A DNA stretch of 64,000 nucleotides from Flavobacteriales bacterium. GTDB taxonomy: Bacteria > Bacteroidota > Bacteroidia > Flavobacteriales_F > PHOS-HE28. The DNA lies in assembly GCA_017987895.1 (NCBI GenBank), contig JAGNSU010000007.1:1-64000 (forward strand), written 5' to 3'. A program made the translations under genes and the position numbers. Shown in pieces: positions 1 through 64,000 of the stretch; position 1 is the stretch's first letter, and each line of letters begins with the position of its first letter. The notes beneath the pieces are model-generated. The model searched no databases, was not told the origin of the DNA, and saw only the letters and a list, made by a program, of their open reading frames with translations.

Positions 1-169
1 GCAGGTCTTCGGGCAGATCGAAAAACTTGTCCACTTCCGTTTTCGGGACCACAAGGGTATGGCCCTCGCGCAGCGGGTTGATGTCCAGGAACGCGAGGAA
101 GCGGTCGTCCTCAGCCACCTTGTGACAAGGGATCTCGCCACGTACGATCCGAGTGAAGAGGCTGGCCAT
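1..169 (-). CDS. HIT family protein, N-terminal part (cut by window edge)
   Basis: The minus strand reads from an ATG at 169 to the window edge, giving about 56 residues that begin MASLFTRIVRGEIPCHK and contain DINPLREGHTLVVPK. This is the usual N-terminal half of histidine-triad nucleotide hydrolases of the HinT type. The catalytic HxHxH motif would lie beyond the edge, so activity cannot be judged. The ATG shares a base with the greA stop codon (TGATG), so the two genes are probably co-transcribed and translationally coupled. The family assignment rests on the N-terminal motif only. Confidence 0.85.
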   Translation of the reverse strand, partial: MASLFTRIVRGEIPCHKVAEDDRFLAFLDINPLREGHTLVVPKTEVDKFFDLPEDL

Positions 170-642
170 CAGCGGCTGATCTCCACGATCTCGAACCGGG
201 TGCTTCCCGCTGGGGTCACGATCTCCGCCACCTCGCCCACTGACTTGCCCAGGAGTCCTTTGCCAATGGGCGAACCCACGCTGATCTTACCGGTCTTGAT
301 ATCCGATTCGGTCTCGGCCACGAGGGTGAAACTCTTTTCGGTACCCGTGCCGGTATGCTTCACCCGCACTGTAGTGTGGATGAAGACCCTGCTCGTGTCC
401 ACCTGGCTCGCGTCGATGACGCGGGCACTGGCAACGACCTCCTCGAGTTTGGCGATGCGCGCCTCCAGCAAGCCCTGCTCCTCCTTCGCGGCGTGGTACT
501 CAGCGTTCTCGCTCAGGTCGCCCTTGTCGCGCGCATCAGCGATCTGCTGGCTCAGGTGCGGACGCTCCACGGTGCGCATGCGGTGCAACTCGTCCTGGAG
601 CTTCTTCAGTCCTTCTTCGGTGTAGTAGGCCGGTGCGGTCAT
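169..642 (-). CDS. greA: Transcription elongation factor GreA
   Basis: 157 residues, the normal GreA length. The N-terminal coiled coil (about 1-75) carries the typical ARDKGDLSENAEYHAAKEEQ stretch, with acidic residues at the coiled-coil tip. The C-terminal FKBP-like domain contains ISVGSPIGKGLLGKSVGE. GreA enters the RNA polymerase secondary channel and stimulates cleavage of backtracked transcripts. The gene has its own promoter-like motif at 695-702 and a strong stem-loop in its leader. It overlaps the downstream HIT gene by one base. Confidence 0.97.
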   Translation of the reverse strand: MTAPAYYTEEGLKKLQDELHRMRTVERPHLSQQIADARDKGDLSENAEYHAAKEEQGLLEARIAKLEEVVASARVIDASQVDTSRVFIHTTVRVKHTGTGTEKSFTLVAETESDIKTGKISVGSPIGKGLLGKSVGEVAEIVTPAGSTRFEIVEISR

Positions 643-666
643 GGCCGGGTGGTATCAGGATAGAAT

Positions 667-692
667 GGAAGAGGCCCCTTGAGGCCTCTTCC
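667..692 (-). promoter_or_regulatory. Stem-loop in greA leader
   Basis: Perfect 10-bp stem GGAAGAGGCC / GGCCTCTTCC with a six-base loop, located between the greA promoter motif and its ATG. It would form close to the 5' end of the greA transcript. No T-run follows on either strand, so it is a weak candidate for an intrinsic terminator of the preceding PorV-like gene. A 5' stabilising or attenuating hairpin is equally possible. Confidence 0.5.
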
Positions 693-694
693 AC

Positions 695-702
695 CAAATA
701 TA
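695..702 (-). promoter_or_regulatory. greA promoter -7 element (TATATTTG)
   Basis: Exact match to the Bacteroidota -7 consensus TAnnTTTG, 52 bases before the greA ATG and just downstream of the PorV-like stop codon. No clear TTTG was found at the usual -33 distance. Confidence 0.6.
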
Positions 703-713
703 GGACGGTGCGC

Positions 714-1772
714 TTACAAGCTGATACGGACCCCGATCTGGTGCACTCCGCTCCAGGGATTGGTGGCGCGGTAGGCATAGTCCAGTCCGATCGTGCTGAG
801 CTTTTCCTTTCCGAAAGGCATGTCCAAGCTCAAACCACCGGATAGGCCCGTGAACACAGTAGCGGCTTCTTCGCGGTTGGTGATGTCCTCTTCGTACATG
901 TACCCTACACGGAGATGCAGGATGCGCCGGAAGCCATATTCCAGGCCGCCTACGAACTGGTCGCGTGTGAAGGAGTTCGAATTGAAGGTCAGGGCAGCGG
1001 TCAGACCGTGCTTTTCGCCAAGCTTGAAATCGTAGGCGCCACCGATCGTGAGCATGGACGGAAGCTCGAATTTCTGGGAACGTTGCTCCAAGGTGATCTG
1101 ATCGCTACCGGTCACCAACAGACCTTGCACGGCCATACCATCCCCCGCATAGCGCATGGCTGGACCTACGTTCTTGAGCGCGATCCCGAAACGCACTTGG
1201 TCCCGCTCCCCGGTCACATAGTTGATGCCCGCATCGAAACACACCCCCGATGTACGTGCATCGGCAATGGCCTCGGAGACCACACGCACCAGCAACCCTC
1301 CGTAAATGCTGTTGGAGAAGGCCTTCGCATACGCCAGGGCGAAGTTGGACTGGGTGGTGCGGAACGTGCCCAGGCCGCCATCGGGTTGGTCCACGGTGGT
1401 AACGGGGATATCCCCGAACGCCATGGTCATCACCGTGATCCCGAGCGCTCCGTTCTCGCCGACCTTCTGGCCCAGACCGATGCTGTTGACCTTCACCCCA
1501 CTGCCTTCCAACCACCGGCTGGTGGTGAAAACGACTTCGGTCTTCCGTGTATGCGCCAGCCCGGCCACGTTGCCGAACATGCTTTCGACCCCACGGAGCG
1601 CAGCGGAGTTCGCCAGGCCCCAACCAGCACTACGCGCCCATGGGTTGATGAGCAATTGGGCGGCACCCGCCGAACCCGCCCGGTCGGGGTTACCGGCCTG
1701 CACGGGAACCGTACCAAGGATCAGCACCCCCAGGGAGAGGCCGACCATCCGTTGTTGCATCGTCATCGTCAT
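714..1772 (-). CDS. PorV/PorQ family outer-membrane beta-barrel protein
   Basis: 352 residues with an N-terminal signal peptide (MVGLSLGVLILGTVPVQA region) and then NPDRAGSAGAAQLLINPWAR, the typical start of PorV/PorQ proteins. Alternating hydrophobic strands follow to a C-terminal phenylalanine-poor ISL end. PorV is the T9SS shuttle that carries cargo to the sortase. Many paralogues sit, as here, downstream of a TonB-dependent receptor and a large secreted protein, and their role is less clear. It is the last gene of the minus-strand operon, 37 bases after the 1.36-kaa gene. Three in-frame ATGs (1772, 1766, 1760) are possible starts. Family membership is fairly sure, but identity with PorV itself is not implied. 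Confidence 0.85.
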   Translation of the reverse strand: MTMTMQQRMVGLSLGVLILGTVPVQAGNPDRAGSAGAAQLLINPWARSAGWGLANSAALRGVESMFGNVAGLAHTRKTEVVFTTSRWLEGSGVKVNSIGLGQKVGENGALGITVMTMAFGDIPVTTVDQPDGGLGTFRTTQSNFALAYAKAFSNSIYGGLLVRVVSEAIADARTSGVCFDAGINYVTGERDQVRFGIALKNVGPAMRYAGDGMAVQGLLVTGSDQITLEQRSQKFELPSMLTIGGAYDFKLGEKHGLTAALTFNSNSFTRDQFVGGLEYGFRRILHLRVGYMYEEDITNREEAATVFTGLSGGLSLDMPFGKEKLSTIGLDYAYRATNPWSGVHQIGVRISL

Positions 1773-1809
1773 GTCGTTCTCTTCTCTTCGTTCGATGATC
1801 GGACCCGGC

Positions 1810-4800
1810 TCAGAAGTTCTGTAGATCGATGGGGCGCATAACGCCGAAGAACTTCACCACGCGCTCACATACCCCCGGCACTTCCACATGGCAGAGGTAC
1901 ACCCCGCTGGCGATCGGCACGTTCGTCGCGTTGCGCAGGTCCCAGTCCAGGAACGTTAACCCGTTGTCCTTCTTGAACCGCCGGATCAGTGTACCGCTCA
2001 CATTGTAGATGCTGATGGTGCATACCTGCGGCAGGTTCACGAATTTCACCCGGTTGTCCAATCGGCTCACCTCGTACCCACTGAAGCCATAGTACGGGTT
2101 GGGCACCACGCTGATCAGGTCGCAGGCCGTCTCGGCCGTCGCCTGGTCCTCGACGATCACCGCCCGTTCGCCCGTATTGAAGCTGTACAGCGGCAACCCA
2201 TCGTTGCGTTGCGGATCGATCACCGGCAGGTAATCCGGCGTGGGTTGTCGGTACGGCTTGTACGGGTTGGCCACGTTCAGCAGGATCCGCGTCTCGGTGG
2301 GGATCAGTCCTTGTTCCGGGGTCTTCAGTTGGTAGCCGGGGTTCAGCACCGCGGTACCCACCCAGTTGCACGCCCGGAACGCCCGTGTGATCTCCGCGTT
2401 CGTACCCACCGTCAGGCGAGCGTGCAGGAACTTCCCTTCGTCGTACGGCGGCATGAACGTGGGGTTCGTCTTCTCCCGCCAACGGTTGCCGAACACGTAG
2501 ATGTTGTGCTGGCCACCCAGGATCGGCGACCCGAGACCAGAGACCAACGAATCGCTCGGGTTCCAGATCATGTCCCGTCCCTTCGCACCGCCCCAGAAGC
2601 TCGCCTCCCCGAACGCCATGTTCAGCCGCTCGCCGCTGCCCATGTCGATCGCGTAGCCCGGGAACCAACCCATGCCCGTGAGGTGATTGTTCAGGCCCGC
2701 CTCATCGTTGTTGCATCCCGGCGCGTTCAACGGGATACCGTTCTTGTCCACGCTCGCATCCGAGCGCATGTCCATCTTCCCGTCCGTCACGTACTCGGCC
2801 ACCCCCGGATTGTCCTCCATCTCCAGTACCGGACAGCGTGTCCACTTGTTCTTGTCGGAGGTGAACACCACCAGGCAACTGCTGATGTCCCGCAGGGACG
2901 AGATGTTCCTGGCGTTGGCCAGGCTCTTCGCACCGGGCTGGAACGAGGTGTCACCCACCAATTTGAACGCCGTCCACGTGCCCCCTGCCATCCCCAGGGA
3001 CGGGGTGCTTTGTACCAGCACGCCTTCGTACTGCTCATCGTTGTCCACATCGGGGTAATCCGGAAAGAGCGTCCCCTCATCCGAGGAGTTGCCCGCTCGG
3101 ATCCAGTTCAGCGCATCCTCGCCTTCCCCGTCCGGTACTCCGTTCAACCACTGTTGCGAAGGATCCGAATAGGTGATAGAGGCGCCCAGGAAATCGGTGA
3201 ACGTACCCTCATTGAAGTATTGCGCGATCGTCACTGACAAGCCCCACTCGGGGATCAACTGCTCGTTGCGGATCGCGATCGTCGTATCGCTCAATACCGT
3301 GTCCTGCGCATCCACATAGACCAGTTTCCAGCTCGCGTCGTTCAGGTTCCCGTCCGTGGCCGTATCGGTGAACCACAGCTCGAAGTTCCCTGCGGGCACC
3401 GCCAGTGGATCGATCACTTTGATGGATACCGGGCCCAAATTGGTCTGGTAACGAAGTTCATCGCTACGCCACGGAGCACCTTGCATGATCAGGTCCACCG
3501 TGCTGCTGCTCAATGCGATCTCCCGGTCCCCGTTCCCGATCCCCTCGATCCGCGTCAAGGTGAACTCATCCCCATAACCCGCGTTCAGGATCGTCCCTCC
3601 GTTCTCCGGAGAGTTCTTGTGCGGTATCCCACTGAACGGCCGGATCGGGCCCGCTGCGGATTTCCTTCCCGACAAATACGGGGTGGCCTGACCGGTGAGC
3701 GCCTGGGGATCCGGATTGAAGGTCGCCCAGCTATTGTAGCCATAGGCGATCGCCATGTAGTAGTAGGTCTTGAAGTTCACCAGGCGCGGATCGCCTTGGG
3801 CGAACGCATCATTGGTGACCCGGAAGGAGTGCGAGATCCCTTCATCCGCTCCGCTCACCATGAGCGTGGGTACAGGAAGGCCGATGTTCGGGTCTTCGAT
3901 GTAGTTGATGAGCTCCGCGATGTCATCGTCCACATCGCACTGGAACACCAGCCGCGCCAGGTTGGGATCACGTAGATCGGCAGGGCTCACCTCGCCGTTC
4001 TTGAGCTGATAGACCTGGTATCCCTGGAAATTGAACGTGCGATCGGTCGCATCCTCGGGAATGATGGGATCGTCCTCTTCATAGCGCTCCAGGTAGTTGT
4101 TACCGACCTCCAGGTTCTCGAGGGTGATGATCAGTTCGCGGTCCAGTTCCACGATGCTGAGCTCGGGTGCATCGGGGCCATTGAGGATCTGGAAGCAGTT
4201 ATCGAACAGCGCCTGTGCCAGGTCATCCGCCCGGCGTACTTCCTGCACGCTCTCGAAGGGGCCGCCACCCGTGGCGCGGGCCCATACCACGCCTACGGTG
4301 ATGTTGTTGTAGGCACCCGGTTCGAGCGTGAACGGGCCTGCGCTCTGCACGAAGCGCCGATCGAACGGGGCGTTCCCGGAATTCTCTTCCGTCCATGGCA
4401 ACTGGGGTTCGCAGTCGGTTCCCCAACCCTGTGGGTCGCTATCGCCAGGGAACATGTACTGTGCCAGTGTGATGTCATTGCTGGTGCTGTAACCAGTGCC
4501 ACTGTAGGACATCGGCGTGCCATCCGTCCAAACGCTGGTGAGGTAACCGTAATAGTTGATCGCGTTGTCCGGGTCCCCGGTCACCGTCCCGTTATTGTTG
4601 TGGTAGAGAAAGGCGCGCATGCCGTAGCGCTCGTTGTCCACTACCGTATCACCATAGCCGATGCCGATCCCCTTGTAGGGAATGCCCAAACCCAGGCGTG
4701 CCGTCGCGCAATCCACGAAAGGCTCATCCAGTGTGGGGCCGGGGTTGTCGATCGCATCGTAATCCTGGAACGGGCCCTCGAAGAAGTCCACCCCGACCGC

Positions 4801-5877
4801 GGGAGGTTGCACGCCATAGCCCGGATGGCCGTTGCAGCTTTCGTCGTTGTTGTCACCATTGTAGGCATAGCCCAGCCCACGTTGCACGTCGCAACCCACG
4901 AAATCATCATCGGCGCAACCCAGATCCACGTCCACCCACTGACCGAAGAAGGTGTTCTGCAACGTCTGTGTGCCTTGATTGATGAGCACATAGTTGTAGA
5001 ACGTCATGTTGTTCACCGCGTCGTTCGTACTGAACGCGAAGGCTTGCGCGCGGATCTCCATACCGATGGGGAGGCCTCCGGTCTCGGTGTGGGCATTGCC
5101 CTTGTCATTGAAGACCCACCAGATGTTCTGGTCACCGAAGAGCGGCACTTCATCCTCCCGCTTCTTGGTCTTGCAATCGATGTTACCGTCCAGATCGTAT
5201 TTGGGATAATCGCCCGCGTCCGGATCGTACTCATCGTTCGCATCGAAATCGAAGTAGGGGGCCAGGTTGTAATCCTGGTTCAAGGAGACATCCCCGTGAG
5301 CGGGCCATTCGCTGTAGATGACGGGCGCGGAATAATTAGGGAACTCCGTGCTCTCATCGCACTCCGGATCCAGTCGGCACCGATGGTAGGCGCGGTGCAG
5401 TTCGGCATCCTGACGCAGGGTCTTCCAGGTGCGGTCGTAGGCCAGACATACGTCCGATTCGATGGAGGCGGAACCGTCCTTGGTCAAAGGGCCCGGCCAA
5501 TAGTCGTTCCCCACCTGGCGGAAGCGTACACCGGCCAATTTCAACTGGTTGTCCGGCGAGAAGCCACCCATCCAGAGCGAACCGGCGAACAGCGCATCGG
5601 GACCGCTCCGGTCCTCCGTGCGCGGCACTTCGTAAGCGGGACCACCAGCCCCGCTGCGGTTCTGCCACATATTGCCGCCGGTCTCGATCAGGGCGCGCAC
5701 GTTGTTGAAGTCCAATTCGTCCCGCGCCGTGGAGGGCGAGCAGCCTGCGGCCTTTGCCTGGCCGTTCCCGGAGGATCCATGCGGCTGGCCCGCGCGCCAG
5801 GAGGGTTCCCGGGCGGTGAGATGGCCCCAAGCGAGGAGCACGAGCGCTACGGCGGCGAAAGTTCTGGTGGTCGGCAT
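1810..5877 (-). CDS. Large secreted protein with C-terminal T9SS-like domain
   Basis: About 1355 residues from the ATG at 5877. An in-frame ATG at 5895 would add six residues, but the 5877 start leaves a cleaner signal peptide (MPTTRTFAAVALVLLAWG). The N-terminal third is rich in Asp and Gly with several paired cysteines. No catalytic family was recognised. The last 90 or so residues (SVVPNPYYGFSGYE through ISIYNVSGTLIRRF to ASGVYLCHVEV) have the PNP-Y, V-SG-IR-F and GVYL spacing of T9SS/FlgD-like C-terminal Ig folds. The gene lies between a TonB-dependent receptor and a PorV-like protein with short gaps, so a surface role together with that receptor is likely. The substrate is unknown. Confidence 0.85.
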   Translation of the reverse strand: MPTTRTFAAVALVLLAWGHLTAREPSWRAGQPHGSSGNGQAKAAGCSPSTARDELDFNNVRALIETGGNMWQNRSGAGGPAYEVPRTEDRSGPDALFAGSLWMGGFSPDNQLKLAGVRFRQVGNDYWPGPLTKDGSASIESDVCLAYDRTWKTLRQDAELHRAYHRCRLDPECDESTEFPNYSAPVIYSEWPAHGDVSLNQDYNLAPYFDFDANDEYDPDAGDYPKYDLDGNIDCKTKKREDEVPLFGDQNIWWVFNDKGNAHTETGGLPIGMEIRAQAFAFSTNDAVNNMTFYNYVLINQGTQTLQNTFFGQWVDVDLGCADDDFVGCDVQRGLGYAYNGDNNDESCNGHPGYGVQPPAVGVDFFEGPFQDYDAIDNPGPTLDEPFVDCATARLGLGIPYKGIGIGYGDTVVDNERYGMRAFLYHNNNGTVTGDPDNAINYYGYLTSVWTDGTPMSYSGTGYSTSNDITLAQYMFPGDSDPQGWGTDCEPQLPWTEENSGNAPFDRRFVQSAGPFTLEPGAYNNITVGVVWARATGGGPFESVQEVRRADDLAQALFDNCFQILNGPDAPELSIVELDRELIITLENLEVGNNYLERYEEDDPIIPEDATDRTFNFQGYQVYQLKNGEVSPADLRDPNLARLVFQCDVDDDIAELINYIEDPNIGLPVPTLMVSGADEGISHSFRVTNDAFAQGDPRLVNFKTYYYMAIAYGYNSWATFNPDPQALTGQATPYLSGRKSAAGPIRPFSGIPHKNSPENGGTILNAGYGDEFTLTRIEGIGNGDREIALSSSTVDLIMQGAPWRSDELRYQTNLGPVSIKVIDPLAVPAGNFELWFTDTATDGNLNDASWKLVYVDAQDTVLSDTTIAIRNEQLIPEWGLSVTIAQYFNEGTFTDFLGASITYSDPSQQWLNGVPDGEGEDALNWIRAGNSSDEGTLFPDYPDVDNDEQYEGVLVQSTPSLGMAGGTWTAFKLVGDTSFQPGAKSLANARNISSLRDISSCLVVFTSDKNKWTRCPVLEMEDNPGVAEYVTDGKMDMRSDASVDKNGIPLNAPGCNNDEAGLNNHLTGMGWFPGYAIDMGSGERLNMAFGEASFWGGAKGRDMIWNPSDSLVSGLGSPILGGQHNIYVFGNRWREKTNPTFMPPYDEGKFLHARLTVGTNAEITRAFRACNWVGTAVLNPGYQLKTPEQGLIPTETRILLNVANPYKPYRQPTPDYLPVIDPQRNDGLPLYSFNTGERAVIVEDQATAETACDLISVVPNPYYGFSGYEVSRLDNRVKFVNLPQVCTISIYNVSGTLIRRFKKDNGLTFLDWDLRNATNVPIASGVYLCHVEVPGVCERVVKFFGVMRPIDLQNF

Positions 5878-5912
5878 CAGTTCGTGACCTTTCATGGCCG
5901 GATCAAATTATT

Positions 5913-8900
5913 TCAGAAGGAAAGCCGTAAGCCCAATCGGATGGTACGGGGTGCGCCCAGGTTGCCTGGATCGACAACCTTGCTACCGTACAGATCGCGA
6001 TAGCTGTCCACATCGGTCCTGCCGTTGATACTGTTCTGGTACTGCGCTGCGGCGAGGAAGCCGTCGTCGTCGGGGGAGCCGGTGGCTCGGTAGACATCGG
6101 TCACGTTGCGGGTGTTGAACACGTTGGTGACCAGCAGGTAGATGTTCATCTGTGCGGTCTTTGCCTTGTCACCTTCCTTCTTGCCGAAATTCAGCGCGAT
6201 ATCGCGATCCAGCTGTGCGTCCGCGGTGAACTGCCAGGGGAGACGTGCTCCGTTCAACGAACCATCCAGTCGGTAGCTACCCTCTTTGCTGTCGATGGCC
6301 GCCTCCTGCACGATCTGGCTCGAGTTGCTATAAGGCGTTCCGCTACCCAAGATGGTCACCATGTTCAGTCCCATGCTTTGCAGCAGGTTGACACCGAACA
6401 CCACCGGACCGTTGTAGTCCTTGCCCGCGCCATAACGGAAATCCGCGGTGATCTGGATCTTATGGCGTTGGTCGAAGTTCAATGGCGTGAGTACCCGCAA
6501 ATTGCTTTGATTGCTGTTGATGAGACTGAGGGTGCTGTTGGGGTCGCTGCCCGTGCCATCGGCGAATTGCAGGGTGTAGCTGGCGCGCATCCAGATGTTG
6601 CCCGTGCGACGCAGATCGTAAGTGGCGGAAAGCCCCTTCACGGTCCCGAAGTCGATGTTGTCGTAGGAGCGGTAGCTCACGGGCCAGGCCTCTTGCACGT
6701 TGCGGACCTGGATCATGTCGCGCAGTTCGCGGTAGAAACCCGCGATCTTCAATGAGCTCGACTTGCTGAGCACTTGTTGGAAACCAAGCTCGTAGTCGAT
6801 GGTCTTGCTCGGTTTCAGCGAAGGATTGTTCAAGATCAGCGTGGAACTCGTGTTCTCGATGAACGCCACGTCCGATACGAGCAACCGCACCGCGCTGGTG
6901 GGGCGTTGGGTGAGAATATCATAGTGCGCGAAGAACAGGGCCTCGTCCGAGATGGGGAAGCTGAAGGCCACACGCGGCATGATGTTCACCGAAGGAGTGT
7001 AGTCCTCGAACGCTGACTTCTTCAATTTGCTGCCCTGTAGGTCGCCTTCGGGATCGGACTCATAGCTGATCAAATAGGGAGCGATACCCTCGCCCCCGCG
7101 CAGCACCCGGGGATCGGCGATCTCCTCGCCCTGCGCATTGTACCACGTGTCGCCATCGCGGTAACCCACCACACGGGTCGGGTCGTTCAGCCGGTCCACA
7201 TAGAGCACGTAATCATCCCCGATGTTCTCCGGACGGTTCTCGGCAAGATCCTCGGCGATATCGCTGTCCGGGATGTCGCCACCCGCGGTATGCGCCGGCC
7301 GCCACAGGTATTTGTCCTTGAGCGTGTTCTGGTTCGCATCGAACCGATCCACCCGCACCCCAACGTTGAAGATGATATCGTCGAACGCGAATTTGTCCAT
7401 CAAGTAGCCCGCCATGTAGATCGGCGCGAACGGGGCCTGCACACGCGTGTAGTTGCCGTTGTCATCCTTTTTGTCGAAGAAATCAGCGAACGCCGGGCGG
7501 CCGGTGATCTTCTCACCCAAATGATCGTAACCGGCGAAGGTCGCGAGCTGGCTGCCGTCGTTGATGAGCTCGGTGGCGCTGAACATGTCCAGGGAGAACA
7601 CGGAAGGGTCCAAGGAGTGGATGTCGATGAAATCCAACCCGTTCTGGTCCAAGCCCAACGCCTCGCGCAACTGGCTGCTGAAGTAGGTCTGGTCGGGGCC
7701 GAGCAACCTTTCGAAGGTGTAGAAGGGGATCGTCCCGAAAGGATACGTCAAGGTCGCATTGCTCAATGACGCGTTGTCCAACTGGCTGATATGTGTGTTC
7801 GCCAGCTCGAAGGCGCGGTTCCAAAGACCGACCGGGGCCAGGCTGTATCGGCGATCGGTGAGTTGTTCGTATTCGACCCCCACAGAGAGGGCATGCTGGC
7901 CGATGTCCGCCGAACCGATCGCGGTGAGACGGAACTGATCCGTTTGGCGGCGACGGTACTCGCCTCCGTCCGGGTCATCGATGTAGCCGATGTTGTTCCA
8001 GAGGTCGTACAGCCGATCCGGACGCTCCCCGTTCAGCAACGCATTGCCTTGGGTGATCGCATTGAGGTTCTCGTAGGGGCCTTGCTCGGTTTCCTGGCCG
8101 AAGAGATTACCCACGTTGAAGGGTTGGTAAGGGAACAACTGGTAATACTGGGAGGTGATCGCGGCCAGGTCCTCGTTCGACTCGCTCGGCTCAAAGGTCA
8201 CCAGCGTATCCCGGAAACCCGTGTGCACGAAGGCGAACTGCGTATTGCTCGTGGTATCGATATCCTGCAACTCGTAGGTCGGAGCGCGGTAATTGGTGAA
8301 TTTGCCCACGTGGCCGTATTTGAACAGGTCGTCGCCATGCACTTGGTCCTCCACTTTCTGGGTCCAACGTGAATAGTCGAACTGCAGGCTGTAGTAAGCG
8401 TTCTTGATCAACTGCGCGTTCTCCTCTCCCTCCTGTCCGCTCTTGTTCCCGAAACGCTGGGTGAACCGGAGGAACCCCCGCCAAGTGAAGTCCTTGTAAC
8501 GGAAGTTGTTGCTCGCGTTGAGCAGGCTGTTGTTCCGGTTGAAGTTCTGCCGGTCGACATAGTCCACCGTGCCTCCCAGAGAGAGGGTGACGTTCTGTGT
8601 GGTGGCGATATCGATCTTGCCGGAGGCCAAATAGGATACGCGGCCCGCGTTCTGGCGGGTCTTCAACTCCTCCAAGTCGTCCCCCCGGAGATATTCGGAA
8701 CTGTACGCGGCCACCTGCCCATCCCCTACGTCACGTAGCTGCAGCGGAGAGGCCAGCAGTTCATCGCGTACTTCCTTTTTGACGCGCACGTCCCCGAGAT
8801 ACGAGGGCTCGTTGTCCACCACATTGGTGTACTGCCCGCTCAGGAAGAAACCGAGCAAAGGTTTTGTCTTGTTGCCCAGGCTATCCTTCTTGGAGAAGAT

Positions 8901-9716
8901 CGGGCCGCTCAGGCTGGCTTCCACCTGGTTGTAGGCGTACTTGTCCAAGCCCACGATATCGGTGATATCCTCCCCGACCTTGAAGCCGCTCGTGAGGTAC
9001 TCCACACCGCCGAAGAAGCTGCGGCTGGGGCCCCGGGTGGTGATGTTGATGACCCCCCCTGTGACATCGCCGTAGTTCGCGGGGACACCTCCGGTGATCA
9101 CCTGCACTTCTTCAATGGCCGCCTTGGGCAGGCCAGTGCCCGATCCCGCAGGCACTTTGATCCCGTCGATGTAGTAATAGGTGTTCTCCGATCGGGCGCC
9201 GCGGATGCTGATGCCTCCGCCCGTACCGGTTTCACTGGTACCCGCCACGGTGGTAGCGATGGATGCTGCCGAGCGACCCGGCATTCGCGCGATATCCTCC
9301 CGGGTGATGGTACCGCCGGAGGCACCGCCATCCTTCTGGATGAGAGGGACCTGGTACTGTACCACCTCGAACTCCTTCAACTCTATGCCCTGATTGAGGC
9401 TGAGGTCGAGGAAGGTGGTTTTGTTGCTATTGATGACGACGCCTGTCTGCTTCAACGGCTGATAGCCCACATACGTCACGATCACATCGTACGAACCTGG
9501 ATCGATCGGCTTGATCATGTACTTGCCGTCGAAATCCGTGGTGCCGGAAGCGACCACGGTACCCCGGTTCTCCACGGCAACGTTGACGAAGGGCAGTGGC
9601 TCGGAGGACTTCTTGTCGACCACCGTGCCTTGCAAGGTGCCGGCGCCCACTTGGGCGAATGTGACGGTCGCTCCCAGAAGACCAAGGGCGATCGTGGAGA
9701 ATATCCTTCTCACCAT
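5913..9716 (-). CDS. TonB-dependent receptor with carboxypeptidase-like N-terminal domain
   Basis: 1267 residues from the ATG at 9716 (MVRRIFSTIALG). The open frame continues upstream to 10283, but that stretch lacks a signal peptide and overlaps a better gene. A signal peptide is followed by a CarboxypepD_reg-like beta-sandwich (GTLQGTVVDKKSSEPLPFV), then a plug domain (ISIRGARSENTYYYIDGIKV, GGVPANYGDVTGGVINITT), then a 22-stranded-type barrel ending in LGLRLSF. It is an energised outer-membrane transporter with unknown substrate. It is the first gene of a three-gene operon with a secreted protein and a PorV-like protein. A promoter of the TTTG-18-TATCTTTA type lies about 45 bases upstream of the start. 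Confidence 0.93.
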   Translation of the reverse strand: MVRRIFSTIALGLLGATVTFAQVGAGTLQGTVVDKKSSEPLPFVNVAVENRGTVVASGTTDFDGKYMIKPIDPGSYDVIVTYVGYQPLKQTGVVINSNKTTFLDLSLNQGIELKEFEVVQYQVPLIQKDGGASGGTITREDIARMPGRSAASIATTVAGTSETGTGGGISIRGARSENTYYYIDGIKVPAGSGTGLPKAAIEEVQVITGGVPANYGDVTGGVINITTRGPSRSFFGGVEYLTSGFKVGEDITDIVGLDKYAYNQVEASLSGPIFSKKDSLGNKTKPLLGFFLSGQYTNVVDNEPSYLGDVRVKKEVRDELLASPLQLRDVGDGQVAAYSSEYLRGDDLEELKTRQNAGRVSYLASGKIDIATTQNVTLSLGGTVDYVDRQNFNRNNSLLNASNNFRYKDFTWRGFLRFTQRFGNKSGQEGEENAQLIKNAYYSLQFDYSRWTQKVEDQVHGDDLFKYGHVGKFTNYRAPTYELQDIDTTSNTQFAFVHTGFRDTLVTFEPSESNEDLAAITSQYYQLFPYQPFNVGNLFGQETEQGPYENLNAITQGNALLNGERPDRLYDLWNNIGYIDDPDGGEYRRRQTDQFRLTAIGSADIGQHALSVGVEYEQLTDRRYSLAPVGLWNRAFELANTHISQLDNASLSNATLTYPFGTIPFYTFERLLGPDQTYFSSQLREALGLDQNGLDFIDIHSLDPSVFSLDMFSATELINDGSQLATFAGYDHLGEKITGRPAFADFFDKKDDNGNYTRVQAPFAPIYMAGYLMDKFAFDDIIFNVGVRVDRFDANQNTLKDKYLWRPAHTAGGDIPDSDIAEDLAENRPENIGDDYVLYVDRLNDPTRVVGYRDGDTWYNAQGEEIADPRVLRGGEGIAPYLISYESDPEGDLQGSKLKKSAFEDYTPSVNIMPRVAFSFPISDEALFFAHYDILTQRPTSAVRLLVSDVAFIENTSSTLILNNPSLKPSKTIDYELGFQQVLSKSSSLKIAGFYRELRDMIQVRNVQEAWPVSYRSYDNIDFGTVKGLSATYDLRRTGNIWMRASYTLQFADGTGSDPNSTLSLINSNQSNLRVLTPLNFDQRHKIQITADFRYGAGKDYNGPVVFGVNLLQSMGLNMVTILGSGTPYSNSSQIVQEAAIDSKEGSYRLDGSLNGARLPWQFTADAQLDRDIALNFGKKEGDKAKTAQMNIYLLVTNVFNTRNVTDVYRATGSPDDDGFLAAAQYQNSINGRTDVDSYRDLYGSKVVDPGNLGAPRTIRLGLRLSF

Positions 9717-9762
9717 CAACGAGTAGGTTTTACGTTCAGAACAACAGCGCAACGAGGGGGCG

Positions 9763-9792
9763 TAAAGATAGAAAAGTCCGGGATCCGTCAAA
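9763..9792 (-). promoter_or_regulatory. Promoter of the TonB-receptor operon
   Basis: On the minus strand TTTG (9792-9789) is followed after 18 bases by TATCTTTA (9770-9763), close to the Bacteroidota -33 TTTG / -7 TAnnTTTG layout. A leader of roughly 40 bases would precede the ATG at 9716. The last base of the -7 element deviates from consensus. Confidence 0.55.
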
Positions 9793-9970
9793 CCGTCGGA
9801 AATCCGCTCTGGGCGCGGGTTTCCGCATAACCAGCCTGCCGGGTACATCGTTTCGTGGCTTGATGTGGTGGTCATCGTGCGTTGAAGTGGGGGAAAGATA
9901 TCCTGGCGGACCCGGCACGCGGCGATCGTGGCGGCCAAGGAAAAGTGGATGTATACAGGTCTGGCCGCCC

Positions 9971-10261
9971 TTATTTTGTGAACAGCCTTTTCAGGAACGG
10001 GTCCCGATGGCGCCCGCTCCCATGTTTGTCCGCGCGCTTTGTGTTCTGCCGTAGGCGCTTCCGGGTCGCTTTGTCCTGTATGGCCATGTGGCGCTTGTGA
10101 TCGTTCCTGCGCTGCTTGGCCAGCTTCTTCTTCTCCTCCTTCTCCTTGCGCGCCTGGATGCGCTCTTGTTCTTTCTGCCCGATGCCGCCCTCTTGGGCAT
10201 GCACCGCCAAGGGCGGCGCCAGAAGCAAGGCGAGGGCGAACAGGAACCGGAACGAGCGCAT
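9971..10261 (-). CDS. Small basic exported protein, unknown function
   Basis: 96-97 residues with a clear signal peptide (MRSFRFLFALALLLAPPLAVHAQ). The mature part is strongly charged: QKEQERIQARKEKEEKKKLA followed by an Arg/Lys/His-rich tail ending in LKRLFTK. It is probably a helical, nucleic-acid- or polyanion-binding periplasmic protein, although only the composition supports this. Two consecutive ATGs exist (10264 and 10261). The -7-like motif TATCCTTG at 10273-10266 is four bases from the second ATG, the same spacing as at other genes here, so 10261 is preferred. It is divergent from the lipoprotein at 10332. Confidence 0.7.
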   Translation of the reverse strand: MRSFRFLFALALLLAPPLAVHAQEGGIGQKEQERIQARKEKEEKKKLAKQRRNDHKRHMAIQDKATRKRLRQNTKRADKHGSGRHRDPFLKRLFTK

Positions 10262-10299
10262 CATGCAAGGATACGGCCGTCAACGGTACTGTGCATACC

Positions 10300-10307
10300 T
10301 ACCTTCG
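10300..10307 (+). promoter_or_regulatory. Promoter -7-like element TACCTTCG
   Basis: TACCTTCG, the GC-shifted form of TAnnTTTG that recurs before many genes of this window, 24 bases upstream of the lipoprotein ATG. Confidence 0.45.
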
Positions 10308-10331
10308 CAGGGCCGCGTTCCATTCAACAGC

Positions 10332-10766
10332 ATGCTACCCCGTTCCCCAGCGCCGAAGGTCCTTCTCCTGGTCCTGGCCGTGTTCTTCTTGCTCGCCTGC
10401 CGAAAGGAAGAGCAAGGCGGGGTACCCCTCACCACGGTGGACTTCCAGATCAACGTGAACAACCCGGCGTACATCGATATCGCGGTCCCGGGCGGCTGGC
10501 TTTATCTCACCGGGGGTTCTTTGGGTATCATCGTGTACCGGAAGACCATGGACGAGTTCGTGGCGATGGATAGACACTGCACCTACCAACCCACCGAGTT
10601 GTGCAAGGTGCATGTGGACGATAGCGAGGTGATCGCGCGCGACACGACCTGTTGCGGCAGCGCCTTCCTTCTGCTCGACGGAAGTGTGACGGAAGGGCCC
10701 GCCGCTTTGGGATTGAAGCGTTACAATACCAACTTCAACGGTACCACGCTGCGGATCTTCAATTGA
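10332..10766 (+). CDS. Rieske-like lipoprotein
   Basis: 144 residues from the ATG at 10332, which starts a lipoprotein signal peptide with lipobox FLLAC. The open frame runs further upstream, but without a signal sequence. The mature part has the layout of the short Bacteroidota lipoproteins usually labelled Rieske (2Fe-2S) proteins: DRHCTYQPTELCKV, then a second cluster TCCGSAFLLLDGSV, GPA and LKRY. The canonical CxH / CxxH ligand pairs are not intact (HC-x(8)-C and CC instead), so binding of a 2Fe-2S centre is doubtful. It is a single gene with its own promoter motif, ending in a long nested inverted repeat shared with convergent ahcY. Confidence 0.7.
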   Translation: MLPRSPAPKVLLLVLAVFFLLACRKEEQGGVPLTTVDFQINVNNPAYIDIAVPGGWLYLTGGSLGIIVYRKTMDEFVAMDRHCTYQPTELCKVHVDDSEVIARDTTCCGSAFLLLDGSVTEGPAALGLKRYNTNFNGTTLRIFN

Positions 10767-10790
10767 CCCGCGCCACAAGCTGCAAGCCTC

Positions 10791-10860
10791 AAGCCACAAG
10801 CTTTTACCGAAAAGAACAAGCCCCAGCTCGATCGAGCCTGGGGCTTGAAGCTTGTGGCTT
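10791..10860. terminator. Nested inverted repeat, bidirectional terminator
   Basis: The outer arms AAGCCACAAGCTT (10791-10803) and AAGCTTGTGGCTT (10848-10860) are perfect 13-bp complements. Inside them, CAAGCCCCAG (10817-10826) pairs perfectly with CTGGGGCTTG (10838-10847), and the loop is itself the palindrome CTCGATCGAG. The element lies between convergent genes (Rieske-like lipoprotein and ahcY) and can terminate both. Confidence 0.7.
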
Positions 10861-10886
10861 GCGGCGCGTGGCCGGCGGGCGCGTGC

Positions 10887-12215
10887 TCAGTAGCGGTACG
10901 CGTCGTTCTTGAACGGACCGTTCTTCGGCACGCCGATGTACTTGGCTTGGGCGTCGGTGAGTTCTTCCAGCTCCACACCGATCTTGGCGAGGTGCAGCAT
11001 GGCCACCATCTCATCGAGGTGCTTGGGCAGCACGTACACCTTGTTCTCGTAGTTGCCGTGGTTCTGCCACAGTTCCAATTGGGCGAGCGTCTGGTTCGTG
11101 AAGCTGTTGCTCATCACGAAGCTGGGGTGACCGGTCGCGCAGCCCAAGTTCACCAAACGGCCCTCGGCCAGGATGATGATGTCCTTGCCATCGATGGTGT
11201 ACTTGTCCACCTGGGGCTTGATCTCCACTTTGGTGTTCCCGTAGCTCTTGTTCAACCAGGCCATATCGATCTCATTGTCGAAGTGACCGATGTTGCACAC
11301 GATGGCCTTGTCCTTCATTTTGCGGAAGGCGGCCTCCGTAACGATGTTGAAGTTGCCCGTGGTGGTGATGATGATATCCGCACGATGCACATTGGGCACC
11401 AGCTTCTTCACCTCAAAACCGTCCATCGCCGCTTGCAGCGCACAGATGGGATCGATCTCGGTAACGATCACACGCGCACCCGCTCCGCGCAGTGATGCGG
11501 CAGTACCCTTGCCCACATCGCCGTAACCGCATACGATGGCGACCTTTCCGGCCATCATGATGTCGGTGGCACGGCGGATGGCGTCCACTGCGCTCTCCTT
11601 GCAACCGTACTTGTTGTCGAACTTGCTCTTGGTCACGCTGTCGTTCACGTTGATCGCGGGCATCGGCAGGGTGCCGTTCCGCTCGCGGTCCTTCAGTCGC
11701 AGCACGCCGGTGGTGGTTTCCTCGCTCAGTCCCTTGATGCCTTTGATCAGCTCGGGGAATTTGTCGAAGACCATGTTGGTTAGGTCACCGCCATCGTCCA
11801 GGATCATGTTGAGGGGCTGGCCACCTTCGAAGGCGAAGATCGTCTGCTCGATACACCAGTCGAACTCCTCGTTGTTCATGCCCTTCCACGCGTACACCGG
11901 GATGCCCGCTTTGGCGATGGCCGCCGCGGCGTGGTCCTGGGTGCTGAAGATGTTACAGCTGCTCCAGCTCACCTCCGCACCGAGCTCTTTCAAAGTCTCG
12001 ATCAGCACGGCGGTCTGGATGGTCATGTGCAGACAACCGGCGATGCGGGCGCCTTTCAGCGGCTTCTGCTTGCCATGTTGCGCACGCAGCGCCATCAAGC
12101 CAGGCATCTCGGCCTCGGCCAGTTCGATCTCTTTGCGGCCCCACTCGGCGAGGGTCATGTCCTTCACCTTGTACGTGAGCTTCTCTTTGGTCTGCGGCAT
12201 GGTGGTCGTGTTCAT
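10887..12215 (-). CDS. ahcY: Adenosylhomocysteinase
   Basis: 442 residues, full length for S-adenosylhomocysteine hydrolase, which reversibly splits SAH to adenosine and homocysteine in the activated methyl cycle. N-terminal substrate domain: [16 protein letters not shown] and [16 protein letters not shown]. The NAD-binding Rossmann motif is [13 protein letters not shown], with the [10 protein letters not shown] segment before it. The C-terminal NAD-contacting tail ends in KNDAYRY as expected. An exact TAnnTTTG element (12230-12223) lies seven bases before the first ATG (12215), so either a leaderless start there or initiation at the second ATG (12200) is possible. Confidence 0.98.
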
Positions 12216-12222
12216 CGGGCGG

Positions 12223-12230
12223 CAAATGTA
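12223..12230 (-). promoter_or_regulatory. ahcY promoter -7 element TACATTTG
   Basis: Exact TAnnTTTG match, seven bases from the first ATG of ahcY. Transcription would begin at or next to the start codon. Confidence 0.6.
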
Positions 12231-12286
12231 AAGGCTTTCAGCGGTGTGGTCTACCGCTGGACGGCCCAGCGGCGAAAGGGTTTGGT

Positions 12287-12294
12287 TATGTTCG
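12287..12294 (+). promoter_or_regulatory. Promoter -7-like element TATGTTCG before GGGP synthase
   Basis: TAnnTTcG form of the -7 element, four bases before the ATG at 12299. Confidence 0.45.
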
Positions 12295-12298
12295 CATC

Positions 12299-13039
12299 AT
12301 GGGCGCAGTGCTCCAACAGATCGAAGCGGCAAAGAGTTCGGGGCGCAAGCTCCTGGCCGTGCTGATCGACCCTGACTTCGGGCAGGACGAGGCCCTGCTG
12401 GAGCGCACGGTACAGAACGCCTGCATGGCCAAGGCCGACCTGATCTTCGTGGGCGGCAGTTTGCTCACGTCCGCAGCGTTCGACCGCTGCGTGCGCTTGG
12501 TGAAGCAATGGAGCGACCGCCCCGTAGTACTCTTCCCCGGAAGCCCCGCCCAACTGAGCGCGCATGCCGATGCGGTGCTCTTCCTCTCCCTGATCAGCGG
12601 TCGCAACCCCGAACTGCTCATTGGCCACCACGTCACCGCTGGGCCCACCGTGCGCGCCCTTGGTCTGGAGGCGATACCCACCGGCTATATGTTGGTGGAT
12701 GGCGGCAAGCCTTCCACTGTGAGCTACGTGAGCCAGACGATCCCGATACCGCACGACAAGCCCGGCATCGCTGCTGCCACCGCGATCGCCGGTGAATTGC
12801 TGGGGCTGCGCACCATCTACATGGATACGGGGAGCGGCGCCTTACGCACTGTGAGCCCGGAGATGATCGCGGCCGTGCGCGCTTCCGTTCAGGCACCGAT
12901 CATCATCGGTGGCGGTATCCGCGACGGGGCCACCGCGCGCGAACTGTGCGAGGCCGGTGCGGATGTGTTGGTGATGGGCACCGCCTTCGAGCAGGACCCC
13001 GAGCTGATCTTCGCGATGAGCGAGGCGGTGCATGGGTGA
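12299..13039 (+). CDS. Geranylgeranylglyceryl/heptaprenylglyceryl phosphate synthase (GGGPS/PcrB family)
   Basis: 246 residues forming a (beta/alpha)8 barrel that transfers a polyprenyl chain from polyprenyl diphosphate to sn-glycerol-1-phosphate. Family hallmarks are the N-terminal LLAVLIDPDF, FVGGSLL, VVLFPGSPAQLS, ALFL-type strand AVLFLSLISGRN, and the phosphate-binding ends IYMDTGSGA, IIIGGGIRDGATA and VLVMGTAF. Bacteroidota commonly carry this otherwise archaeal-type enzyme, but its lipid product in this phylum is not settled. It is monocistronic and divergent from ahcY, with a promoter-like motif four bases before the ATG. Confidence 0.95.
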   Translation: MGAVLQQIEAAKSSGRKLLAVLIDPDFGQDEALLERTVQNACMAKADLIFVGGSLLTSAAFDRCVRLVKQWSDRPVVLFPGSPAQLSAHADAVLFLSLISGRNPELLIGHHVTAGPTVRALGLEAIPTGYMLVDGGKPSTVSYVSQTIPIPHDKPGIAAATAIAGELLGLRTIYMDTGSGALRTVSPEMIAAVRASVQAPIIIGGGIRDGATARELCEAGADVLVMGTAFEQDPELIFAMSEAVHG

Positions 13040-13049
13040 AACCGCCCGG

Positions 13050-13964
13050 TCAAGGCTTGCGCAACCACACGCACAGCAGCATGCCTTGGTCGGTCCACTT
13101 CATGTACGGGACCAGCAGGGGATCAAGCACCTTGGGAAGGAAGGTCTTATCGACATAGAAATTCTGATGCGCGATCTGGTACCCGTGCTTCGCCGCGAAG
13201 GACCGAAAAGTGAGCGGCGCGAACTCGAACAGATGATAGGGTTCGTGCATTGGGCTCAGGTTGGCCACCAGATCCGTCCCACGCAGCCGGTAGTAGATGT
13301 TCACCAAGCGGTTCACCAGCCAGTTCGAGGACGGCACCTCGATGCGCATCACACCGCCCGGCTTCAACCAGCGCATGGCACGAAGGATCGCGGCCGAGGG
13401 ATCGTACATGTGCTCCAACACCACGGCGAAGGAGATGAGGTCGAAGTGCCCCTCCGGATATTCGATGGCCTCGATCATGCCGAGCTTCAACCGTTCCGGG
13501 TCCAAACCCATTCTGTTGATCGCTCGTTCGTGGAACGGCTTGGAGTGCTCGAAACCATAGGTATCGAACCCCGCTTTGGCCATGGCCAGCATACCCTTGC
13601 CGATCCCCGCTCCTACATCCAAAGCCCGTATCCCCGCACGGCCCGGCAGTAGCGCCTTCGCCCTGTCGAGCTCCTCCACGAAGTAGTTCTCATCCAACGT
13701 GAAGTACGTTTCTTTCCAATACTCCTCCGGGGGTACCCCGTAGTGGTCCTGGAGATCGAAGGGGATGGGTTGCGGATCGCTGTAGACCAGATCGCAGGTG
13801 GAGCATCTTCGGACCGTGGTCGAGATGCCCACCACTTTGCGCGGATCACGGCCTTGGGAATGGTTGAGCCGCCTGCCGAGGATCTTATGCCCGGCCGCCG
13901 GGGAGCCGCACATGTTGCACGCCGTTACTGGATCGAAGTGGTAGCTGTACCGGCCCTGTCTCAT
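13050..13964 (-). CDS. Zinc-ribbon class I SAM-dependent methyltransferase
   Basis: 304 residues. The N-terminal CxxC pairs (CNMCG near residue 16 and CSTCD near residue 54) form a zinc ribbon like those of methyltransferases acting on small molecules or sugars. The Rossmann domain has motif I DVGAGIGKGMLAMAK near residue 118, and later HFDLISFAVVLEHMYDP and LKPGGVMRIEVPS. The substrate is not predictable from sequence. It ends ten bases from the convergent GGGPS stop. The upstream neighbour is the thiamine-type receptor on the same strand, about 100 bases away, but no functional link is evident. Confidence 0.85.
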   Translation of the reverse strand: MRQGRYSYHFDPVTACNMCGSPAAGHKILGRRLNHSQGRDPRKVVGISTTVRRCSTCDLVYSDPQPIPFDLQDHYGVPPEEYWKETYFTLDENYFVEELDRAKALLPGRAGIRALDVGAGIGKGMLAMAKAGFDTYGFEHSKPFHERAINRMGLDPERLKLGMIEAIEYPEGHFDLISFAVVLEHMYDPSAAILRAMRWLKPGGVMRIEVPSSNWLVNRLVNIYYRLRGTDLVANLSPMHEPYHLFEFAPLTFRSFAAKHGYQIAHQNFYVDKTFLPKVLDPLLVPYMKWTDQGMLLCVWLRKP

Positions 13965-14064
13965 TTTCTCTTGTTCCCGGTAGCGAAGACGTGCGGAAGT
14001 TCCCTTCGTTGCTCCAACACCGGATGGAGGCCACGAAGATGTGACGTTCCGGTCCGGGGCGTGT

Positions 14065-16452
14065 TCAGAACCTGAAGCCCACCGCGGCCAGAACGTTCAA
14101 AGGAGCCTGCGGGAACAGGCCCACCATTTCCTGCCTGCGGCCTTCGTACAAATAGCTGTACACCCAGCCGTTGCTTTCGTACAACTCGCTGAAGAGGTTG
14201 CGCACCGTGATGTGCAGATCGATCCCTTGCAGTCCCTTCAGCCCAAGCACCGTCACATTGGCGCGGATATCGTTCACTACATAGGCGTCGAGCAGGCGAT
14301 CCGTGCTGGAGGTGTTATCCAGGTACTGATCGCCGACATAGCGACAGATCCAGGTCACTTCCGCGGAGCCCTTGTCCGGTCGGTGCCATACACGGAACGC
14401 GGCTTCACCGCTCGCGATCATGGAAGGCGAGAACGCGAGGTCCGTGTCCACATGCTCCTGTGCTTGTTGCCCGCCCAGGTCCCAGTCATCCACGAACTCG
14501 GTGAAGGCGCGCACCTTATTGCGGCTCAGGGTCGCGTTGCCGCGTGCTGTCAGCCAGGGCAGGATCCGCGCGGCCAGGGATAGTTCGGCACCAGCCCGAT
14601 AGCTGCTTGGCACATTGGTGCGCAACGCGGCGCCCACATCGTTCAGTTCACCGGTGAGCACGAGTTGGTCCGTGTAGTCCATGTAGTAGAGGTTCAGCCC
14701 TCCGCTGAAGCGCCCACTGCGTCGCTCGTAGCCCAACTCATAGTCGAACAAGCGTTCGCTGCGCGGACGGCTGCCCGGTGTGGTCTCCACCAGATCGTCC
14801 CGGTTCGGCTCACGGTTGCCCACCGCGATGGAGGCGTAGACCTTGCCACCCTCATGCGCACGCCACAACGCACCGGCCTTGGGATTGAAGAAAGTGTGGC
14901 GCACCTGTTGCGTGATGTTCTCCAGATCGTTGTCATACCCGAGGAACCTATGGTCGACCCGGCGCATCTGCAGGTCGCCGTACACATCGAAGCGATCGCC
15001 CAGCGCGAGGGTGAGCTTGCCGAAGAGGTTCACATCCGTCTTCCGCGCCTCGTTGTCATAGTAGCGATGACCGATGTCCGTGTTCCCCGCATACCGCGCC
15101 CAGATCACCTCTCCGAAGTGCTCGCCTTCGTATAGCGCGTAACTACCACCGATAACCAATCGGTGCCGCCCGAGATCCGCATGCACACCGAGGTTCGCTC
15201 CGGTCAACGTATTGTCCAGCCAACGCCTGCGCACGAGATCGGTCGAGGTGATGGTATCGCCGTCGATCACGGCCGTGGCGATGCCATAGGTGGCGAGGTC
15301 GTCGTCCGTGCGGAACTGTTCATAGTAACCCGCTCCGGGCACGTGGAACAACGTGAGGTGCACGGCGGCACGATCACCGATGCGTTGGTCCAACAAAAGT
15401 TGGTAGTGCGTCTGGTCGTAGTTGTCCACCTCGTTCTTATAGGTGTACCCATTGTAGGCGCGTGCGGTGTCGATCACTTCGCGTGGCACACCACCCCAGG
15501 CCTGATACGTCACCTCTTTACCTCGGAAAGTGATGAAACGCAACGATCGTGTACGTCCCATCCATGCCCCTTGCAGGAAGTAGCTTTTCAGATCCGCGCT
15601 GGCGCGATCGATGTAACCGTCACTGGTGATCGAAGAGAGACGCACATCCAAACTGAAGCGATGGGCGAGCAGACCGGTGCCCGCACTGACCGAATAACGC
15701 CGCGTGTTGAAGGATCCACCGCTCAAGCTCACCAGCCCCCACGGCTCGCGGCGCACAGCCGTGGTGCGCACGTTCACGCTCGCACCGAACGCCGCAGGAC
15801 CATTGGTACTGGTGCCCACACCGCGTTGGACTTCGATGTCCTCGGCGCTGGTGGCGAGGTCGGGCATATTAACCAGAAAGGCGCCCTGGCTTTCCGCATC
15901 GTTGAAAGGCACGCCGTTCACCGTGACGTTCGTGCGCGTCGCATCGCTCCCACGGATGCGCATATAGGTGTAACCAATGCCCGTGCCCGCATCACTTGTG
16001 GCCACCGTGCTCGGCTGCGCTTCGAGCAAGTACGGAAGGTCCACCCCGGTGTTCATCCGCGCGATCTCCTCTTTGGTCAATACGCTCTTCGCGAACGGTG
16101 TGCGCTCACCCGCACGTAGCGCGTTGACCTCCGCAGGTCGCATCAACACCGCTTGCGGCTTCAATTCCAACAGCAGGTCCGATGTGCCTTCGTCGAGGTG
16201 GATGATCGTATCCACCTCCAGGTAGCCCATGCTCGACACGCGCACGCGCTGCGGGCCGGGCCGCAGTCCGTTCACGCGAAAGTGTCCATCGCGATCCGTC
16301 ACTGCGCCGAACCGCTGATCGTCACCCACCACCACCGCCGCACCTTCCAAGGCTCCGCTGTCCGGAGTGGTCACCGTGCCGGTGAATTGTACTTGCGCCT
16401 GCACGGAAAGCGTGAGGACCATCACACACACACCTGCTGCGTACTTGCTCAT
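14065..16452 (-). CDS. TonB-dependent receptor under TPP riboswitch control (probable thiamine receptor)
   Basis: 795 residues from the ATG at 16452. Another ATG lies at 16458, but the Shine-Dalgarno GGAG (16462-16459) abuts that one and is six bases from 16452, so 16452 is the likely start. A signal peptide (MSKYAAGVCVMVLTLSVQAQ) is followed by a carboxypeptidase-like domain, a plug (MRIRGSDATRTNVTVNGVPF, AAFGASVNVRT) and a beta-barrel ending in GFRF. The leader holds a TPP aptamer with a readable translational switch, so the protein probably imports thiamine or a precursor across the outer membrane. The substrate is inferred from the riboswitch, not from the protein. A kinase gene of NadR type lies directly upstream and a PnuT-type transporter gene 5.5 kb away. 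Confidence 0.93.
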   Translation of the reverse strand: MSKYAAGVCVMVLTLSVQAQVQFTGTVTTPDSGALEGAAVVVGDDQRFGAVTDRDGHFRVNGLRPGPQRVRVSSMGYLEVDTIIHLDEGTSDLLLELKPQAVLMRPAEVNALRAGERTPFAKSVLTKEEIARMNTGVDLPYLLEAQPSTVATSDAGTGIGYTYMRIRGSDATRTNVTVNGVPFNDAESQGAFLVNMPDLATSAEDIEVQRGVGTSTNGPAAFGASVNVRTTAVRREPWGLVSLSGGSFNTRRYSVSAGTGLLAHRFSLDVRLSSITSDGYIDRASADLKSYFLQGAWMGRTRSLRFITFRGKEVTYQAWGGVPREVIDTARAYNGYTYKNEVDNYDQTHYQLLLDQRIGDRAAVHLTLFHVPGAGYYEQFRTDDDLATYGIATAVIDGDTITSTDLVRRRWLDNTLTGANLGVHADLGRHRLVIGGSYALYEGEHFGEVIWARYAGNTDIGHRYYDNEARKTDVNLFGKLTLALGDRFDVYGDLQMRRVDHRFLGYDNDLENITQQVRHTFFNPKAGALWRAHEGGKVYASIAVGNREPNRDDLVETTPGSRPRSERLFDYELGYERRSGRFSGGLNLYYMDYTDQLVLTGELNDVGAALRTNVPSSYRAGAELSLAARILPWLTARGNATLSRNKVRAFTEFVDDWDLGGQQAQEHVDTDLAFSPSMIASGEAAFRVWHRPDKGSAEVTWICRYVGDQYLDNTSSTDRLLDAYVVNDIRANVTVLGLKGLQGIDLHITVRNLFSELYESNGWVYSYLYEGRRQEMVGLFPQAPLNVLAAVGFRF

Positions 16453-16458
16453 GTTCAT

Positions 16459-16484
16459 CTCCGTGTAAAGCGTCGTACACGGAG
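16459..16484 (-). promoter_or_regulatory. SD-sequestering hairpin of TPP riboswitch
   Basis: On the minus strand CTCCGTGTA (16484-16476) and TACACGGAG (16467-16459) form a perfect 9-bp hairpin with an 8-base loop. The 3' arm contains the Shine-Dalgarno GGAG, six bases from the ATG at 16452. The 5' arm shares CTCC (16484-16481) with an alternative pairing to the aptamer, which makes this the OFF conformation. Confidence 0.8.
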
Positions 16485-16578
16485 TGCCCCGGGATCCGGG
16501 AGCGTTCCCTTCGCAGCATGACCTGCGCAGGTTCGAAGGGTATGATCTCAGCCCTGGCTCTCGCCGGGGCACCCCTGT
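16485..16578 (-). ncRNA. TPP riboswitch (THI box) aptamer and linker
   Basis: The minus strand carries the conserved THI-box blocks in order: AGGGGTGCCCC (from 16576), CTGAGA (16551-16546), ACCCTT (16541-16536), GAACCTG (16534-16528) and GCGAAGGGAA (16514-16505). The 5' strand GGGGTGCCCCGG (16575-16564) can also pair with CCGGGGCACTCC (16492-16481), giving twelve pairs including one G-U. That pairing breaks both the aptamer and the SD-blocking hairpin. The expected logic is that TPP binding folds the aptamer, the SD is hidden and receptor synthesis is off. Confidence 0.92.
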
Positions 16579-16613
16579 AGGACGGGACGAAGGTAGTTAG
16601 GAAGAACGGCCGA

Positions 16614-17159
16614 TCAACCGACCGGCCGGTCGGTGAGGGCAGCGATGGCCGCGATCGCTTTACGCACGCGGCGGTCGCGATCACCGGCTATGATGGTGTA
16701 CGGTTTGTCCAACGTGCGCAACGTTCGCTCATACACGCCGAACAACCGGTCGCGGTCATGCCGGTTCTCGCGCTGTGTATCCGGCTCCCAAGGGATATCG
16801 GGCGCACAGAGCAACCAATGATCATAGGGACGTTGTTCCGTTCGCTCGACGATCCACGGATCGCTGCGACCGAACCTCTCCTCGCCCCATATGCGGATCG
16901 TGATCAGATCCGTGTCGCACAACAGCACGGAGGGGGTATCACGCAGCACAGCCTCTTCGGCCGCGATCTGTGCTCGCGCGATGGTGAGAAGGTCCGCTTC
17001 CACATAGGTTCGGCCAAGGGCGTCCAGGTAGCCGCGCGCCTGTTCGGCCACCCAGGCAACACCGAAATGCATGGCCAACAGGCGGCACAGGGTGGTCTTC
17101 CCGCTGCTTTCCGGGCCGGTGATCACGATGCGCCGCACGGCCTGAATGTAACTTTCCAT
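16614..17159 (-). CDS. NadR-like P-loop nucleoside kinase (AAA_28 type)
   Basis: 181 residues with Walker A GPESSGKTTL at about 14-23, AWVAEQARGYL, CDTDLITIRIW (Walker-B-like) and the PDIPWEPDTQREN segment followed by HDRDRLF. These features match the ribosylnicotinamide-kinase domain of NadR. In Bacteroidota such kinases often accompany PnuC/PnuT transporters and TPP-regulated receptors, where they are thought to trap the imported vitamin by phosphorylation. Here the gene lies upstream of, not inside, the riboswitch-controlled segment. A thiamine or nicotinamide riboside substrate is inference. Confidence 0.8.
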   Translation of the reverse strand: MESYIQAVRRIVITGPESSGKTTLCRLLAMHFGVAWVAEQARGYLDALGRTYVEADLLTIARAQIAAEEAVLRDTPSVLLCDTDLITIRIWGEERFGRSDPWIVERTEQRPYDHWLLCAPDIPWEPDTQRENRHDRDRLFGVYERTLRTLDKPYTIIAGDRDRRVRKAIAAIAALTDRPVG

Positions 17160-17218
17160 CCCGGCTCAGGCAGCGCCATCCACACGTCGCTCATCTATTC
17201 GCCACAACGGACATCCTC

Positions 17219-19030
17219 ATGAAACACTCGCTTACCCTGATCGCTGCCGCCGCTCTGCTGATCCCGGCGCATGCCCAAATGAGCCCCCGTGCGGAGGCTC
17301 CACTGATCGACCACCTGCGCGAGGTGAACGCGCAGTGGAACGTGCAGCGCCCCGTGCTGATGGACGGAGAACGCATCGTCCATTTCAACTCCGAAGCCGA
17401 GCGCATCGCCATGCACCTGCACTTGGTGCGGGAACAATTGAACGCACGCACCCCCGAAGGCCTCAGCGCCGATCAGCTCGCCCAGCGCATGGACCTGCTG
17501 GAGGACCTGAACGCCTATGCCGATCGCGGCCTCTTCCCGCAGAACTATGTGCTGCCCTATCGTAATCCGGTGTTCATCGATCCGCACAACACCGCCTGCG
17601 CTGTCGGGCAGTTGATGATCCAGAGCGGACATCGCGATCTCGCGGAGCGGATCGACGCGGAAATGGAACTCGCGTATGTGCATGACATGCACCGCACCGA
17701 TGTGGACGAATGGGCAAAGGAACATGGCTTCACGGAGGACGAACTCGCATGGATCCAACCGGGCTATTCGCCGAGCATTCCCTGGAACACGCTCGGCACG
17801 GGTACCGACGGGACGGTCACCACCTTGCTGGAACTCGGCAATGGGAATTTGCTTCTCGCCGGGACCTTCACCACTGCAGGTGGTGGCGCGGTACAGAACG
17901 TGGCCCTATGGGATGGAGCATACTACGCTCCGCTCGGAAGTGGCGTGATCGGCGAAACGGAATGCGCGATCGAGTTCAACGGTACCATCTACCTGGGTGG
18001 CAGTTTCCAGAACCAGCTATCGGACCTGGCGATGTGGGATGGCACTACCTGGAGCTATGCGAACGTCTTCCCGGGCATGTCACCACGCACGCATGCGCTG
18101 CATGTGCACAACGGTGTGCTGCATGCCGCCGGTGAAGCCTCCGGTTTCGCGGGAACGGATGATGCGGTAAAGCGCCTCGTGAACGGATACTGGGAGCAAG
18201 TCGGCAGCTACTTCGATGGCACCGTGAGCGCGCTGGCAACACATGATGGCAAGCTGGTCGCCGCCGGTGCGTTCACGACCATCGAGCATCCCTTCGAACC
18301 GGTCCTCATGCATTGCGCCACCATCGACACCGCCGATTGGACCAACCTCGCTATCGGGCTCGATGCACCCGTGCATACGTTGCTCGATGTGAACGGCACG
18401 CTCTACGCAGGGGGTGATCTCTACGCGAACATCGTGATCAAGTTCGGCCTGGCCAGCCTCGCGCCCAACAGCTCGGCGTGGGACCTGCTTCTGCCCACGC
18501 ACGACCAGTACATGCCCGCGGGCCCCGGCCCCACGCACATCGACGCGTTGACCTATCATGATGGTTCGGTCTACCTCGGCGGCGACTTCTACGTCTACTC
18601 CTGGATGACGAACGGATCGCATGTGGCCCGCTATAGTGGTCCGGACATGGTGGAACCTCTCGCCGTGCTGGACGCACCCGTGCATGACGTGTGTGTTCTG
18701 GGCAACGACCTGGTGATGGGTGGAGCGTTCAGCGCGACCTATTCCTATATCGCGTCCACTGACCTTTCCACCGGTCTTGTGGAGGCGAGCGCACCAAGCG
18801 CGCACATCTATCCCGTGCCCGCGCAAGAGGTGTTGAACGTCGAACTGCCCGCGACCATCACCCAGGCACGCGTGCGCATCACCGATGGCAGTGGTCGCGT
18901 GGTGCGCGGCTGGCAGATCGTGTCCGGCACAAGGCAGACGTTGGCGATCAGCGACCTCGCGCCGGGTGCGTATGTGTTGGAAATGGACGCCGATACGCCC
19001 ATGCGCGCGGTGCCCTTCACCAAGCGCTGA
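17219..19030 (+). CDS. Secreted propeller-like protein with T9SS type A sorting domain
   Basis: 603 residues. Signal peptide MKHSLTLIAAAALLIPAHAQ. Residues 25-185 are a mostly helical region containing NPVFIDPHNTACAVGQLM, of unknown function. Residues 200-520 contain repeated blade-like units (LLLAGTFTTAGGG, IYLGGSF, LVAAGAFTT, VYLGGDF) as in kelch/delta-60 type propellers. The last 75 residues (IYPVPAQEVLNVELP to GAYVLEMD and ending PFTKR) are a T9SS type A C-terminal domain. It is predicted to be surface-exposed or released cargo. It is monocistronic, ending in a 14-bp hairpin. Confidence 0.88.
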   Translation: MKHSLTLIAAAALLIPAHAQMSPRAEAPLIDHLREVNAQWNVQRPVLMDGERIVHFNSEAERIAMHLHLVREQLNARTPEGLSADQLAQRMDLLEDLNAYADRGLFPQNYVLPYRNPVFIDPHNTACAVGQLMIQSGHRDLAERIDAEMELAYVHDMHRTDVDEWAKEHGFTEDELAWIQPGYSPSIPWNTLGTGTDGTVTTLLELGNGNLLLAGTFTTAGGGAVQNVALWDGAYYAPLGSGVIGETECAIEFNGTIYLGGSFQNQLSDLAMWDGTTWSYANVFPGMSPRTHALHVHNGVLHAAGEASGFAGTDDAVKRLVNGYWEQVGSYFDGTVSALATHDGKLVAAGAFTTIEHPFEPVLMHCATIDTADWTNLAIGLDAPVHTLLDVNGTLYAGGDLYANIVIKFGLASLAPNSSAWDLLLPTHDQYMPAGPGPTHIDALTYHDGSVYLGGDFYVYSWMTNGSHVARYSGPDMVEPLAVLDAPVHDVCVLGNDLVMGGAFSATYSYIASTDLSTGLVEASAPSAHIYPVPAQEVLNVELPATITQARVRITDGSGRVVRGWQIVSGTRQTLAISDLAPGAYVLEMDADTPMRAVPFTKR

Positions 19031-19045
19031 ACTTAGCGGTCGATC

Positions 19046-19089
19046 GAACGAACGGGCCTTTCGCGGATAACGCGGAGGCCCGTTCGTTC
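19046..19089 (+). terminator. Strong hairpin between T9SS cargo gene and crtD
   Basis: GAACGAACGGGCCT (19046-19059) and AGGCCCGTTCGTTC (19076-19089) are perfect 14-bp complements around a 16-base loop. The right arm runs into the crtD promoter motif (TTCCTTTG at 19087), so terminator and promoter share bases. Confidence 0.7.
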
Positions 19090-19094
19090 CTTTG
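19087..19094 (+). promoter_or_regulatory. crtD promoter -7-like element TTCCTTTG
   Basis: Differs from TAnnTTTG at one base and lies five bases before the crtD ATG, the spacing seen at several other genes here. Confidence 0.4.
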
Positions 19095-19099
19095 CGGCC

Positions 19100-20584
19100 A
19101 TGGCGAAGAAGGATCGTGCCGTGGTGATCGGCACCGGGGTAGGTGGGCTGGGTGCCGCTGTGCGGCTGGCCTTGAAGGGATATCGGGTCGATGCGTTCGA
19201 GGCGGCCCCCACCTACGGCGGCAAGCTGGCCGAGTGCTGGTTAGGGGACTATCGCTTCGACATGGGCCCATCGGTGTTCGCGATGCCACATCGCGTAGAG
19301 GAACTCTTCGAACTGGCAGGTGTGCCCATGGCCGGACACTTCCAATACCGCAAGCTCGAAAAGACCTTTCGCTACTTCTGGGGCGATGGCACCCGGGTGC
19401 AAGGCTGGAGCGATCCGCAGCGGTTGGCGGAGGAATTGGAGCGCGTGCTGCAGGTCCCACCGCAACGGACCCTGGACCATGTGCGCAGGGCGCATCGCTT
19501 GTTGGACACCACAGGCCGCACTTTCATGGAACATTCACTCCACCATGTGAAGACCCTCTGGAAAGGTGGTGTCGGCCGTGCGTTGTTCAACGCCCGCGTT
19601 CCCGAACTGATGGACACGCTGCACGAAGTGGACAAGCGCCAGTTCAAAGACCCGAAGGCCGTGCAGTTCTTCGATCGCTTCGCCACCTACAACGGCAGCA
19701 ACCCTTACACCACGCCAGGCATCATGCGCATGATCGCCGGGCTGGAACATGAGCGCGGACCCTTCTACCCCATTGGCGGCATGCGCACCATCGTCAGCTC
19801 GCTGCACGCGCTGGCCGAGAAGGTCGGCGTGCGCTTCCACTTCAACGCGCCGGTGGAACGCATCCTGCTCGACCCCACCAAGCGGAGGGTGACCGGTGTG
19901 CGTGTGAACGGCGCGGATCATGGGGCCGACGTGGTGGTATGCAACATGGACATCGAACCTGCCTACCGTAGGTTGTTGCCCGACCTGCGCGCGCCGGAGC
20001 GCACCCTGAAGCAGGAACGCTCCACCTCCGCGATCGTGTTCTATTGGGGCATCAAGCGATCGTTCCCGGAACTCGGCCTGCACAACATCTTCTTCAGCAA
20101 CGACTACCGTACTGAGTTCGCACAGCTCTTCGACAAGCTGGACGTAACGGACGATCCCACGGTCTACGTGAACATTACGAGCAAGGAGGACACACCCGAT
20201 GCGCCACCCGGCTGTGAGAACTGGTTCGCGATGATCAACGCGCCCTATCTCGCCGGGCAGGATGTGGACGCGATGGTGCGCCGCACACGTGCCGCGATCC
20301 TTGGCAAGCTCCAGCGGATCCTCGGTGTGGACATCGAACCCCTGATCGTAGTGGAGGACGTGCTGGACCCCGCGCGGATCCAGGAGCGCACACAGAGCCA
20401 TTTGGGATCGATCTACGGTACGAGCAGCAATAGCAAGTGGGCCGCGTTCCGCCGCCATCCGAACCAGCATCCGAAAGTTCGTGGCCTGCGGTTCTGCGGG
20501 GTCACCGTTCATCCAGGTGGTGGCATTCCGCTCGCGCTGCTCAGCGCAAAACTCGCGACGGAAACCCTGCCGGACGCACGATGA
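19100..20584 (+). CDS. crtD: Carotenoid desaturase, CrtD-type (1-hydroxycarotenoid 3,4-desaturase)
   Basis: 494 residues. N-terminal FAD-binding VVIGTGVGGLGAAVRLALKG, then FEAAPTYGGKLAE and RFDMGPSVFAMP. The central FATYNGSNPYTTPGIM and the SSTSAIVFYWGIKRSFPEL segment are typical of the Bacteroidota CrtD branch rather than phytoene desaturase CrtI. The C-terminal IYGTSSNSKWAAFRRHPNQ and GVTVHPGGGIPLALLSAK close the flavin site. CrtD introduces the 3,4 double bond into acyclic ends that have been hydrated at C-1. The stop overlaps the start of the next gene (ATGA), and that gene contains a CruF-like hydratase domain, which fits this order of reactions. CrtI remains a less likely alternative. 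Confidence 0.85.
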   Translation: MAKKDRAVVIGTGVGGLGAAVRLALKGYRVDAFEAAPTYGGKLAECWLGDYRFDMGPSVFAMPHRVEELFELAGVPMAGHFQYRKLEKTFRYFWGDGTRVQGWSDPQRLAEELERVLQVPPQRTLDHVRRAHRLLDTTGRTFMEHSLHHVKTLWKGGVGRALFNARVPELMDTLHEVDKRQFKDPKAVQFFDRFATYNGSNPYTTPGIMRMIAGLEHERGPFYPIGGMRTIVSSLHALAEKVGVRFHFNAPVERILLDPTKRRVTGVRVNGADHGADVVVCNMDIEPAYRRLLPDLRAPERTLKQERSTSAIVFYWGIKRSFPELGLHNIFFSNDYRTEFAQLFDKLDVTDDPTVYVNITSKEDTPDAPPGCENWFAMINAPYLAGQDVDAMVRRTRAAILGKLQRILGVDIEPLIVVEDVLDPARIQERTQSHLGSIYGTSSNSKWAAFRRHPNQHPKVRGLRFCGVTVHPGGGIPLALLSAKLATETLPDAR

Positions 20585-21948
20585 AGTCCCTGCCGCCGCT
20601 CTTCGTTCCCACGGCGATCCTCGTGATCCTCTACACCGTGGGCCTGGTGGGACTGGCGGGGCCATGGACCGAGGACCTCGTACACCTCACTCCCTACAAC
20701 TTGCTCGTGACCGCAGGTCTCCTTCTCGTGCAAGCACGGCCCGACGCGCGCACCTGGGCGTTCGCACTGCTTGTGTTCGTGAGCAGTTACCTCGTGGAAA
20801 TGCTCGGCGTACACACGGGTGTCATTTTCGGCTCGTACTGGTACGGCGATGTGCTCGGGATGAAGTTGTTCGACACACCCATGCTGATCGGCGTGAACTG
20901 GCTGATCCTGGTGATGAGCGTAGGCCCGCTGGTGGCGCGGTTGCACCTACCCGTTCCCCAAAGCGTGCTGGTGGCGGCATTGATCATGGTGGGCGTGGAC
21001 ATGTTGATCGAACCCGTGGCCATGCACCTCGGTTTCTGGTCGTGGGAGGATGATGTGGTCCCGCTGCGCAACTACATCGCTTGGGGCGCGGTGAGCGCCC
21101 TCTACTTCGCCTTGTTCTTCACCCTGCCGGTGAAGCGCGACAATGCTCTCGCGCCGGTGGTGTTGGGCGCACAGCTCTGCTTCTTCGCAGGCATCATCAT
21201 GGTGAGCGCGGCGCGCGGCATGGAACGCTTCACCTACCTCGCGCTCGATCTGTTCACACTGAGCTTCCCGCTGATCCGCAGCTTCGAGCCCAGGATACTT
21301 TACTGGCGGAAATGGCGCGGCCTCTTCACCGGCATCGGTGTAATGGCCGTGGTCTTTTTGATCTGGGACGCCATCTTCACGGCGAACGGGGTGTGGGGCT
21401 TCACGCCGCGCTATCTCACGGGTCCGCACATCGCGCGGCTGCCGTTGGAGGAAGTGCTCTTCTTCCTGGTGGTGCCCTATTCGTGTACGTTCATCTATGA
21501 AGTGATGCGCTACTTCGTGCGGCGTAATGTGCTCGGCCGCATCGCACGCCCCTTCTGCATGCTGCTGATCGCGGTACTGGTGGTAGTGGGCACTTGGCAC
21601 ATCGGGCGCATCTATACCGCGATCACCTTCCTCTGCGCCGCAGGCCTGCTCTCCTTGCACGTCTTCGTGCTAAGAAGCCCTTACCTCGGCCGCTTTCTGC
21701 TGGGCTATGCGGTGGTGCTTGTGCCCTTCGTGCTGGTGAACGGGATCCTCACCGGTACGCTGCTGGAAGAACCCGTAGTGTGGTATAACAATGCGGAGAA
21801 CCTCGGCATCCGCGTGGGCACCATTCCTTTGGAGGACAGCATGTACCTCCTCTTCTTCCTCCTGCTCACCATCACCTTCTACGAGCTGCCGCTGAAGCGC
21901 GCGCATGGTGATCTGCCGCCGCCGGTGGAAGGGCACGGGGCGGATTGA
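20581..21948 (+). CDS. Fused carotenoid 1,2-hydratase (CruF-like) and lycopene cyclase (CrtYcd-like)
   Basis: 455 residues from the ATG inside the crtD stop. Residues 1 to about 210 form a multi-helix CruF/DUF422-like domain (SSYLVEMLGVHTGVIFGSYW, YGDVLGMKLFDTP, IEPVAMHLGFWSWE, NYIAWG). Residues about 214-455 form a complete heterodimeric-type lycopene cyclase: a CrtYc-like half (FTYLALDLFTLSFPL, FLIWDAIFTANGVWGF, LPLEEVLFFLVVPYSCTFIY) and a CrtYd-like half (GTLLEEPVVWYNNAE, IPLEDSMYLLFFLLLTITFY). Together with CrtD it could convert a lycopene-type precursor into a monocyclic, 1'-hydroxylated carotenoid of the saproxanthin/myxol kind. No crtB, crtI or crtZ lies nearby. The cyclase half is very clear and the CruF half clear by motif. 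Confidence 0.9.
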   Translation: MKSLPPLFVPTAILVILYTVGLVGLAGPWTEDLVHLTPYNLLVTAGLLLVQARPDARTWAFALLVFVSSYLVEMLGVHTGVIFGSYWYGDVLGMKLFDTPMLIGVNWLILVMSVGPLVARLHLPVPQSVLVAALIMVGVDMLIEPVAMHLGFWSWEDDVVPLRNYIAWGAVSALYFALFFTLPVKRDNALAPVVLGAQLCFFAGIIMVSAARGMERFTYLALDLFTLSFPLIRSFEPRILYWRKWRGLFTGIGVMAVVFLIWDAIFTANGVWGFTPRYLTGPHIARLPLEEVLFFLVVPYSCTFIYEVMRYFVRRNVLGRIARPFCMLLIAVLVVVGTWHIGRIYTAITFLCAAGLLSLHVFVLRSPYLGRFLLGYAVVLVPFVLVNGILTGTLLEEPVVWYNNAENLGIRVGTIPLEDSMYLLFFLLLTITFYELPLKRAHGDLPPPVEGHGAD

Positions 21949-21956
21949 GTTCCGGT

Positions 21957-22012
21957 GGCAGGGGCAGGCGCAGGAGCAGGATGATCATTGCGCCTGCTCC
22001 TGCCCCTGCGCC
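21957..22012. repeat. Dispersed inverted repeat (GGGGCAGG / CCTGCCCC type), copy 1
   Basis: The left arm (21957-21980) and right arm (21991-22012) are imperfect complements rich in CAGG/CCTG. The repeat sits between the convergent carotenoid and pnuT genes and supplies the last codons of pnuT (AQGQEQAQ). A second, shorter copy lies at 24461-24518. Confidence 0.65.
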
Positions 22013-22572
22013 TTGAATTGATGTCGCCAACGGATGAACCCCGCGACCGCGAGCACGATGTACACCACGTTCAAGAACGCGTACCCATCGTAACCGATCA
22101 AGTGGTTGTACCACACGGCTAGCAGATCACCCACGGTCCAGTAGAACCAGTTCTGGATCGCTTTGGCGCTCATCAGCCAGGTGGCCAGCATCGCGAAGGC
22201 GGTGATGAAGGCCTCCATACCGTGGTATTCTCCGGGCACCTGCCAGTGCTCCATCGCCCAGGCCAGCAGCCCCGTTCCTGCGGCACCGATCGCGATCAGC
22301 ATCGCATGCATCCGCCAACCGTAACTGATGATGCGCGCCGATCCTCCCGCACCGCCCCAGGTCCACCAGCCATAAGCGCCCATGCCCGCATAGAACGCGT
22401 TGAGCGAGGCCATGAGCCAGGCATCTTGAACGACATACAACAACACGCCGATCAATGCCGCCACCAGACCGAACAGCCACCCGAGGCGCTTCTCCAGCGC
22501 GATGAGGATGGTGAAGAGAATGTTCAGCGCGACCGCGCTCCATTCCAGGATGAGGGCGGTGGTGGGTGACAT
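21985..22572 (-). CDS. PnuC/PnuT family vitamin transporter
   Basis: 195 residues from the ATG at 22572 (MSPTTALILEWSAVALN). The open frame extends 13 codons further upstream without support. About seven hydrophobic segments are visible, with family motifs LGWLFGLVAALIGVLLYV, MASLNAFYAGMGAYGWWTW and AKAIQNWFYWTVGDLLAVW. These resemble NMN/nicotinamide riboside/thiamine facilitators, which rely on an intracellular kinase to trap the vitamin. The TPP-regulated receptor and NadR-like kinase genes nearby favour thiamine (PnuT). No riboswitch was seen in front of this gene. The C-terminal AQGQEQAQ is encoded by a dispersed repeat and is probably not functional. Confidence 0.85.
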   Translation of the reverse strand: MSPTTALILEWSAVALNILFTILIALEKRLGWLFGLVAALIGVLLYVVQDAWLMASLNAFYAGMGAYGWWTWGGAGGSARIISYGWRMHAMLIAIGAAGTGLLAWAMEHWQVPGEYHGMEAFITAFAMLATWLMSAKAIQNWFYWTVGDLLAVWYNHLIGYDGYAFLNVVYIVLAVAGFIRWRHQFKAQGQEQAQ

Positions 22573-22586
22573 GCGTGGGGGTGCAA

Positions 22587-22850
22587 CACCGCCACGACGC
22601 AAGGAGCGCAACGGAGGCGCAACGTTAGGGAGAACTCCTTGCGCATTTCCTATTCACCGCCACGGCGCGACGAACGCAACGGAGGCGCAACGTTAGGGAG
22701 AACTCCTTTTGACCGCCTTGTTCACCGCCACGGCGCAACGAACGCAACGAGGGCGCAACGCTTGAAGAAGGTTGAAGAGGCCCAAGTCCGCAACGACGTA
22801 GCGTGTTTGCTCGGAGAAGCGTTCTTTGCGCTCGTGGCGCCGTGGCGGTG
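22587..22850. repeat. 68-bp tandem repeats with an inverted partial copy
   Basis: CACCGCCACG units begin at 22587, 22655 and 22723, exactly 68 bp apart. The first two share most of their length, including GCAACGTTAGGGAGAACTCC. The third diverges after about 35 bases. At 22837-22850 GCGCCGTGGCGGTG is the exact complement of the unit start (CACCGCCACGGCGC), so the block is flanked by inverted ends. This fills the 293-bp space between pnuT and the LRR gene. No coding sequence is supported here. Confidence 0.75.
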
Positions 22851-22865
22851 GTCTTCCTACCGCGA

Positions 22866-23482
22866 TCACATCCCGCAGTTGCACGGCGCGGAGAACTGGA
22901 TCTTGGCGCGCGGCCAGAGGTCCGCGATGTGCTCCATCTCCTTCGGACTGAACTGGATCACACGCAGATCGACGTAACGCAAGGCTTCCATTCGCTCGAG
23001 CTCATCGGGGAAGGTGGCGAGATCGTTGCTCCAGAGATCGAGCGATGTGAGTTGCTCCAAACGGCCAAGGCAGGCGGGCAAACTGATCAAAGCATTGCGG
23101 CTCATGTCCAAACGCTTCAGATGGCGCAGTGCGCAGATGGCCTCGGGGAAGTTCACCATCCGATTGTTGTTCGCGGAGAATTCCTGGAGGTGGGCGAACT
23201 CACTGATCCATTCCGGCAAGGTCTTCAGTTTGTTGTGGCCCAGATCGAGAGAATTCAGATTCGGCAGGCGGCGCAGTTCCTCGGGTAATTCCTTGAGTTT
23301 CTGTTTGCTCAGGTCCAACTTGTATACCCGCATCGGGTCCTCCAGCGCGCGTTCCAAACTGCGGTAGGTGCGCACCGTATCCAGTGCGATGGCATCGAGC
23401 AGTTGCGCCCGCGTGCTGTTGCAGATCAGAAGCAAGAAGAGCAGTGGAACGATGCGCATGGTCGGTGACTGGTGGAACGATC

Positions 23483-23486
<4 letters not shown>
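22866..23486 (-). CDS. Secreted leucine-rich-repeat protein
   Basis: 206 residues with a hydrophobic signal (MRIVPLLFLLLICNSTRAQ). Then come about five LRR units of 23 residues with LxxLDLxxNxLxxLP spacing, for example LNSLDLGHNKLKTLPEWI and LKRLDMSRNALISLPACL. It is probably a periplasmic or surface protein-binding module, with unknown partner. The ATG at 23486 overlaps the ribF stop (ATGA), which supports translation coupled to ribF. The in-frame ATG at 23459 would give a shorter but good signal peptide and is an alternative start. LRR assignment is certain and function unknown. Confidence 0.8.
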
Positions 23487-26132
<2,646 letters not shown>

Positions 26133-26202
26133 GTGCATAGGTGCTAGTTGTCCGTTGTACGTAAGACACACTGACAACTGACGACCAGCAACTGACAACC
26201 AG

Positions 26203-26436
26203 ATGCGAGTAGAGATCATCACCCCAGATAAGGAGCTCTTCAAGGGCGAAGCCACCAGCGTGACCGTGCCCGGCGTGGACGGCAGCCTCGGCTTCCTGAA
26301 CAACCACGCCCCACTGATCACCGTGTTGAAGGCCGGTGACGTAAAGCTTCGCACGGAGAAGGGCGAACAGACCTTCCCGGTGAAGGGCGGCGTGGTGGAG
26401 GTGAGCAAGAACACGGTGATCGTGTTGGCGGAATGA
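26203..26436 (+). CDS. atpC: ATP synthase F1 subunit epsilon, short form
   Basis: 77 residues covering only the N-terminal beta-sandwich (VEIITPDKELFKGEATSVTV, GSLGFLNNHAPLITVL, VKGGVVEVSKNTVIVLAE). The C-terminal helical hairpin, which inhibits ATP hydrolysis in longer homologues, is absent, as is common in this phylum. The protein couples the central stalk to the c-ring. The 70-base spacer after atpD is filled with direct repeats of ACTGACAAC type. A rho-independent terminator follows at 26462. Confidence 0.93.
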   Translation: MRVEIITPDKELFKGEATSVTVPGVDGSLGFLNNHAPLITVLKAGDVKLRTEKGEQTFPVKGGVVEVSKNTVIVLAE

Positions 26437-26461
26437 TCCACGTAGCCTGAACATCTTGGAG

Positions 26462-26488
26462 CGGCGCCTAATGGCGCCGTTCTTGTTT
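26462..26488 (+). terminator. Rho-independent terminator of atpDC
   Basis: CGGCGCC (26462-26468) and GGCGCCG (26473-26479) form a 7-bp GC stem around TAAT, followed by TTCTTGTTT. Confidence 0.8.
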
Positions 26489-26523
26489 CCAACCACAGGC
26501 ATCCCGCTCCCGTTCCCCACGTC

Positions 26524-26547
26524 TTCCGGAAGTCTGGACTTCCGGAA
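26524..26547. terminator. Near-perfect palindrome upstream of the secreted-protein gene
   Basis: TTCCGGAAGTC (26524-26534) and GACTTCCGGAA (26537-26547) are exact complements separated by two bases. It has no T-run. It is either a second terminator hairpin or a protein-binding palindrome. Confidence 0.45.
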
Positions 26548-26568
26548 ACGAAGCAACCCCCTTCGGCC

Positions 26569-28359
26569 ATGCGCTCACCACACGCACCTGCCCTTGCGCT
26601 GTTCCTATCATTCATCGTCAGCGCTGCGTTCGCACAATTCACCCCGGGGCGATTGGCGGTGCTGGAGTTCCCTTATGCGGGAACGATCCCCGTTGAAGGC
26701 GGCCCGCTGGTGATCCGTGAGTTCGCGACCGACGGCACGCCCGGAGTGGTGATGAACGTGCCGAGCACCGGCCCGAATGCCGTGGTGAACCGCTTTAGCA
26801 CCGTGCTGGGCGCAGCGCTCACTTTATCACCGTCCGGAGACAAACTGGTCTTCTCCGGCTTCACCACTACAGCGCCCACGGGCACTGCTTTGATGTCTAC
26901 GAGCGCAGCGGCGGTACCCCGCGCCATCGGTACGGTCGATGCCATCGGCAATTTCGATCGGCCCTTCACCACAAGCACCTACTTCGGCAGCGGAACCATT
27001 TTCGGCGCGGCTACGGATGGTGTACACTACTGGGCGGCGGGTTCCAATAGCGGGATCTGCTACCTCGGTCCCGGGCCTGCCGACGTGATCAACGCGACGA
27101 ACACAGCGAACAACTCCCTTTCGTTCACCGATCAAGGCCTGCTGACCGCGGCGAACGGCGTGCATCGCGTAGGGAGCGGCTCCCCGGTAGTTCCTGCGGC
27201 GCTCGAACAGATATTCGCATCCAGCGGGGTGGTCGATATGGAGATGAGCCCTGACGGCACGGTTTGTTACGCGGCGCATTTCAGCTTCATTCGGAAATGG
27301 GTCTTGTCCGGCGCCAGTTGGACGAACGTGTACACGTTCAATGCCCCGGGCTGGCTTGTGCATATAGCCGTGGATTTCACCACGCCGCAACCAGTGATCT
27401 ACGGCGTTCACAACCTGCCCTGCAAACTGGAAAAATGGGTGGACGCCGGGGCTCCAAGTGCTGCGATCTTGTTGGCCACCATGGCGGGCACCGGCAGTTG
27501 GTACGGGCTCTCCTTCACACCCGGCAGCACTTGTGCCACGGTAGGCCAGCCGTGCGATGACAGCGACCCGAGCACTGCGAACGATGTCGTGCGGCCGGAT
27601 TGTGCGTGCCGTGGCGACCAAGTGCGCGTTGCCGCGAAGGTGTTCCTGGAAGGTCCGTTCAACACGGTCTCTTCGTCCATGACCACCGCCTTGCGCACCC
27701 TGCCTTCCTTCCCTCAGACCGAACCTTACTCCGCGCTCGGCCTCTTGCCCACCACCGGTAGTGGCGCGACGATCGGTGCGGGCGCGCTGGCTGTTACGGG
27801 TGCCAACGCCGTGGTGGATTGGGTGCTGGTGGAACTGCGCGATGCGACCACACCCGCTGTTGTGCTGTACCGCGTGCCCGCGCTTTTGCAGAGCGATGGC
27901 GATGTGGTAGCGCTCGATGGTGCAAGCGAACTTTCCTTCCCCGCCGGACCCGGCACGTATCATATCGCGGTGCGCCACCGCAATCACTTGCCAGTGATGA
28001 CACTGAGCCCCATCGCACTGAGCGATGCCGCAGTGCCCGTGGACTTCACACTGGCGACCACCGCAACCTACGGCACGAACGCCCGCAAAGTCGTGGGCGC
28101 CGCCCTAGTACTCTGGGCGGGTGATCTCAACGCCAATGGCCAGGTGAAGTATGCCGGTGGTGCGAACGACCGCGATCCGATCCTGAGCGCCATCGGTGGC
28201 AGCGTGCCCACCGCCACCCTGAGCGGACAATACCGCCAGGAGGACCTGAACATGAACAGCCAGGTGCGGTACGCGGGTGGTAGCAACGATCGCGACCTCA
28301 TCCTACAGAACATCGGAGGCAGCGTGCCCACCGCGGTGCGGAATGCGCAGTTGCCCTGA
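26569..28359 (+). CDS. Secreted protein with C-terminal YAGSANDRD-type module
   Basis: 596 residues. Signal peptide MRSPHAPALALFLSFIVSAAFAQ. Residues 25-330 form an unassigned beta-rich domain that resembles a propeller reporting values over time (LTLSPSGDKLVFSG, MEMSPDGTVCYAAHFS). A cysteine-containing linker with DDSDPSTANDVVRPDCAC resembles the NxxDxCTxNDxC-type linkers of Bacteroidota surface proteins. The last 230 residues are the shared module: ANAVVDWVLVELR, AVRHRNHLPVMT, then two D-x-N motifs with VKYAGGANDRDPIL and VRYAGGSNDRDLIL, ending in NAQLP. Here the terminal codons are CCC TGA, and no gene overlaps. Secretion and surface display are likely; function is unknown. Confidence 0.85.
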   Translation: MRSPHAPALALFLSFIVSAAFAQFTPGRLAVLEFPYAGTIPVEGGPLVIREFATDGTPGVVMNVPSTGPNAVVNRFSTVLGAALTLSPSGDKLVFSGFTTTAPTGTALMSTSAAAVPRAIGTVDAIGNFDRPFTTSTYFGSGTIFGAATDGVHYWAAGSNSGICYLGPGPADVINATNTANNSLSFTDQGLLTAANGVHRVGSGSPVVPAALEQIFASSGVVDMEMSPDGTVCYAAHFSFIRKWVLSGASWTNVYTFNAPGWLVHIAVDFTTPQPVIYGVHNLPCKLEKWVDAGAPSAAILLATMAGTGSWYGLSFTPGSTCATVGQPCDDSDPSTANDVVRPDCACRGDQVRVAAKVFLEGPFNTVSSSMTTALRTLPSFPQTEPYSALGLLPTTGSGATIGAGALAVTGANAVVDWVLVELRDATTPAVVLYRVPALLQSDGDVVALDGASELSFPAGPGTYHIAVRHRNHLPVMTLSPIALSDAAVPVDFTLATTATYGTNARKVVGAALVLWAGDLNANGQVKYAGGANDRDPILSAIGGSVPTATLSGQYRQEDLNMNSQVRYAGGSNDRDLILQNIGGSVPTAVRNAQLP

Positions 28360-28464
28360 CGTGCGGAGCGGTATGTGAGCCGCCGTTCCATCCCAAGGAT
28401 CACGGCCTCATTCATCCGAACGAGTGATTTAATGCCCGATGTTGGCAGCAATCGGGGATCCACC

Positions 28465-28472
28465 TAGTTTCG
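28465..28472 (+). promoter_or_regulatory. Promoter -7-like element TAGTTTCG
   Basis: TAnnTTcG form, 48 bases upstream of the ATG of the delta-60 gene at 28521. No -33 element was identified. Confidence 0.35.
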
Positions 28473-28520
28473 TCGAACGGATCAGGCGATCCGTCGAATC
28501 GAACATAGATCCTGACGAAC

Positions 28521-31061
28521 ATGAAGCGACAAGCCCTTCTCTGGTCCGTGCTGGTCTGCGCGACCACGGCCCATCCGCAAGCAGGAAGCCTCGATCTGAG
28601 CTTCAACCCGAGCGATCTGGGCCATGGCTTTGGGGATGGGCCAAGCGATGCGCCGTTCGACGTGGTGTTACAGCCGGACGGAAAGGCGGTGATCGTGGGC
28701 GCGTTCGAAACCGTGCATGGGGCGACCCACCATGGCATTTCCCGTTTGAACACCGATGGGACCGTGGATCCCGCGTTCGATCCGGGAGATGGACTTGGAC
28801 AAATGTTCACGTCCCTGAAATGCGTGCGCCTTCGGCCCGATGGCCGTATCCTGATCGCTGGACAGTTCACGCAGTTCGACGGTGCCCCCGTGGGTAACAT
28901 CACGCAGTTGAACTCCAATGGCAGCGTGGATGCATCGTTCGTCTCCGGCGGGGGCTTCAGCTCGAGCATTGAGGATATCGTGATCCAGCCGGATGGCCGT
29001 GCCCTCGTGCTGGGATCGCTCTCCGCCTATGGTGGCACACCGGTAGAGAACCTTGTACGCCTGTTACCGGATGGTTCGCTCGATCCGACGTTCACAGTGA
29101 CAGAAGGACCTGCCAACGGCTGGAGCCTTGCATTGCAGGCCGACGGAAAGATCCTCGTTGCCGGCATTTTCACTTCGGTGAACGGCGTTCCACGGAACGG
29201 CCTTGCGCGGCTGAACGACGATGGCAGCCTGGACATGGGCTTCGACCCCGTGAACTCACTTACCGGGCAGATCGCCGACGTGATCGTGCAGCCGGACGGC
29301 AAGTTGATCCTCACGGGGAACATGACCGTGTTCAACGGCGTGGCGGTGGGTCGCATCGTTCGGCTGGAGAGCGATGGCAGCATGGATGTTTCCTTCAATA
29401 CCGGCAGTGGGTTCGATGGCGTAGTGGCACCCGGGGTGATGGATGTAGCCCTACAGCCCGATGGTCGCATGCTGGTCAGTGGAAGATTCCTTACGGCGGA
29501 CGGTGTCGACCGGAGTGCTATCGCACGGCTCAACACCGATGGCAGCCTGGACCCCAGCTTCGATCCTGGATCGGGATGCCTTGGTTACATCCACAAGCTT
29601 GCTTTACAGAACGATGGTGCGATCATCGCGGTGGGGCTCTTCGATCAGGCGGACCAACGGCCGAGGAAGACCCTCGTGCGGTTCGATACGAACGGTACCG
29701 TGGATCCCGCTTATGCCCAAGGCACGGGTATGAACGGGACGGTGCATGCCATCGCGGTGTTACCCGACGGCGCGATCCTGGCCGGTGGTGACTTCACCGG
29801 AACGCACAATACACTTCAACGCTCTCTTGTCAAACTGCAGATCGATGGCAGCTTGGATGCGATGTTCGATATCGGCGCTGGGTTCCACTCGCAGACCACT
29901 GAACCTGCCACGGTCAACGCCGTGCTGCCACTGTCCGACGGAGGCATCCTGGTGGGTGGCGATTTCCATTCGATCGATTCCGTGGTGCGGCCTGCGCTGT
30001 GCAAGTTGAACCCCGATGGCAGCCTCGACCCCAGCTTCAATGCGGGTTTGAACACGGGATCACGCGTGCACACGATCATACAGCAGCCGGACGGAAAATT
30101 CTTGATCGGCGGAAAAACCAGCAACGGTCGCGTAGCACGTCTTCATGTGGACGGAACCCTGGATAGCACCTTCGCGCCGGTGGGCCTGAATGCCATCTGG
30201 GACAACCTGGCCGCACTGGCGCTGCAACCGGACGGCCGGGTGATCATGGCGGGGAAGTTCCCTTTGGTGCTGGGATCGCCACGCATCAACATCGCCCGGC
30301 TGAACACCGATGGCTCCTTGGATCCTTCCTTCGATGCTGGCAACCTGCTCCAGCTCAGCTATGGGGTGAGCGCTTTGGCCTTGCAGCCCGACGGCAAAGT
30401 GCTCGTGGCCGAGGAATATGGGAACGTGCTACGCTTGGAAGCGGATGGAAGTGTGGATGCCACCTTCATCGATTCTCCAGGCCTCTATAGCTCCACCACC
30501 ATGCCCGGTGTGCAGGATCTGCTGCTGCTACCGGATGGCAAGATCATCGCCGCCGGCTGGTTCGAAGCATGGAACGGAACTCCGAGCAACGGGATCGTGC
30601 GCATGAACACGGACGGCAGCCCGGACCCCACGTTCGATCCGGGAACGGGCTTCACGCACTACGCGGTCTATCCTTCCTACTACCAGGTGCATGCCATGGC
30701 CCTGCAGCCAGATGGCCAGTTGCTCGCAGGCGGCAGCTTCACTTCTTTCGATGGCATCGGCCGCAACCGCATCGCCCGGCTGAACATGGACTTCTCCACT
30801 GCCGTCCCGCACGCCGAGACGGCCGCATTGCTCACTTACCCGAATCCGTCCAGTGGCATTTTCAATCTGACCACATGCAGCGCGTGCGTTCTCGATATCA
30901 CGATCACGGACATCACGGGAAGAGTAGTGATGAGCGAACGCAGCGCATCCTCTAGTTCCCAGAGAACCATCGATCTATCCGGACGACCACCCGGCTTGTA
31001 CACCTTGTACATGAGTGATGGAGCGATGCTCCGCACAGCGAACTTGATGCTGACCGAATAA
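28521..31061 (+). CDS. Delta-60 repeat protein with T9SS type A sorting domain
   Basis: 846 residues. Signal peptide MKRQALLWSVLVCATTAHPQ. About fourteen delta-60 repeats of roughly 50-55 residues follow (pattern LQPDGKxLxxGxF-x-NGxxxxxIARLNxDGSLDPSF), predicted to form beta-propellers. The last 75 residues (LLTYPNPSSGIFNLTT, ITDITGRVVMSE, RPPGLYTLYMS) are a T9SS type A domain. The repeats match those of the three array proteins at 46895, 52709 and 56126, but the C-terminal module of those proteins is replaced here by the T9SS domain. This is the key comparison for the function of that module. Confidence 0.92.
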   Translation: MKRQALLWSVLVCATTAHPQAGSLDLSFNPSDLGHGFGDGPSDAPFDVVLQPDGKAVIVGAFETVHGATHHGISRLNTDGTVDPAFDPGDGLGQMFTSLKCVRLRPDGRILIAGQFTQFDGAPVGNITQLNSNGSVDASFVSGGGFSSSIEDIVIQPDGRALVLGSLSAYGGTPVENLVRLLPDGSLDPTFTVTEGPANGWSLALQADGKILVAGIFTSVNGVPRNGLARLNDDGSLDMGFDPVNSLTGQIADVIVQPDGKLILTGNMTVFNGVAVGRIVRLESDGSMDVSFNTGSGFDGVVAPGVMDVALQPDGRMLVSGRFLTADGVDRSAIARLNTDGSLDPSFDPGSGCLGYIHKLALQNDGAIIAVGLFDQADQRPRKTLVRFDTNGTVDPAYAQGTGMNGTVHAIAVLPDGAILAGGDFTGTHNTLQRSLVKLQIDGSLDAMFDIGAGFHSQTTEPATVNAVLPLSDGGILVGGDFHSIDSVVRPALCKLNPDGSLDPSFNAGLNTGSRVHTIIQQPDGKFLIGGKTSNGRVARLHVDGTLDSTFAPVGLNAIWDNLAALALQPDGRVIMAGKFPLVLGSPRINIARLNTDGSLDPSFDAGNLLQLSYGVSALALQPDGKVLVAEEYGNVLRLEADGSVDATFIDSPGLYSSTTMPGVQDLLLLPDGKIIAAGWFEAWNGTPSNGIVRMNTDGSPDPTFDPGTGFTHYAVYPSYYQVHAMALQPDGQLLAGGSFTSFDGIGRNRIARLNMDFSTAVPHAETAALLTYPNPSSGIFNLTTCSACVLDITITDITGRVVMSERSASSSSQRTIDLSGRPPGLYTLYMSDGAMLRTANLMLTE

Positions 31062-31167
31062 GCTCGCACATCTTCGTTCGCGTTCCGCCACGGATCACGC
31101 CATCTTTAGCACGATAGCGCCGATGCCGCGAGCGCGAACACGCATCTTCGCTCCCTAATCACATGCC

Positions 31168-31725
31168 ATGCCCCATATCGACCTACCTCCCGGCCATAGC
31201 CCTGGCATCAGTGGCCTGCTGATCTATCGCCCTGAAACCGCGCACCCGCTGCGCGAGTTGGTGGAGATCCTCATGCGCGGACCTTCATCGCTCACCTCCG
31301 GTGAACGCGAGATCATCGCCGCCAGCGTGAGCTATTGGAACGATTGCCACTTCTGCCACACTAGCCATGCTGCCGCCGCGTGCGCGCACCTGGGCCGGGG
31401 TCCGGACTTCATCGACGAGATCAAGGCGGGGCTGCCGAACGAACCGCTTTCACCGAAGATGCGTGCCTTGCTGCACATCGCACATCAAGTGCAACGCGGC
31501 GGCAAACACGTCACCGAAGGCGATGTCGCTCAAGCCAAGGCCGAAGGCGCGACCGACGTAGAGATCCACGATACCGTGCTGATCGCTGCAGCGTTCTGCA
31601 TGTTCAACCGCTATGTGGACGGACTGAACACCTGGGCCTGGCCCGAGAAGGAGAAGTTCATGGAGATCGGCGGCAAGATGGCGCACGAAGGCTACATGAA
31701 GCCCTACGTGCCGGTCGCACCCTAG
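31168..31725 (+). CDS. AhpD-like carboxymuconolactone decarboxylase family protein
   Basis: 185 residues, all-helical, with the redox motif WNDCHFCHTSHAAA (CxxC plus downstream His), as in peroxidase-related AhpD-like proteins. The IYRPETAHPLRELVEILMRG start and YVDGLNTW end also fit this family. It probably acts as a cytosolic alkylhydroperoxidase or a related redox enzyme; the reductant is unknown. The stop codon TAG merges with the first base of a 160-bp inverted-repeat element. Confidence 0.85.
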   Translation: MPHIDLPPGHSPGISGLLIYRPETAHPLRELVEILMRGPSSLTSGEREIIAASVSYWNDCHFCHTSHAAAACAHLGRGPDFIDEIKAGLPNEPLSPKMRALLHIAHQVQRGGKHVTEGDVAQAKAEGATDVEIHDTVLIAAAFCMFNRYVDGLNTWAWPEKEKFMEIGGKMAHEGYMKPYVPVAP

Positions 31726-31884
31726 AGGGCGGCTCGAGATCACCCTTCGGGCTGCGCTCGGGTCTTTCACGGCCACGCGTCGTTGCTCAACCCTTACAAA
31801 GCTCCGGCTATGCTCGGGTTTCGCGCCTTGACTGGCCGCGAAATACCTCTCGCTCGCGTCCAAAAGCGATCTCGAGACGCCCTC
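31725..31884. mobile_element. 160-bp MITE-like element, copy A
   Basis: Terminal inverted repeats of 17 bp with one mismatch: GAGGGCGGCTCGAGATC (31725-31741) and GATCTCGAGACGCCCTC (31868-31884). The interior is shared, in opposite orientation, with copy B at 39483-39644, including the strings AAAGACCCGAG, GCAGCCCGAAGGGT and GCGAGAGGTATTTCGCG. There is no coding capacity. The first base is the G of the preceding gene's TAG stop. No target-site duplication is obvious. It fills the space between the AhpD-like gene and the DUF983 stop. Confidence 0.75.
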
Positions 31885-31887
31885 TGA

Positions 31888-32304
31888 TCACTTCCAACGG
31901 TCGGGCCGATGCACCGGCCGATAGTCCGGATCCGAAGGACCCTTGTACGGCAGGAAGATGTTGCCATAGAGCACCTTGCTGTAAGCATACAAAAGCGGCG
32001 CGCCCACAAGCACCACGAAGCCCACTGCGATCACTTGCAACAAGAGAGCTTCCACCCCGAACACGAACCGTGCGATCACATACGCGAGGATGCCGCTGAG
32101 CACCGTGAGCCCGTATGATAGGTACATCGCGCCCATGTAGAAGCCGTACTCCACGGTATAGCTGCGACGGCACGCCGGGCATTCATCCAACGTATCTCCG
32201 GCTTGCATCAAGTCGTACGGGTGGGAGCGGTAGAAACGGCCTTCACGACAATACGGGCATTTCATACCCAGGATCGCTCTCAGCCGTGAAGGTGTTCCCG
32301 CCAT
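31888..32304 (-). CDS. DUF983 family membrane protein
   Basis: 138 residues from the ATG at 32304 (MAGTPSRLRAILGMKCPYC). A perfect TAnnTTTG element four bases upstream supports this start; the open frame extends further upstream without support. N-terminal CPYCREG and CPACRRSY form a zinc-ribbon-like pair. Then come EYGFYMGAMYLSYGLTVL and a second membrane helix pair ending in LYAYSKVLYGNIFLPYK. DUF983 proteins are small inner-membrane proteins of unknown function. The gene ends four bases after the MITE-like copy A. Confidence 0.85.
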   Translation of the reverse strand: MAGTPSRLRAILGMKCPYCREGRFYRSHPYDLMQAGDTLDECPACRRSYTVEYGFYMGAMYLSYGLTVLSGILAYVIARFVFGVEALLLQVIAVGFVVLVGAPLLYAYSKVLYGNIFLPYKGPSDPDYRPVHRPDRWK

Positions 32305-32308
32305 TGCC

Positions 32309-32316
32309 CAAAGGTA
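32309..32316 (-). promoter_or_regulatory. Promoter -7 element TACCTTTG of the DUF983 gene
   Basis: Exact TAnnTTTG, four bases before the ATG at 32304. It decides the start codon and predicts a leaderless transcript. Confidence 0.6.
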
Positions 32317-32389
32317 CCCTGGCCATCGCCGTGGCATGGTGCTTGAAAGTGAGGGCACTTAACTTTCCGCTTGAACAAGTCCCATCACC

Positions 32390-32782
32390 ATGCGCCTCCT
32401 TCTCCCCACATTGCTCAGCCTCCTTTCCCTGACGACCCAAGCCCAGAAAGCGGGTGATAAGGTCCAGATCGAATCCACAGGTTCCTGGTATCCGGGCAAA
32501 GTGCTCGAAGTGAAGGACGGTCAGTTCTTCGTCGCCTATGATGGCTGGAGCGAAACCTTCAACGAATGGGTAGGACCCGACCGCATCAAGGGCGGAGCGA
32601 CGGAAGCCGCGCCTTCGGCGCTCACAAAGTTCAGGGTAGGCGACAAGGTGGAAGTGGAGTACGGCATGGTTCCCGAACCAGCGACGATCATGGAAGTGGG
32701 TGAGAACAAGTACCACATCAAGTACGACAATTCGCTCTTCGGTGATAAATGGGTGGCCGAGGGACAGATAAAAAAGCTCTGA
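32390..32782 (+). CDS. Exported Agenet/Tudor-like domain protein
   Basis: 130 residues. Signal peptide MRLLLPTLLSLLSLTTQAQ, followed by two SH3/Tudor-like units: GDKVQIESTGSWYPGKVLEV with FNEWVGPDRIK, and GDKVEVEYGMVPEPATIMEV with DKWVAEGQIKKL. This pattern (GDxVxVxxxGxWYxxxV plus W-V) is that of Agenet/Tudor-knot domains. The protein is predicted to be periplasmic, with unknown ligand. A rho-independent terminator follows. Confidence 0.75.
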   Translation: MRLLLPTLLSLLSLTTQAQKAGDKVQIESTGSWYPGKVLEVKDGQFFVAYDGWSETFNEWVGPDRIKGGATEAAPSALTKFRVGDKVEVEYGMVPEPATIMEVGENKYHIKYDNSLFGDKWVAEGQIKKL

Positions 32783-32805
32783 CCCAAGATCGAATAGTTC
32801 GATCG

Positions 32806-32835
32806 AAAGCCCCGTCCCACGGGGCTTTCCTCGTT
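32806..32835 (+). terminator. Rho-independent terminator
   Basis: AAAGCCCCGT (32806-32815) and ACGGGGCTTT (32819-32828) form a 10-bp stem with a CCC loop, followed by CCTCGTT. It lies after the Tudor-like gene. Confidence 0.8.
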
Positions 32836-32926
32836 TCGAGGCGATACACCCACACCTCGGATACCACGATCCGGGTATTTCACGAACGCATGGGCATGCG
32901 CTGCTTCGCCCCCATCATACAACCTC

Positions 32927-33985
32927 ATGCTCACCACCACCCCTACCGAACTACACGAACGCTGGAGCGAACTGCGCAGCCATCGTCCCGATCTACGCAT
33001 ACGAAACGCCGCGCAGGAACTCGGCGTGAGCGAAGTGCAGTTGCTCGCTCTCGGCATCGGGGATGGTGTTGTACGACTGCGCCCTGAATTCGCCGCCCTG
33101 CTGGCCGAGGTGATCACGCTAGGTCATGTGATGGCGTTGACGCGCAATGATGACGTGGTACACGAGCGAAAAGGCACGTACTTGAACGCATCGCTGGACA
33201 AAGGTCCGGTGGGGCTCTTCGTCGGTGCGGACATCGACCTGCGCATTTTCTGGGGCGCGTGGGCCAGCGCGTTCGCGGTGAACGAGCCGGGGCCGGGCGG
33301 TGACCGACACAGCTTGCAGTTCTTCGCGCACGATGGCGAGGCCATCCACAAGATCTATCTCACCGAGAAGAGCGATCGCGGCGCGAACGATCGCCTCGTC
33401 GAGCGCTTCCGCGATGCGGACCAGAGCCCCACACAAAGCGTGCAGCCGCGCAAGGCCCCGCCCGCGGAAATGCCCGATGGCGCGATCGATGTCGCTTCGT
33501 TCCGGACGGGATGGTTGGAGCTGAAGGACACGCATGACTTCCACATGCTCGTGGGCCGCCACCGACTCTCGCGCACGCAAGCGTTGCGCCTCGCACCGGA
33601 AGGAGACTTCGCTGTGCCCGTAGCATCTGGATCGCTTCGCGAGGTATTGAACGAAGCCGCTGCGCAACAGGTGCCGATCATGGTGTTCGTGGGCAACAAA
33701 GGCATGCTGCAGATCCATACCGGCCCCGTGAAGAACATCGTGGACGCCCGTGGATGGCTCAATGTGCTCGATCCGGAGTTCAACCTGCATGTGCGGGAAC
33801 AGGCCATTGCCTCCGCGTGGATCGTGCGCAAACCCACCGCCGATGGCACCGTGACCGCCCTGGAATGCTACGACGCCCATGGCGTGCAGATCGTGCAGGT
33901 CTTCGGTAAACGCAAGCCGGGCATTCCCGAACTGGAAAGCTGGCGTGGCCTGATCGCCAAAGTGCAGCACTGCCACAAGGCATGA
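32927..33985 (+). CDS. hmuS: Hemin-degrading factor, HmuS/HemS family
   Basis: 352 residues with two tandem HmuS-type halves. The first half: RIRNAAQELGVSEVQLLAL, VMALTRNDDVVHERKGTY and VGLFVGADIDLRIFWGAW. The second half: AAAQQVPIMVFVGNKGMLQIHTGPVKNI, with FNLHVREQAIASAWIVRKPT. These match cytosolic haem-binding and haem-degrading proteins. The length is typical. No haem receptor or ABC genes are adjacent. The stop overlaps the ATG of a 53-residue membrane protein. Confidence 0.93.
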   Translation: MLTTTPTELHERWSELRSHRPDLRIRNAAQELGVSEVQLLALGIGDGVVRLRPEFAALLAEVITLGHVMALTRNDDVVHERKGTYLNASLDKGPVGLFVGADIDLRIFWGAWASAFAVNEPGPGGDRHSLQFFAHDGEAIHKIYLTEKSDRGANDRLVERFRDADQSPTQSVQPRKAPPAEMPDGAIDVASFRTGWLELKDTHDFHMLVGRHRLSRTQALRLAPEGDFAVPVASGSLREVLNEAAAQQVPIMVFVGNKGMLQIHTGPVKNIVDARGWLNVLDPEFNLHVREQAIASAWIVRKPTADGTVTALECYDAHGVQIVQVFGKRKPGIPELESWRGLIAKVQHCHKA

Positions 33986-34143
33986 GCGCAGTGCATGAAC
34001 AGGCTCCGGGGAGCGCCGGCACATCCGGCGCGCGCGTGAGCTGGCTGCGCCGCATCGGCTGGCTGGGCTTCATCTTCTTCCTGGCGAAAGGCCTGGTATG
34101 GCTGGCGATCTTCTTCGGTGCCGGAGCGCTGTTCGGTTGTTGA
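33982..34143 (+). CDS. Small membrane protein coupled to hmuS
   Basis: 53 residues starting at the ATG inside the hmuS stop (ATGA overlap). A polar N-terminus is followed by the basic WLRRIGWLG and one or two hydrophobic helices (FIFFLAKGLVWLAIFFGAGA), ending in LFGC. The four-base overlap and the clear membrane profile argue that it is real. A role in haem handling is only suggested by position. Confidence 0.6.
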   Translation: MSAVHEQAPGSAGTSGARVSWLRRIGWLGFIFFLAKGLVWLAIFFGAGALFGC

Positions 34144-34546
34144 ACTTACGGAACGAGGGAAGTTCCGGAGCGCAAGGGCTTCGACCCCACGATCGGCCAA
34201 CGACGTGTTGGACGGTCGCGAATTGATCTTACCTTGGTTGCATGTCCCCGAGGAGCAGCGCCTGTCGATCAGGGCGGTCGCTTAACGAACGCCGCCGTAT
34301 ACCTCGCGCCGTGCTCGACCCAGTGCTGATCCGCCCTCGCCTCGGCAGAAAGGCGCAGCGGCGCACCGTTTCCTTGCAGTGGCATGACGGCGTTGGTGAT
34401 CTGCAGTTCTACGAGCTCAGCCCTGCACAGAGCTGGCCCTATTTGAGCGAGGATCAGGGCAGGTGATCAGCAGGCGACGGATTGGCCATCGCTGCATGTA
34501 CAACGTTCCGCACCACGGCACCGTCTCCTCCGCGTAATCGCCCGCC
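34144..34546. other. 403-bp region without a confident gene
   Basis: The only candidate is an open frame of 74 codons at 34242-34466 on the plus strand. Its ATG lies four bases after TACCTTGG, the promoter spacing seen elsewhere, but its composition (Arg-rich start, QWHDGVGDLQFYELSP later) matches nothing recognised. It may be a decayed gene or a chance frame. No repeat or RNA was seen. Confidence 0.4.
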
Positions 34547-35631
34547 ATGCTCCGCTCGCTCGTTTTCGCTGCCTTCCTTTTCACCGCTCTGATCCTCCGT
34601 TCACAGGTGATTAGTTATCAGGTCATCGACCCGCTCCAGTCGGTGCTCTCGCATCTGGCGGGGCCCAATGTCATCGTCACCGCTGCGGGTATCCAGAACG
34701 ACCCCGTGCTTTTCGCCACGTTCCATGACCCTACGGCGAGCATGGGCCTGGACAGTGGCCTTGTGCTCGTGAACGGTGCGCACTTCGTGGTCATGGGTCC
34801 GAACAATGTGCCGAACGCCTCCTTCGGCACCTTCCCTGGTCCTTTCGACCAGGACCTGGCCAACCTGAGCGTGCCCTACGGACCAACGCTCGACGTATCC
34901 CGACTGGACATCAACCTTGTGCCGCTCGGGGATACGCTCTCGCTGCGTTACGTCTTCGGCTCGGAAGAGTACGACGAGTGGGTCTGCTCGGTGAAGGATG
35001 ATCGCATCGCTTTCTTCCTGGATGGTCCCGGCATCAGCGGGCCCTTCTTGGGGAACGCCATCAACATAGCGCTGCTGCCCAGCGGCCTGCCTGTTACTGT
35101 GAACACAGTGAACAGTGGTCTCCCGGGCATCAACGGGAACGCAGGTCTGTGCTTTCTCAACGCCGGCTGGCCTCAGGATACCTCCTACTACATCAACAAC
35201 GACCTCGGCCTCGGTACACAGTTCGATGCCTACACCACGGTGCTCACGGCGCGCGCCGTGGTGGTGCCCGGTGAAACATATTGAAGCTCATCATCGCCGA
35301 TCTGGACGACGACAACTTCGACTCAGCGGTTTTCCTGGAGGCCGGCAGCTTGCGATGCAACGAATTACCCACCATGCTGCCCGAAGGGACCGGAGACGAT
35401 GCACCGCGGATCTGGGCCGATGCTTCGGGCATGCTCCATGTGTTGAACGATGGGCTCATCGCACCGGTGCGTGTGCGCGTTTTCGATCCCGTGGGCCGTT
35501 TGCTGGCGCAAGACCTCGCCGCCTCGAACGGTGCGCGATGGAGCCTGCCCCTGGACGGTGTGCGGGGCACGCTGCTGGTGGAGGTGAACGCTGGAGGCCA
35601 CCGGATCACCGGCCGGATCTTCGTGCCCTGA
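34547..35631 (+). pseudogene. Choice-of-anchor L domain protein with T9SS domain, frameshifted
   Basis: Two consecutive open frames together make one protein. The first (34547-35284, 245 residues) has a signal peptide and a choice-of-anchor L domain (LDSGLVLVNG, LRYVFGSEEYDEWVCS, DRIAFFLDGPGISG). It stops just after VVVPGETY. The expected continuation, KLIIADLDDDNFDSAVFLEAGS, is in another frame from about 35281, and that frame ends with a T9SS-like domain (VRVFDPVGRLLAQ, GTLLVEVNAGG). Compared with the family, about four bases appear to be missing near 35278-35282. This is either a true inactivating frameshift or an assembly error. Confidence 0.75.
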
Positions 35632-35705
35632 GAGCACGTCATCGCCCATTTGTCGTTGGGCAGCGATAATGCCACCGTGACCGATCCTCTGGAACGTGTT
35701 AGGGC

Positions 35706-35713
35706 GATCTTCG
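35706..35713 (+). promoter_or_regulatory. Promoter -7-like element GATCTTCG
   Basis: Variant of TAnnTTTG with G in place of the first T, four bases before the GTG start at 35718. Weak match, included because of the spacing. Confidence 0.3.
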
Positions 35714-35717
35714 CCCC

Positions 35718-36593
35718 GTGAGCGCTCTCGCCTACTACCTGGCTCTGCCTTTCTTATACGCGATCGCCTGGTTACCCATGCCCTTTTTGTACTTGTTGAG
35801 CGATGGCGTGTTCGTCCTTCTCTACCATGTGTTGCGGTATCGGCGTGGTGTGGTCCGAACGAATTTGAAGAACAGCTTTCCGGAAATGACCTCTGCCGAC
35901 CTCACGCGCATCGAGCACGACTTCTACCGCTTCTTTTGCGACCTGGTGGTGGAAACGCTGAAAACGCTCACGATCAGCTCCGCCAGAGTGAAAGGAATGG
36001 TGCGCACAGAAGGCGAAGAGGTGCTGCATAAATACGCGGAACGAAAGCAGAGCATCCTCCTGGTGATGGGCCATTGGGGCAACTGGGAGTTGGGCGGCGC
36101 GCGGTTCAGCCAGATCGGCCTCCACCAGTTGTTCGTGATCTACCACCCTTTGCGGAACGTCCACTTCGATCGACTGATGTACCACATGCGCACCCGGCTG
36201 GGCAACAAGCTTTATGCGATGGAGGAGACCACCAAAGGCATGGTCCGTGATCGGCACCAGCTCACCGCCACCGCCTTCATCGCGGACCAAACCCCTCCTC
36301 CTGAACGGGCCTACTGGACCACCTTCCTGCATCAGGAAACCCCCGTGTTCCTCGGCACCGAAAAGATCGCGCGCAAATTCGGCTATCCGGTGGTTTACGT
36401 GGGCATCGATCGCCCCCGTCGCGGGCAATACGTCATGCGTTTCGAGGATCTGGTGCCCGAACCGCGCGCTACGGCGGAAGGAGAGGTCACCCTGGCCCAT
36501 ACCCGCCGACTGGAACAGGATATCCACCGCCGACCGCACCTGTGGTTGTGGACCCACCGGCGCTGGAAGCACAAGCGCCCCAAGACCCATTGA
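35718..36593 (+). CDS. LpxL/HtrB-like lysophospholipid acyltransferase
   Basis: 291 residues from a GTG start at 35718. One N-terminal membrane anchor (YYLALPFLYAIAWLPMPFLY) is followed by GVVRTNLKNSFPEM. The catalytic HX4(D/E)-type motif is GHWGNWELGG. FIADQTPPPE and PVFLGTEKIARKFG then line the acceptor site. LpxL-type enzymes add secondary acyl chains to lipid A; in Bacteroidota several paralogues exist and some act on other lipids. The C-terminus is basic (RRWKHKRPKTH). The exact substrate is uncertain. Confidence 0.88.
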   Translation: MSALAYYLALPFLYAIAWLPMPFLYLLSDGVFVLLYHVLRYRRGVVRTNLKNSFPEMTSADLTRIEHDFYRFFCDLVVETLKTLTISSARVKGMVRTEGEEVLHKYAERKQSILLVMGHWGNWELGGARFSQIGLHQLFVIYHPLRNVHFDRLMYHMRTRLGNKLYAMEETTKGMVRDRHQLTATAFIADQTPPPERAYWTTFLHQETPVFLGTEKIARKFGYPVVYVGIDRPRRGQYVMRFEDLVPEPRATAEGEVTLAHTRRLEQDIHRRPHLWLWTHRRWKHKRPKTH

Positions 36594-36659
36594 ACAAAGC
36601 GGGGGGCGAGCTGTTCCACTAGTCCGGCGCGAACCCCCGGTCGTTGATCTTTCAGGCCT

Positions 36660-36667
36660 TACTTTCG
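36660..36667 (+). promoter_or_regulatory. Promoter -7-like element TACTTTCG of the desaturase gene
   Basis: TAnnTTcG form, six bases before the ATG at 36674. Supports that start over an upstream alternative at 36644. Confidence 0.45.
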
Positions 36668-36673
36668 CACCCC

Positions 36674-37654
36674 ATGCTCGACGGAAAAGACCTGATCCTG
36701 GCTACCCGGCCCTTCGCCCACGAAGTGCGCTGGAAGAGCTGGTGGCATGTGTTCACCAGCTTGGTGGTGCTCGGCACCGGCTACCTCATCATTTTCACGG
36801 CGGCCCCGCTTTGGGCCAAATTCCTGGGCAGTGTGCTGGTGGCCCTCACCCTCGGCCGCATTTTCGTGATCTACCACGATTATCTCCACCACGCCATCCT
36901 GCAGAAGAGCCTGCTTGCCAAGTCCTTCTTCGTGGCCTTCGGTCTGTTCATGCTGGCCCCGGTGAGCATATGGGAGCGTAGCCACAACTACCACCACGCC
37001 CACAACAGCAAGCTCTACACCAGCAGCATCGGTTCTTTCCCCGTGGTGACCAAGGAGAAGTTCCTCAGCAGCACCAAATTGGAACAGCGCGTCTACCTCT
37101 TTGTGCGACATCCGTTCACCATCGCCTTGGGCTACATCTTCATGTTCCTTTACGGCATGTGCATCCGCAGCTTGGTGAACAACACGGGCCGCCATTGGGA
37201 TAGCATCGTGGCCCTGGTACTGCATGTGGCCTTCGGCGTGTTGCTCGCCGTGTTCACCGGTTGGACCGGCTTCCTGTTCGGCTTCCTCATCCCTTTCATC
37301 ATCGTGCTCTCCTTGGGATCGTACCTCTTCTATGCGCAGCACAACTTCCCGGACGTTTCCTTCAGCGAGAAGGACGGTTGGACCTATGCCGGCGCCGCGC
37401 TGGAGAGCAGCAGCCACATGAAGATGAGCCCGGTGATGCGCTGGTTCCTCGCCAACATCGGCTACCACCACATCCACCACCTCAATCCGCGCATCCCCTT
37501 CTACCGCCTGCCGGAAGTGTATGCCGCCATTCCCGAGTTGCAGCACGCCAAGACCACCAGCCTTTGGCCATGGGACGTATGGAAGTGCCTGCGCCTGAAG
37601 GCCTGGGATCCTGAGAAGCAGCGCATGATCGGGCGGCGGGAGCTCTACGCCTAG
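36674..37654 (+). CDS. Membrane fatty acid desaturase
   Basis: 326 residues from the ATG at 36674 (MLDGKDLILATRPF). The three histidine boxes of di-iron membrane desaturases are present: HDYLHH, HNYHHAH and, in the C-terminal part, HHIHH (within IGYHHIHHLNPRIPFY). Hydrophobic pairs lie around residues 25-75 and 150-220. It introduces a double bond into acyl chains of membrane lipids or lipid-linked substrates. It lies next to an acyltransferase gene on the same strand but has its own promoter motif. Confidence 0.92.
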   Translation: MLDGKDLILATRPFAHEVRWKSWWHVFTSLVVLGTGYLIIFTAAPLWAKFLGSVLVALTLGRIFVIYHDYLHHAILQKSLLAKSFFVAFGLFMLAPVSIWERSHNYHHAHNSKLYTSSIGSFPVVTKEKFLSSTKLEQRVYLFVRHPFTIALGYIFMFLYGMCIRSLVNNTGRHWDSIVALVLHVAFGVLLAVFTGWTGFLFGFLIPFIIVLSLGSYLFYAQHNFPDVSFSEKDGWTYAGAALESSSHMKMSPVMRWFLANIGYHHIHHLNPRIPFYRLPEVYAAIPELQHAKTTSLWPWDVWKCLRLKAWDPEKQRMIGRRELYA

Positions 37655-37707
37655 CAGCGAGCGCGCTGCAGCGCGAACATCTTTCCACCGGTACGTGTTG
37701 CTTGGGC

Positions 37708-38439
37708 ATGGGTCGCTGGTGGCAACTGCTCGGTCTTCTGTTCATGATGCTGTTGAACGGCATGGCGATCGCCCTACCGCTCAATGGTCGCACCACGGCC
37801 GAGCTCTCCTCGGTCTACCCGAACCTGTTCGTGCCCGCCGGGATCACCTTCTCTGTTTGGGGCCTTATCTACCTGCTTCTGATCCTCTTTGTCCTCGCAC
37901 CGTGGACCGCGCGCACAGATCCCGGGATAGAACAATGTACCACCGCGCCTTTCGTGGTTTCCTGTTTCGCGAACGGCGCTTGGATACTGGCTTGGCACTA
38001 TGAGCTGGTGCTCCTCTCGGTGGTGATCATGGGGGTGCTGCTCACATCGCTCGCCTTGCTGTACGCGCACACACGCGCTGCACGCGCTTGGATGGTGCGG
38101 ATACCGGTAAGCGTTTACTTGGGCTGGATCTGCATCGCCACCGTAGCGAACATTACCGCGCTCCTGGTTCGCATGGGCAGTGACCCGCCGATACCGGTCC
38201 AGGTCACGCTCACGCTGGTGATGATCGGGGTAGCCCTGGGACTTGGGCTCTGGTTCCTGCGGAGTTTCCGCGATCGATCCTTCGGCTTGGTGGTGGCCTG
38301 GGCGCTGGCCGGGATCGCGCTCCGCCATGTGGGACAGGGCGCCGGAACATCCCCCCCGGTCCTCTTCGCCGCGATAGGAGGCGCTGCCTTGATCCTTTCG
38401 CTCGTTGTCTTGAGCAGTCTGCGGCCCCAGCCGCGCTAG
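37708..38439 (+). CDS. TspO/tryptophan-rich sensory-like membrane protein
   Basis: 243 residues from the ATG at 37708. Seven or more hydrophobic helices. The characteristic segments LFVPAGITFSVWGLIYLLLI and FANGAWILAWHYELVLLS match the larger Bacteroidota relatives of TspO/MBR proteins. Classical TspO has five helices and about 160 residues, so this is an enlarged or distant relative. The ligand is unknown. Overlap with neighbours is absent. Confidence 0.7.
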   Translation: MGRWWQLLGLLFMMLLNGMAIALPLNGRTTAELSSVYPNLFVPAGITFSVWGLIYLLLILFVLAPWTARTDPGIEQCTTAPFVVSCFANGAWILAWHYELVLLSVVIMGVLLTSLALLYAHTRAARAWMVRIPVSVYLGWICIATVANITALLVRMGSDPPIPVQVTLTLVMIGVALGLGLWFLRSFRDRSFGLVVAWALAGIALRHVGQGAGTSPPVLFAAIGGAALILSLVVLSSLRPQPR

Positions 38440-38504
38440 ATGTATCGATTTGTGCAACGGTAGGCACGCCACACAGGCGGTGCCGCATGAACGCATGGTC
38501 CGGA

Positions 38505-38512
38505 TACCTTCG
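38505..38512 (+). promoter_or_regulatory. Promoter -7-like element TACCTTCG before the ABC exporter
   Basis: TACCTTCG, 29 bases upstream of the ATP-binding-protein start at 38542. Confidence 0.45.
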
Positions 38513-38541
38513 CCATCCGACCGACGAACCGTCTTCCGCCG

Positions 38542-39483
38542 ATGTTGAGATGTGAACATATCGTGAAGCGCTACGGCGCGCACACCGCCTTGGACGATGT
38601 GAGCATGGAGGTGCCGACCGGACTGGTCTTCGGGCTGCTCGGTCCCAATGGCGCGGGCAAGACCTCGTTGATCCGCGTGATCACGCGCATCACCGGACCG
38701 GACGAAGGCCGCGTGCTGCTCGATGGCCACCCCATGACCGATGCCGACGTGGCGCAACTGGGCTACCTGCCCGAAGAGCGTGGCCTGTACAAGAAGATGA
38801 AGGTGGGCGAGCAGGCGGTTTACCTCGCCCGGTTGAAAGGCATGCGCAAGAGCGACGCCATCAAGCAGCTCAAGGAATGGTTCGAGCGCTGGGAGATGAT
38901 GGCCTGGTGGAACAAGAAGGTGGAGGAACTGAGCAAAGGCATGGCGCAGAAGGTGCAGTTCGTCACCACGGTGCTGCATCGTCCGCGCTTGCTCATCCTC
39001 GATGAACCGTTCAGCGGCTTCGACCCGATCAACGCCGAACTGGTGCGGCAGGAGATCCTGCGCATGCGTGCGGAAGGCACCACCGTGATGCTGAGCACCC
39101 ACAACATGGGCAGCGTGGAAGAGCTCTGCGACCACATCGCCCTGATCGATCGCAGCCGAAAGGTGCTCGATGGCCGTGTGCGCGATATCCGCCGCCAGTA
39201 CGCCACCAACACGTATCGCATCGAGTACAAAGGACCGGAGGTGGCTTTCGCCAACGCGCTGAGCTTCACCGGCGAATTGCTCGATGTGCGGAACGGCGAG
39301 GACATGAGCAGTGCCCGGGTAAGGATCGCCAAGGACGGCACCCTGAACCAGGTGCTCAAGCAAGTGCTCACCGCTGTGGAGGTGCGTGGTGTGCACGAGG
39401 AGATCCCCAGCATGCACGATGTCTTCATCCGCGCCGTGGGCGACAACGATCCCGCGAACGTGAAAGTCGATATGACCGACTAG
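38542..39483 (+). CDS. ABC transporter ATP-binding protein, NatA-like
   Basis: 313 residues. Walker A GPNGAGKTSL near residue 35, a Q-loop region LGYLPEERGLYKKM, signature LSKGMAQKVQF, Walker B LLILDEPFSGFDP and H-loop STHNMGSVEE. The PEERGLY-K-M and C-terminal regulatory extension of about 100 residues resemble NatA-type exporters. It forms a complex with the permease encoded 168 bases downstream. A MITE-like copy separates the two genes, and the TAG stop of this gene shares its last base with the element. Confidence 0.93.
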   Translation: MLRCEHIVKRYGAHTALDDVSMEVPTGLVFGLLGPNGAGKTSLIRVITRITGPDEGRVLLDGHPMTDADVAQLGYLPEERGLYKKMKVGEQAVYLARLKGMRKSDAIKQLKEWFERWEMMAWWNKKVEELSKGMAQKVQFVTTVLHRPRLLILDEPFSGFDPINAELVRQEILRMRAEGTTVMLSTHNMGSVEELCDHIALIDRSRKVLDGRVRDIRRQYATNTYRIEYKGPEVAFANALSFTGELLDVRNGEDMSSARVRIAKDGTLNQVLKQVLTAVEVRGVHEEIPSMHDVFIRAVGDNDPANVKVDMTD

Positions 39484-39644
39484 AGGCTGTCTCAAAAAAT
39501 GCTTTCGGAAGCGAACGAGAGGTATTTCGCGCCCAGGCGAGGCGCGAAACCCGAACATAGTCGGTGGCTATGTGAGCGTTGTGCAACGAAGCATGGGTGC
39601 GAAAGACCCGAGTGCAGCCCGAAGGGTATTTTTGAGACCGCCTC
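39483..39644. mobile_element. 162-bp MITE-like element, copy B
   Basis: Terminal inverted repeats of 16 bp with one mismatch: GAGGCTGTCTCAAAAA (39483-39498) and TTTTTGAGACCGCCTC (39629-39644). The interior matches copy A (31725-31884) in inverted orientation, with GCGAGGCGCGAAACCCGA, AAAGACCCGAG and GCAGCCCGAAGGGTA recognisable. As in copy A, the first base is the G of a TAG stop codon. It splits an ABC exporter operon. No open reading frame or target duplication is evident. Confidence 0.75.
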
Positions 39645-39650
39645 CAACCC

Positions 39651-40973
39651 ATGAATAAGATCGGATTGATCATCTGGCGTGAGTTCATCACGCGCGTGCG
39701 GAAGCCCAGCTTTCTGATCATGACCATCCTGGGCCCGCTGCTCATCGCAGGCACCATGGTGTTGCTCGTGTACTTGGGCTTGCAGGAAAGCGACGATCAA
39801 TTGGTGCTCGTCGTCGACGGCCCGGGTATCGTTTCAGGCAAGCTCAAGGACAGCGAGAAGCTCACTTTCTTCTACACCGATTCGACCCTCACGGACTCCG
39901 CGTTCAAGGCCAGCCCCTATACGGTGATGGTCGATGTGAACGAGGCGATCCTGGAGACGAACGCGATCCAACTTTTCTATAAGGACCTTCCCAGCCTCAA
40001 CGTGCAGCGCACCATCCAGGCCGAACTGGAACGCACCATCGAGCGGGAGAAGCTGCGCGTGAACAATGTGGACCCGGACACCTATGCGCGCATCAAGACC
40101 GCGCTGAAGGTGCAACTGTTCGACATCGACAAAGGCGGCGAGGAATCGTACGAGCAGATCCTCGCGGGCGTGGGCTTCGGCTTCGGCTACATCATGTTCT
40201 TCTTCGTGTTCCTTTATGCTGTGCAGGTGATGCGCGGGGTGATGGAAGAAAAGACCAACCGCATCGTGGAAGTATTGATCAGCAGTGTGAAACCCTTCCA
40301 GTTGATGATGGGCAAGATCATCGGCATCGCGCTGGTGGGCCTCGCCCAGTTCATGATCTGGATCGCCCTTACCGCCACCCTCATCACCATCGGCACCGCC
40401 GTGCTCATGAAGGACCGCTTCGACCCGAAGGAGGTCCTTGCCCAAGGTCAGATGACCGAGGAGATGCGGGCACAGCTCCAGGAACAGGTCCCCGCAACAG
40501 GGATGGATGAGGATATCGTGCGCGAGGTGATGAAGCGGATCAACGTCCCCCTGCTGCTGTCGATGTTCGTGTTCTACTTCCTGGGCGGTTATCTCTTGTA
40601 CAGTTCCATGTTCGCCGCCGTAGGCAGTGCGGTGGACAGCGAGACCGATACCCAGCAGTTCATGTTCCCCGTCACCCTGCCGATGATCATCGCCATCTTC
40701 ATCGCGCAGATGGCCATCACCAATCCCAACAGTCCGTTGGTGTTCTGGGGCTCGATCATTCCGTTCACGAGCCCCGTGGTGATGATGGTGCGCGTGGCCA
40801 TGGGCAGCGTACTTGAATCGCCCTGGCAGTTGGTGCTGAGCATGGTCCTGCTCGTCGGCACGTTCATCTTCACCACCTGGCTCGCCGGGCGCATCTACCG
40901 CACCGGCATCCTGATGTACGGCAAGAAGGTGAGCTGGCGCGAGATGGGACGTTGGCTATTTTACCGGGGATGA
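39651..40973 (+). CDS. ABC-2 type transporter permease, NatB-like
   Basis: 440 residues. One N-terminal helix (FLIMTILGPLLIAGTMVLLVYLG) is followed by an extracytoplasmic domain of about 150 residues. A core of five or six helices starts at FGYIMFFFVFLYAVQVMRGVMEEKTNRIVEVLISSVKP, the standard ABC-2 permease motif. Later segments include IIGIALVGLAQFMIWIAL and SMFVFYFLGGYLLYSSMFAAVG. It partners with the NatA-like ATPase upstream. The substrate is unknown; sodium export is only one of several possibilities. Confidence 0.92.
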   Translation: MNKIGLIIWREFITRVRKPSFLIMTILGPLLIAGTMVLLVYLGLQESDDQLVLVVDGPGIVSGKLKDSEKLTFFYTDSTLTDSAFKASPYTVMVDVNEAILETNAIQLFYKDLPSLNVQRTIQAELERTIEREKLRVNNVDPDTYARIKTALKVQLFDIDKGGEESYEQILAGVGFGFGYIMFFFVFLYAVQVMRGVMEEKTNRIVEVLISSVKPFQLMMGKIIGIALVGLAQFMIWIALTATLITIGTAVLMKDRFDPKEVLAQGQMTEEMRAQLQEQVPATGMDEDIVREVMKRINVPLLLSMFVFYFLGGYLLYSSMFAAVGSAVDSETDTQQFMFPVTLPMIIAIFIAQMAITNPNSPLVFWGSIIPFTSPVVMMVRVAMGSVLESPWQLVLSMVLLVGTFIFTTWLAGRIYRTGILMYGKKVSWREMGRWLFYRG

Positions 40974-41094
40974 ACGCGAAGAAAAGAAGGGAAAAGGTTG
41001 AAGGCAGAAGGTGAAAGACAGAAGCCTGAGCACCTCGCTTTACTGTACTTCTTTACCCTTTCTCCTTCAACCTTTTGCCTTTCCCCTTTCCTGA

Positions 41095-42024
41095 ATGCGC
41101 GTCGCCGTTCTTGATCTCGGCACCAATACTTTCAACCTGCTCGTGGCAGAGCGCGACGGCGGCGAAGGCTTGCATGTTGTGCATAGTGAAGAGATCCCCG
41201 TGTTCCTCGGCAAAGGCGGCATCGAGAAAGGGCTGATCGCGGAAGATGCGTTCGCGCGAGGCTTGGACGCGATCGCGAAGCACATGGCAAGGGCGCGTTC
41301 CCTGGGCGCGGAGCGGATCGAAGGGATCGGTACTTCCGCGTTGCGGAACGCGCGCAACGCCGAGGCGTTCATTCGTGCGGCCCATGATCGATCGGGGCTT
41401 CACATCCGCGTGATCAGCGGCGACGAAGAGGCCGAACTGATCCTGGAAGGCGCACGGCAGGCACTGCCCTTCGGGAACCGGCCCGTGCTGGTGATGGACA
41501 TCGGCGGCGGCAGCATCGAGTTCATCCTCGCAACGGAGAAAGCGCTCATGTGGAAGCGGAGCTTCGAGCTGGGCGTTACACGTTTGCGCGAACGCGTTCC
41601 CCTCAGCGATCCGCCCTCATTGGACGAAGAGCTACGCGTGGCCGCACATCTTGACGATCGCCTTGAACCGCTATGGAACGTGATCGACCGCCACGAGCCG
41701 CATGTATTGGTCGGAAGTGCGGGCAGCTTCGATAGTCTCGCGCGCATGGTGGCCGATGAGGAAGGTCTGGCGCTCGCATCGGACGCCACCACTTTCGCCT
41801 TCGAAGCTCTCGCGTTCGACGCACTGAAGGAAAAGCTGTTCCTCATGGACCGCGCACAACGCCTTGCGGTGCCTGGACTTCCCGAGCATCGCGTGGACAG
41901 CATCGCCTACGGCATGATCGCCATCGAGCGCGTGCTCACCGCGGGTGATATCCGCGAGCTCTCATGGAGCCGATATGCGTTGAAAGAGGGGTCAGCGATG
42001 CGCATGTTCAGGCCATCCGTGTGA
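41095..42024 (+). CDS. Ppx/GppA family exopolyphosphatase
   Basis: 309 residues, the length of the short Ppx/GppA form with two actin-like lobes. Phosphate loop VLDLGTNTFNLLV, IGTSALRNARNAEAF, VISGDEEAEL, and the second loop MDIGGGSIEFI. The ELGVTRLRERV segment also fits. It hydrolyses polyphosphate or pppGpp; the two activities cannot be separated by sequence. The 120-base spacer upstream contains an imperfect inverted repeat (GGAAAAGGTTGAAGG against CCTTCAACCTTTTGCC). Confidence 0.92.
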   Translation: MRVAVLDLGTNTFNLLVAERDGGEGLHVVHSEEIPVFLGKGGIEKGLIAEDAFARGLDAIAKHMARARSLGAERIEGIGTSALRNARNAEAFIRAAHDRSGLHIRVISGDEEAELILEGARQALPFGNRPVLVMDIGGGSIEFILATEKALMWKRSFELGVTRLRERVPLSDPPSLDEELRVAAHLDDRLEPLWNVIDRHEPHVLVGSAGSFDSLARMVADEEGLALASDATTFAFEALAFDALKEKLFLMDRAQRLAVPGLPEHRVDSIAYGMIAIERVLTAGDIRELSWSRYALKEGSAMRMFRPSV

Positions 42025-42030
42025 GCGGGT

Positions 42031-42038
42031 TATCTTGA
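42031..42038 (+). promoter_or_regulatory. Promoter -7-like element TATCTTGA before yitT-like gene
   Basis: TAnnTTGA, five bases before a GTG at 42044. The alternative TTG start at 42035 lies inside the motif, which favours the GTG. Confidence 0.35.
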
Positions 42039-42043
42039 GCGGC

Positions 42044-43012
42044 GTGAAGAGTTCCACCAGCCGCACGCTGCTCCGCCAGTTGCCCGTGCCCGCTTCCGTG
42101 CAGGTGGCTGGAGGCTCGAGCTATCGCAAAGCGCGGCGGCTGCACGCCTTCCGCGTGGGATTGCGTCGCACCGTGAAGGATGCCATCTTCATGACCCTCG
42201 GCGTGGCGAGCGCTGCGTTCGGATTGGAGGCTTTCCTGCTACCCAATGCCTTTATCGATGGCGGCGCCACGGGCATCGCCTTGCTCTTCGCGACCCTGTC
42301 CCCGCTCCCGTTCCCCTTGCTGCTCCTTTTGGTGAACGTGCCTTTCATGTACATGGCCTACCGCACACTGGGCCGCGAGTTCGCGCTGAAGACCATGGCC
42401 GCCATCGGCGGGCTGGCGCTGGTCACCGCGTCGGTGCATTTCCCCGTGGTAACGCATGATAAGCTCCTGGTCGCTGCGTTCGGTGGTTTTTTCCTGGGAG
42501 CAGGTATAGGTCTATGCGTACGCGGAGGCAGTGTGATCGATGGCACCGAAGTGCTCGCACTTTCGGTGAGCCGACGATTGGGAATCACCATGGGTGACGT
42601 GATCATGCTCATCAACATCGTGATCTTCGCTGTGGCCGCCTGGTTGCTAAGCGTGGAAACAGCGCTCTACGCCATGATCACTTATCTCGCCGCGAGCAAA
42701 ACGGTCGACTTCGTGGTAGAGGGTATCGAAGAGTACACCGGCATCACCATCATCACACCGCACTATGAGGAGGTGCGCGCGATGATCAGCAACGTGATGG
42801 GGCGAGGGCTCACCGTGTACTCGGGCAAGCGTGGTTTCGGAAAGACCGGACACAGCTTCGATACCGAGATCATCTACTGCGTGATCACACGTCTCGAGAT
42901 CAGCAAGCTCCTCACCGAAATGGAGAAGATCGATCCGAACGCCTTCGTGGTGATGAGCTCCGTGAAAGACACGCGCGGCGGTATGATCAAGAAGCGACCG
43001 CTGAACCACTGA
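42044..43012 (+). CDS. YitT family membrane protein with DUF2179
   Basis: 322 residues if started at the GTG at 42044; a TTG at 42035 would add three residues. A basic N-terminal tail of about 45 residues is followed by five or six membrane helices (AIFMTLGVASAAFGLEAFLLP, FPLLLLLVNVPFMYMAYRTLG, GGFFLGAGIGLCVRGGSVIDG). The C-terminal soluble DUF2179 domain contains GITIITPHYEEVRAMI and TVYSGKRGFGKTG. YitT/DUF2179 proteins are widespread in bacteria with no settled function; a role in solute export has been discussed. Confidence 0.88.
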   Translation: MKSSTSRTLLRQLPVPASVQVAGGSSYRKARRLHAFRVGLRRTVKDAIFMTLGVASAAFGLEAFLLPNAFIDGGATGIALLFATLSPLPFPLLLLLVNVPFMYMAYRTLGREFALKTMAAIGGLALVTASVHFPVVTHDKLLVAAFGGFFLGAGIGLCVRGGSVIDGTEVLALSVSRRLGITMGDVIMLINIVIFAVAAWLLSVETALYAMITYLAASKTVDFVVEGIEEYTGITIITPHYEEVRAMISNVMGRGLTVYSGKRGFGKTGHSFDTEIIYCVITRLEISKLLTEMEKIDPNAFVVMSSVKDTRGGMIKKRPLNH

Positions 43013-43066
43013 GGTCCGGTCCAGTTGTCAGTTGGTAGTGCGCGGTCGTCCGTAACCGCCGTTGAG

Positions 43067-44791
43067 CTACGGCAATTGGTCCGTCTTCGTGGCGGTAGGC
43101 ACCGACCCTCCGATGGTCTGTAGGATCAGGTCACGATCATTGGCGCCACCCGCGTACTTGGTCGTCCCGTCCAAATTGAGGTCCTCGAGGCGATAGCCGC
43201 TCGCGGTCGCGGTGGGTACACTGCCCCCGATCGCTGTGAGGATCGGATCGCGATCGTTGTTGGACCCCGCGTACTTCACCAGGAGGTCGCGCTTCGCATT
43301 GCCCGGCCAGAGCGTGGTGCGGGCACCGTTCACCTTGCGCGCGTTGGTGCCGAAGGTGTTGGTGCTGGCCAGTGTGAGATCGATGAGCCCCGAAGTGGCC
43401 GAGATCGGAACCGAGAGAAGTGTCATACAACTGAGATGATTGCGGTGCCGGATCGACACGAAGTAGTTGTCCGCGCCCATGGTGAACGGCACATTGCTCA
43501 CACCGTCCACATCCACCACATCGCCGTCGCGCTGGATCAAGGCGCTCCGTGTTCGCACCACGTTGGCGCTGTTGTTCTTGTCGCGCAACTCCACCACCAC
43601 CCAATCCACTATGGCGTTGTTACCCGTAACGGCCAGCACTGCGGGAGCGACCGTCTCCCCACCACCGCCCACATGGGGATAGGATAGTCCCGTATATGGT
43701 TCTGTCGGTGGGATAATGCCCAAGTTCCGCAGGCCATCGTTCATCAATTGGGTGCCGCTCACGTACGGTCCGTCGAGGAAAGCCTTCATCGCGACGCGCA
43801 CGACCGCGTTGCTGTTGATGCTGAACGGGACCGCGACCGGCGAATAGAACGCGGATGGAGTGCTCACGCGGATCTTGTACCCTGCACCCGGTGTGGTGTT
43901 GCCCGGCAAGGTGCAGGCAATGGTGCCGGTGGCCGAAGTACTTGCGATGAAGCCCAAGGTGGTCGCGTTCGTGAAACTGCCATTGGGTCCGCTCAGCTGA
44001 ACGGTGAACAAGGTGCTGCTGGTCGGCAGCCCACCCGTCGCGTAGTTCACATTGAAGACCACCGGATCCGTGCCGTTCACCGTGGCCGAGGGGATGCTCG
44101 GGCTGGCGGTCACGTTGTAGATGAGGGCGATGTCATCGTACCACGACTGGCTGTTCAGCACGGTGACGAGACTGTCGCCGCTGGTGAGCACCATGAGTAT
44201 GTAGGCCGGCGTGGTGGCATTGAAATAAGTGAAGGGCACCGAGAAGCGCGTCCAGCTGCTCACCGTGGCCTCGGGAGCGATCCAGCGCGCACGGGCGTTC
44301 CAATTCGGCGTGGTGCCGTTCGCGGGAAGACTGCCCGCACCGGTGTGCAGAATGGCTTCCACCTTGCCGTTATCGTTGCCCTGGGGCGTCGCCTTGAACC
44401 AACCCACGAGGCTGTCCGGTTTGCTGGTGAGCGCATGGTTCCAGTCGGTGTTGCCCGCATCAGTGAACACGCTGCCATCCGAAGGCGTGAAGGTGGCATG
44501 CACCCTTCCACAGGTCAGGGTCCCGTTGGCCACTACGCCCGGCGCTTGTTGGGAACGAACGTTCACCGAATACGTACCGGTATGGAAGTCGGTGCTCCGG
44601 AAACAGACTTGGGGAGCAACGCTGTTGATCAGCGACCCCCCGTCGGAGGTTTTGATCGAACTCCATTCGGTAGGTTCTTCGGTACCGGTGCCCAGGTTCT
44701 GCCAATTCTCGAAGCTGGGATTGTTCAACTGGGGCTGCGCGAACGCCGTGAACGGAGCAAAGGCGAGCAGCGGAAGGAAGGTGCGAAGCAT
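43067..44791 (-). CDS. Secreted PCMD-like protein with YAGSANDRD-type C-terminal module
   Basis: 574 residues from the ATG at 44791 (MLRTFLPLLAFAPFTAFAQ signal peptide). Residues 25-215 resemble the putative carbohydrate metabolism (PCMD) domain: NPSFENWQNLG, EEPTEWSSIKTSD, GWFKATPQGNDNGKVEAIL and SWTRFSVPFTYFN. An Ig-like domain follows (residues about 230-330). The terminal 235 residues are the shared module (NAIVDWVVVELRD, SIRHRNHLSCMT, then VKYAGSNNDRDPIL and TKYAGGANDRDLIL, ending TDQLP). The last codons are CCG TAG, so no start codon is embedded. It is not part of the overlapping chain at 46.9-59.1 kb. Confidence 0.87.
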   Translation of the reverse strand: MLRTFLPLLAFAPFTAFAQPQLNNPSFENWQNLGTGTEEPTEWSSIKTSDGGSLINSVAPQVCFRSTDFHTGTYSVNVRSQQAPGVVANGTLTCGRVHATFTPSDGSVFTDAGNTDWNHALTSKPDSLVGWFKATPQGNDNGKVEAILHTGAGSLPANGTTPNWNARARWIAPEATVSSWTRFSVPFTYFNATTPAYILMVLTSGDSLVTVLNSQSWYDDIALIYNVTASPSIPSATVNGTDPVVFNVNYATGGLPTSSTLFTVQLSGPNGSFTNATTLGFIASTSATGTIACTLPGNTTPGAGYKIRVSTPSAFYSPVAVPFSINSNAVVRVAMKAFLDGPYVSGTQLMNDGLRNLGIIPPTEPYTGLSYPHVGGGGETVAPAVLAVTGNNAIVDWVVVELRDKNNSANVVRTRSALIQRDGDVVDVDGVSNVPFTMGADNYFVSIRHRNHLSCMTLLSVPISATSGLIDLTLASTNTFGTNARKVNGARTTLWPGNAKRDLLVKYAGSNNDRDPILTAIGGSVPTATASGYRLEDLNLDGTTKYAGGANDRDLILQTIGGSVPTATKTDQLP

Positions 44792-44868
44792 GAGCGGAGG
44801 ATAAAGAGCGGCCAAACCTAGCCGCCTTGACGCCAAGCACCAAACGGCCCGACCCAAGTACCCTCTCC

Positions 44869-44876
44869 TACCTTCG
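44869..44876 (+). promoter_or_regulatory. Promoter -7-like element TACCTTCG before plastocyanin-like gene
   Basis: TACCTTCG, four bases before the ATG at 44881. It predicts a leaderless transcript and selects this start within a longer open frame. Confidence 0.5.
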
Positions 44877-44880
44877 GCGC

Positions 44881-45486
44881 ATGCGTTGCCACCTGCTCGC
44901 CCTGGCCCTGCTCATCACGCTCGCCTCCGCCGCCCAGACCGCCCACCTACTACGCGCTCTGGATTTTTTCTTCCTACCCGATACAGTGGTGATGCTTGCT
45001 GGCGACAGCGTGAAGTTCCAGACCCAAGGCCCGCATAACATCATGCAGGTCGATCAGGCCTCGTGGCTCGCGAACCAACCCATCGGCAACGGCGGTTTCC
45101 ACACGGTTATCGGCGTGGACAGCACCTTCGCCATCGATACTGCGGGCACTTACTATTTCGTGTGCGAGCCGCACGGGTTCATGGGGATGAAAGGAGTGCT
45201 CTTGGTGGCACCGAACGGGCCCACTGCCATCGAACCGATCGAGGCGGCCGAGATACAGGTTTTCCCCAACCCCACCGACGACATGTTCCACATCTCCTTG
45301 CCGTTCGATCCGGTGGACAAAGTGGAGGTGAGCATCACCGATGCGCTCGGCCGCATCCACGCGATGATGTTCACCCGGCAAGGCAACCTGCTCTCCTGCG
45401 CTGCCGGCCTGCTCCCGCGCGGAGCCGCGATCGTGCATGTACGATCCGGGTCGCGATCGTTGCGCGCGACCGTGATCCTGAAGTGA
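44881..45486 (+). CDS. Plastocyanin-like copper protein with T9SS type A domain
   Basis: 201 residues from the ATG at 44881. Signal peptide MRCHLLALALLITLASAAQ. The cupredoxin fold (20-120) carries a plausible type 1 copper site: His in GPHNIM, then C, H and M in YYFVCEPHGFMGMKGV. The C-terminal 75 residues (IQVFPNPTDDMFHISLP, ITDALGRIHAMMF, ending RATVILK) are a T9SS type A domain. It is thus predicted to be a secreted, surface-attached electron-transfer or copper-binding protein. Divergent from the PCMD-like gene. Confidence 0.9.
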   Translation: MRCHLLALALLITLASAAQTAHLLRALDFFFLPDTVVMLAGDSVKFQTQGPHNIMQVDQASWLANQPIGNGGFHTVIGVDSTFAIDTAGTYYFVCEPHGFMGMKGVLLVAPNGPTAIEPIEAAEIQVFPNPTDDMFHISLPFDPVDKVEVSITDALGRIHAMMFTRQGNLLSCAAGLLPRGAAIVHVRSGSRSLRATVILK

Positions 45487-45491
45487 TCATG

Positions 45492-46862
45492 CTACGGCAC
45501 TCGGTCCTCGTCGTGCAAGTTGTTCAATATCGCCTGCGACATTTCCCAGTTCAAGCGTGAGACCTTGATGGCACCACGCTTGTCAGCCTTCAGTAAGAAG
45601 ACCTGGTGGGCCAGTTCGTTCGCGTTCACTGGCACATCCACCGGGGCCATGTTGCCGACTTGGGCTTTAACGATGAGGTCTTCGTGGCGCGGCTCCAAGA
45701 GCATGGTGTGGTACTGTCCCTTCGCCATATGAACGGAACCCTCCCGACCGGGGACTTGCAGACGGATGGGTGCCTCCTGCCTTCCATTCCTGCTATGCAC
45801 GAAAAACACTTCCGCGCGTCGCACATCGTCGGTGGGGACCGGAACCTCGGACCAACGCTCCGGATCGCCTACGAGACGGCCGGTAAGCAGTTCCACGCGC
45901 ACCGGCACGCTGCGTTCCCGGAGCGAGGCCGCAGCACCGAACGCACCACCCAGCGCACCGAACATCACAGCCCCCATGACGGCCATTTCCGGATCCACCT
46001 CCGAGAACCGCACACGTGTCCGTAGCGCGGCAGCATCCCTTGAAAGCTCCAGGAACTGCCCATCCACGTTCACATACCGTCGTACACCATCACTGCAACC
46101 CCAAAGCGCCTTGCGCAGTTCGCTGGCGGTGTCCCCCTTCATGCGCATGGAACGGGGCATTTCCACCGGATCACGCCTTTCCAGCACGAAGGGCGTGATC
46201 GAATCGGGGCTGTTGCGCAATGCGTCCATGTAGGTGTGGTACAGACCGCGCCGTGGGATCGCCGCCAGCGCAGCGAGCAACGCGGATCCTTCCGGAACAA
46301 CTTGCAAACCGGTCGGGCCCATCACCACGCTCTCCAGGCGCTCTGCATCACGAGCGGCCACGTAGCCGGCCAGGCATTCGGTAAACGCGCTCGCCAGCGT
46401 CCGGTCGTGCGCACCGGTAACACCCACACCGCGCCAGAGCGCATTGGTGCCATGGGCGTAAACGCGCACCCACGTGGCCGGTCCTTCACGCCGCAGCACT
46501 TCCAGGTGCAAGGCACAGGAGGCCCGGCCCGTCCCTTTGACGGTATGCTCGCTGAGGTGCAGCATATTCACTTTGATCACCAGTCCTGGACCACCCTCCG
46601 CTGGTTCACCACCGCTCAGGAAGTTGTGCAATATGCGGTCCGTAGGCCCGCTGAGATAGGCAGGGACCGGTTGCTCTGGAACGCCCTTATACACCGTCCC
46701 GATCGGCGCGAGCGGATCGAACGCGAGCACCACGCTGTCGATCGGTTCATGCAGCCCCAGCACCGCGAACGTGCCCGTACCCAGCTCGATGACATGCTGC
46801 GCACGTGGCATGAAGGCGAGCAGCCACGACCATACGAAAACCCCGAGGCGACGTCCGTTCAT
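45492..46862 (-). CDS. Exported protein of unknown function at the end of the array
   Basis: 456 residues from the ATG at 46862; the GTG at 46865 is an alternative. Signal peptide MNGRRLGVFVWSWLLAFMPRAQ. One internal hydrophobic, glycine-rich stretch near residue 305 (MAVMGAVMFGALGGAFGAAAS) may be a membrane segment. No family was recognised, and the YAGSANDRD module is absent. It follows the last array gene by 32 bases, with a TACCTTGG motif six bases before the ATG, so it may have its own promoter. Its stop is five bases from the convergent plastocyanin-like gene. Confidence 0.75.
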   Translation of the reverse strand: MNGRRLGVFVWSWLLAFMPRAQHVIELGTGTFAVLGLHEPIDSVVLAFDPLAPIGTVYKGVPEQPVPAYLSGPTDRILHNFLSGGEPAEGGPGLVIKVNMLHLSEHTVKGTGRASCALHLEVLRREGPATWVRVYAHGTNALWRGVGVTGAHDRTLASAFTECLAGYVAARDAERLESVVMGPTGLQVVPEGSALLAALAAIPRRGLYHTYMDALRNSPDSITPFVLERRDPVEMPRSMRMKGDTASELRKALWGCSDGVRRYVNVDGQFLELSRDAAALRTRVRFSEVDPEMAVMGAVMFGALGGAFGAAASLRERSVPVRVELLTGRLVGDPERWSEVPVPTDDVRRAEVFFVHSRNGRQEAPIRLQVPGREGSVHMAKGQYHTMLLEPRHEDLIVKAQVGNMAPVDVPVNANELAHQVFLLKADKRGAIKVSRLNWEMSQAILNNLHDEDRVP

Positions 46863-46868
46863 CACCTG

Positions 46869-46876
46869 ACCAAGGT
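46869..46876 (-). promoter_or_regulatory. Promoter -7-like element TACCTTGG
   Basis: Six bases before the ATG at 46862, inside the short gap after the last array gene. Weak match to TAnnTTTG. Confidence 0.35.
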
Positions 46877-46894
46877 AAAAGCCGTTGGCTCAGC

Positions 46895-49873
46895 TCATGG
46901 CAGCTGTGCCACCCGAGTCGCCGTGGGCACCGAGCCACCGATAGTTTGTAGGATGATATCGCGGTCGTTCGCGCTGCCAGCATATTTCACGGTGCCATCC
47001 ATATTGAGGTCCGCTCCGTTGTACAGGTTGCTCACGGTGCTCGTCGGGGTGGTGCCACCGATGAGCGTGAGGATGGGATCGCGATCGTTCGCGCTGCCAG
47101 CATACTTCACCGTGCCATTGAAGTTCGTATCGCCGGGCCAGAGCGTCATGGTACCGTTCACGTTCTTCTGTGCGTTGGTGCCGTATGTCGGGGTGGCAGG
47201 GTTCGTGAAGTTGATCGACGTTGGCGAGGATGAAAGCGTGATCGGCGCTGCCGTCATGATACCCAGGTGGTTGCGATGGCGGATCGCGATGTAATACGCT
47301 CCCGGCGGCTTGGTGAACGAAATGGAAGAGGTGCCGCTCATGCCCACAACACCGCCATCACGCCGGAGCAAGGCGCTCTTGGACATCCAGACCTCATTGG
47401 CCGTGGTGCGCACCTCGGCGATCACCCAATCCACGATCGCACCTTGTCCTGTGATGTTCAGAGCACCGGCTTGCGCCGTTTCGCCACCGCCGCCACCGCG
47501 ATGCTGATAACCCAGCGCCGTGAAAGGCTCCGTGGCAGGGACCAGAGAAGCGGCACGCAGATCGTCCTTCATTGGGGGCGTTCCGACAGCGTATGGCCCG
47601 TTCAGGATCGCGGACATGAATAGGGTCGTAGTAACGGTCGCATCGTTCCGGATCCTCGCGATCCGGTTCCTACCGGTCCCGTTCACCGCAGTGAACCAGC
47701 CGCCCACGATGATGCCACCATCATGCTGCACCGCGAGACACTTGACCTGCTCGTTCGCACCCGATCCAACATTGAAGGTGGCGTCGTACCCACCCGTTGC
47801 GTTCAACCGTGCGATACGCGGCGAACCCGCTAAACCCACCTGATAGAAGATACCCACGATCAGAAGCTTGCCGTCCGGTAACAGCGCTATGTCCAAAATA
47901 TCCTGGCTGGGGCCGGAACCTGTATTGTATCCGGCCTCAAGTGTTCCGGTGGAATTCAACCGCGCCACGCGGTCCTTGGACGTGCCGTTCACATGGGTGA
48001 ACAAACCGGCGATGATCACCTTCCCATCGGCTTGAAGGGCAAGTTCCTTCACCATGTCGTTCGCACCGGTGCCTGGGTCGAAGGTGACATCCAGTGAACC
48101 GTCCGCGTTCAGCCGTGCGATGCGGTTCCGCCCTGTCCCGTTGAAGCTGGTAAAGGCACCGCCGATCAAGATCTTCCCATCGGGTTGTAACGCCAATGCT
48201 TCAATACTTGCATCCGCACCCGTGCCGATGGCGAACGACCCATCCAGGGACCCATCCGGGAGCAAACGGGCGATGCCGTTGACCAACGCGCCGTTCGTAG
48301 TGCTGAAGTACCCGACCACCAGGATCTTTCCATCCGGAAGCAGGACCATTTCACGGGCGCCAGCACCGCCGATACCCGGCGAAAAGGAGGGGTCGAGCGT
48401 TCCATCCGCGTTGAGCCGGGCCACGCAGACCTTGGATACGCCTGCCACCGTAATGAAACCGCCACCGATGAGGACCTTCCCATCGGGCTGGTCGGCGCTG
48501 CAGTTCACCACATCGTTCGGCCCGGATCCGGGATCGAACGATGTATCGAGCGTGCCGTCGTTGTTCAGCTGTGCCAGCCTGCTGCGGAGGGCGCCATTGA
48601 ACAGCCGGAAACGCCCCCCCACCAGGATCTGTCCGTTGGACCTTACCCGTACGTGTTCCACAAACGGGCCGGGCTCGCCCCCAGCACCTGTTCCCGCGTT
48701 GAACGTGATGTCGTACGCACCATCGGGGAACAGCCGGGCAAGGCTGTACCGCGGTAGTGCGTTGTAGGTGTCAAAATTCCCGGCGATCAGCAAATTGCCA
48801 TCCGTCAACGTGGCTATGGCATAGATCTCCTGATCGCTGCCTGAACCTATTTGCAGGGAGGGGTCGAGGCTTCCGTCGCTGTTCAATCGTGCCAGGTTCT
48901 TGCGCGCGGTGCCATTGTACGTCGTGAAAAAACCGCCGATGAGGATCTTTCCATCCGGCCGGACAAGGATGGTGTACACGCCGTAGGTAGGACCGCTTCC
49001 CGGCAAAAAGGTGGGGTCCAATGTGCCATCGTTGTTGATGCGGGCGATCCGGTTGCGCGTGGTGCCGTTATAGCTCGTGAAGTTCCCCGCGATCAGCACC
49101 TTCCCATCATCTTGTAAGGCCAACGCAGTGATCGCCGCGGAAGTTCCCGTGCCTGGGTTGAACGCGGCGTCCAATGTGCCGTCGGTGTTCAAGCGCGCGA
49201 TGCGGTTGCGGGCGATGCCGTTATATTGAGTGAAATCGCCTGTGATCACGATCTTCCCGTCGGGCTGCCGCACCATAGCCGCCACCAGGCCGTTGGCACC
49301 AACAACGGTATTGAAGCCGGCGTCCAATGTGCCGTCGTTGTTCAGCCTGGCGATATAGCCGACGGGAGCGCCGTTGTATTGGGTCAGATAACCCGATATG
49401 AGGATCTTCCCATCCGGTTGCAGAAGAACGTCCGTGACGGTGGCATTGGCCCCCGACCCCGGATCGAAACTGGGATCATTGCTTCCATCCGCGAGCGCTC
49501 TCGCCATTCGCGTCCTTGCAGCTCCATTGTATATGGTGAACCACCCTCCCATCAGGATACGACCGTCGGGCTGTACTTCCATGGCGAGCACATCACCGTT
49601 GGTGGTTAAGCCTGCCGTGAAGGTGTTATCCACCGATCCACCGCTATTGACCCTGGCGATATGCCGCGACTGCCATCCGTTGTACCGGAAGAACGCTCCC
49701 CCGATCAGGATCTTCCCGTCGCTCTGCAGGGCCATGCTGCTCACTTGGCTGTCCGCTCCATCCCCGTTCCCGAAACCTGGGTCCGTGGGGTTGAAGGTCA
49801 TATCAACGGATCCAGGTTGCGCCTGGAGGGCGGCCACACACAGAAGCCCGACGGACAGAGAGACGCTCTTCAT
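46895..49873 (-). CDS. Delta-60 repeat protein with YAGSANDRD-type module (array gene F)
   Basis: 992 residues from the ATG at 49873, which lies inside the stop of the preceding gene (ATGA); the longer open frame upstream is a shadow of that gene. Signal peptide MKSVSLSVGLLCVAALQAQ. About fourteen delta-60 repeats (VLLQPDGKILISGYLTQYNG, YIARLNNDGTLDAGF). The last 245 residues are the shared module: GAIVDWVIAEVR, AIRHRNHLGIMT, LWPGDTNFNGTVKYAGSAND and GADLNMDGTVKYAGSANDRD, ending VAQLP. The terminal codons are CCATGA, but the embedded ATG reads only ATG AGC TGA, so no gene follows by overlap. It is the last module-bearing member of the chain. Confidence 0.93.
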   Translation of the reverse strand: MKSVSLSVGLLCVAALQAQPGSVDMTFNPTDPGFGNGDGADSQVSSMALQSDGKILIGGAFFRYNGWQSRHIARVNSGGSVDNTFTAGLTTNGDVLAMEVQPDGRILMGGWFTIYNGAARTRMARALADGSNDPSFDPGSGANATVTDVLLQPDGKILISGYLTQYNGAPVGYIARLNNDGTLDAGFNTVVGANGLVAAMVRQPDGKIVITGDFTQYNGIARNRIARLNTDGTLDAAFNPGTGTSAAITALALQDDGKVLIAGNFTSYNGTTRNRIARINNDGTLDPTFLPGSGPTYGVYTILVRPDGKILIGGFFTTYNGTARKNLARLNSDGSLDPSLQIGSGSDQEIYAIATLTDGNLLIAGNFDTYNALPRYSLARLFPDGAYDITFNAGTGAGGEPGPFVEHVRVRSNGQILVGGRFRLFNGALRSRLAQLNNDGTLDTSFDPGSGPNDVVNCSADQPDGKVLIGGGFITVAGVSKVCVARLNADGTLDPSFSPGIGGAGAREMVLLPDGKILVVGYFSTTNGALVNGIARLLPDGSLDGSFAIGTGADASIEALALQPDGKILIGGAFTSFNGTGRNRIARLNADGSLDVTFDPGTGANDMVKELALQADGKVIIAGLFTHVNGTSKDRVARLNSTGTLEAGYNTGSGPSQDILDIALLPDGKLLIVGIFYQVGLAGSPRIARLNATGGYDATFNVGSGANEQVKCLAVQHDGGIIVGGWFTAVNGTGRNRIARIRNDATVTTTLFMSAILNGPYAVGTPPMKDDLRAASLVPATEPFTALGYQHRGGGGGETAQAGALNITGQGAIVDWVIAEVRTTANEVWMSKSALLRRDGGVVGMSGTSSISFTKPPGAYYIAIRHRNHLGIMTAAPITLSSSPTSINFTNPATPTYGTNAQKNVNGTMTLWPGDTNFNGTVKYAGSANDRDPILTLIGGTTPTSTVSNLYNGADLNMDGTVKYAGSANDRDIILQTIGGSVPTATRVAQLP

Positions 49874-51291
49874 GGCAATTGCTGTGTTCGCGTTGCGGTG
49901 GGCACCGAGCCCCCGATCGTTTGCAGGATGATATCGCGATCGTTCGCGCTGCCAGCGTACTTCACGGTGCCGTCGAGGTTGAGGTCGGCTCCATTGTACA
50001 CATTGGCCACCGTATTGGTCGGCGTAGTGCCACCGATCAATGTGAGGATCGGATCGCGGTCGTTCGAGCCGCCTGCGTACTTCACCGTACCATCGAAGGT
50101 CACGTCGCCAGGCCACAAGCATCTGGTACTCCCTACTATGGAGATCGGTGATGTCCCATACAGTGCGTTCGCTATTCGAAGGTTCACCGTGACCAGGTCG
50201 GTAAATTGCAGGGAATAGTCCGTGCCGGTCATGACCGCAAGATGGTTGCGATGGCGCAAGGCCACCCGATAGTAGCCAGGGGCTATCGGCACGTTCAAGT
50301 AGTCGTCTCCATCCAGATCGATCAGGTCACCATCCCGTTGAATGAGGGCCGGCCGTGAATACAAGACCACATGTGGCGATGCGGTCGCGCGCAGTTCCAC
50401 GATCACCCAGTCCACCACGGCGTCATTGCCGGTAACTGTCAGAAGCGAAGCAGGAATGGTGGCACTGGCGGTGCTTCCCGCGTAGACGTATCCCAGTGCG
50501 GAGTACGGTTCCGTGGTGGGTACCAAATTCTGGCTCCGCAACCCATCGTTCATGATCGTCCCGCTCGGCAAGGCACCGCATAGCGCTGCCTTCATGCGGA
50601 AGTTCGATCCGCAATCGCCGGCATTGGGAAGGAAGAAAGTCGTCTGGTAGGTGGTCGGGCACCAACGCGTGCTCGAAGTGCTGCTGGGAAGTGTGATGCT
50701 CAGGTTGTACGAACCGGAGGGCAGTGCTGAAAAGTCCAACCGGTAGGGATTCGTGAGGAGCACCGTGTTCAGCTGGCCAGATGCGTACGCTCCGCCGTTC
50801 CTGCCGAGCGTGTAGGTGGCTTGCGTATCGCCGCTCATTGCCCACCATGCGAGCGACATCTCACCGCCGGTCGGGGTGAACGTGACGGTGTACGTGCCGA
50901 TGATACAGTCATTGCTGACGCTTCTGACCCCCGGCCAGAACGGGCCGACGGCGAACCCACCCACTGTACCCGAATTGCTGGCCGTGCATCCCAGCGCATC
51001 GGTCACCTGGATGATACCGTTGTGCGGGGGGTTCGCACAAGCCATCACCGACGGGCAATTGGACCAGACGACCTTGTTGATGGACGCCGAACTACTTGTC
51101 CAAGGGACGCCCGGGAGCCCATTATAGGAAAGGGTATACGGGGGAGTGCCCCCGTTGATGGTGGCTGACATCCACACTGATCCGTTGAAGCCATCACATC
51201 CGGGTGATTCGAAGGGTGGGGTGACGGTCATGCCGCATTGGGCCAGCAAGAAGAAAGGAGCAAGACCGAACGGAAACAGTAACGCTCTCAT
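49870..51291 (-). CDS. SprB-like secreted protein with YAGSANDRD-type module (array gene E)
   Basis: 473 residues. Signal peptide MRALLFPFGLAPFFLLAQ. The N-terminal part (20-220) is cysteine-containing and beta-rich, with INGGTPPYTLSYNGLPG and IIQVTDALGCTASNSG. These are the hallmarks of SprB repeats found in gliding-motility adhesins. The remainder is the shared module (NDAVVDWVIVELR, ALRHRNHLAVMT, VKYAGGSNDRDPIL, VKYAGSANDRDIIL, ending RTQQLP). Its start overlaps the stop of gene D, and its own stop overlaps the start of gene F, both as ATGA. Confidence 0.9.
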   Translation of the reverse strand: MRALLFPFGLAPFFLLAQCGMTVTPPFESPGCDGFNGSVWMSATINGGTPPYTLSYNGLPGVPWTSSSASINKVVWSNCPSVMACANPPHNGIIQVTDALGCTASNSGTVGGFAVGPFWPGVRSVSNDCIIGTYTVTFTPTGGEMSLAWWAMSGDTQATYTLGRNGGAYASGQLNTVLLTNPYRLDFSALPSGSYNLSITLPSSTSSTRWCPTTYQTTFFLPNAGDCGSNFRMKAALCGALPSGTIMNDGLRSQNLVPTTEPYSALGYVYAGSTASATIPASLLTVTGNDAVVDWVIVELRATASPHVVLYSRPALIQRDGDLIDLDGDDYLNVPIAPGYYRVALRHRNHLAVMTGTDYSLQFTDLVTVNLRIANALYGTSPISIVGSTRCLWPGDVTFDGTVKYAGGSNDRDPILTLIGGTTPTNTVANVYNGADLNLDGTVKYAGSANDRDIILQTIGGSVPTATRTQQLP

Positions 51292-52712
51292 GGTAACTGC
51301 TGTGTGCGTGTTGCCGTGGGTACTGTGCCACCTACGGTCTGCAGGATGACGTCGCGGTCGTTCGCGCTGCCGGCGTACTTCACAATGCCGTCCAGGTTGA
51401 CGTCCGCACTGATGTACACGTTGTTCACTGAGTTGGTCGGCGTAGTGCCACCGATGAGCGTAAGGATGGGATCGCGGTCGTTCGCGCCGCCTGCATATTT
51501 CACCGTGCCATCGAAGGTCACATCACCTGGCCAAAGACAGCGCGTCGATGAAATGAGGGTCTGGGCGTTCGTTCCGAAAGTGGTTGCCATGCTTCGAAAG
51601 TTCACCCGCACAGGAACGAACCCTAGGGCGAAGGCACTGCCGGTCATCACGCCCAGATGGTTGCGATGGCGCAGTGCCACACGGTAGTTGCCAGCGGCAA
51701 CTCCAGGGAAACCCACATAGGGATCCCCGTCCAGGTCCATCACTTCGCCATCGCGCGTTAGCAACGCTGGCCGCGATGCGATCACCGGATGCGGCGCCGT
51801 GACGCTGCGCAGCTCCACCGCGATCCAATCCACGATGGCGCTCGCGCCGGTGACAGCGAGCAGCGCTGGATCCATACCAAGCCCCGTAGCCGTTCCAACG
51901 TAAGTGTAGCCGAGGGACGAATAGGGTTCCACCAAGGGAAATGCACCGGTCGTCCGCAAGGCATCCGACATCAGCGCTCCTTGAAAGGCCCCGGCAAGGG
52001 CAGTGGCGATGTCCACGTTCACGCCGACATCCGTGCCGCTGGGCACCTGCATGGAATAAGGATGCTGATCGGGCGAACACCACCAAGGAGCGTTGTTCGA
52101 GGCGCTGCCGGCAGTGAACTGCCATAGGTAGTTGCCCGCTGGCAAATGCCCGAAGACCAGCTTCGACGCACTGAACACGCTCGACATGACCCCTGTCTGA
52201 TAAGGAACACCGTTCCTGCTCAAGCTGTAGAACAACTGGTCGAACCATGGCGAACCTAAGGTCGGCATATAGGTCGGACAGACTCCTTGAGGAGGGTTCC
52301 CGAACCGAACCGTGACCGTATTGTCGGTTTCCACCACCGTTTCCCAGGTCAAGCCGGAGAGTTCGAACACCGCCGCCGGAACACCCTGGCTGGCCAAGCC
52401 GCTCGAAACACAGCCCACCGCATCCTCCACCTCGTATGGGTAGGGTGTGGAATGCGGCCACATGACCCCACATTGCTGCTGTAAGGAGATAAGCGTCCCG
52501 AAACTGGATGAACTCGTCGTACCGGTGCTTTGCAGGAACGGACCGTAGTGTACTGTATATGGCGGGGTCCCCCCGTTCATGAACACGCTGAACGACATGA
52601 CCACCGTGTTCGATCCCAGGCAACCACCTTGGGTGTGGGCCGTGGTCGTCATTATGCACTGTCCAAGGAGCTGCAGGGGCAGCAGGGATGCGAGCAGCAC
52701 GATGGTCTTCAT
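51288..52712 (-). CDS. SprB-like secreted protein with YAGSANDRD-type module (array gene D)
   Basis: 474 residues. Signal peptide MKTIVLLASLLPLQLLGQ. N-terminal SprB-like unit: FMNGGTPPYTVHYGPFLQST, then YPYEVEDAVGCVSSG. A second beta domain lies around residues 120-220 (FGHLPAGNYLWQF). The shared module follows (ASAIVDWIAVELR, ALRHRNHLGVMT, VKYAGGANDRDPIL, VKYAGSANDRDVIL, ending RTQQLP). Codons at the end are TTA CCA TGA, with the ATG used by gene E. It overlaps gene C by ATGA at its own start. Confidence 0.9.
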   Translation of the reverse strand: MKTIVLLASLLPLQLLGQCIMTTTAHTQGGCLGSNTVVMSFSVFMNGGTPPYTVHYGPFLQSTGTTSSSSFGTLISLQQQCGVMWPHSTPYPYEVEDAVGCVSSGLASQGVPAAVFELSGLTWETVVETDNTVTVRFGNPPQGVCPTYMPTLGSPWFDQLFYSLSRNGVPYQTGVMSSVFSASKLVFGHLPAGNYLWQFTAGSASNNAPWWCSPDQHPYSMQVPSGTDVGVNVDIATALAGAFQGALMSDALRTTGAFPLVEPYSSLGYTYVGTATGLGMDPALLAVTGASAIVDWIAVELRSVTAPHPVIASRPALLTRDGEVMDLDGDPYVGFPGVAAGNYRVALRHRNHLGVMTGSAFALGFVPVRVNFRSMATTFGTNAQTLISSTRCLWPGDVTFDGTVKYAGGANDRDPILTLIGGTTPTNSVNNVYISADVNLDGIVKYAGSANDRDVILQTVGGTVPTATRTQQLP

Positions 52713-54613
52713 GGCAATTGCTGTGTTCGCGTTGCCGTGGGCACCGAGCCGCCGATCGTTTGCAGAATGATGTCGCGATCGTTCGCGCTGCCAGCGTACT
52801 TCACTGATCCGTCCAAGTTGATATCGGCGCCATGGTAGACATTGGTCACCGTGTTGGTCGGCGTTCCGCCGCCAACGACTTGAAGTACCACGTCCCGATC
52901 ATTGGCACTCCCCGCGTACTTCACGGTTCCGTTGAAGTTGGCATCACCTGGCCAGAGCACCATGGTGCCGTTCACGTTCTTCTGTGCGTTGATCCCGTAC
53001 GTCGGAGTGCCAGCGTTCGTGAAGTCGATCGTAGTTGGTGAGGATGAGAGCGCGATCGGCGATGCGGTCATCACACCCAAGTGGTTCCGATGGCGCATGG
53101 CGACGAAGTAGCTACCCGCCGGGCAGTCGAAGGATACAGGGGATTGCCCGTCCGTATCCACGATGTCGCCATCGCATTGCAACAAGGCGGTCCGACTCGC
53201 GATGCGCACAGTTGAATTCCATGAAGCTCGCATCTCAAGAACGACCCAATCCACAATGGCATCGGGACCCGAGTTGGCCAACACGCTTGCGGTGGTGCTT
53301 GTGCCGCCTTGGCCAACATGCACGTAACCCAACCCGCTGTAGGGCTCCATCATTGGGAGCAGCGCTTGCGTCCGCAGCGCATCGGTCATTTGTATCGGAC
53401 CCGGTAAGAAGGCGGCGCCCAGCATTGCCCTTACATGAATATTCGGCAATGGTTCTCCTCCATTCACCCGCGTGATGCGGTTTTGCGTGACCCCATCGTA
53501 GCTCGTGAACTCTCCAGCGATCACGATCTTCCCATCCGGTTGTATCGCAACGGCACGAACAGCATTGTTCGCACCCGACCCGGGCCCGAAAGAACCATCC
53601 AAACCGCCGTCCGCGTTCAATCGTGCGAGGCGACCGCAAGACGCTCCGTTGAAACTCGTGAAATACCCGCCCACAATGATCTTCTCGTCCGTCTGAAGGG
53701 CCATCGTCGTGATCGCACTATTGGATCCTGATCCGACGCTGAAAGCAGCGTCAACGTCCCCGAGCAGGTCCACACGGGCGAGCCTACCACAAGGAGCTCC
53801 CTGAAAGCTTGAGAAGTATCCGCCGAAGATGGTCTTTCCATCGGGTTGCAGTAGTGTGGTTGTCACCGTTCCGTTCGCTCCCGCTCCGGACCCGAAGTAC
53901 GAGTCGAGTTGAGCGTTCGGTGACAACCGTGCGACATTGTTGCGCAAGTCATTGTCGTAGTATGAAAAGTTGCCTCCCACCACCATGTAACCATCATAGC
54001 GAAGGGAAATGGATCTGACCTGGCCACCAGTGGTGAGGTTCGCGAACCCATCACCGAGGTCGAAACCTGTATCGACGGATCCATCGGCGTTCAGCTGGAC
54101 CAAACCACTGCGAGGTAGGCCGTTGAACGTAACGAACGAACCACCGACCAGGAGCTTGCCATCGGCCTTTACATGCACTGTTTCCAGATAGGTGATCGTT
54201 CCGACTTGCGCAGGTCCGGAGCCCGGGTCGAAGGTGGTATCCAACGCACCGTTCGGGTGAAGACGTGCGATACAATATCGAAAGACCCCGTTCCAGTTCG
54301 CGAAGGAGCCCACGACGATGATCTTCCCGGACGCATCAATGGCGACCGAAGCGACCCACCCCGATGTACCCGATCCTGGGTCGAAGCTCTGGTCCAACGA
54401 CCCATCCGCGTTCAAGCGAGCGATACCGTTGCGCACTGTGCCATTGTACATGGTGAAATCCCCTCCGATGAGGATCTTCCCATCGGACTGGAGCGTTACA
54501 CAACGCACTGTTCCGTTAGCGCCGGACCCTACCACAAAACCGGCATCCAAACCACCGGGTTGCGCCAGTGCAAGGCTGCAAATGAACGGAAGTAAGACCA
54601 CCCATGATCTCAT
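52709..54613 (-). CDS. Delta-60 repeat protein with YAGSANDRD-type module (array gene C)
   Basis: 634 residues. Signal peptide MRSWVVLLPFICSLALAQ. About seven delta-60 repeats (LQSDGKILIGGDFTMYNGTV, IARLNADGSLDQSFDPG). The C-terminal 235 residues are the shared module (PDAIVDWVVLEMR, AMRHRNHLGVMT, then two VKYAGSANDRD units, ending RTQQLP). The last 94 bases differ from those of gene E at only four positions, although the N-terminal parts are unrelated. Start and stop both overlap neighbours as ATGA. Confidence 0.92.
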   Translation of the reverse strand: MRSWVVLLPFICSLALAQPGGLDAGFVVGSGANGTVRCVTLQSDGKILIGGDFTMYNGTVRNGIARLNADGSLDQSFDPGSGTSGWVASVAIDASGKIIVVGSFANWNGVFRYCIARLHPNGALDTTFDPGSGPAQVGTITYLETVHVKADGKLLVGGSFVTFNGLPRSGLVQLNADGSVDTGFDLGDGFANLTTGGQVRSISLRYDGYMVVGGNFSYYDNDLRNNVARLSPNAQLDSYFGSGAGANGTVTTTLLQPDGKTIFGGYFSSFQGAPCGRLARVDLLGDVDAAFSVGSGSNSAITTMALQTDEKIIVGGYFTSFNGASCGRLARLNADGGLDGSFGPGSGANNAVRAVAIQPDGKIVIAGEFTSYDGVTQNRITRVNGGEPLPNIHVRAMLGAAFLPGPIQMTDALRTQALLPMMEPYSGLGYVHVGQGGTSTTASVLANSGPDAIVDWVVLEMRASWNSTVRIASRTALLQCDGDIVDTDGQSPVSFDCPAGSYFVAMRHRNHLGVMTASPIALSSSPTTIDFTNAGTPTYGINAQKNVNGTMVLWPGDANFNGTVKYAGSANDRDVVLQVVGGGTPTNTVTNVYHGADINLDGSVKYAGSANDRDIILQTIGGSVPTATRTQQLP

Positions 54614-56040
54614 GGCAATTGCTGTGTTCGTGTCGCCGTAGGCACCGAGCCCCCGATCGTTTGCAGGATGATATCGCGATCGTTCGCGCTACCGGCGTAT
54701 TTCACCGATCCATCCATGTTGATATCGGCGCCGTGGTACACATTGCTCACCGTGTTGGTCGGCGTTCCGCCACCAACGACTTGAAGTAGCACGTCCCGAT
54801 CATTGGCACTGCCGGCGTATTTAACGGTTCCATTGAAGTTGGCATCACCTGGCCAGAGGCAGTATTTGCCGCTCTTCAATACGCGCGCGTTCGTGCCGTA
54901 AACACCCGAACCAGTTCCGTAAAAGTCGATCGAAGTGCTGCTCGGATCCACCCCCAAGACGCGGGGTGAAGCGGTCATTGTTCCCAGATGGTTGCGGTGG
55001 CGAAGCGCGACATGGTAGCTCCCGGCAGGGACCGGGAAGTTGAGGTAGGGATCACCATCGGTATCCATCACATCCCCATCGCGCTGTAACAAGGCCGCTT
55101 TCGAATGGACCGTGACCGCAGGAGTGGTGGCATTGCGGAGTTCCACCACCACCCAATCCACAATGGCGTTGTTGCCGGTGGTGGCGAGCATGGAGGGGGT
55201 GACGGTGAGGTTCGCCGGGTTGCCCGTGTAACTGTAACCCAGGGCCGTATAGGGCTCGCTGGCCGGAAGCAGGGTAGCGGTGCGCAGTGCATCGCTCATC
55301 AATGCCCCACTGGTGTATGCCCCGGACAGCACGGCTTGAAGGGAGAAGTTCACTCCGCAATCGCCCGGGGTGACCGCAGGCGCACTTAAGGGAACCAGTC
55401 CGGTGGTGCTCAGCGCCCAGCACTGGAGCGAACCGCTACAGTTGTAACCCGGATAAGTGGAAGGTGTGGCATCGATACCGAAGGTGTGCGTACCCGCTGG
55501 CAACGCGATGTTGTATCGCCACACGCTGGCGGACTCCTGTGTGAAGGCGCTGGCCACGGTGCCGGTAGAGGTGTTCACCGTGTAACTGTGGCTGCCCACG
55601 CTTCCGCACGCCATGTTCGCGTTCGTCCACCGAAGCGTTCGTAGGCCGGTGTTGCAATCCAGCGTCAGGGAATACTGTAGATCCATCTGCGGTCGCTGCA
55701 GAAAGCCCGTCCATGCACCGATCGCCTGGCATCCGTTCAGGTCCGCAGCGGTCACGTTGATGCTGGTGATCGCGGTGCTGGTCGTCCAAGGAACGTGGTA
55801 GGTGTACCCAGTGGGGCTGGTACCACCGGTCTGGTATTCGATGCCATCCACGAAAATGGCCGCCCAATAGCTCGTCATGGGCGGGCCACCCGTAAAAGTG
55901 ACGGTGACATCGAAACCGGAACAGCTGATCGCACCGATGTCCACAACGCTCGGAACGATGCATTGCGCGCAAGCGGACGACGCGATGGATACTGCCAGGG
56001 CGAAATGCGTGATACGGTGCTTCATGGCGGAGGAGTTCAC
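54610..56040 (-). CDS. SprB/Ig-like secreted protein with YAGSANDRD-type module (array gene B)
   Basis: 471 residues from the ATG at 56025 (MKHRITHFALAVSIASSACAQ), or 476 from the GTG at 56040. The GTG forms a GTGA overlap with a 29-codon frame that itself starts in the stop of gene A, so it may be the coupled start. The N-terminal half is beta-rich, with ISCSGFDVTVTFTGGPPMTS, NVTAADLNGCQAIG and paired cysteines, a divergent SprB-like/Ig-like region. The shared module follows (NNAIVDWVVVELR, ALRHRNHLGTMT, VKYAGSANDRDVLL, VKYAGSANDRDIIL, ending RTQQLP). The stop overlaps the start of gene C. Confidence 0.88.
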   Translation of the reverse strand: MNSSAMKHRITHFALAVSIASSACAQCIVPSVVDIGAISCSGFDVTVTFTGGPPMTSYWAAIFVDGIEYQTGGTSPTGYTYHVPWTTSTAITSINVTAADLNGCQAIGAWTGFLQRPQMDLQYSLTLDCNTGLRTLRWTNANMACGSVGSHSYTVNTSTGTVASAFTQESASVWRYNIALPAGTHTFGIDATPSTYPGYNCSGSLQCWALSTTGLVPLSAPAVTPGDCGVNFSLQAVLSGAYTSGALMSDALRTATLLPASEPYTALGYSYTGNPANLTVTPSMLATTGNNAIVDWVVVELRNATTPAVTVHSKAALLQRDGDVMDTDGDPYLNFPVPAGSYHVALRHRNHLGTMTASPRVLGVDPSSTSIDFYGTGSGVYGTNARVLKSGKYCLWPGDANFNGTVKYAGSANDRDVLLQVVGGGTPTNTVSNVYHGADINMDGSVKYAGSANDRDIILQTIGGSVPTATRTQQLP

Positions 56041-56126
56041 AAGAGACTAAGTGTGGTCATGAACAGACGGATGGTTCTGAAACAGTTGTCTTGCTCTATC
56101 TCTTCGTCCCGGCCAACGCTGTTCAT
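56037..56126 (-). CDS. Possible 29-residue coupling peptide between array genes A and B
   Basis: The gene A stop and the ATG of this frame form TGATG at 56128-56124. The frame runs 29 codons and its TGA overlaps the GTG of gene B (GTGA at 56040-56037). The peptide (begins MNSVGRDEEIEQDN) is acidic then mildly hydrophobic, without family signs. It may only carry ribosomes across the 85-base gap, or be fortuitous. Confidence 0.25.
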   Translation of the reverse strand: MNSVGRDEEIEQDNCFRTIRLFMTTLSLL

Positions 56127-59101
56127 CACGGCAGTTGCTGTGTTCGTGTGGCTGTAGGCACCGTGCCCCCGATCGTTTGCAGAATGATATCACGGTCGTT
56201 CGAAGAGCCCGCGTACTTCACCGATCCATCCAAATTGATATCGGCGCCGCTGTAGATATTGCTCACCACGTTCGTCGGCGTGCCACCGCCCACCACTTGC
56301 AGCACCACATCGCGATCGTTCGCGCTGCCGGCGTATTTCACGATGCGGTTGAAGTTGGCATCACCTGGCCAGAGCACCATGGTGCCGTTCACGGTGTTGC
56401 GCGCATTGGTGCCGTAGGTAGCCGTGCCGCTGAGGGTGAAGTCCACCGCGGTGCTGTTGGGGCCAAGTGCGACCTGCGTAAGACGCATCGCGCCCAGATG
56501 GTTTCGGTGGCGCACGGCCACGTAGTAGTTGGCCGCCGGAAGGTTGAAGGATACCGGTGAAAAACCGTCGGTGCCCACCACATCGCCATCCCTCTGTACC
56601 AGTGCACTGCGGCTCGCGACGACCACGGAGGGGTCGGGGTTCTTGCGCAACTCGACCACTACCCAATCCACGATCGCGTTCGCTCCGGTGACCGCGACAA
56701 CGCTTGGCGCGACCGTCTCCCCGCCGCCGCCGCCGGTATGCGTATAGCCTAAGGCGGTGTATGGTTCGGTGGACGGGATGAGCGATGCGATGCGGAGCGC
56801 ATCGCTCATTTGCTGCGTACCGCTGTTGAAAGGGCCACCGAGGAACATCTTCGGTGCGACGAGGATCGGTGTATCGCCTGTGTAGACCCGCGCGATGCGA
56901 TTGCGGCCTGTACCGCTGATCCCGGTAAAGAGCCCGCCGACCACAAGTTTCTCATCGGGTTGGAACGCCGAGCAATAGGCAGGACCCAACCCGCTGGTGC
57001 TGCAGGTGAAGGTCTGGTCATAGGTACCGTCGGGCCACAAGCGGCTGTGGCTGGCGCTCTGCCGGATCACCACCTTGCCATTTCCTTGCAACAGCATCTC
57101 GTTCACGTTGTTTATGTTGGGCACGGTGACGAACGAGGGATCCAGGGATCCATCCGCCATCAAGCGGGCCACCTTTGCCCGCGATGCACCGGACACCTGT
57201 GAGAACAAGCCACCGATCAACACCCGGCCATCGGGCTGCACCAGCACATCGTTCACTTGTGCGTTAGGTCCCACGCCTGGATCGAAGGAGGTGTCGATGG
57301 CACCCGTGGCCTGAAGCCGCACCACCCGGTTGCGCGCTGCACCCGCGAACGCGGTGAACATGCCACCTACGAGCACCTTGCCATCCGCCTGTAGGGCGAG
57401 GTCCCGCGCATCGTTGGGCACATCACCTGGTTGGAACGATCCATCGATCGCGCCGTTGGCCTGCAACCGCACCAGGTTATCGCAGGGTGTGCCATTGTAT
57501 AGGCTGAAGTTGCCCAACACCAGCACCTTGCCATCGGTCTGCAACACCATCGATGCCACCGGACCATTGAAACCGCTGCCGACGATGAAGGACCCATCGT
57601 ACTGCCCAGTACCCAGCAACCGGATGATGCGTTGGGAACTCGCTCCATTGAAAAGCAAAAAGGTGCCCCCCATGAGGACCGCACCATCGGGTTGTACGAT
57701 GATCTCGCTCACCCCCCCGCCGGTGGGGCCGGTGCCGTTGCCGAAGCTGCCGAAGCTGGGATCGAAGTTGCCCGTGCTCGTGAGTCGCGCGACGTTCTGC
57801 CTGGCCACGCCATCCACCCGCGTGAAGATGCCTGCGATGATCACCCCTCCATCCGGCTGAACGGCGAGCGCGCTCACACCAGGGTACATTGGGCCATTGA
57901 TCCCATTGCTCCCAATGAAGGTGGGGTCCAACGCGCCGGCCGCGGTGAGTTGGAACAAATTGTCGCGACCGGCGGCGGGCAGATCGGCTCCAACGATCAC
58001 ACGGCCATCACTCCGCAAAGCCATGCATAGGGTCGCATCCGGAAGGGTGAGACCCGCGGCGAAGCCTGCATCCAGGGCACCGGTCGCGCTGAGGCGTGCG
58101 ATATGGGTGCGCGCGCCACCGTTGTAGGTGTAGAACCAGCCGCCCGCAAGGATCTTCCCGTCCGGCTGCTCGATCAAACGGTCCACATGCCCGTCGAAGC
58201 CACTGGCCGTATTCAGGCTGTTGTCCTGCGAGCCGGTCAGATCCAACTTGATCAGGTTACGTGCCAGCGCCATATCGTAGCTCAAGAACCATCCCCCCAC
58301 CAGGATCCGGTTCGTACCCGATGCGGCGATGCAATTCACCTGCCCACTGAACCCAGCGCCCTGCACGCTGAAAGAGGCGTCCACGCTGCCATCGCTGTTC
58401 AGCATTGCCAGGTTCGGGCTGGCGTGGCCGTTGAAATCGGAGAACAAGCCGCCCACCATCACCTTTCCACTTGGGAGCAAAGCAATGGCTTCAACGCTGG
58501 GGTTCCCGAACCCGGTGGCACCCAGGCCCACCCCGAAAGAGGGGTCCAGTGTGCCGTTGGAGAACAACCGCGCTACTCCGTTACACACCGAACCATTGTA
58601 GCTGGTGAATCTCCCCGCGCACAGTATCCGGCCGTCCGGTTGGAGGACTATGGTATGGACCGCATCATCGAAGCCGGTGCCCACAGTAAATGTCGCATCG
58701 AGCGCACCGTTGCTCAGCACACGGGCGATATGCGCCCTGGGGCTTCCGGCCATCTCGAGGAAATACCCACCCAAGAGCACTTTCCCATCGGGCTGCAAAG
58801 CAATGGCGTCCACTGAGCCGCCGCCTACGGTAATAGCCGTGAACGTGGGATCCAGCGTGCCATCGCTTTGAAGCCGCGTGAAGAAGTAACGCGCGCTGGC
58901 ATCGTACCATCCGAAAAAACCCGAGATCAACACCTTGCCATCCGGTTGCACCGCGCACGCCCGCACCAATTCGTTCGGGCCATCGCCCCGGCCATTGCCC
59001 TGATCCTGCGCACCGAAAGCGAGGTCCACGCTCCCTGGGGATTGGGCACGAGCTGCCAAGTGCAAGAAGATGACGCTGGCGGCGGCTGCGGAGAACCTCA
59101 T
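56126..59101 (-). CDS. Delta-60 repeat protein with YAGSANDRD-type module (array gene A, first of the chain)
   Basis: 991 residues. Signal peptide MRFSAAAASVIFLHLAARAQ. About fourteen delta-60 repeats (CAVQPDGKVLISGFFGWYDA, LQPDGKVLLGGYFLEMAGSP). The last 240 residues are the shared module: MFLGGPFNSGTQQMSDALR, NAIVDWVVVELRK, AVRHRNHLGAMR, VKYAGSANDRDVVL and VKYAGSSNDRDIIL, ending RTQQLP. The end codons are CCG TGA TG, different from the CCATGA of the downstream members. A promoter-like TTTTG-21-TAGTTTG sits about 24 bases before the ATG. It is predicted to head a transcript of up to six module-bearing genes. Confidence 0.93.
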   Translation of the reverse strand: MRFSAAAASVIFLHLAARAQSPGSVDLAFGAQDQGNGRGDGPNELVRACAVQPDGKVLISGFFGWYDASARYFFTRLQSDGTLDPTFTAITVGGGSVDAIALQPDGKVLLGGYFLEMAGSPRAHIARVLSNGALDATFTVGTGFDDAVHTIVLQPDGRILCAGRFTSYNGSVCNGVARLFSNGTLDPSFGVGLGATGFGNPSVEAIALLPSGKVMVGGLFSDFNGHASPNLAMLNSDGSVDASFSVQGAGFSGQVNCIAASGTNRILVGGWFLSYDMALARNLIKLDLTGSQDNSLNTASGFDGHVDRLIEQPDGKILAGGWFYTYNGGARTHIARLSATGALDAGFAAGLTLPDATLCMALRSDGRVIVGADLPAAGRDNLFQLTAAGALDPTFIGSNGINGPMYPGVSALAVQPDGGVIIAGIFTRVDGVARQNVARLTSTGNFDPSFGSFGNGTGPTGGGVSEIIVQPDGAVLMGGTFLLFNGASSQRIIRLLGTGQYDGSFIVGSGFNGPVASMVLQTDGKVLVLGNFSLYNGTPCDNLVRLQANGAIDGSFQPGDVPNDARDLALQADGKVLVGGMFTAFAGAARNRVVRLQATGAIDTSFDPGVGPNAQVNDVLVQPDGRVLIGGLFSQVSGASRAKVARLMADGSLDPSFVTVPNINNVNEMLLQGNGKVVIRQSASHSRLWPDGTYDQTFTCSTSGLGPAYCSAFQPDEKLVVGGLFTGISGTGRNRIARVYTGDTPILVAPKMFLGGPFNSGTQQMSDALRIASLIPSTEPYTALGYTHTGGGGGETVAPSVVAVTGANAIVDWVVVELRKNPDPSVVVASRSALVQRDGDVVGTDGFSPVSFNLPAANYYVAVRHRNHLGAMRLTQVALGPNSTAVDFTLSGTATYGTNARNTVNGTMVLWPGDANFNRIVKYAGSANDRDVVLQVVGGGTPTNVVSNIYSGADINLDGSVKYAGSSNDRDIILQTIGGTVPTATRTQQLP

Positions 59102-59124
59102 GGGTGATCGGGCAGTTGTGAGAG

Positions 59125-59157
59125 CAAACTACAAGACCTAGACGTGTCAGGGCAAAA
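59125..59157 (-). promoter_or_regulatory. Putative promoter of the secreted-protein array
   Basis: On the minus strand TTTTG (59157-59153) is followed after 21 bases by TAGTTTG (59131-59125), a -7 element one base shorter than TAnnTTTG. It lies 23 bases upstream of the gene A ATG. Confidence 0.4.
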
Positions 59158-59261
59158 GGGCTGCCTACCCGTTCTAAGCCGCCGAGCGCATGCGATCCGC
59201 ATCTTTGCGTCCCTGTTGCCCTTTCGCGCAGTGCGATAGTGGGCCAATGACCCGCACTACC

Positions 59262-60437
59262 ATGGCCAAGATCCTCGTGATCGACGATGAGAAAGCGATC
59301 CGCTACGCGCTGAAGGAGATCCTGGAGCACGAAAAGCACAGTGTGGACGAGGCCGAGGACGGTGCCACGGGCCTGGACAAGGCCAGGAAGGGCAAGTTCG
59401 ACCTCGTGCTCTGCGACATCAAGATGCCCAAGATGGACGGATTGGAAGTGCTGGAGAAGCTCCAGGCGCATGACCCCGATCTTCCCGTGGTGATGATCAG
59501 CGGGCACGGCACCATCGATACCGCCGTGGACGCCCTGAAGAAGGGGGCCTTCGACTTCATCCAAAAACCACCCGACATTAACCGCATCCTTGTGAGCGTG
59601 CGCAATGCCCTGGACCGCAGCGACTTAGTGCAGGAGACCAAAGTGCTGCGGCAGAAAGTGCAGAAAGGGAGGACAGGCGGGGTACGTATGGTGGGCACGA
59701 GCAAGGCCCTCTCCGCCATTCAGGATATGATCGACAAAGTGGCGCCCAGTGATGCCCGGGTGCTGATCACCGGAGGGAATGGTGCTGGTAAGGAGGGTGT
59801 GGCCAGGCTGCTGCATGAGAAAAGCCAGCGCGCCCAAGGCCCTTTCGTAGAGGTGAACTGCGCAGCGATCCCCGGGGAACTGATCGAGAGCGAACTCTTC
59901 GGCCATGTGAAGGGGAGCTTCACCAGCGCCATCAAGGACCGCAAAGGCAAATTCGAGCTGGCCGACGGTGGAACCTTGTTCCTCGACGAGATCGGGGACA
60001 TGAGCCTGGCGGCCCAGGCCAAAGTGCTTCGCGCGCTCCAGGAGAGCCGCATCACCCCGGTGGGGGGCGATAAGGACGTGAAAGTGGATGTCCGTGTAGT
60101 GGCCGCCACCAACAAGGACCTGAAGAAGGAGATCGCCGAGGGCCGCTTCCGCGAGGACCTCTACCACCGCCTGGGCGTGATCCCGATCCATGTCCCGCCT
60201 TTGGCAGAACGTGCGGAGGACATTCCCCTACTGGCCGCGCACTTCATCGAGCTGGTATGCACCGAACAGGGCATCGCGCCCAAGAACATCACGGACAAAG
60301 CCGTGAAAGAGCTTCAAAAGCTCCCCTGGACAGGCAACGTCCGCGAACTGCGGAACGTGATCGAGCGTCTCGTCATCCTCAGCGGCAAGGAGATAGGCGA
60401 CGCCGAGGTGAAGGCCTACGCCGCACCCCGGGTCTGA
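59262..60437 (+). CDS. Sigma-54-type response regulator without Fis DNA-binding domain
   Basis: 391 residues from the ATG at 59262 (an ATG at 59247 would add five). Receiver domain 1-120 with phospho-acceptor D52 (VLCDIKMPKMDG) and MISGHGTIDTAVDALKKGA. AAA+ domain about 145-375: Walker A GGNGAGKEGV, ELFGHVKGSFTSAIKDRKGK, Walker B GGTLFLDEIGDMS and the arginine-finger region FREDLYHRLGVIPIHVPPL. The sigma-54 loop GAFTGA is replaced by GSFTSA, and the protein ends shortly after AEVKAYAAPRV with no room for a Fis-type helix-turn-helix. This form occurs in Bacteroidota, and its mode of action is unclear. No histidine kinase is adjacent. Confidence 0.9.
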   Translation: MAKILVIDDEKAIRYALKEILEHEKHSVDEAEDGATGLDKARKGKFDLVLCDIKMPKMDGLEVLEKLQAHDPDLPVVMISGHGTIDTAVDALKKGAFDFIQKPPDINRILVSVRNALDRSDLVQETKVLRQKVQKGRTGGVRMVGTSKALSAIQDMIDKVAPSDARVLITGGNGAGKEGVARLLHEKSQRAQGPFVEVNCAAIPGELIESELFGHVKGSFTSAIKDRKGKFELADGGTLFLDEIGDMSLAAQAKVLRALQESRITPVGGDKDVKVDVRVVAATNKDLKKEIAEGRFREDLYHRLGVIPIHVPPLAERAEDIPLLAAHFIELVCTEQGIAPKNITDKAVKELQKLPWTGNVRELRNVIERLVILSGKEIGDAEVKAYAAPRV

Positions 60438-60626
60438 CGCTCCGGCCGCACGACGCCGTTCATAGCCGGTCCATCACTATTCGCCGGTGGAGAACTATTG
60501 TTCGTAGAGCGGCCATAGACCAGAGCGCGATGAATAACGTTGCACAAGGCAACCCCGGAACGGGTCCGGCGTCTTGCTTAGTGAACCTGACTGGAAGAAC
60601 CCGCCCGGAACATAAACCCCTCCGCA

Positions 60627-61076
60627 ATGGAACCCATAACCGACCTATTGCTTCGGCTGCATGAGAGCATCAGTACCTCTATGGGAGGTACGCTCTATTA
60701 TGTCCTTGTTTTCTTCGGCATCATCGCCCTGGTAGGACAATGGCGCCTGTACGAAAAAGCCGGACTTCCCGGATACGCGGCTATTGTCCCCATCTGGAAC
60801 TTCATCGTGTTCCTGAAACTTGTGGGCCGCCCGGCCAGCCACCTTTGGCTTTTCCTTGTTCCCGGCCTGAACATCTATATGTTCATCAAGGTGTGGATCG
60901 AGACGGCCCAGAGCTTCGGTAAGACCACCATGCTCGATTATGTGCTGGTCGTGTTGCTGAACGGTCTGTACATCCTGAACCTGGGCCTCAGCTACGAAAG
61001 CCGCTATATGGGTCCGGTGTATGGTCGTCCCGACCCTACCACCCACCCCATGGGGCCACGGCCTAGCCTCGCCTAA
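60627..61076 (+). CDS. DUF5684 family membrane protein
   Basis: 149 residues with four hydrophobic helices (YYVLVFFGIIALVGQWRLYE, LPGYAAIVPIWNFIVFLKLV, HLWLFLVPGLNIYMFIKV, YVLVVLLNGLYILNLGLSY) and a Pro-rich tail. The KAGLPGYAAIVPIWN and FLVPGLNIY motifs match DUF5684, whose members sit near signal peptidases in several Bacteroidota. Function unknown. No promoter could be assigned in the 189-base upstream gap. Confidence 0.8.
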   Translation: MEPITDLLLRLHESISTSMGGTLYYVLVFFGIIALVGQWRLYEKAGLPGYAAIVPIWNFIVFLKLVGRPASHLWLFLVPGLNIYMFIKVWIETAQSFGKTTMLDYVLVVLLNGLYILNLGLSYESRYMGPVYGRPDPTTHPMGPRPSLA

Positions 61077-61201
61077 GGGCGCGGCGCAAGGCGCGGAACA
61101 GGCTCGGCGACCTTGTTACGGACGTGGCGGACAGCCGCCTGCACGATGTCATTTCCCATCGATCGCGGCGATCGGATGGGTCCCATGTACCTATAGAGGC
61201 C

Positions 61202-63856
61202 TCAGGCCAACAAGCTCCCGGCCTTTTTCAGCGCGTTGGCCATACCGCCGGGGTCTTTACCACCGGCCGTAGCGAAGTCCGGTTGGCCGCCCCCCCCACC
61301 TTTGATCTCCGGGCTGATCTGCTTGATGATGTCCACCGCCTTCAGACCCGTGGCTTCGGCGTACGACTTGCCGAGCGATACGGCCAGCAAGGGCTTACCC
61401 TCTATCACGGAACCTGAAACGAACGCCAGGTCCGGGTGGAGTTCGCGGAGCTGATACCCCAGGTCCTTCAGGCTTTGGGCGTCCAGGTCCAGTTGTTCCA
61501 CCAGTACGGAGAGGCCCTGGGCGTTCTTGCGTGCCTTCGCGGGTAGCGTGGCGGCATAGTTCCGCACTTTCTCCTTGGTGGCCTTCTCCAACTCCTTGCT
61601 GAGCGAAGCGTTCTGCTCGACGAGCTTTTCGACCGTGGCGAACAGATCGGCCGGGTGCTTCAACAACGTATTGATCGCATCCAGTTCCGCGAGTTTGTCG
61701 TTGATCATACGCTCGGCCTCCACGCTGGTGATCGCTTCGATGCGCCGGATGCCTGCCGCCAGCGCTCCCTCGCTCACGATGCGGAACGGACCGATGACAC
61801 CCGTGCGCGGCACATGCGTGCCACCGCAGAGCTCCACGCTCGGACCGAACTTCACCACACGCACATGGTCCCCGTACTTCTCCCCGAACAACGCCATGGC
61901 ACCCATCGTCTTCGCCTCCGCGATAGGCACATTGCGCCGATCATCGAACACGATGTCCTCCGCGATCATCGCGTTCACTTCGCGCTCGATGGTGCATAGC
62001 TCCTCGGGCGTGATCTTGGCGAAGTGGCTGATGTCGAAACGCAAGCGATCCGGCGCTACGAGCGATCCCTTCTGTTCCACATGGGTTCCCAAGTGCATGC
62101 GCAATACATGGTGCAACAAGTGCGTGGCTGTGTGGTTGCGTGCGGTAAGGTTGCGCCGTGATGCATCGACCTGTGCGGTGAACGAGGCGTTCACATCCTT
62201 GGGCAACGACTTGGTGAAGTGTACGATGAGCTGGTTCTCGCGCTTCGTGTCGATGATCTCGACCTTATCATCGCCGCTGACGAGCCAGCCTTGGTCACCG
62301 ACCTGGCCACCGCCTTCCGCATAGAATGGTGTGCGATCGAGCACTATCTGGAATTGGTCGCCGCCTTTGCCACTGACCTTGCGGTAGCGCAATATCCTCG
62401 ACGAAGAACTCAGTTCATCGTATCCAACGAACACGGTGTCCCCTTTCGCCAGTTCCACCCAATCGCCAGTGGTCACGGTCGTGGCCGCGCGGGAACGTTC
62501 TTTCTGCTTCTGTAGAAGTGCAGCAAACCCTTCCATATCGACGAACATCTCTTCCTCCTTCGCCAAAAGCTGTGTCAAGTCGATGGGGAAACCGAACGTG
62601 TCATACAGCTCGAATGCAAATGCTCCTGTAACCGTTCGAAAATTCTCCTTCTTCGGAGGGGTAACATCAGCACCGTAAGTGATGAAGGCATTTGCGCGAC
62701 CGGCATATGCCTCGAAACGCTCAATCCCTTGCTGTAAGGTGCGCAAGAACGCCTTCTCCTCCTCCAGCATCACGTTCTCGATGATGCTCTGTTGTTTCTT
62801 CAGTTCCGGGAACTGATCGCCCATTTGAGCGACCAGCGTGGCGACCAACGTGTGCATGAACGGCTCGTTGAAACCGAGGAAACTATATCCGTAGCGCACC
62901 CCACGCCGCAGAATGCGTCGGATCACGTAGCCCGCGCCTATATTGCTCGGTAGCTGTCCATCCGCAATGGAAAAAGAGATGGCACGCAAGTGATCCGCGA
63001 TCACGCGCATGGCGATGTCGGCCTTCTCGTCGGTGCCGTACTTCTTTCCGCTTTGTTCGGCTATGGATCGGATCAGCGGCTGGAACACATCGGTGTCGTA
63101 GTTGCTGCGCTTGCCTTGCAACACCATGCACAACCTTTCGAAGCCCATGCCCGTGTCCACGTGTTGGGCGGGCAGGGTGTGCAGGGAGCCATCGGACTTG
63201 CGCTCGAATTGCATGAACACGTTGTTCCAGATCTCGATCACCTGCGGGTGATCGTTGTTCACCAGATCGCGACCGGGCTTCTGCTTCTTCTCCTCTGCGG
63301 TGCGTACATCCACATGGATCTCCGTACACGGCCCGCAGGGACCGGTGTCGCCCATCTCCCAAAAATTGTCCTTGCGCGAGAAGGGAAGGATACGCTCCTC
63401 CGGCATGAACTGCTTCCACAGATCGCGGGTCTCGCTATCGGCGGGCAGCTTGTCCTTGTCATCACCGCCGAAGTAGGTGACGTAGATGTTCTCCTTGTCG
63501 ATCTTGTACTCCTCCACCAGCAGTTCCCACGCCCACTGCACGGCTTCCTTCTTGAAGTAGTCGCCGAAGCTCCAGTTGCCGAGCATCTCGAACATCGTAT
63601 GGTGGTATGTGTCGATCCCCACCTCCTCCAGGTCGTTGTGCTTGCCCGAAACGCGCAGGCATTTTTGCGTGTCGGCGATGCGCTTGTCTTTCGCGGGCCG
63701 GTTGCCGAGGAAAAGGTCCTTGAACTGGTTCATGCCCGCGTTGGTGAACATCAACGTGGGATCGTCCTTCACGACCATGGGGGCGCTGGGCACGATGGTG
63801 TGGCCGCGCTTGGCGAAGTGATCGAGGAAGGCTTGGCGGATCTCGCGGGAGGTCAT
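61202..63856 (-). CDS. alaS: Alanyl-tRNA synthetase
   Basis: 884 residues, full length. Class II catalytic core at the N-terminus (VPSAPMVVKDDPTLMFTNAG, MNQFKDLFLG, GMGFERLCMVLQ). The editing domain carries the zinc-binding HxxxH in RNHTATHLLHHVL and CxxxH in ELCGGTHVPRTG. The C-terminal coiled coil and DHHA1-like domain end in the GGGGGQPDFATAGGKDP motif. It charges tRNA-Ala and clears mischarged Ser/Gly. It has a promoter motif TACCTTCG at 63900-63893, 36 bases before the ATG. Confidence 0.98.
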   Translation of the reverse strand: MTSREIRQAFLDHFAKRGHTIVPSAPMVVKDDPTLMFTNAGMNQFKDLFLGNRPAKDKRIADTQKCLRVSGKHNDLEEVGIDTYHHTMFEMLGNWSFGDYFKKEAVQWAWELLVEEYKIDKENIYVTYFGGDDKDKLPADSETRDLWKQFMPEERILPFSRKDNFWEMGDTGPCGPCTEIHVDVRTAEEKKQKPGRDLVNNDHPQVIEIWNNVFMQFERKSDGSLHTLPAQHVDTGMGFERLCMVLQGKRSNYDTDVFQPLIRSIAEQSGKKYGTDEKADIAMRVIADHLRAISFSIADGQLPSNIGAGYVIRRILRRGVRYGYSFLGFNEPFMHTLVATLVAQMGDQFPELKKQQSIIENVMLEEEKAFLRTLQQGIERFEAYAGRANAFITYGADVTPPKKENFRTVTGAFAFELYDTFGFPIDLTQLLAKEEEMFVDMEGFAALLQKQKERSRAATTVTTGDWVELAKGDTVFVGYDELSSSSRILRYRKVSGKGGDQFQIVLDRTPFYAEGGGQVGDQGWLVSGDDKVEIIDTKRENQLIVHFTKSLPKDVNASFTAQVDASRRNLTARNHTATHLLHHVLRMHLGTHVEQKGSLVAPDRLRFDISHFAKITPEELCTIEREVNAMIAEDIVFDDRRNVPIAEAKTMGAMALFGEKYGDHVRVVKFGPSVELCGGTHVPRTGVIGPFRIVSEGALAAGIRRIEAITSVEAERMINDKLAELDAINTLLKHPADLFATVEKLVEQNASLSKELEKATKEKVRNYAATLPAKARKNAQGLSVLVEQLDLDAQSLKDLGYQLRELHPDLAFVSGSVIEGKPLLAVSLGKSYAEATGLKAVDIIKQISPEIKGGGGGQPDFATAGGKDPGGMANALKKAGSLLA

Positions 63857-63892
63857 GAGTGAATTATTCCAGGCTTATTGGACAGGCGGCCG

Positions 63893-63900
63893 CGAAGGTA
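63893..63900 (-). promoter_or_regulatory. alaS promoter -7-like element TACCTTCG
   Basis: GC-shifted TAnnTTTG form, 36 bases upstream of the alaS ATG. No TTTG at the -33 distance. Confidence 0.4.
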
Positions 63901-63980
63901 GAAGAGGCCCGGTGGCCCATAGGGTCGCGTGACGTCAACTGATCTTCACTTTCTCAGGTGGTTTATCTTCACGCCCCGTC

Positions 63981-64000
63981 ATGCCCGAGCACAAGTACCG
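63981..64000 (+). CDS. Start of a gene divergent from alaS (cut by window edge)
   Basis: ATG at 63981 opens a frame reading MPEHKYR before the window ends. A TATCTTCA motif lies just upstream. In many Bacteroidota a peptidase M23 gene with a similar M-x-x-x-K-Y start is divergent from alaS, so that identity is possible, but six or seven residues cannot prove it. Confidence 0.3.

Follow-up and report, generated by a model that had tools for sequence, protein, structure and literature searches.

The 64,000-nt stretch of Flavobacteriales DNA analyzed here (hereafter, the window) raises a key question: does a single gene encode both a CruF-type carotenoid hydratase and a complete lycopene cyclase, and, if so, are both parts active in one chain that leads to a monocyclic 1'-hydroxy carotenoid?

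Gene structure and domain identity

Positions 20581-21948 of the window (+ strand) form an uninterrupted open reading frame of 455 codons, representing an intact cruF-crtYcd fusion gene, as indicated by its domain matches and by orthologous fusions in three other genomes (G033, G025 and G007). The one-gene combination of CruF with a complete CrtYcd, which had been proposed from the sequence alone, was confirmed by this open frame and by matches to Pfam and NCBIfam models. The CruF domain (residues 8-211; 20602..21213, +) was delimited by PF04240, TIGR03460, the helices of an AlphaFold2 (AF2) model and invariant residues, and it contains seven predicted transmembrane (TM) helices and aromatic-x-aromatic strands at residues 86-88 and 153-155. 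Residues 55-211 belong to the Pfam family Caroten_synth (PF04240; 86.3 bits, cut-off 25), while residues 22-207 match the NCBIfam CruF model TIGR03460 at 74.3 bits, well above noise but below its equivalog cut-off of 154.7; the other fused proteins tested likewise fall under this cut-off. Since TIGR03460 is an archaeal-type model that the fusions do not reach at the equivalog level, we refer to the first domain as a CruF-type hydratase by family and context. Thus, the earlier assignment to CruF stands at the level of the Pfam family but not at that of the equivalog.

A junction of three residues, R-G-M (212-214; 21214..21222, +), links AF2 helices 191-211 and 215-233. It is followed by the CrtYc half of the cyclase with its P288-L-E-E motif (residues 215-312; 21223..21516, +) and by the CrtYd half with a P416-L-E-D motif (residues 319-438; 21535..21894, +), both halves being supported by their invariant residues. 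The C-terminal part matches Lycopene_cyc (PF18916) at 124.1 bits, above its curated cut-off, in two stretches, the best in CrtYd (343-435), and CarR_dom_SF (TIGR03462) at 92 bits against a cut-off of 39.4, also in two stretches, the best in CrtYc (217-306). The presence of two stretches for each model indicates that both CrtYc and CrtYd are present.

The ATG of the fusion gene (20581-20583) overlaps the TGA stop codon of crtD (20582-20584), exactly as the sequence-only reading had it. A gene caller that prefers the longest frame would choose GTG 20437 (20437-21948, 503 aa), which lies deep within crtD; judged by homology, ATG 20581 is the better start. The upstream gene (19100..20584, +; 494 aa) encodes CrtD, a 1-hydroxycarotenoid 3,4-desaturase that passes the curated equivalog cut-off of NF042421 (540.8 bits, cut-off 500). 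Directly before crtD, window positions 19040-19097 carry an inverted repeat, AACGGGCC...GGCCCGTT, and then a promoter-like element, GTTCCTTTGC (19085..19097, +), which several relatives also have before crtD or before the cyclase and which is regarded as suggestive only.

Other carotenoid genes of the window's genome (G000) are located elsewhere. A cluster of crtI, crtB and a NUDIX idi-like gene occupies another contig (G000:C173, L171:7680-12488), with a sigma-factor-like gene that looks like ECF before it and a photolyase-like gene after it. The CrtI encoded there passes the bifunctional CrtID cut-off (702 vs 640 bits). A second CrtD-like desaturase (G000:C176:6209-7660; L170:6143-7675) lies away from the carotenoid genes; it is ~40% identical to the CrtD of the window, is also over the CrtD cut-off (519 bits) and has counterparts in G025, G033, G007, G023, G026 and G021.

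Fused, split and reduced loci in the genus

The family to which the window belongs consists of one genus, from which 45 genomes were compared. The same single-frame fusion was identified in three other metagenome-assembled genomes (MAGs) of the genus, G033, G025 and G007, with proteins 73-74% identical to that of the window; these copies are carried by contigs JAEUSW010000010.1, JADLBK010000229.1 and CALMPI010000009.1, labelled as Flavobacteriales MAGs. The locus order TonB-NadR-T9SS-crtD-[cruF-crtYcd]-pnuC-LRR-ribF-atpD is conserved in all four fused MAGs. In seven relatives (G009, G008, G015, G029, G037, G044 and G013), cruF and crtYcd adjoin each other as separate genes in different frames, with the cruF stop overlapping the cyclase ATG (TGATG/TAATG). 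This overlap indicates that a tight pairing of the two genes came before the fusion, and the relatives that live with two polypeptides show that the fusion is dispensable. In G044, the cyclase is itself split into two frames (L040:7711-8564), through a MAG error or because the gene is broken.

A count of bases across the junction revealed that the fused genes differ from the split ones by net +1 nt and have lost the stop. In the most likely reading, the fusion arose when a net insertion of one base into a coupled pair of genes removed the overlapping stop. M214 of the window's protein aligns with the start methionine of CrtYcd in the split relatives, so that the cyclase part does begin at the N-terminus of the free enzyme, and its ATG codon is the one at which translation of the ancestral cyclase started.

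Could this retained ATG still serve as an internal start, so that a separate cyclase is made and the two proteins work as before? The window's gene retains the codon, as does G173, one of two fused genomes from a second family (see below), but it has been lost in G033, G025 and G007 and in G432, the other fused genome of that family. Moreover, the start in the split relatives sits on the stop codon, as in coupled re-initiation, and this stop is gone in the fusion. We therefore regard internal initiation as unlikely, although it is the least improbable of the alternatives to two active domains in one chain.

To which point in the history of the genus can the fusion be assigned? In the maximum likelihood tree of the cyclase, the four fused genes form one clade with G023 and G026 (99/89), in which the window's gene branches first and G023/G026 are nested inside (97/89). 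Both crtD and CruF are absent from the otherwise syntenic locus of G023 and G026; the G026 contig reaches the upstream neighbor, while the G023 contig begins inside it. The cyclase of these two genomes nevertheless carries an extra N-terminal membrane-helix stretch with the length of the last CruF helix and shared G-x-E junction residues. In the simplest reading of these sequences, the fusion arose once, in the ancestor of the clade, and G023/G026 later lost crtD jointly with most of CruF. We infer this loss step, as the leftover helix is too weakly similar to CruF to score alone. The position of G020 next to G026 in the cyclase tree (branch 2.2) is probably a long-branch artefact.

CrtD of the window's type was found beside CruF in 11 of the 11 CruF-bearing genomes among the 45, and cyclase-only relatives whose neighbors were checked possess neither crtD nor CruF at the locus. 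Cyclase-only relatives also have a GTTCCTTTGC-like element 5' of the cyclase, as though the promoter had outlasted the loss of crtD and cruF.

Conservation of the two domains

Another important question is whether both domains of the fused chain are still active. Among the residues invariant across 45 CruF sequences, the window's protein retains E73, GxxTG, FG.Y.Y, P100, W107, D140, E144, W153, W155, N164 and W168. The retained invariants are D263, W272, F274, P288, E290 and E291 in CrtYc and T391, Y402, R411, P416, E418 and D419 in CrtYd. The P-x-E-E (P288/E290/E291) and P-x-E-D (P416/E418/D419) motifs open the helix after each strand and vary little or not at all across 127 sequences. With few exceptions, the fused proteins keep the invariants of both families. 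Among the fused genomes, dN/dS ranges from 0.09 to 0.37 in the CruF part and from 0.11 to 0.20 in the cyclase. Taken together, the invariant residues and purifying selection indicate, at the level of sequence, that both domains work.

The alternative is that the cyclase alone is active and that the CruF part has decayed to a membrane anchor or an assembly scaffold. The faster evolution of CruF (dN between the window's genome and the other fused genomes of 0.27-0.30, against 0.13-0.15 for the cyclase) would agree with such decay, as would the lone helix kept in G023/G026 after the rest of CruF was gone. However, the cross-family invariants are kept in the fused proteins, and their core is also kept in a fused protein of Deinococcus deserti (see below); dN/dS of the CruF part is as low as ~0.09 between G033 and G007/G025; and its presence or absence tracks that of crtD, its expected partner. 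This makes a decayed CruF domain improbable, slightly more so than internal initiation.

Finally, an assembly or frameshift artefact was rejected as practically impossible: although the net difference of one base between fused and split genes has the size of a sequencing error, the same junction frame is present in four MAGs from different projects, whose junction bases have themselves diverged, so that the doubt raised about the junction in the sequence-only reading is removed by the three further MAGs.

Independent fusions outside the genus

Fusions of CruF with CrtYcd were also found in a second Bacteroidota family, in 2 of 36 genomes (G173, 446 aa; G432, 443 aa). Many relatives of these genomes carry cruF and crtYcd in tandem, in several cases in-frame with a single stop between them. 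G173 and G432 form their own clade (100/100) far from that of the window and thus represent an independent fusion. Both genomes encode a CrtD over the cut-off. The domain order read from the window therefore recurs in MAGs of the genus and in a second family, and the fusion is not unique. Among 395 genomes of the class and 395 of the phylum Bacteroidota searched for single joined matches, no fusion was detected beyond the two families.

A protein with the reverse order, CrtYcd-CruF, is encoded on plasmid 2 of D. deserti (WP_012695258.1, 482 aa; NC_012529.1 171863-173311; L207:559-2007, L210:11864-13312). It matches TIGR03462 at 125.9 bits in two stretches and then PF04240 at 128.9 bits, although its annotation reads only 'carotenoid biosynthesis protein', with the cyclase unmentioned. 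The surrounding cluster contains crtB, crtI, CrtD-like, CrtO-like, glycosyltransferase and acyltransferase genes. The reverse order was not found in 390 Bacteroidota genomes. Thus, the hydratase/cyclase pair has been joined at least twice more outside the window's clade, suggesting that hydration and cyclization go together.

Structure model and possible common origin of the domains

The AF2 model (72 sequences) was obtained with a mean pLDDT of 95.2 and a pTM of 0.87. It comprises 14 long helices (7+7 TM), with an ordered joint of three residues (212-214) between the last CruF helix and the first helix of the cyclase. Loop charges (17 positive and 6 negative inside, 8 and 15 outside) fit an N-in/C-in topology, which would place the four conserved loops on one side of the membrane. 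Four strands of three residues are present in the model at aromatic-rich triplets, YWY 86-88, WSW 153-155, WGF 272-274 and VWY 400-402, and a proline that is invariant or nearly so (P100, P161, P288 and P416) lies between each triplet and the helix that follows. The model thus suggests a helix, aromatic-x-aromatic strand, proline and helix repeat common to the hydratase and the cyclase.

A comparison of the CruF and CrtYcd profiles gave no significant homology (lowest P, about 0.012-0.015). The top alignment nonetheless matches one motif, GxxTG..Y..LG..P, in the two families; short of significance, the common repeat is a lead and not a result. Solved structures of relatives were not found by sequence, Foldseek gave a weak match to Insig only (E 0.14, TM 0.44 of target), and its search against viral models yielded nothing useful. 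If the domains are homologous, each would be built of two such repeats and would protonate one and the same C1,2 double bond; the only difference would lie in what traps the cation, water in one and the C5,6 double bond in the other.

The repeated fusions, two in Bacteroidota and one in reverse order in Deinococcus, can be read as Rosetta-stone evidence that CruF and CrtYcd form a physical complex wherever both occur. According to this tentative proposal, which we consider somewhat more likely to be wrong than right, the complex, and not a built-in preference of CrtYcd for one ring, would make the carotenoid monocyclic, and the hydratase and cyclase domains may share a distant ancestry.

Proposed function

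With a probability of roughly 0.8, the sequence evidence favors one bifunctional hydratase/cyclase with 14 TM helices, born of a coupled gene pair, that together with CrtD would give a monocyclic 1'-hydroxy carotenoid; this remains the most likely reading of the CruF/CrtYcd fusion beside CrtD, in agreement with the sequence-only reading. The two reactions, hydration and cyclization at opposite ends of one C40 chain, are assigned from the families. The N-terminal CruF domain would act on lycopene or gamma-carotene, adding water to the C1',2' double bond of one psi end, and the C-terminal CrtYcd domain would close a beta ring at the opposite end. CrtD, from the overlapping upstream gene, would then desaturate C3',4' at the hydrated end, with a 1'-hydroxytorulene-type monocyclic carotenoid as the end product.

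Substrate preference is the usual explanation for why such a carotenoid has one ring and one hydroxyl and not two of either. A covalent tie would set a 1:1 ratio and bring the two sites next to each other, which would be expected to keep double cyclization (to beta-carotene) and double hydration from winning; substrate channelling by the fusion is hypothetical. Joining on at least three independent occasions and in both orders provides a testable case for the hydratase and cyclase acting as a unit, and the fusion would allow monocyclic 1'-hydroxy carotenoids to be produced with just one gene for both steps.

Comparison with known systems

A full-text literature search, with subscription journals mostly outside its reach, returned no description of a CruF-CrtYcd fusion, which agrees with the earlier statement that none was known. 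The path proposed for the window has a demonstrated counterpart in Nonlabens spongiae, in which CrtY alone leads to beta-carotene, the addition of CruF leads mainly to 1'-hydroxy-gamma-carotene and the addition of CrtD leads to 1'-hydroxytorulene, i.e., hydration, cyclization and desaturation; however, this CrtY is of the CrtY/CrtL type, and the genes are separate (PMC11855829). Algoriphagus sp. oki45 (flexixanthin pathway) shares crtD, cruF and crtYcd and a predicted monocyclic 1'-hydroxy carotenoid with the window, but its cruF and crtYcd are separate (221 and 246 aa) (PMC10784355). Among the fusions cited in PMC2889829, the lycopene cyclase CrtYcd of Sulfolobus and Algoriphagus KK10202C combines CrtYc and CrtYd in one chain, and the fungal CrtYcd-phytoene synthase joins CrtYcd to another carotenoid enzyme, both without a CruF domain. 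The D. deserti protein resembles that of the window in carrying CrtYcd and CruF in one polypeptide, within a cluster that has crtB, crtI and a CrtD-like gene, and differs in its reverse order and independent origin. Both domains are known enzyme families, and their combination is new to the searched papers and recurrent in genomes.
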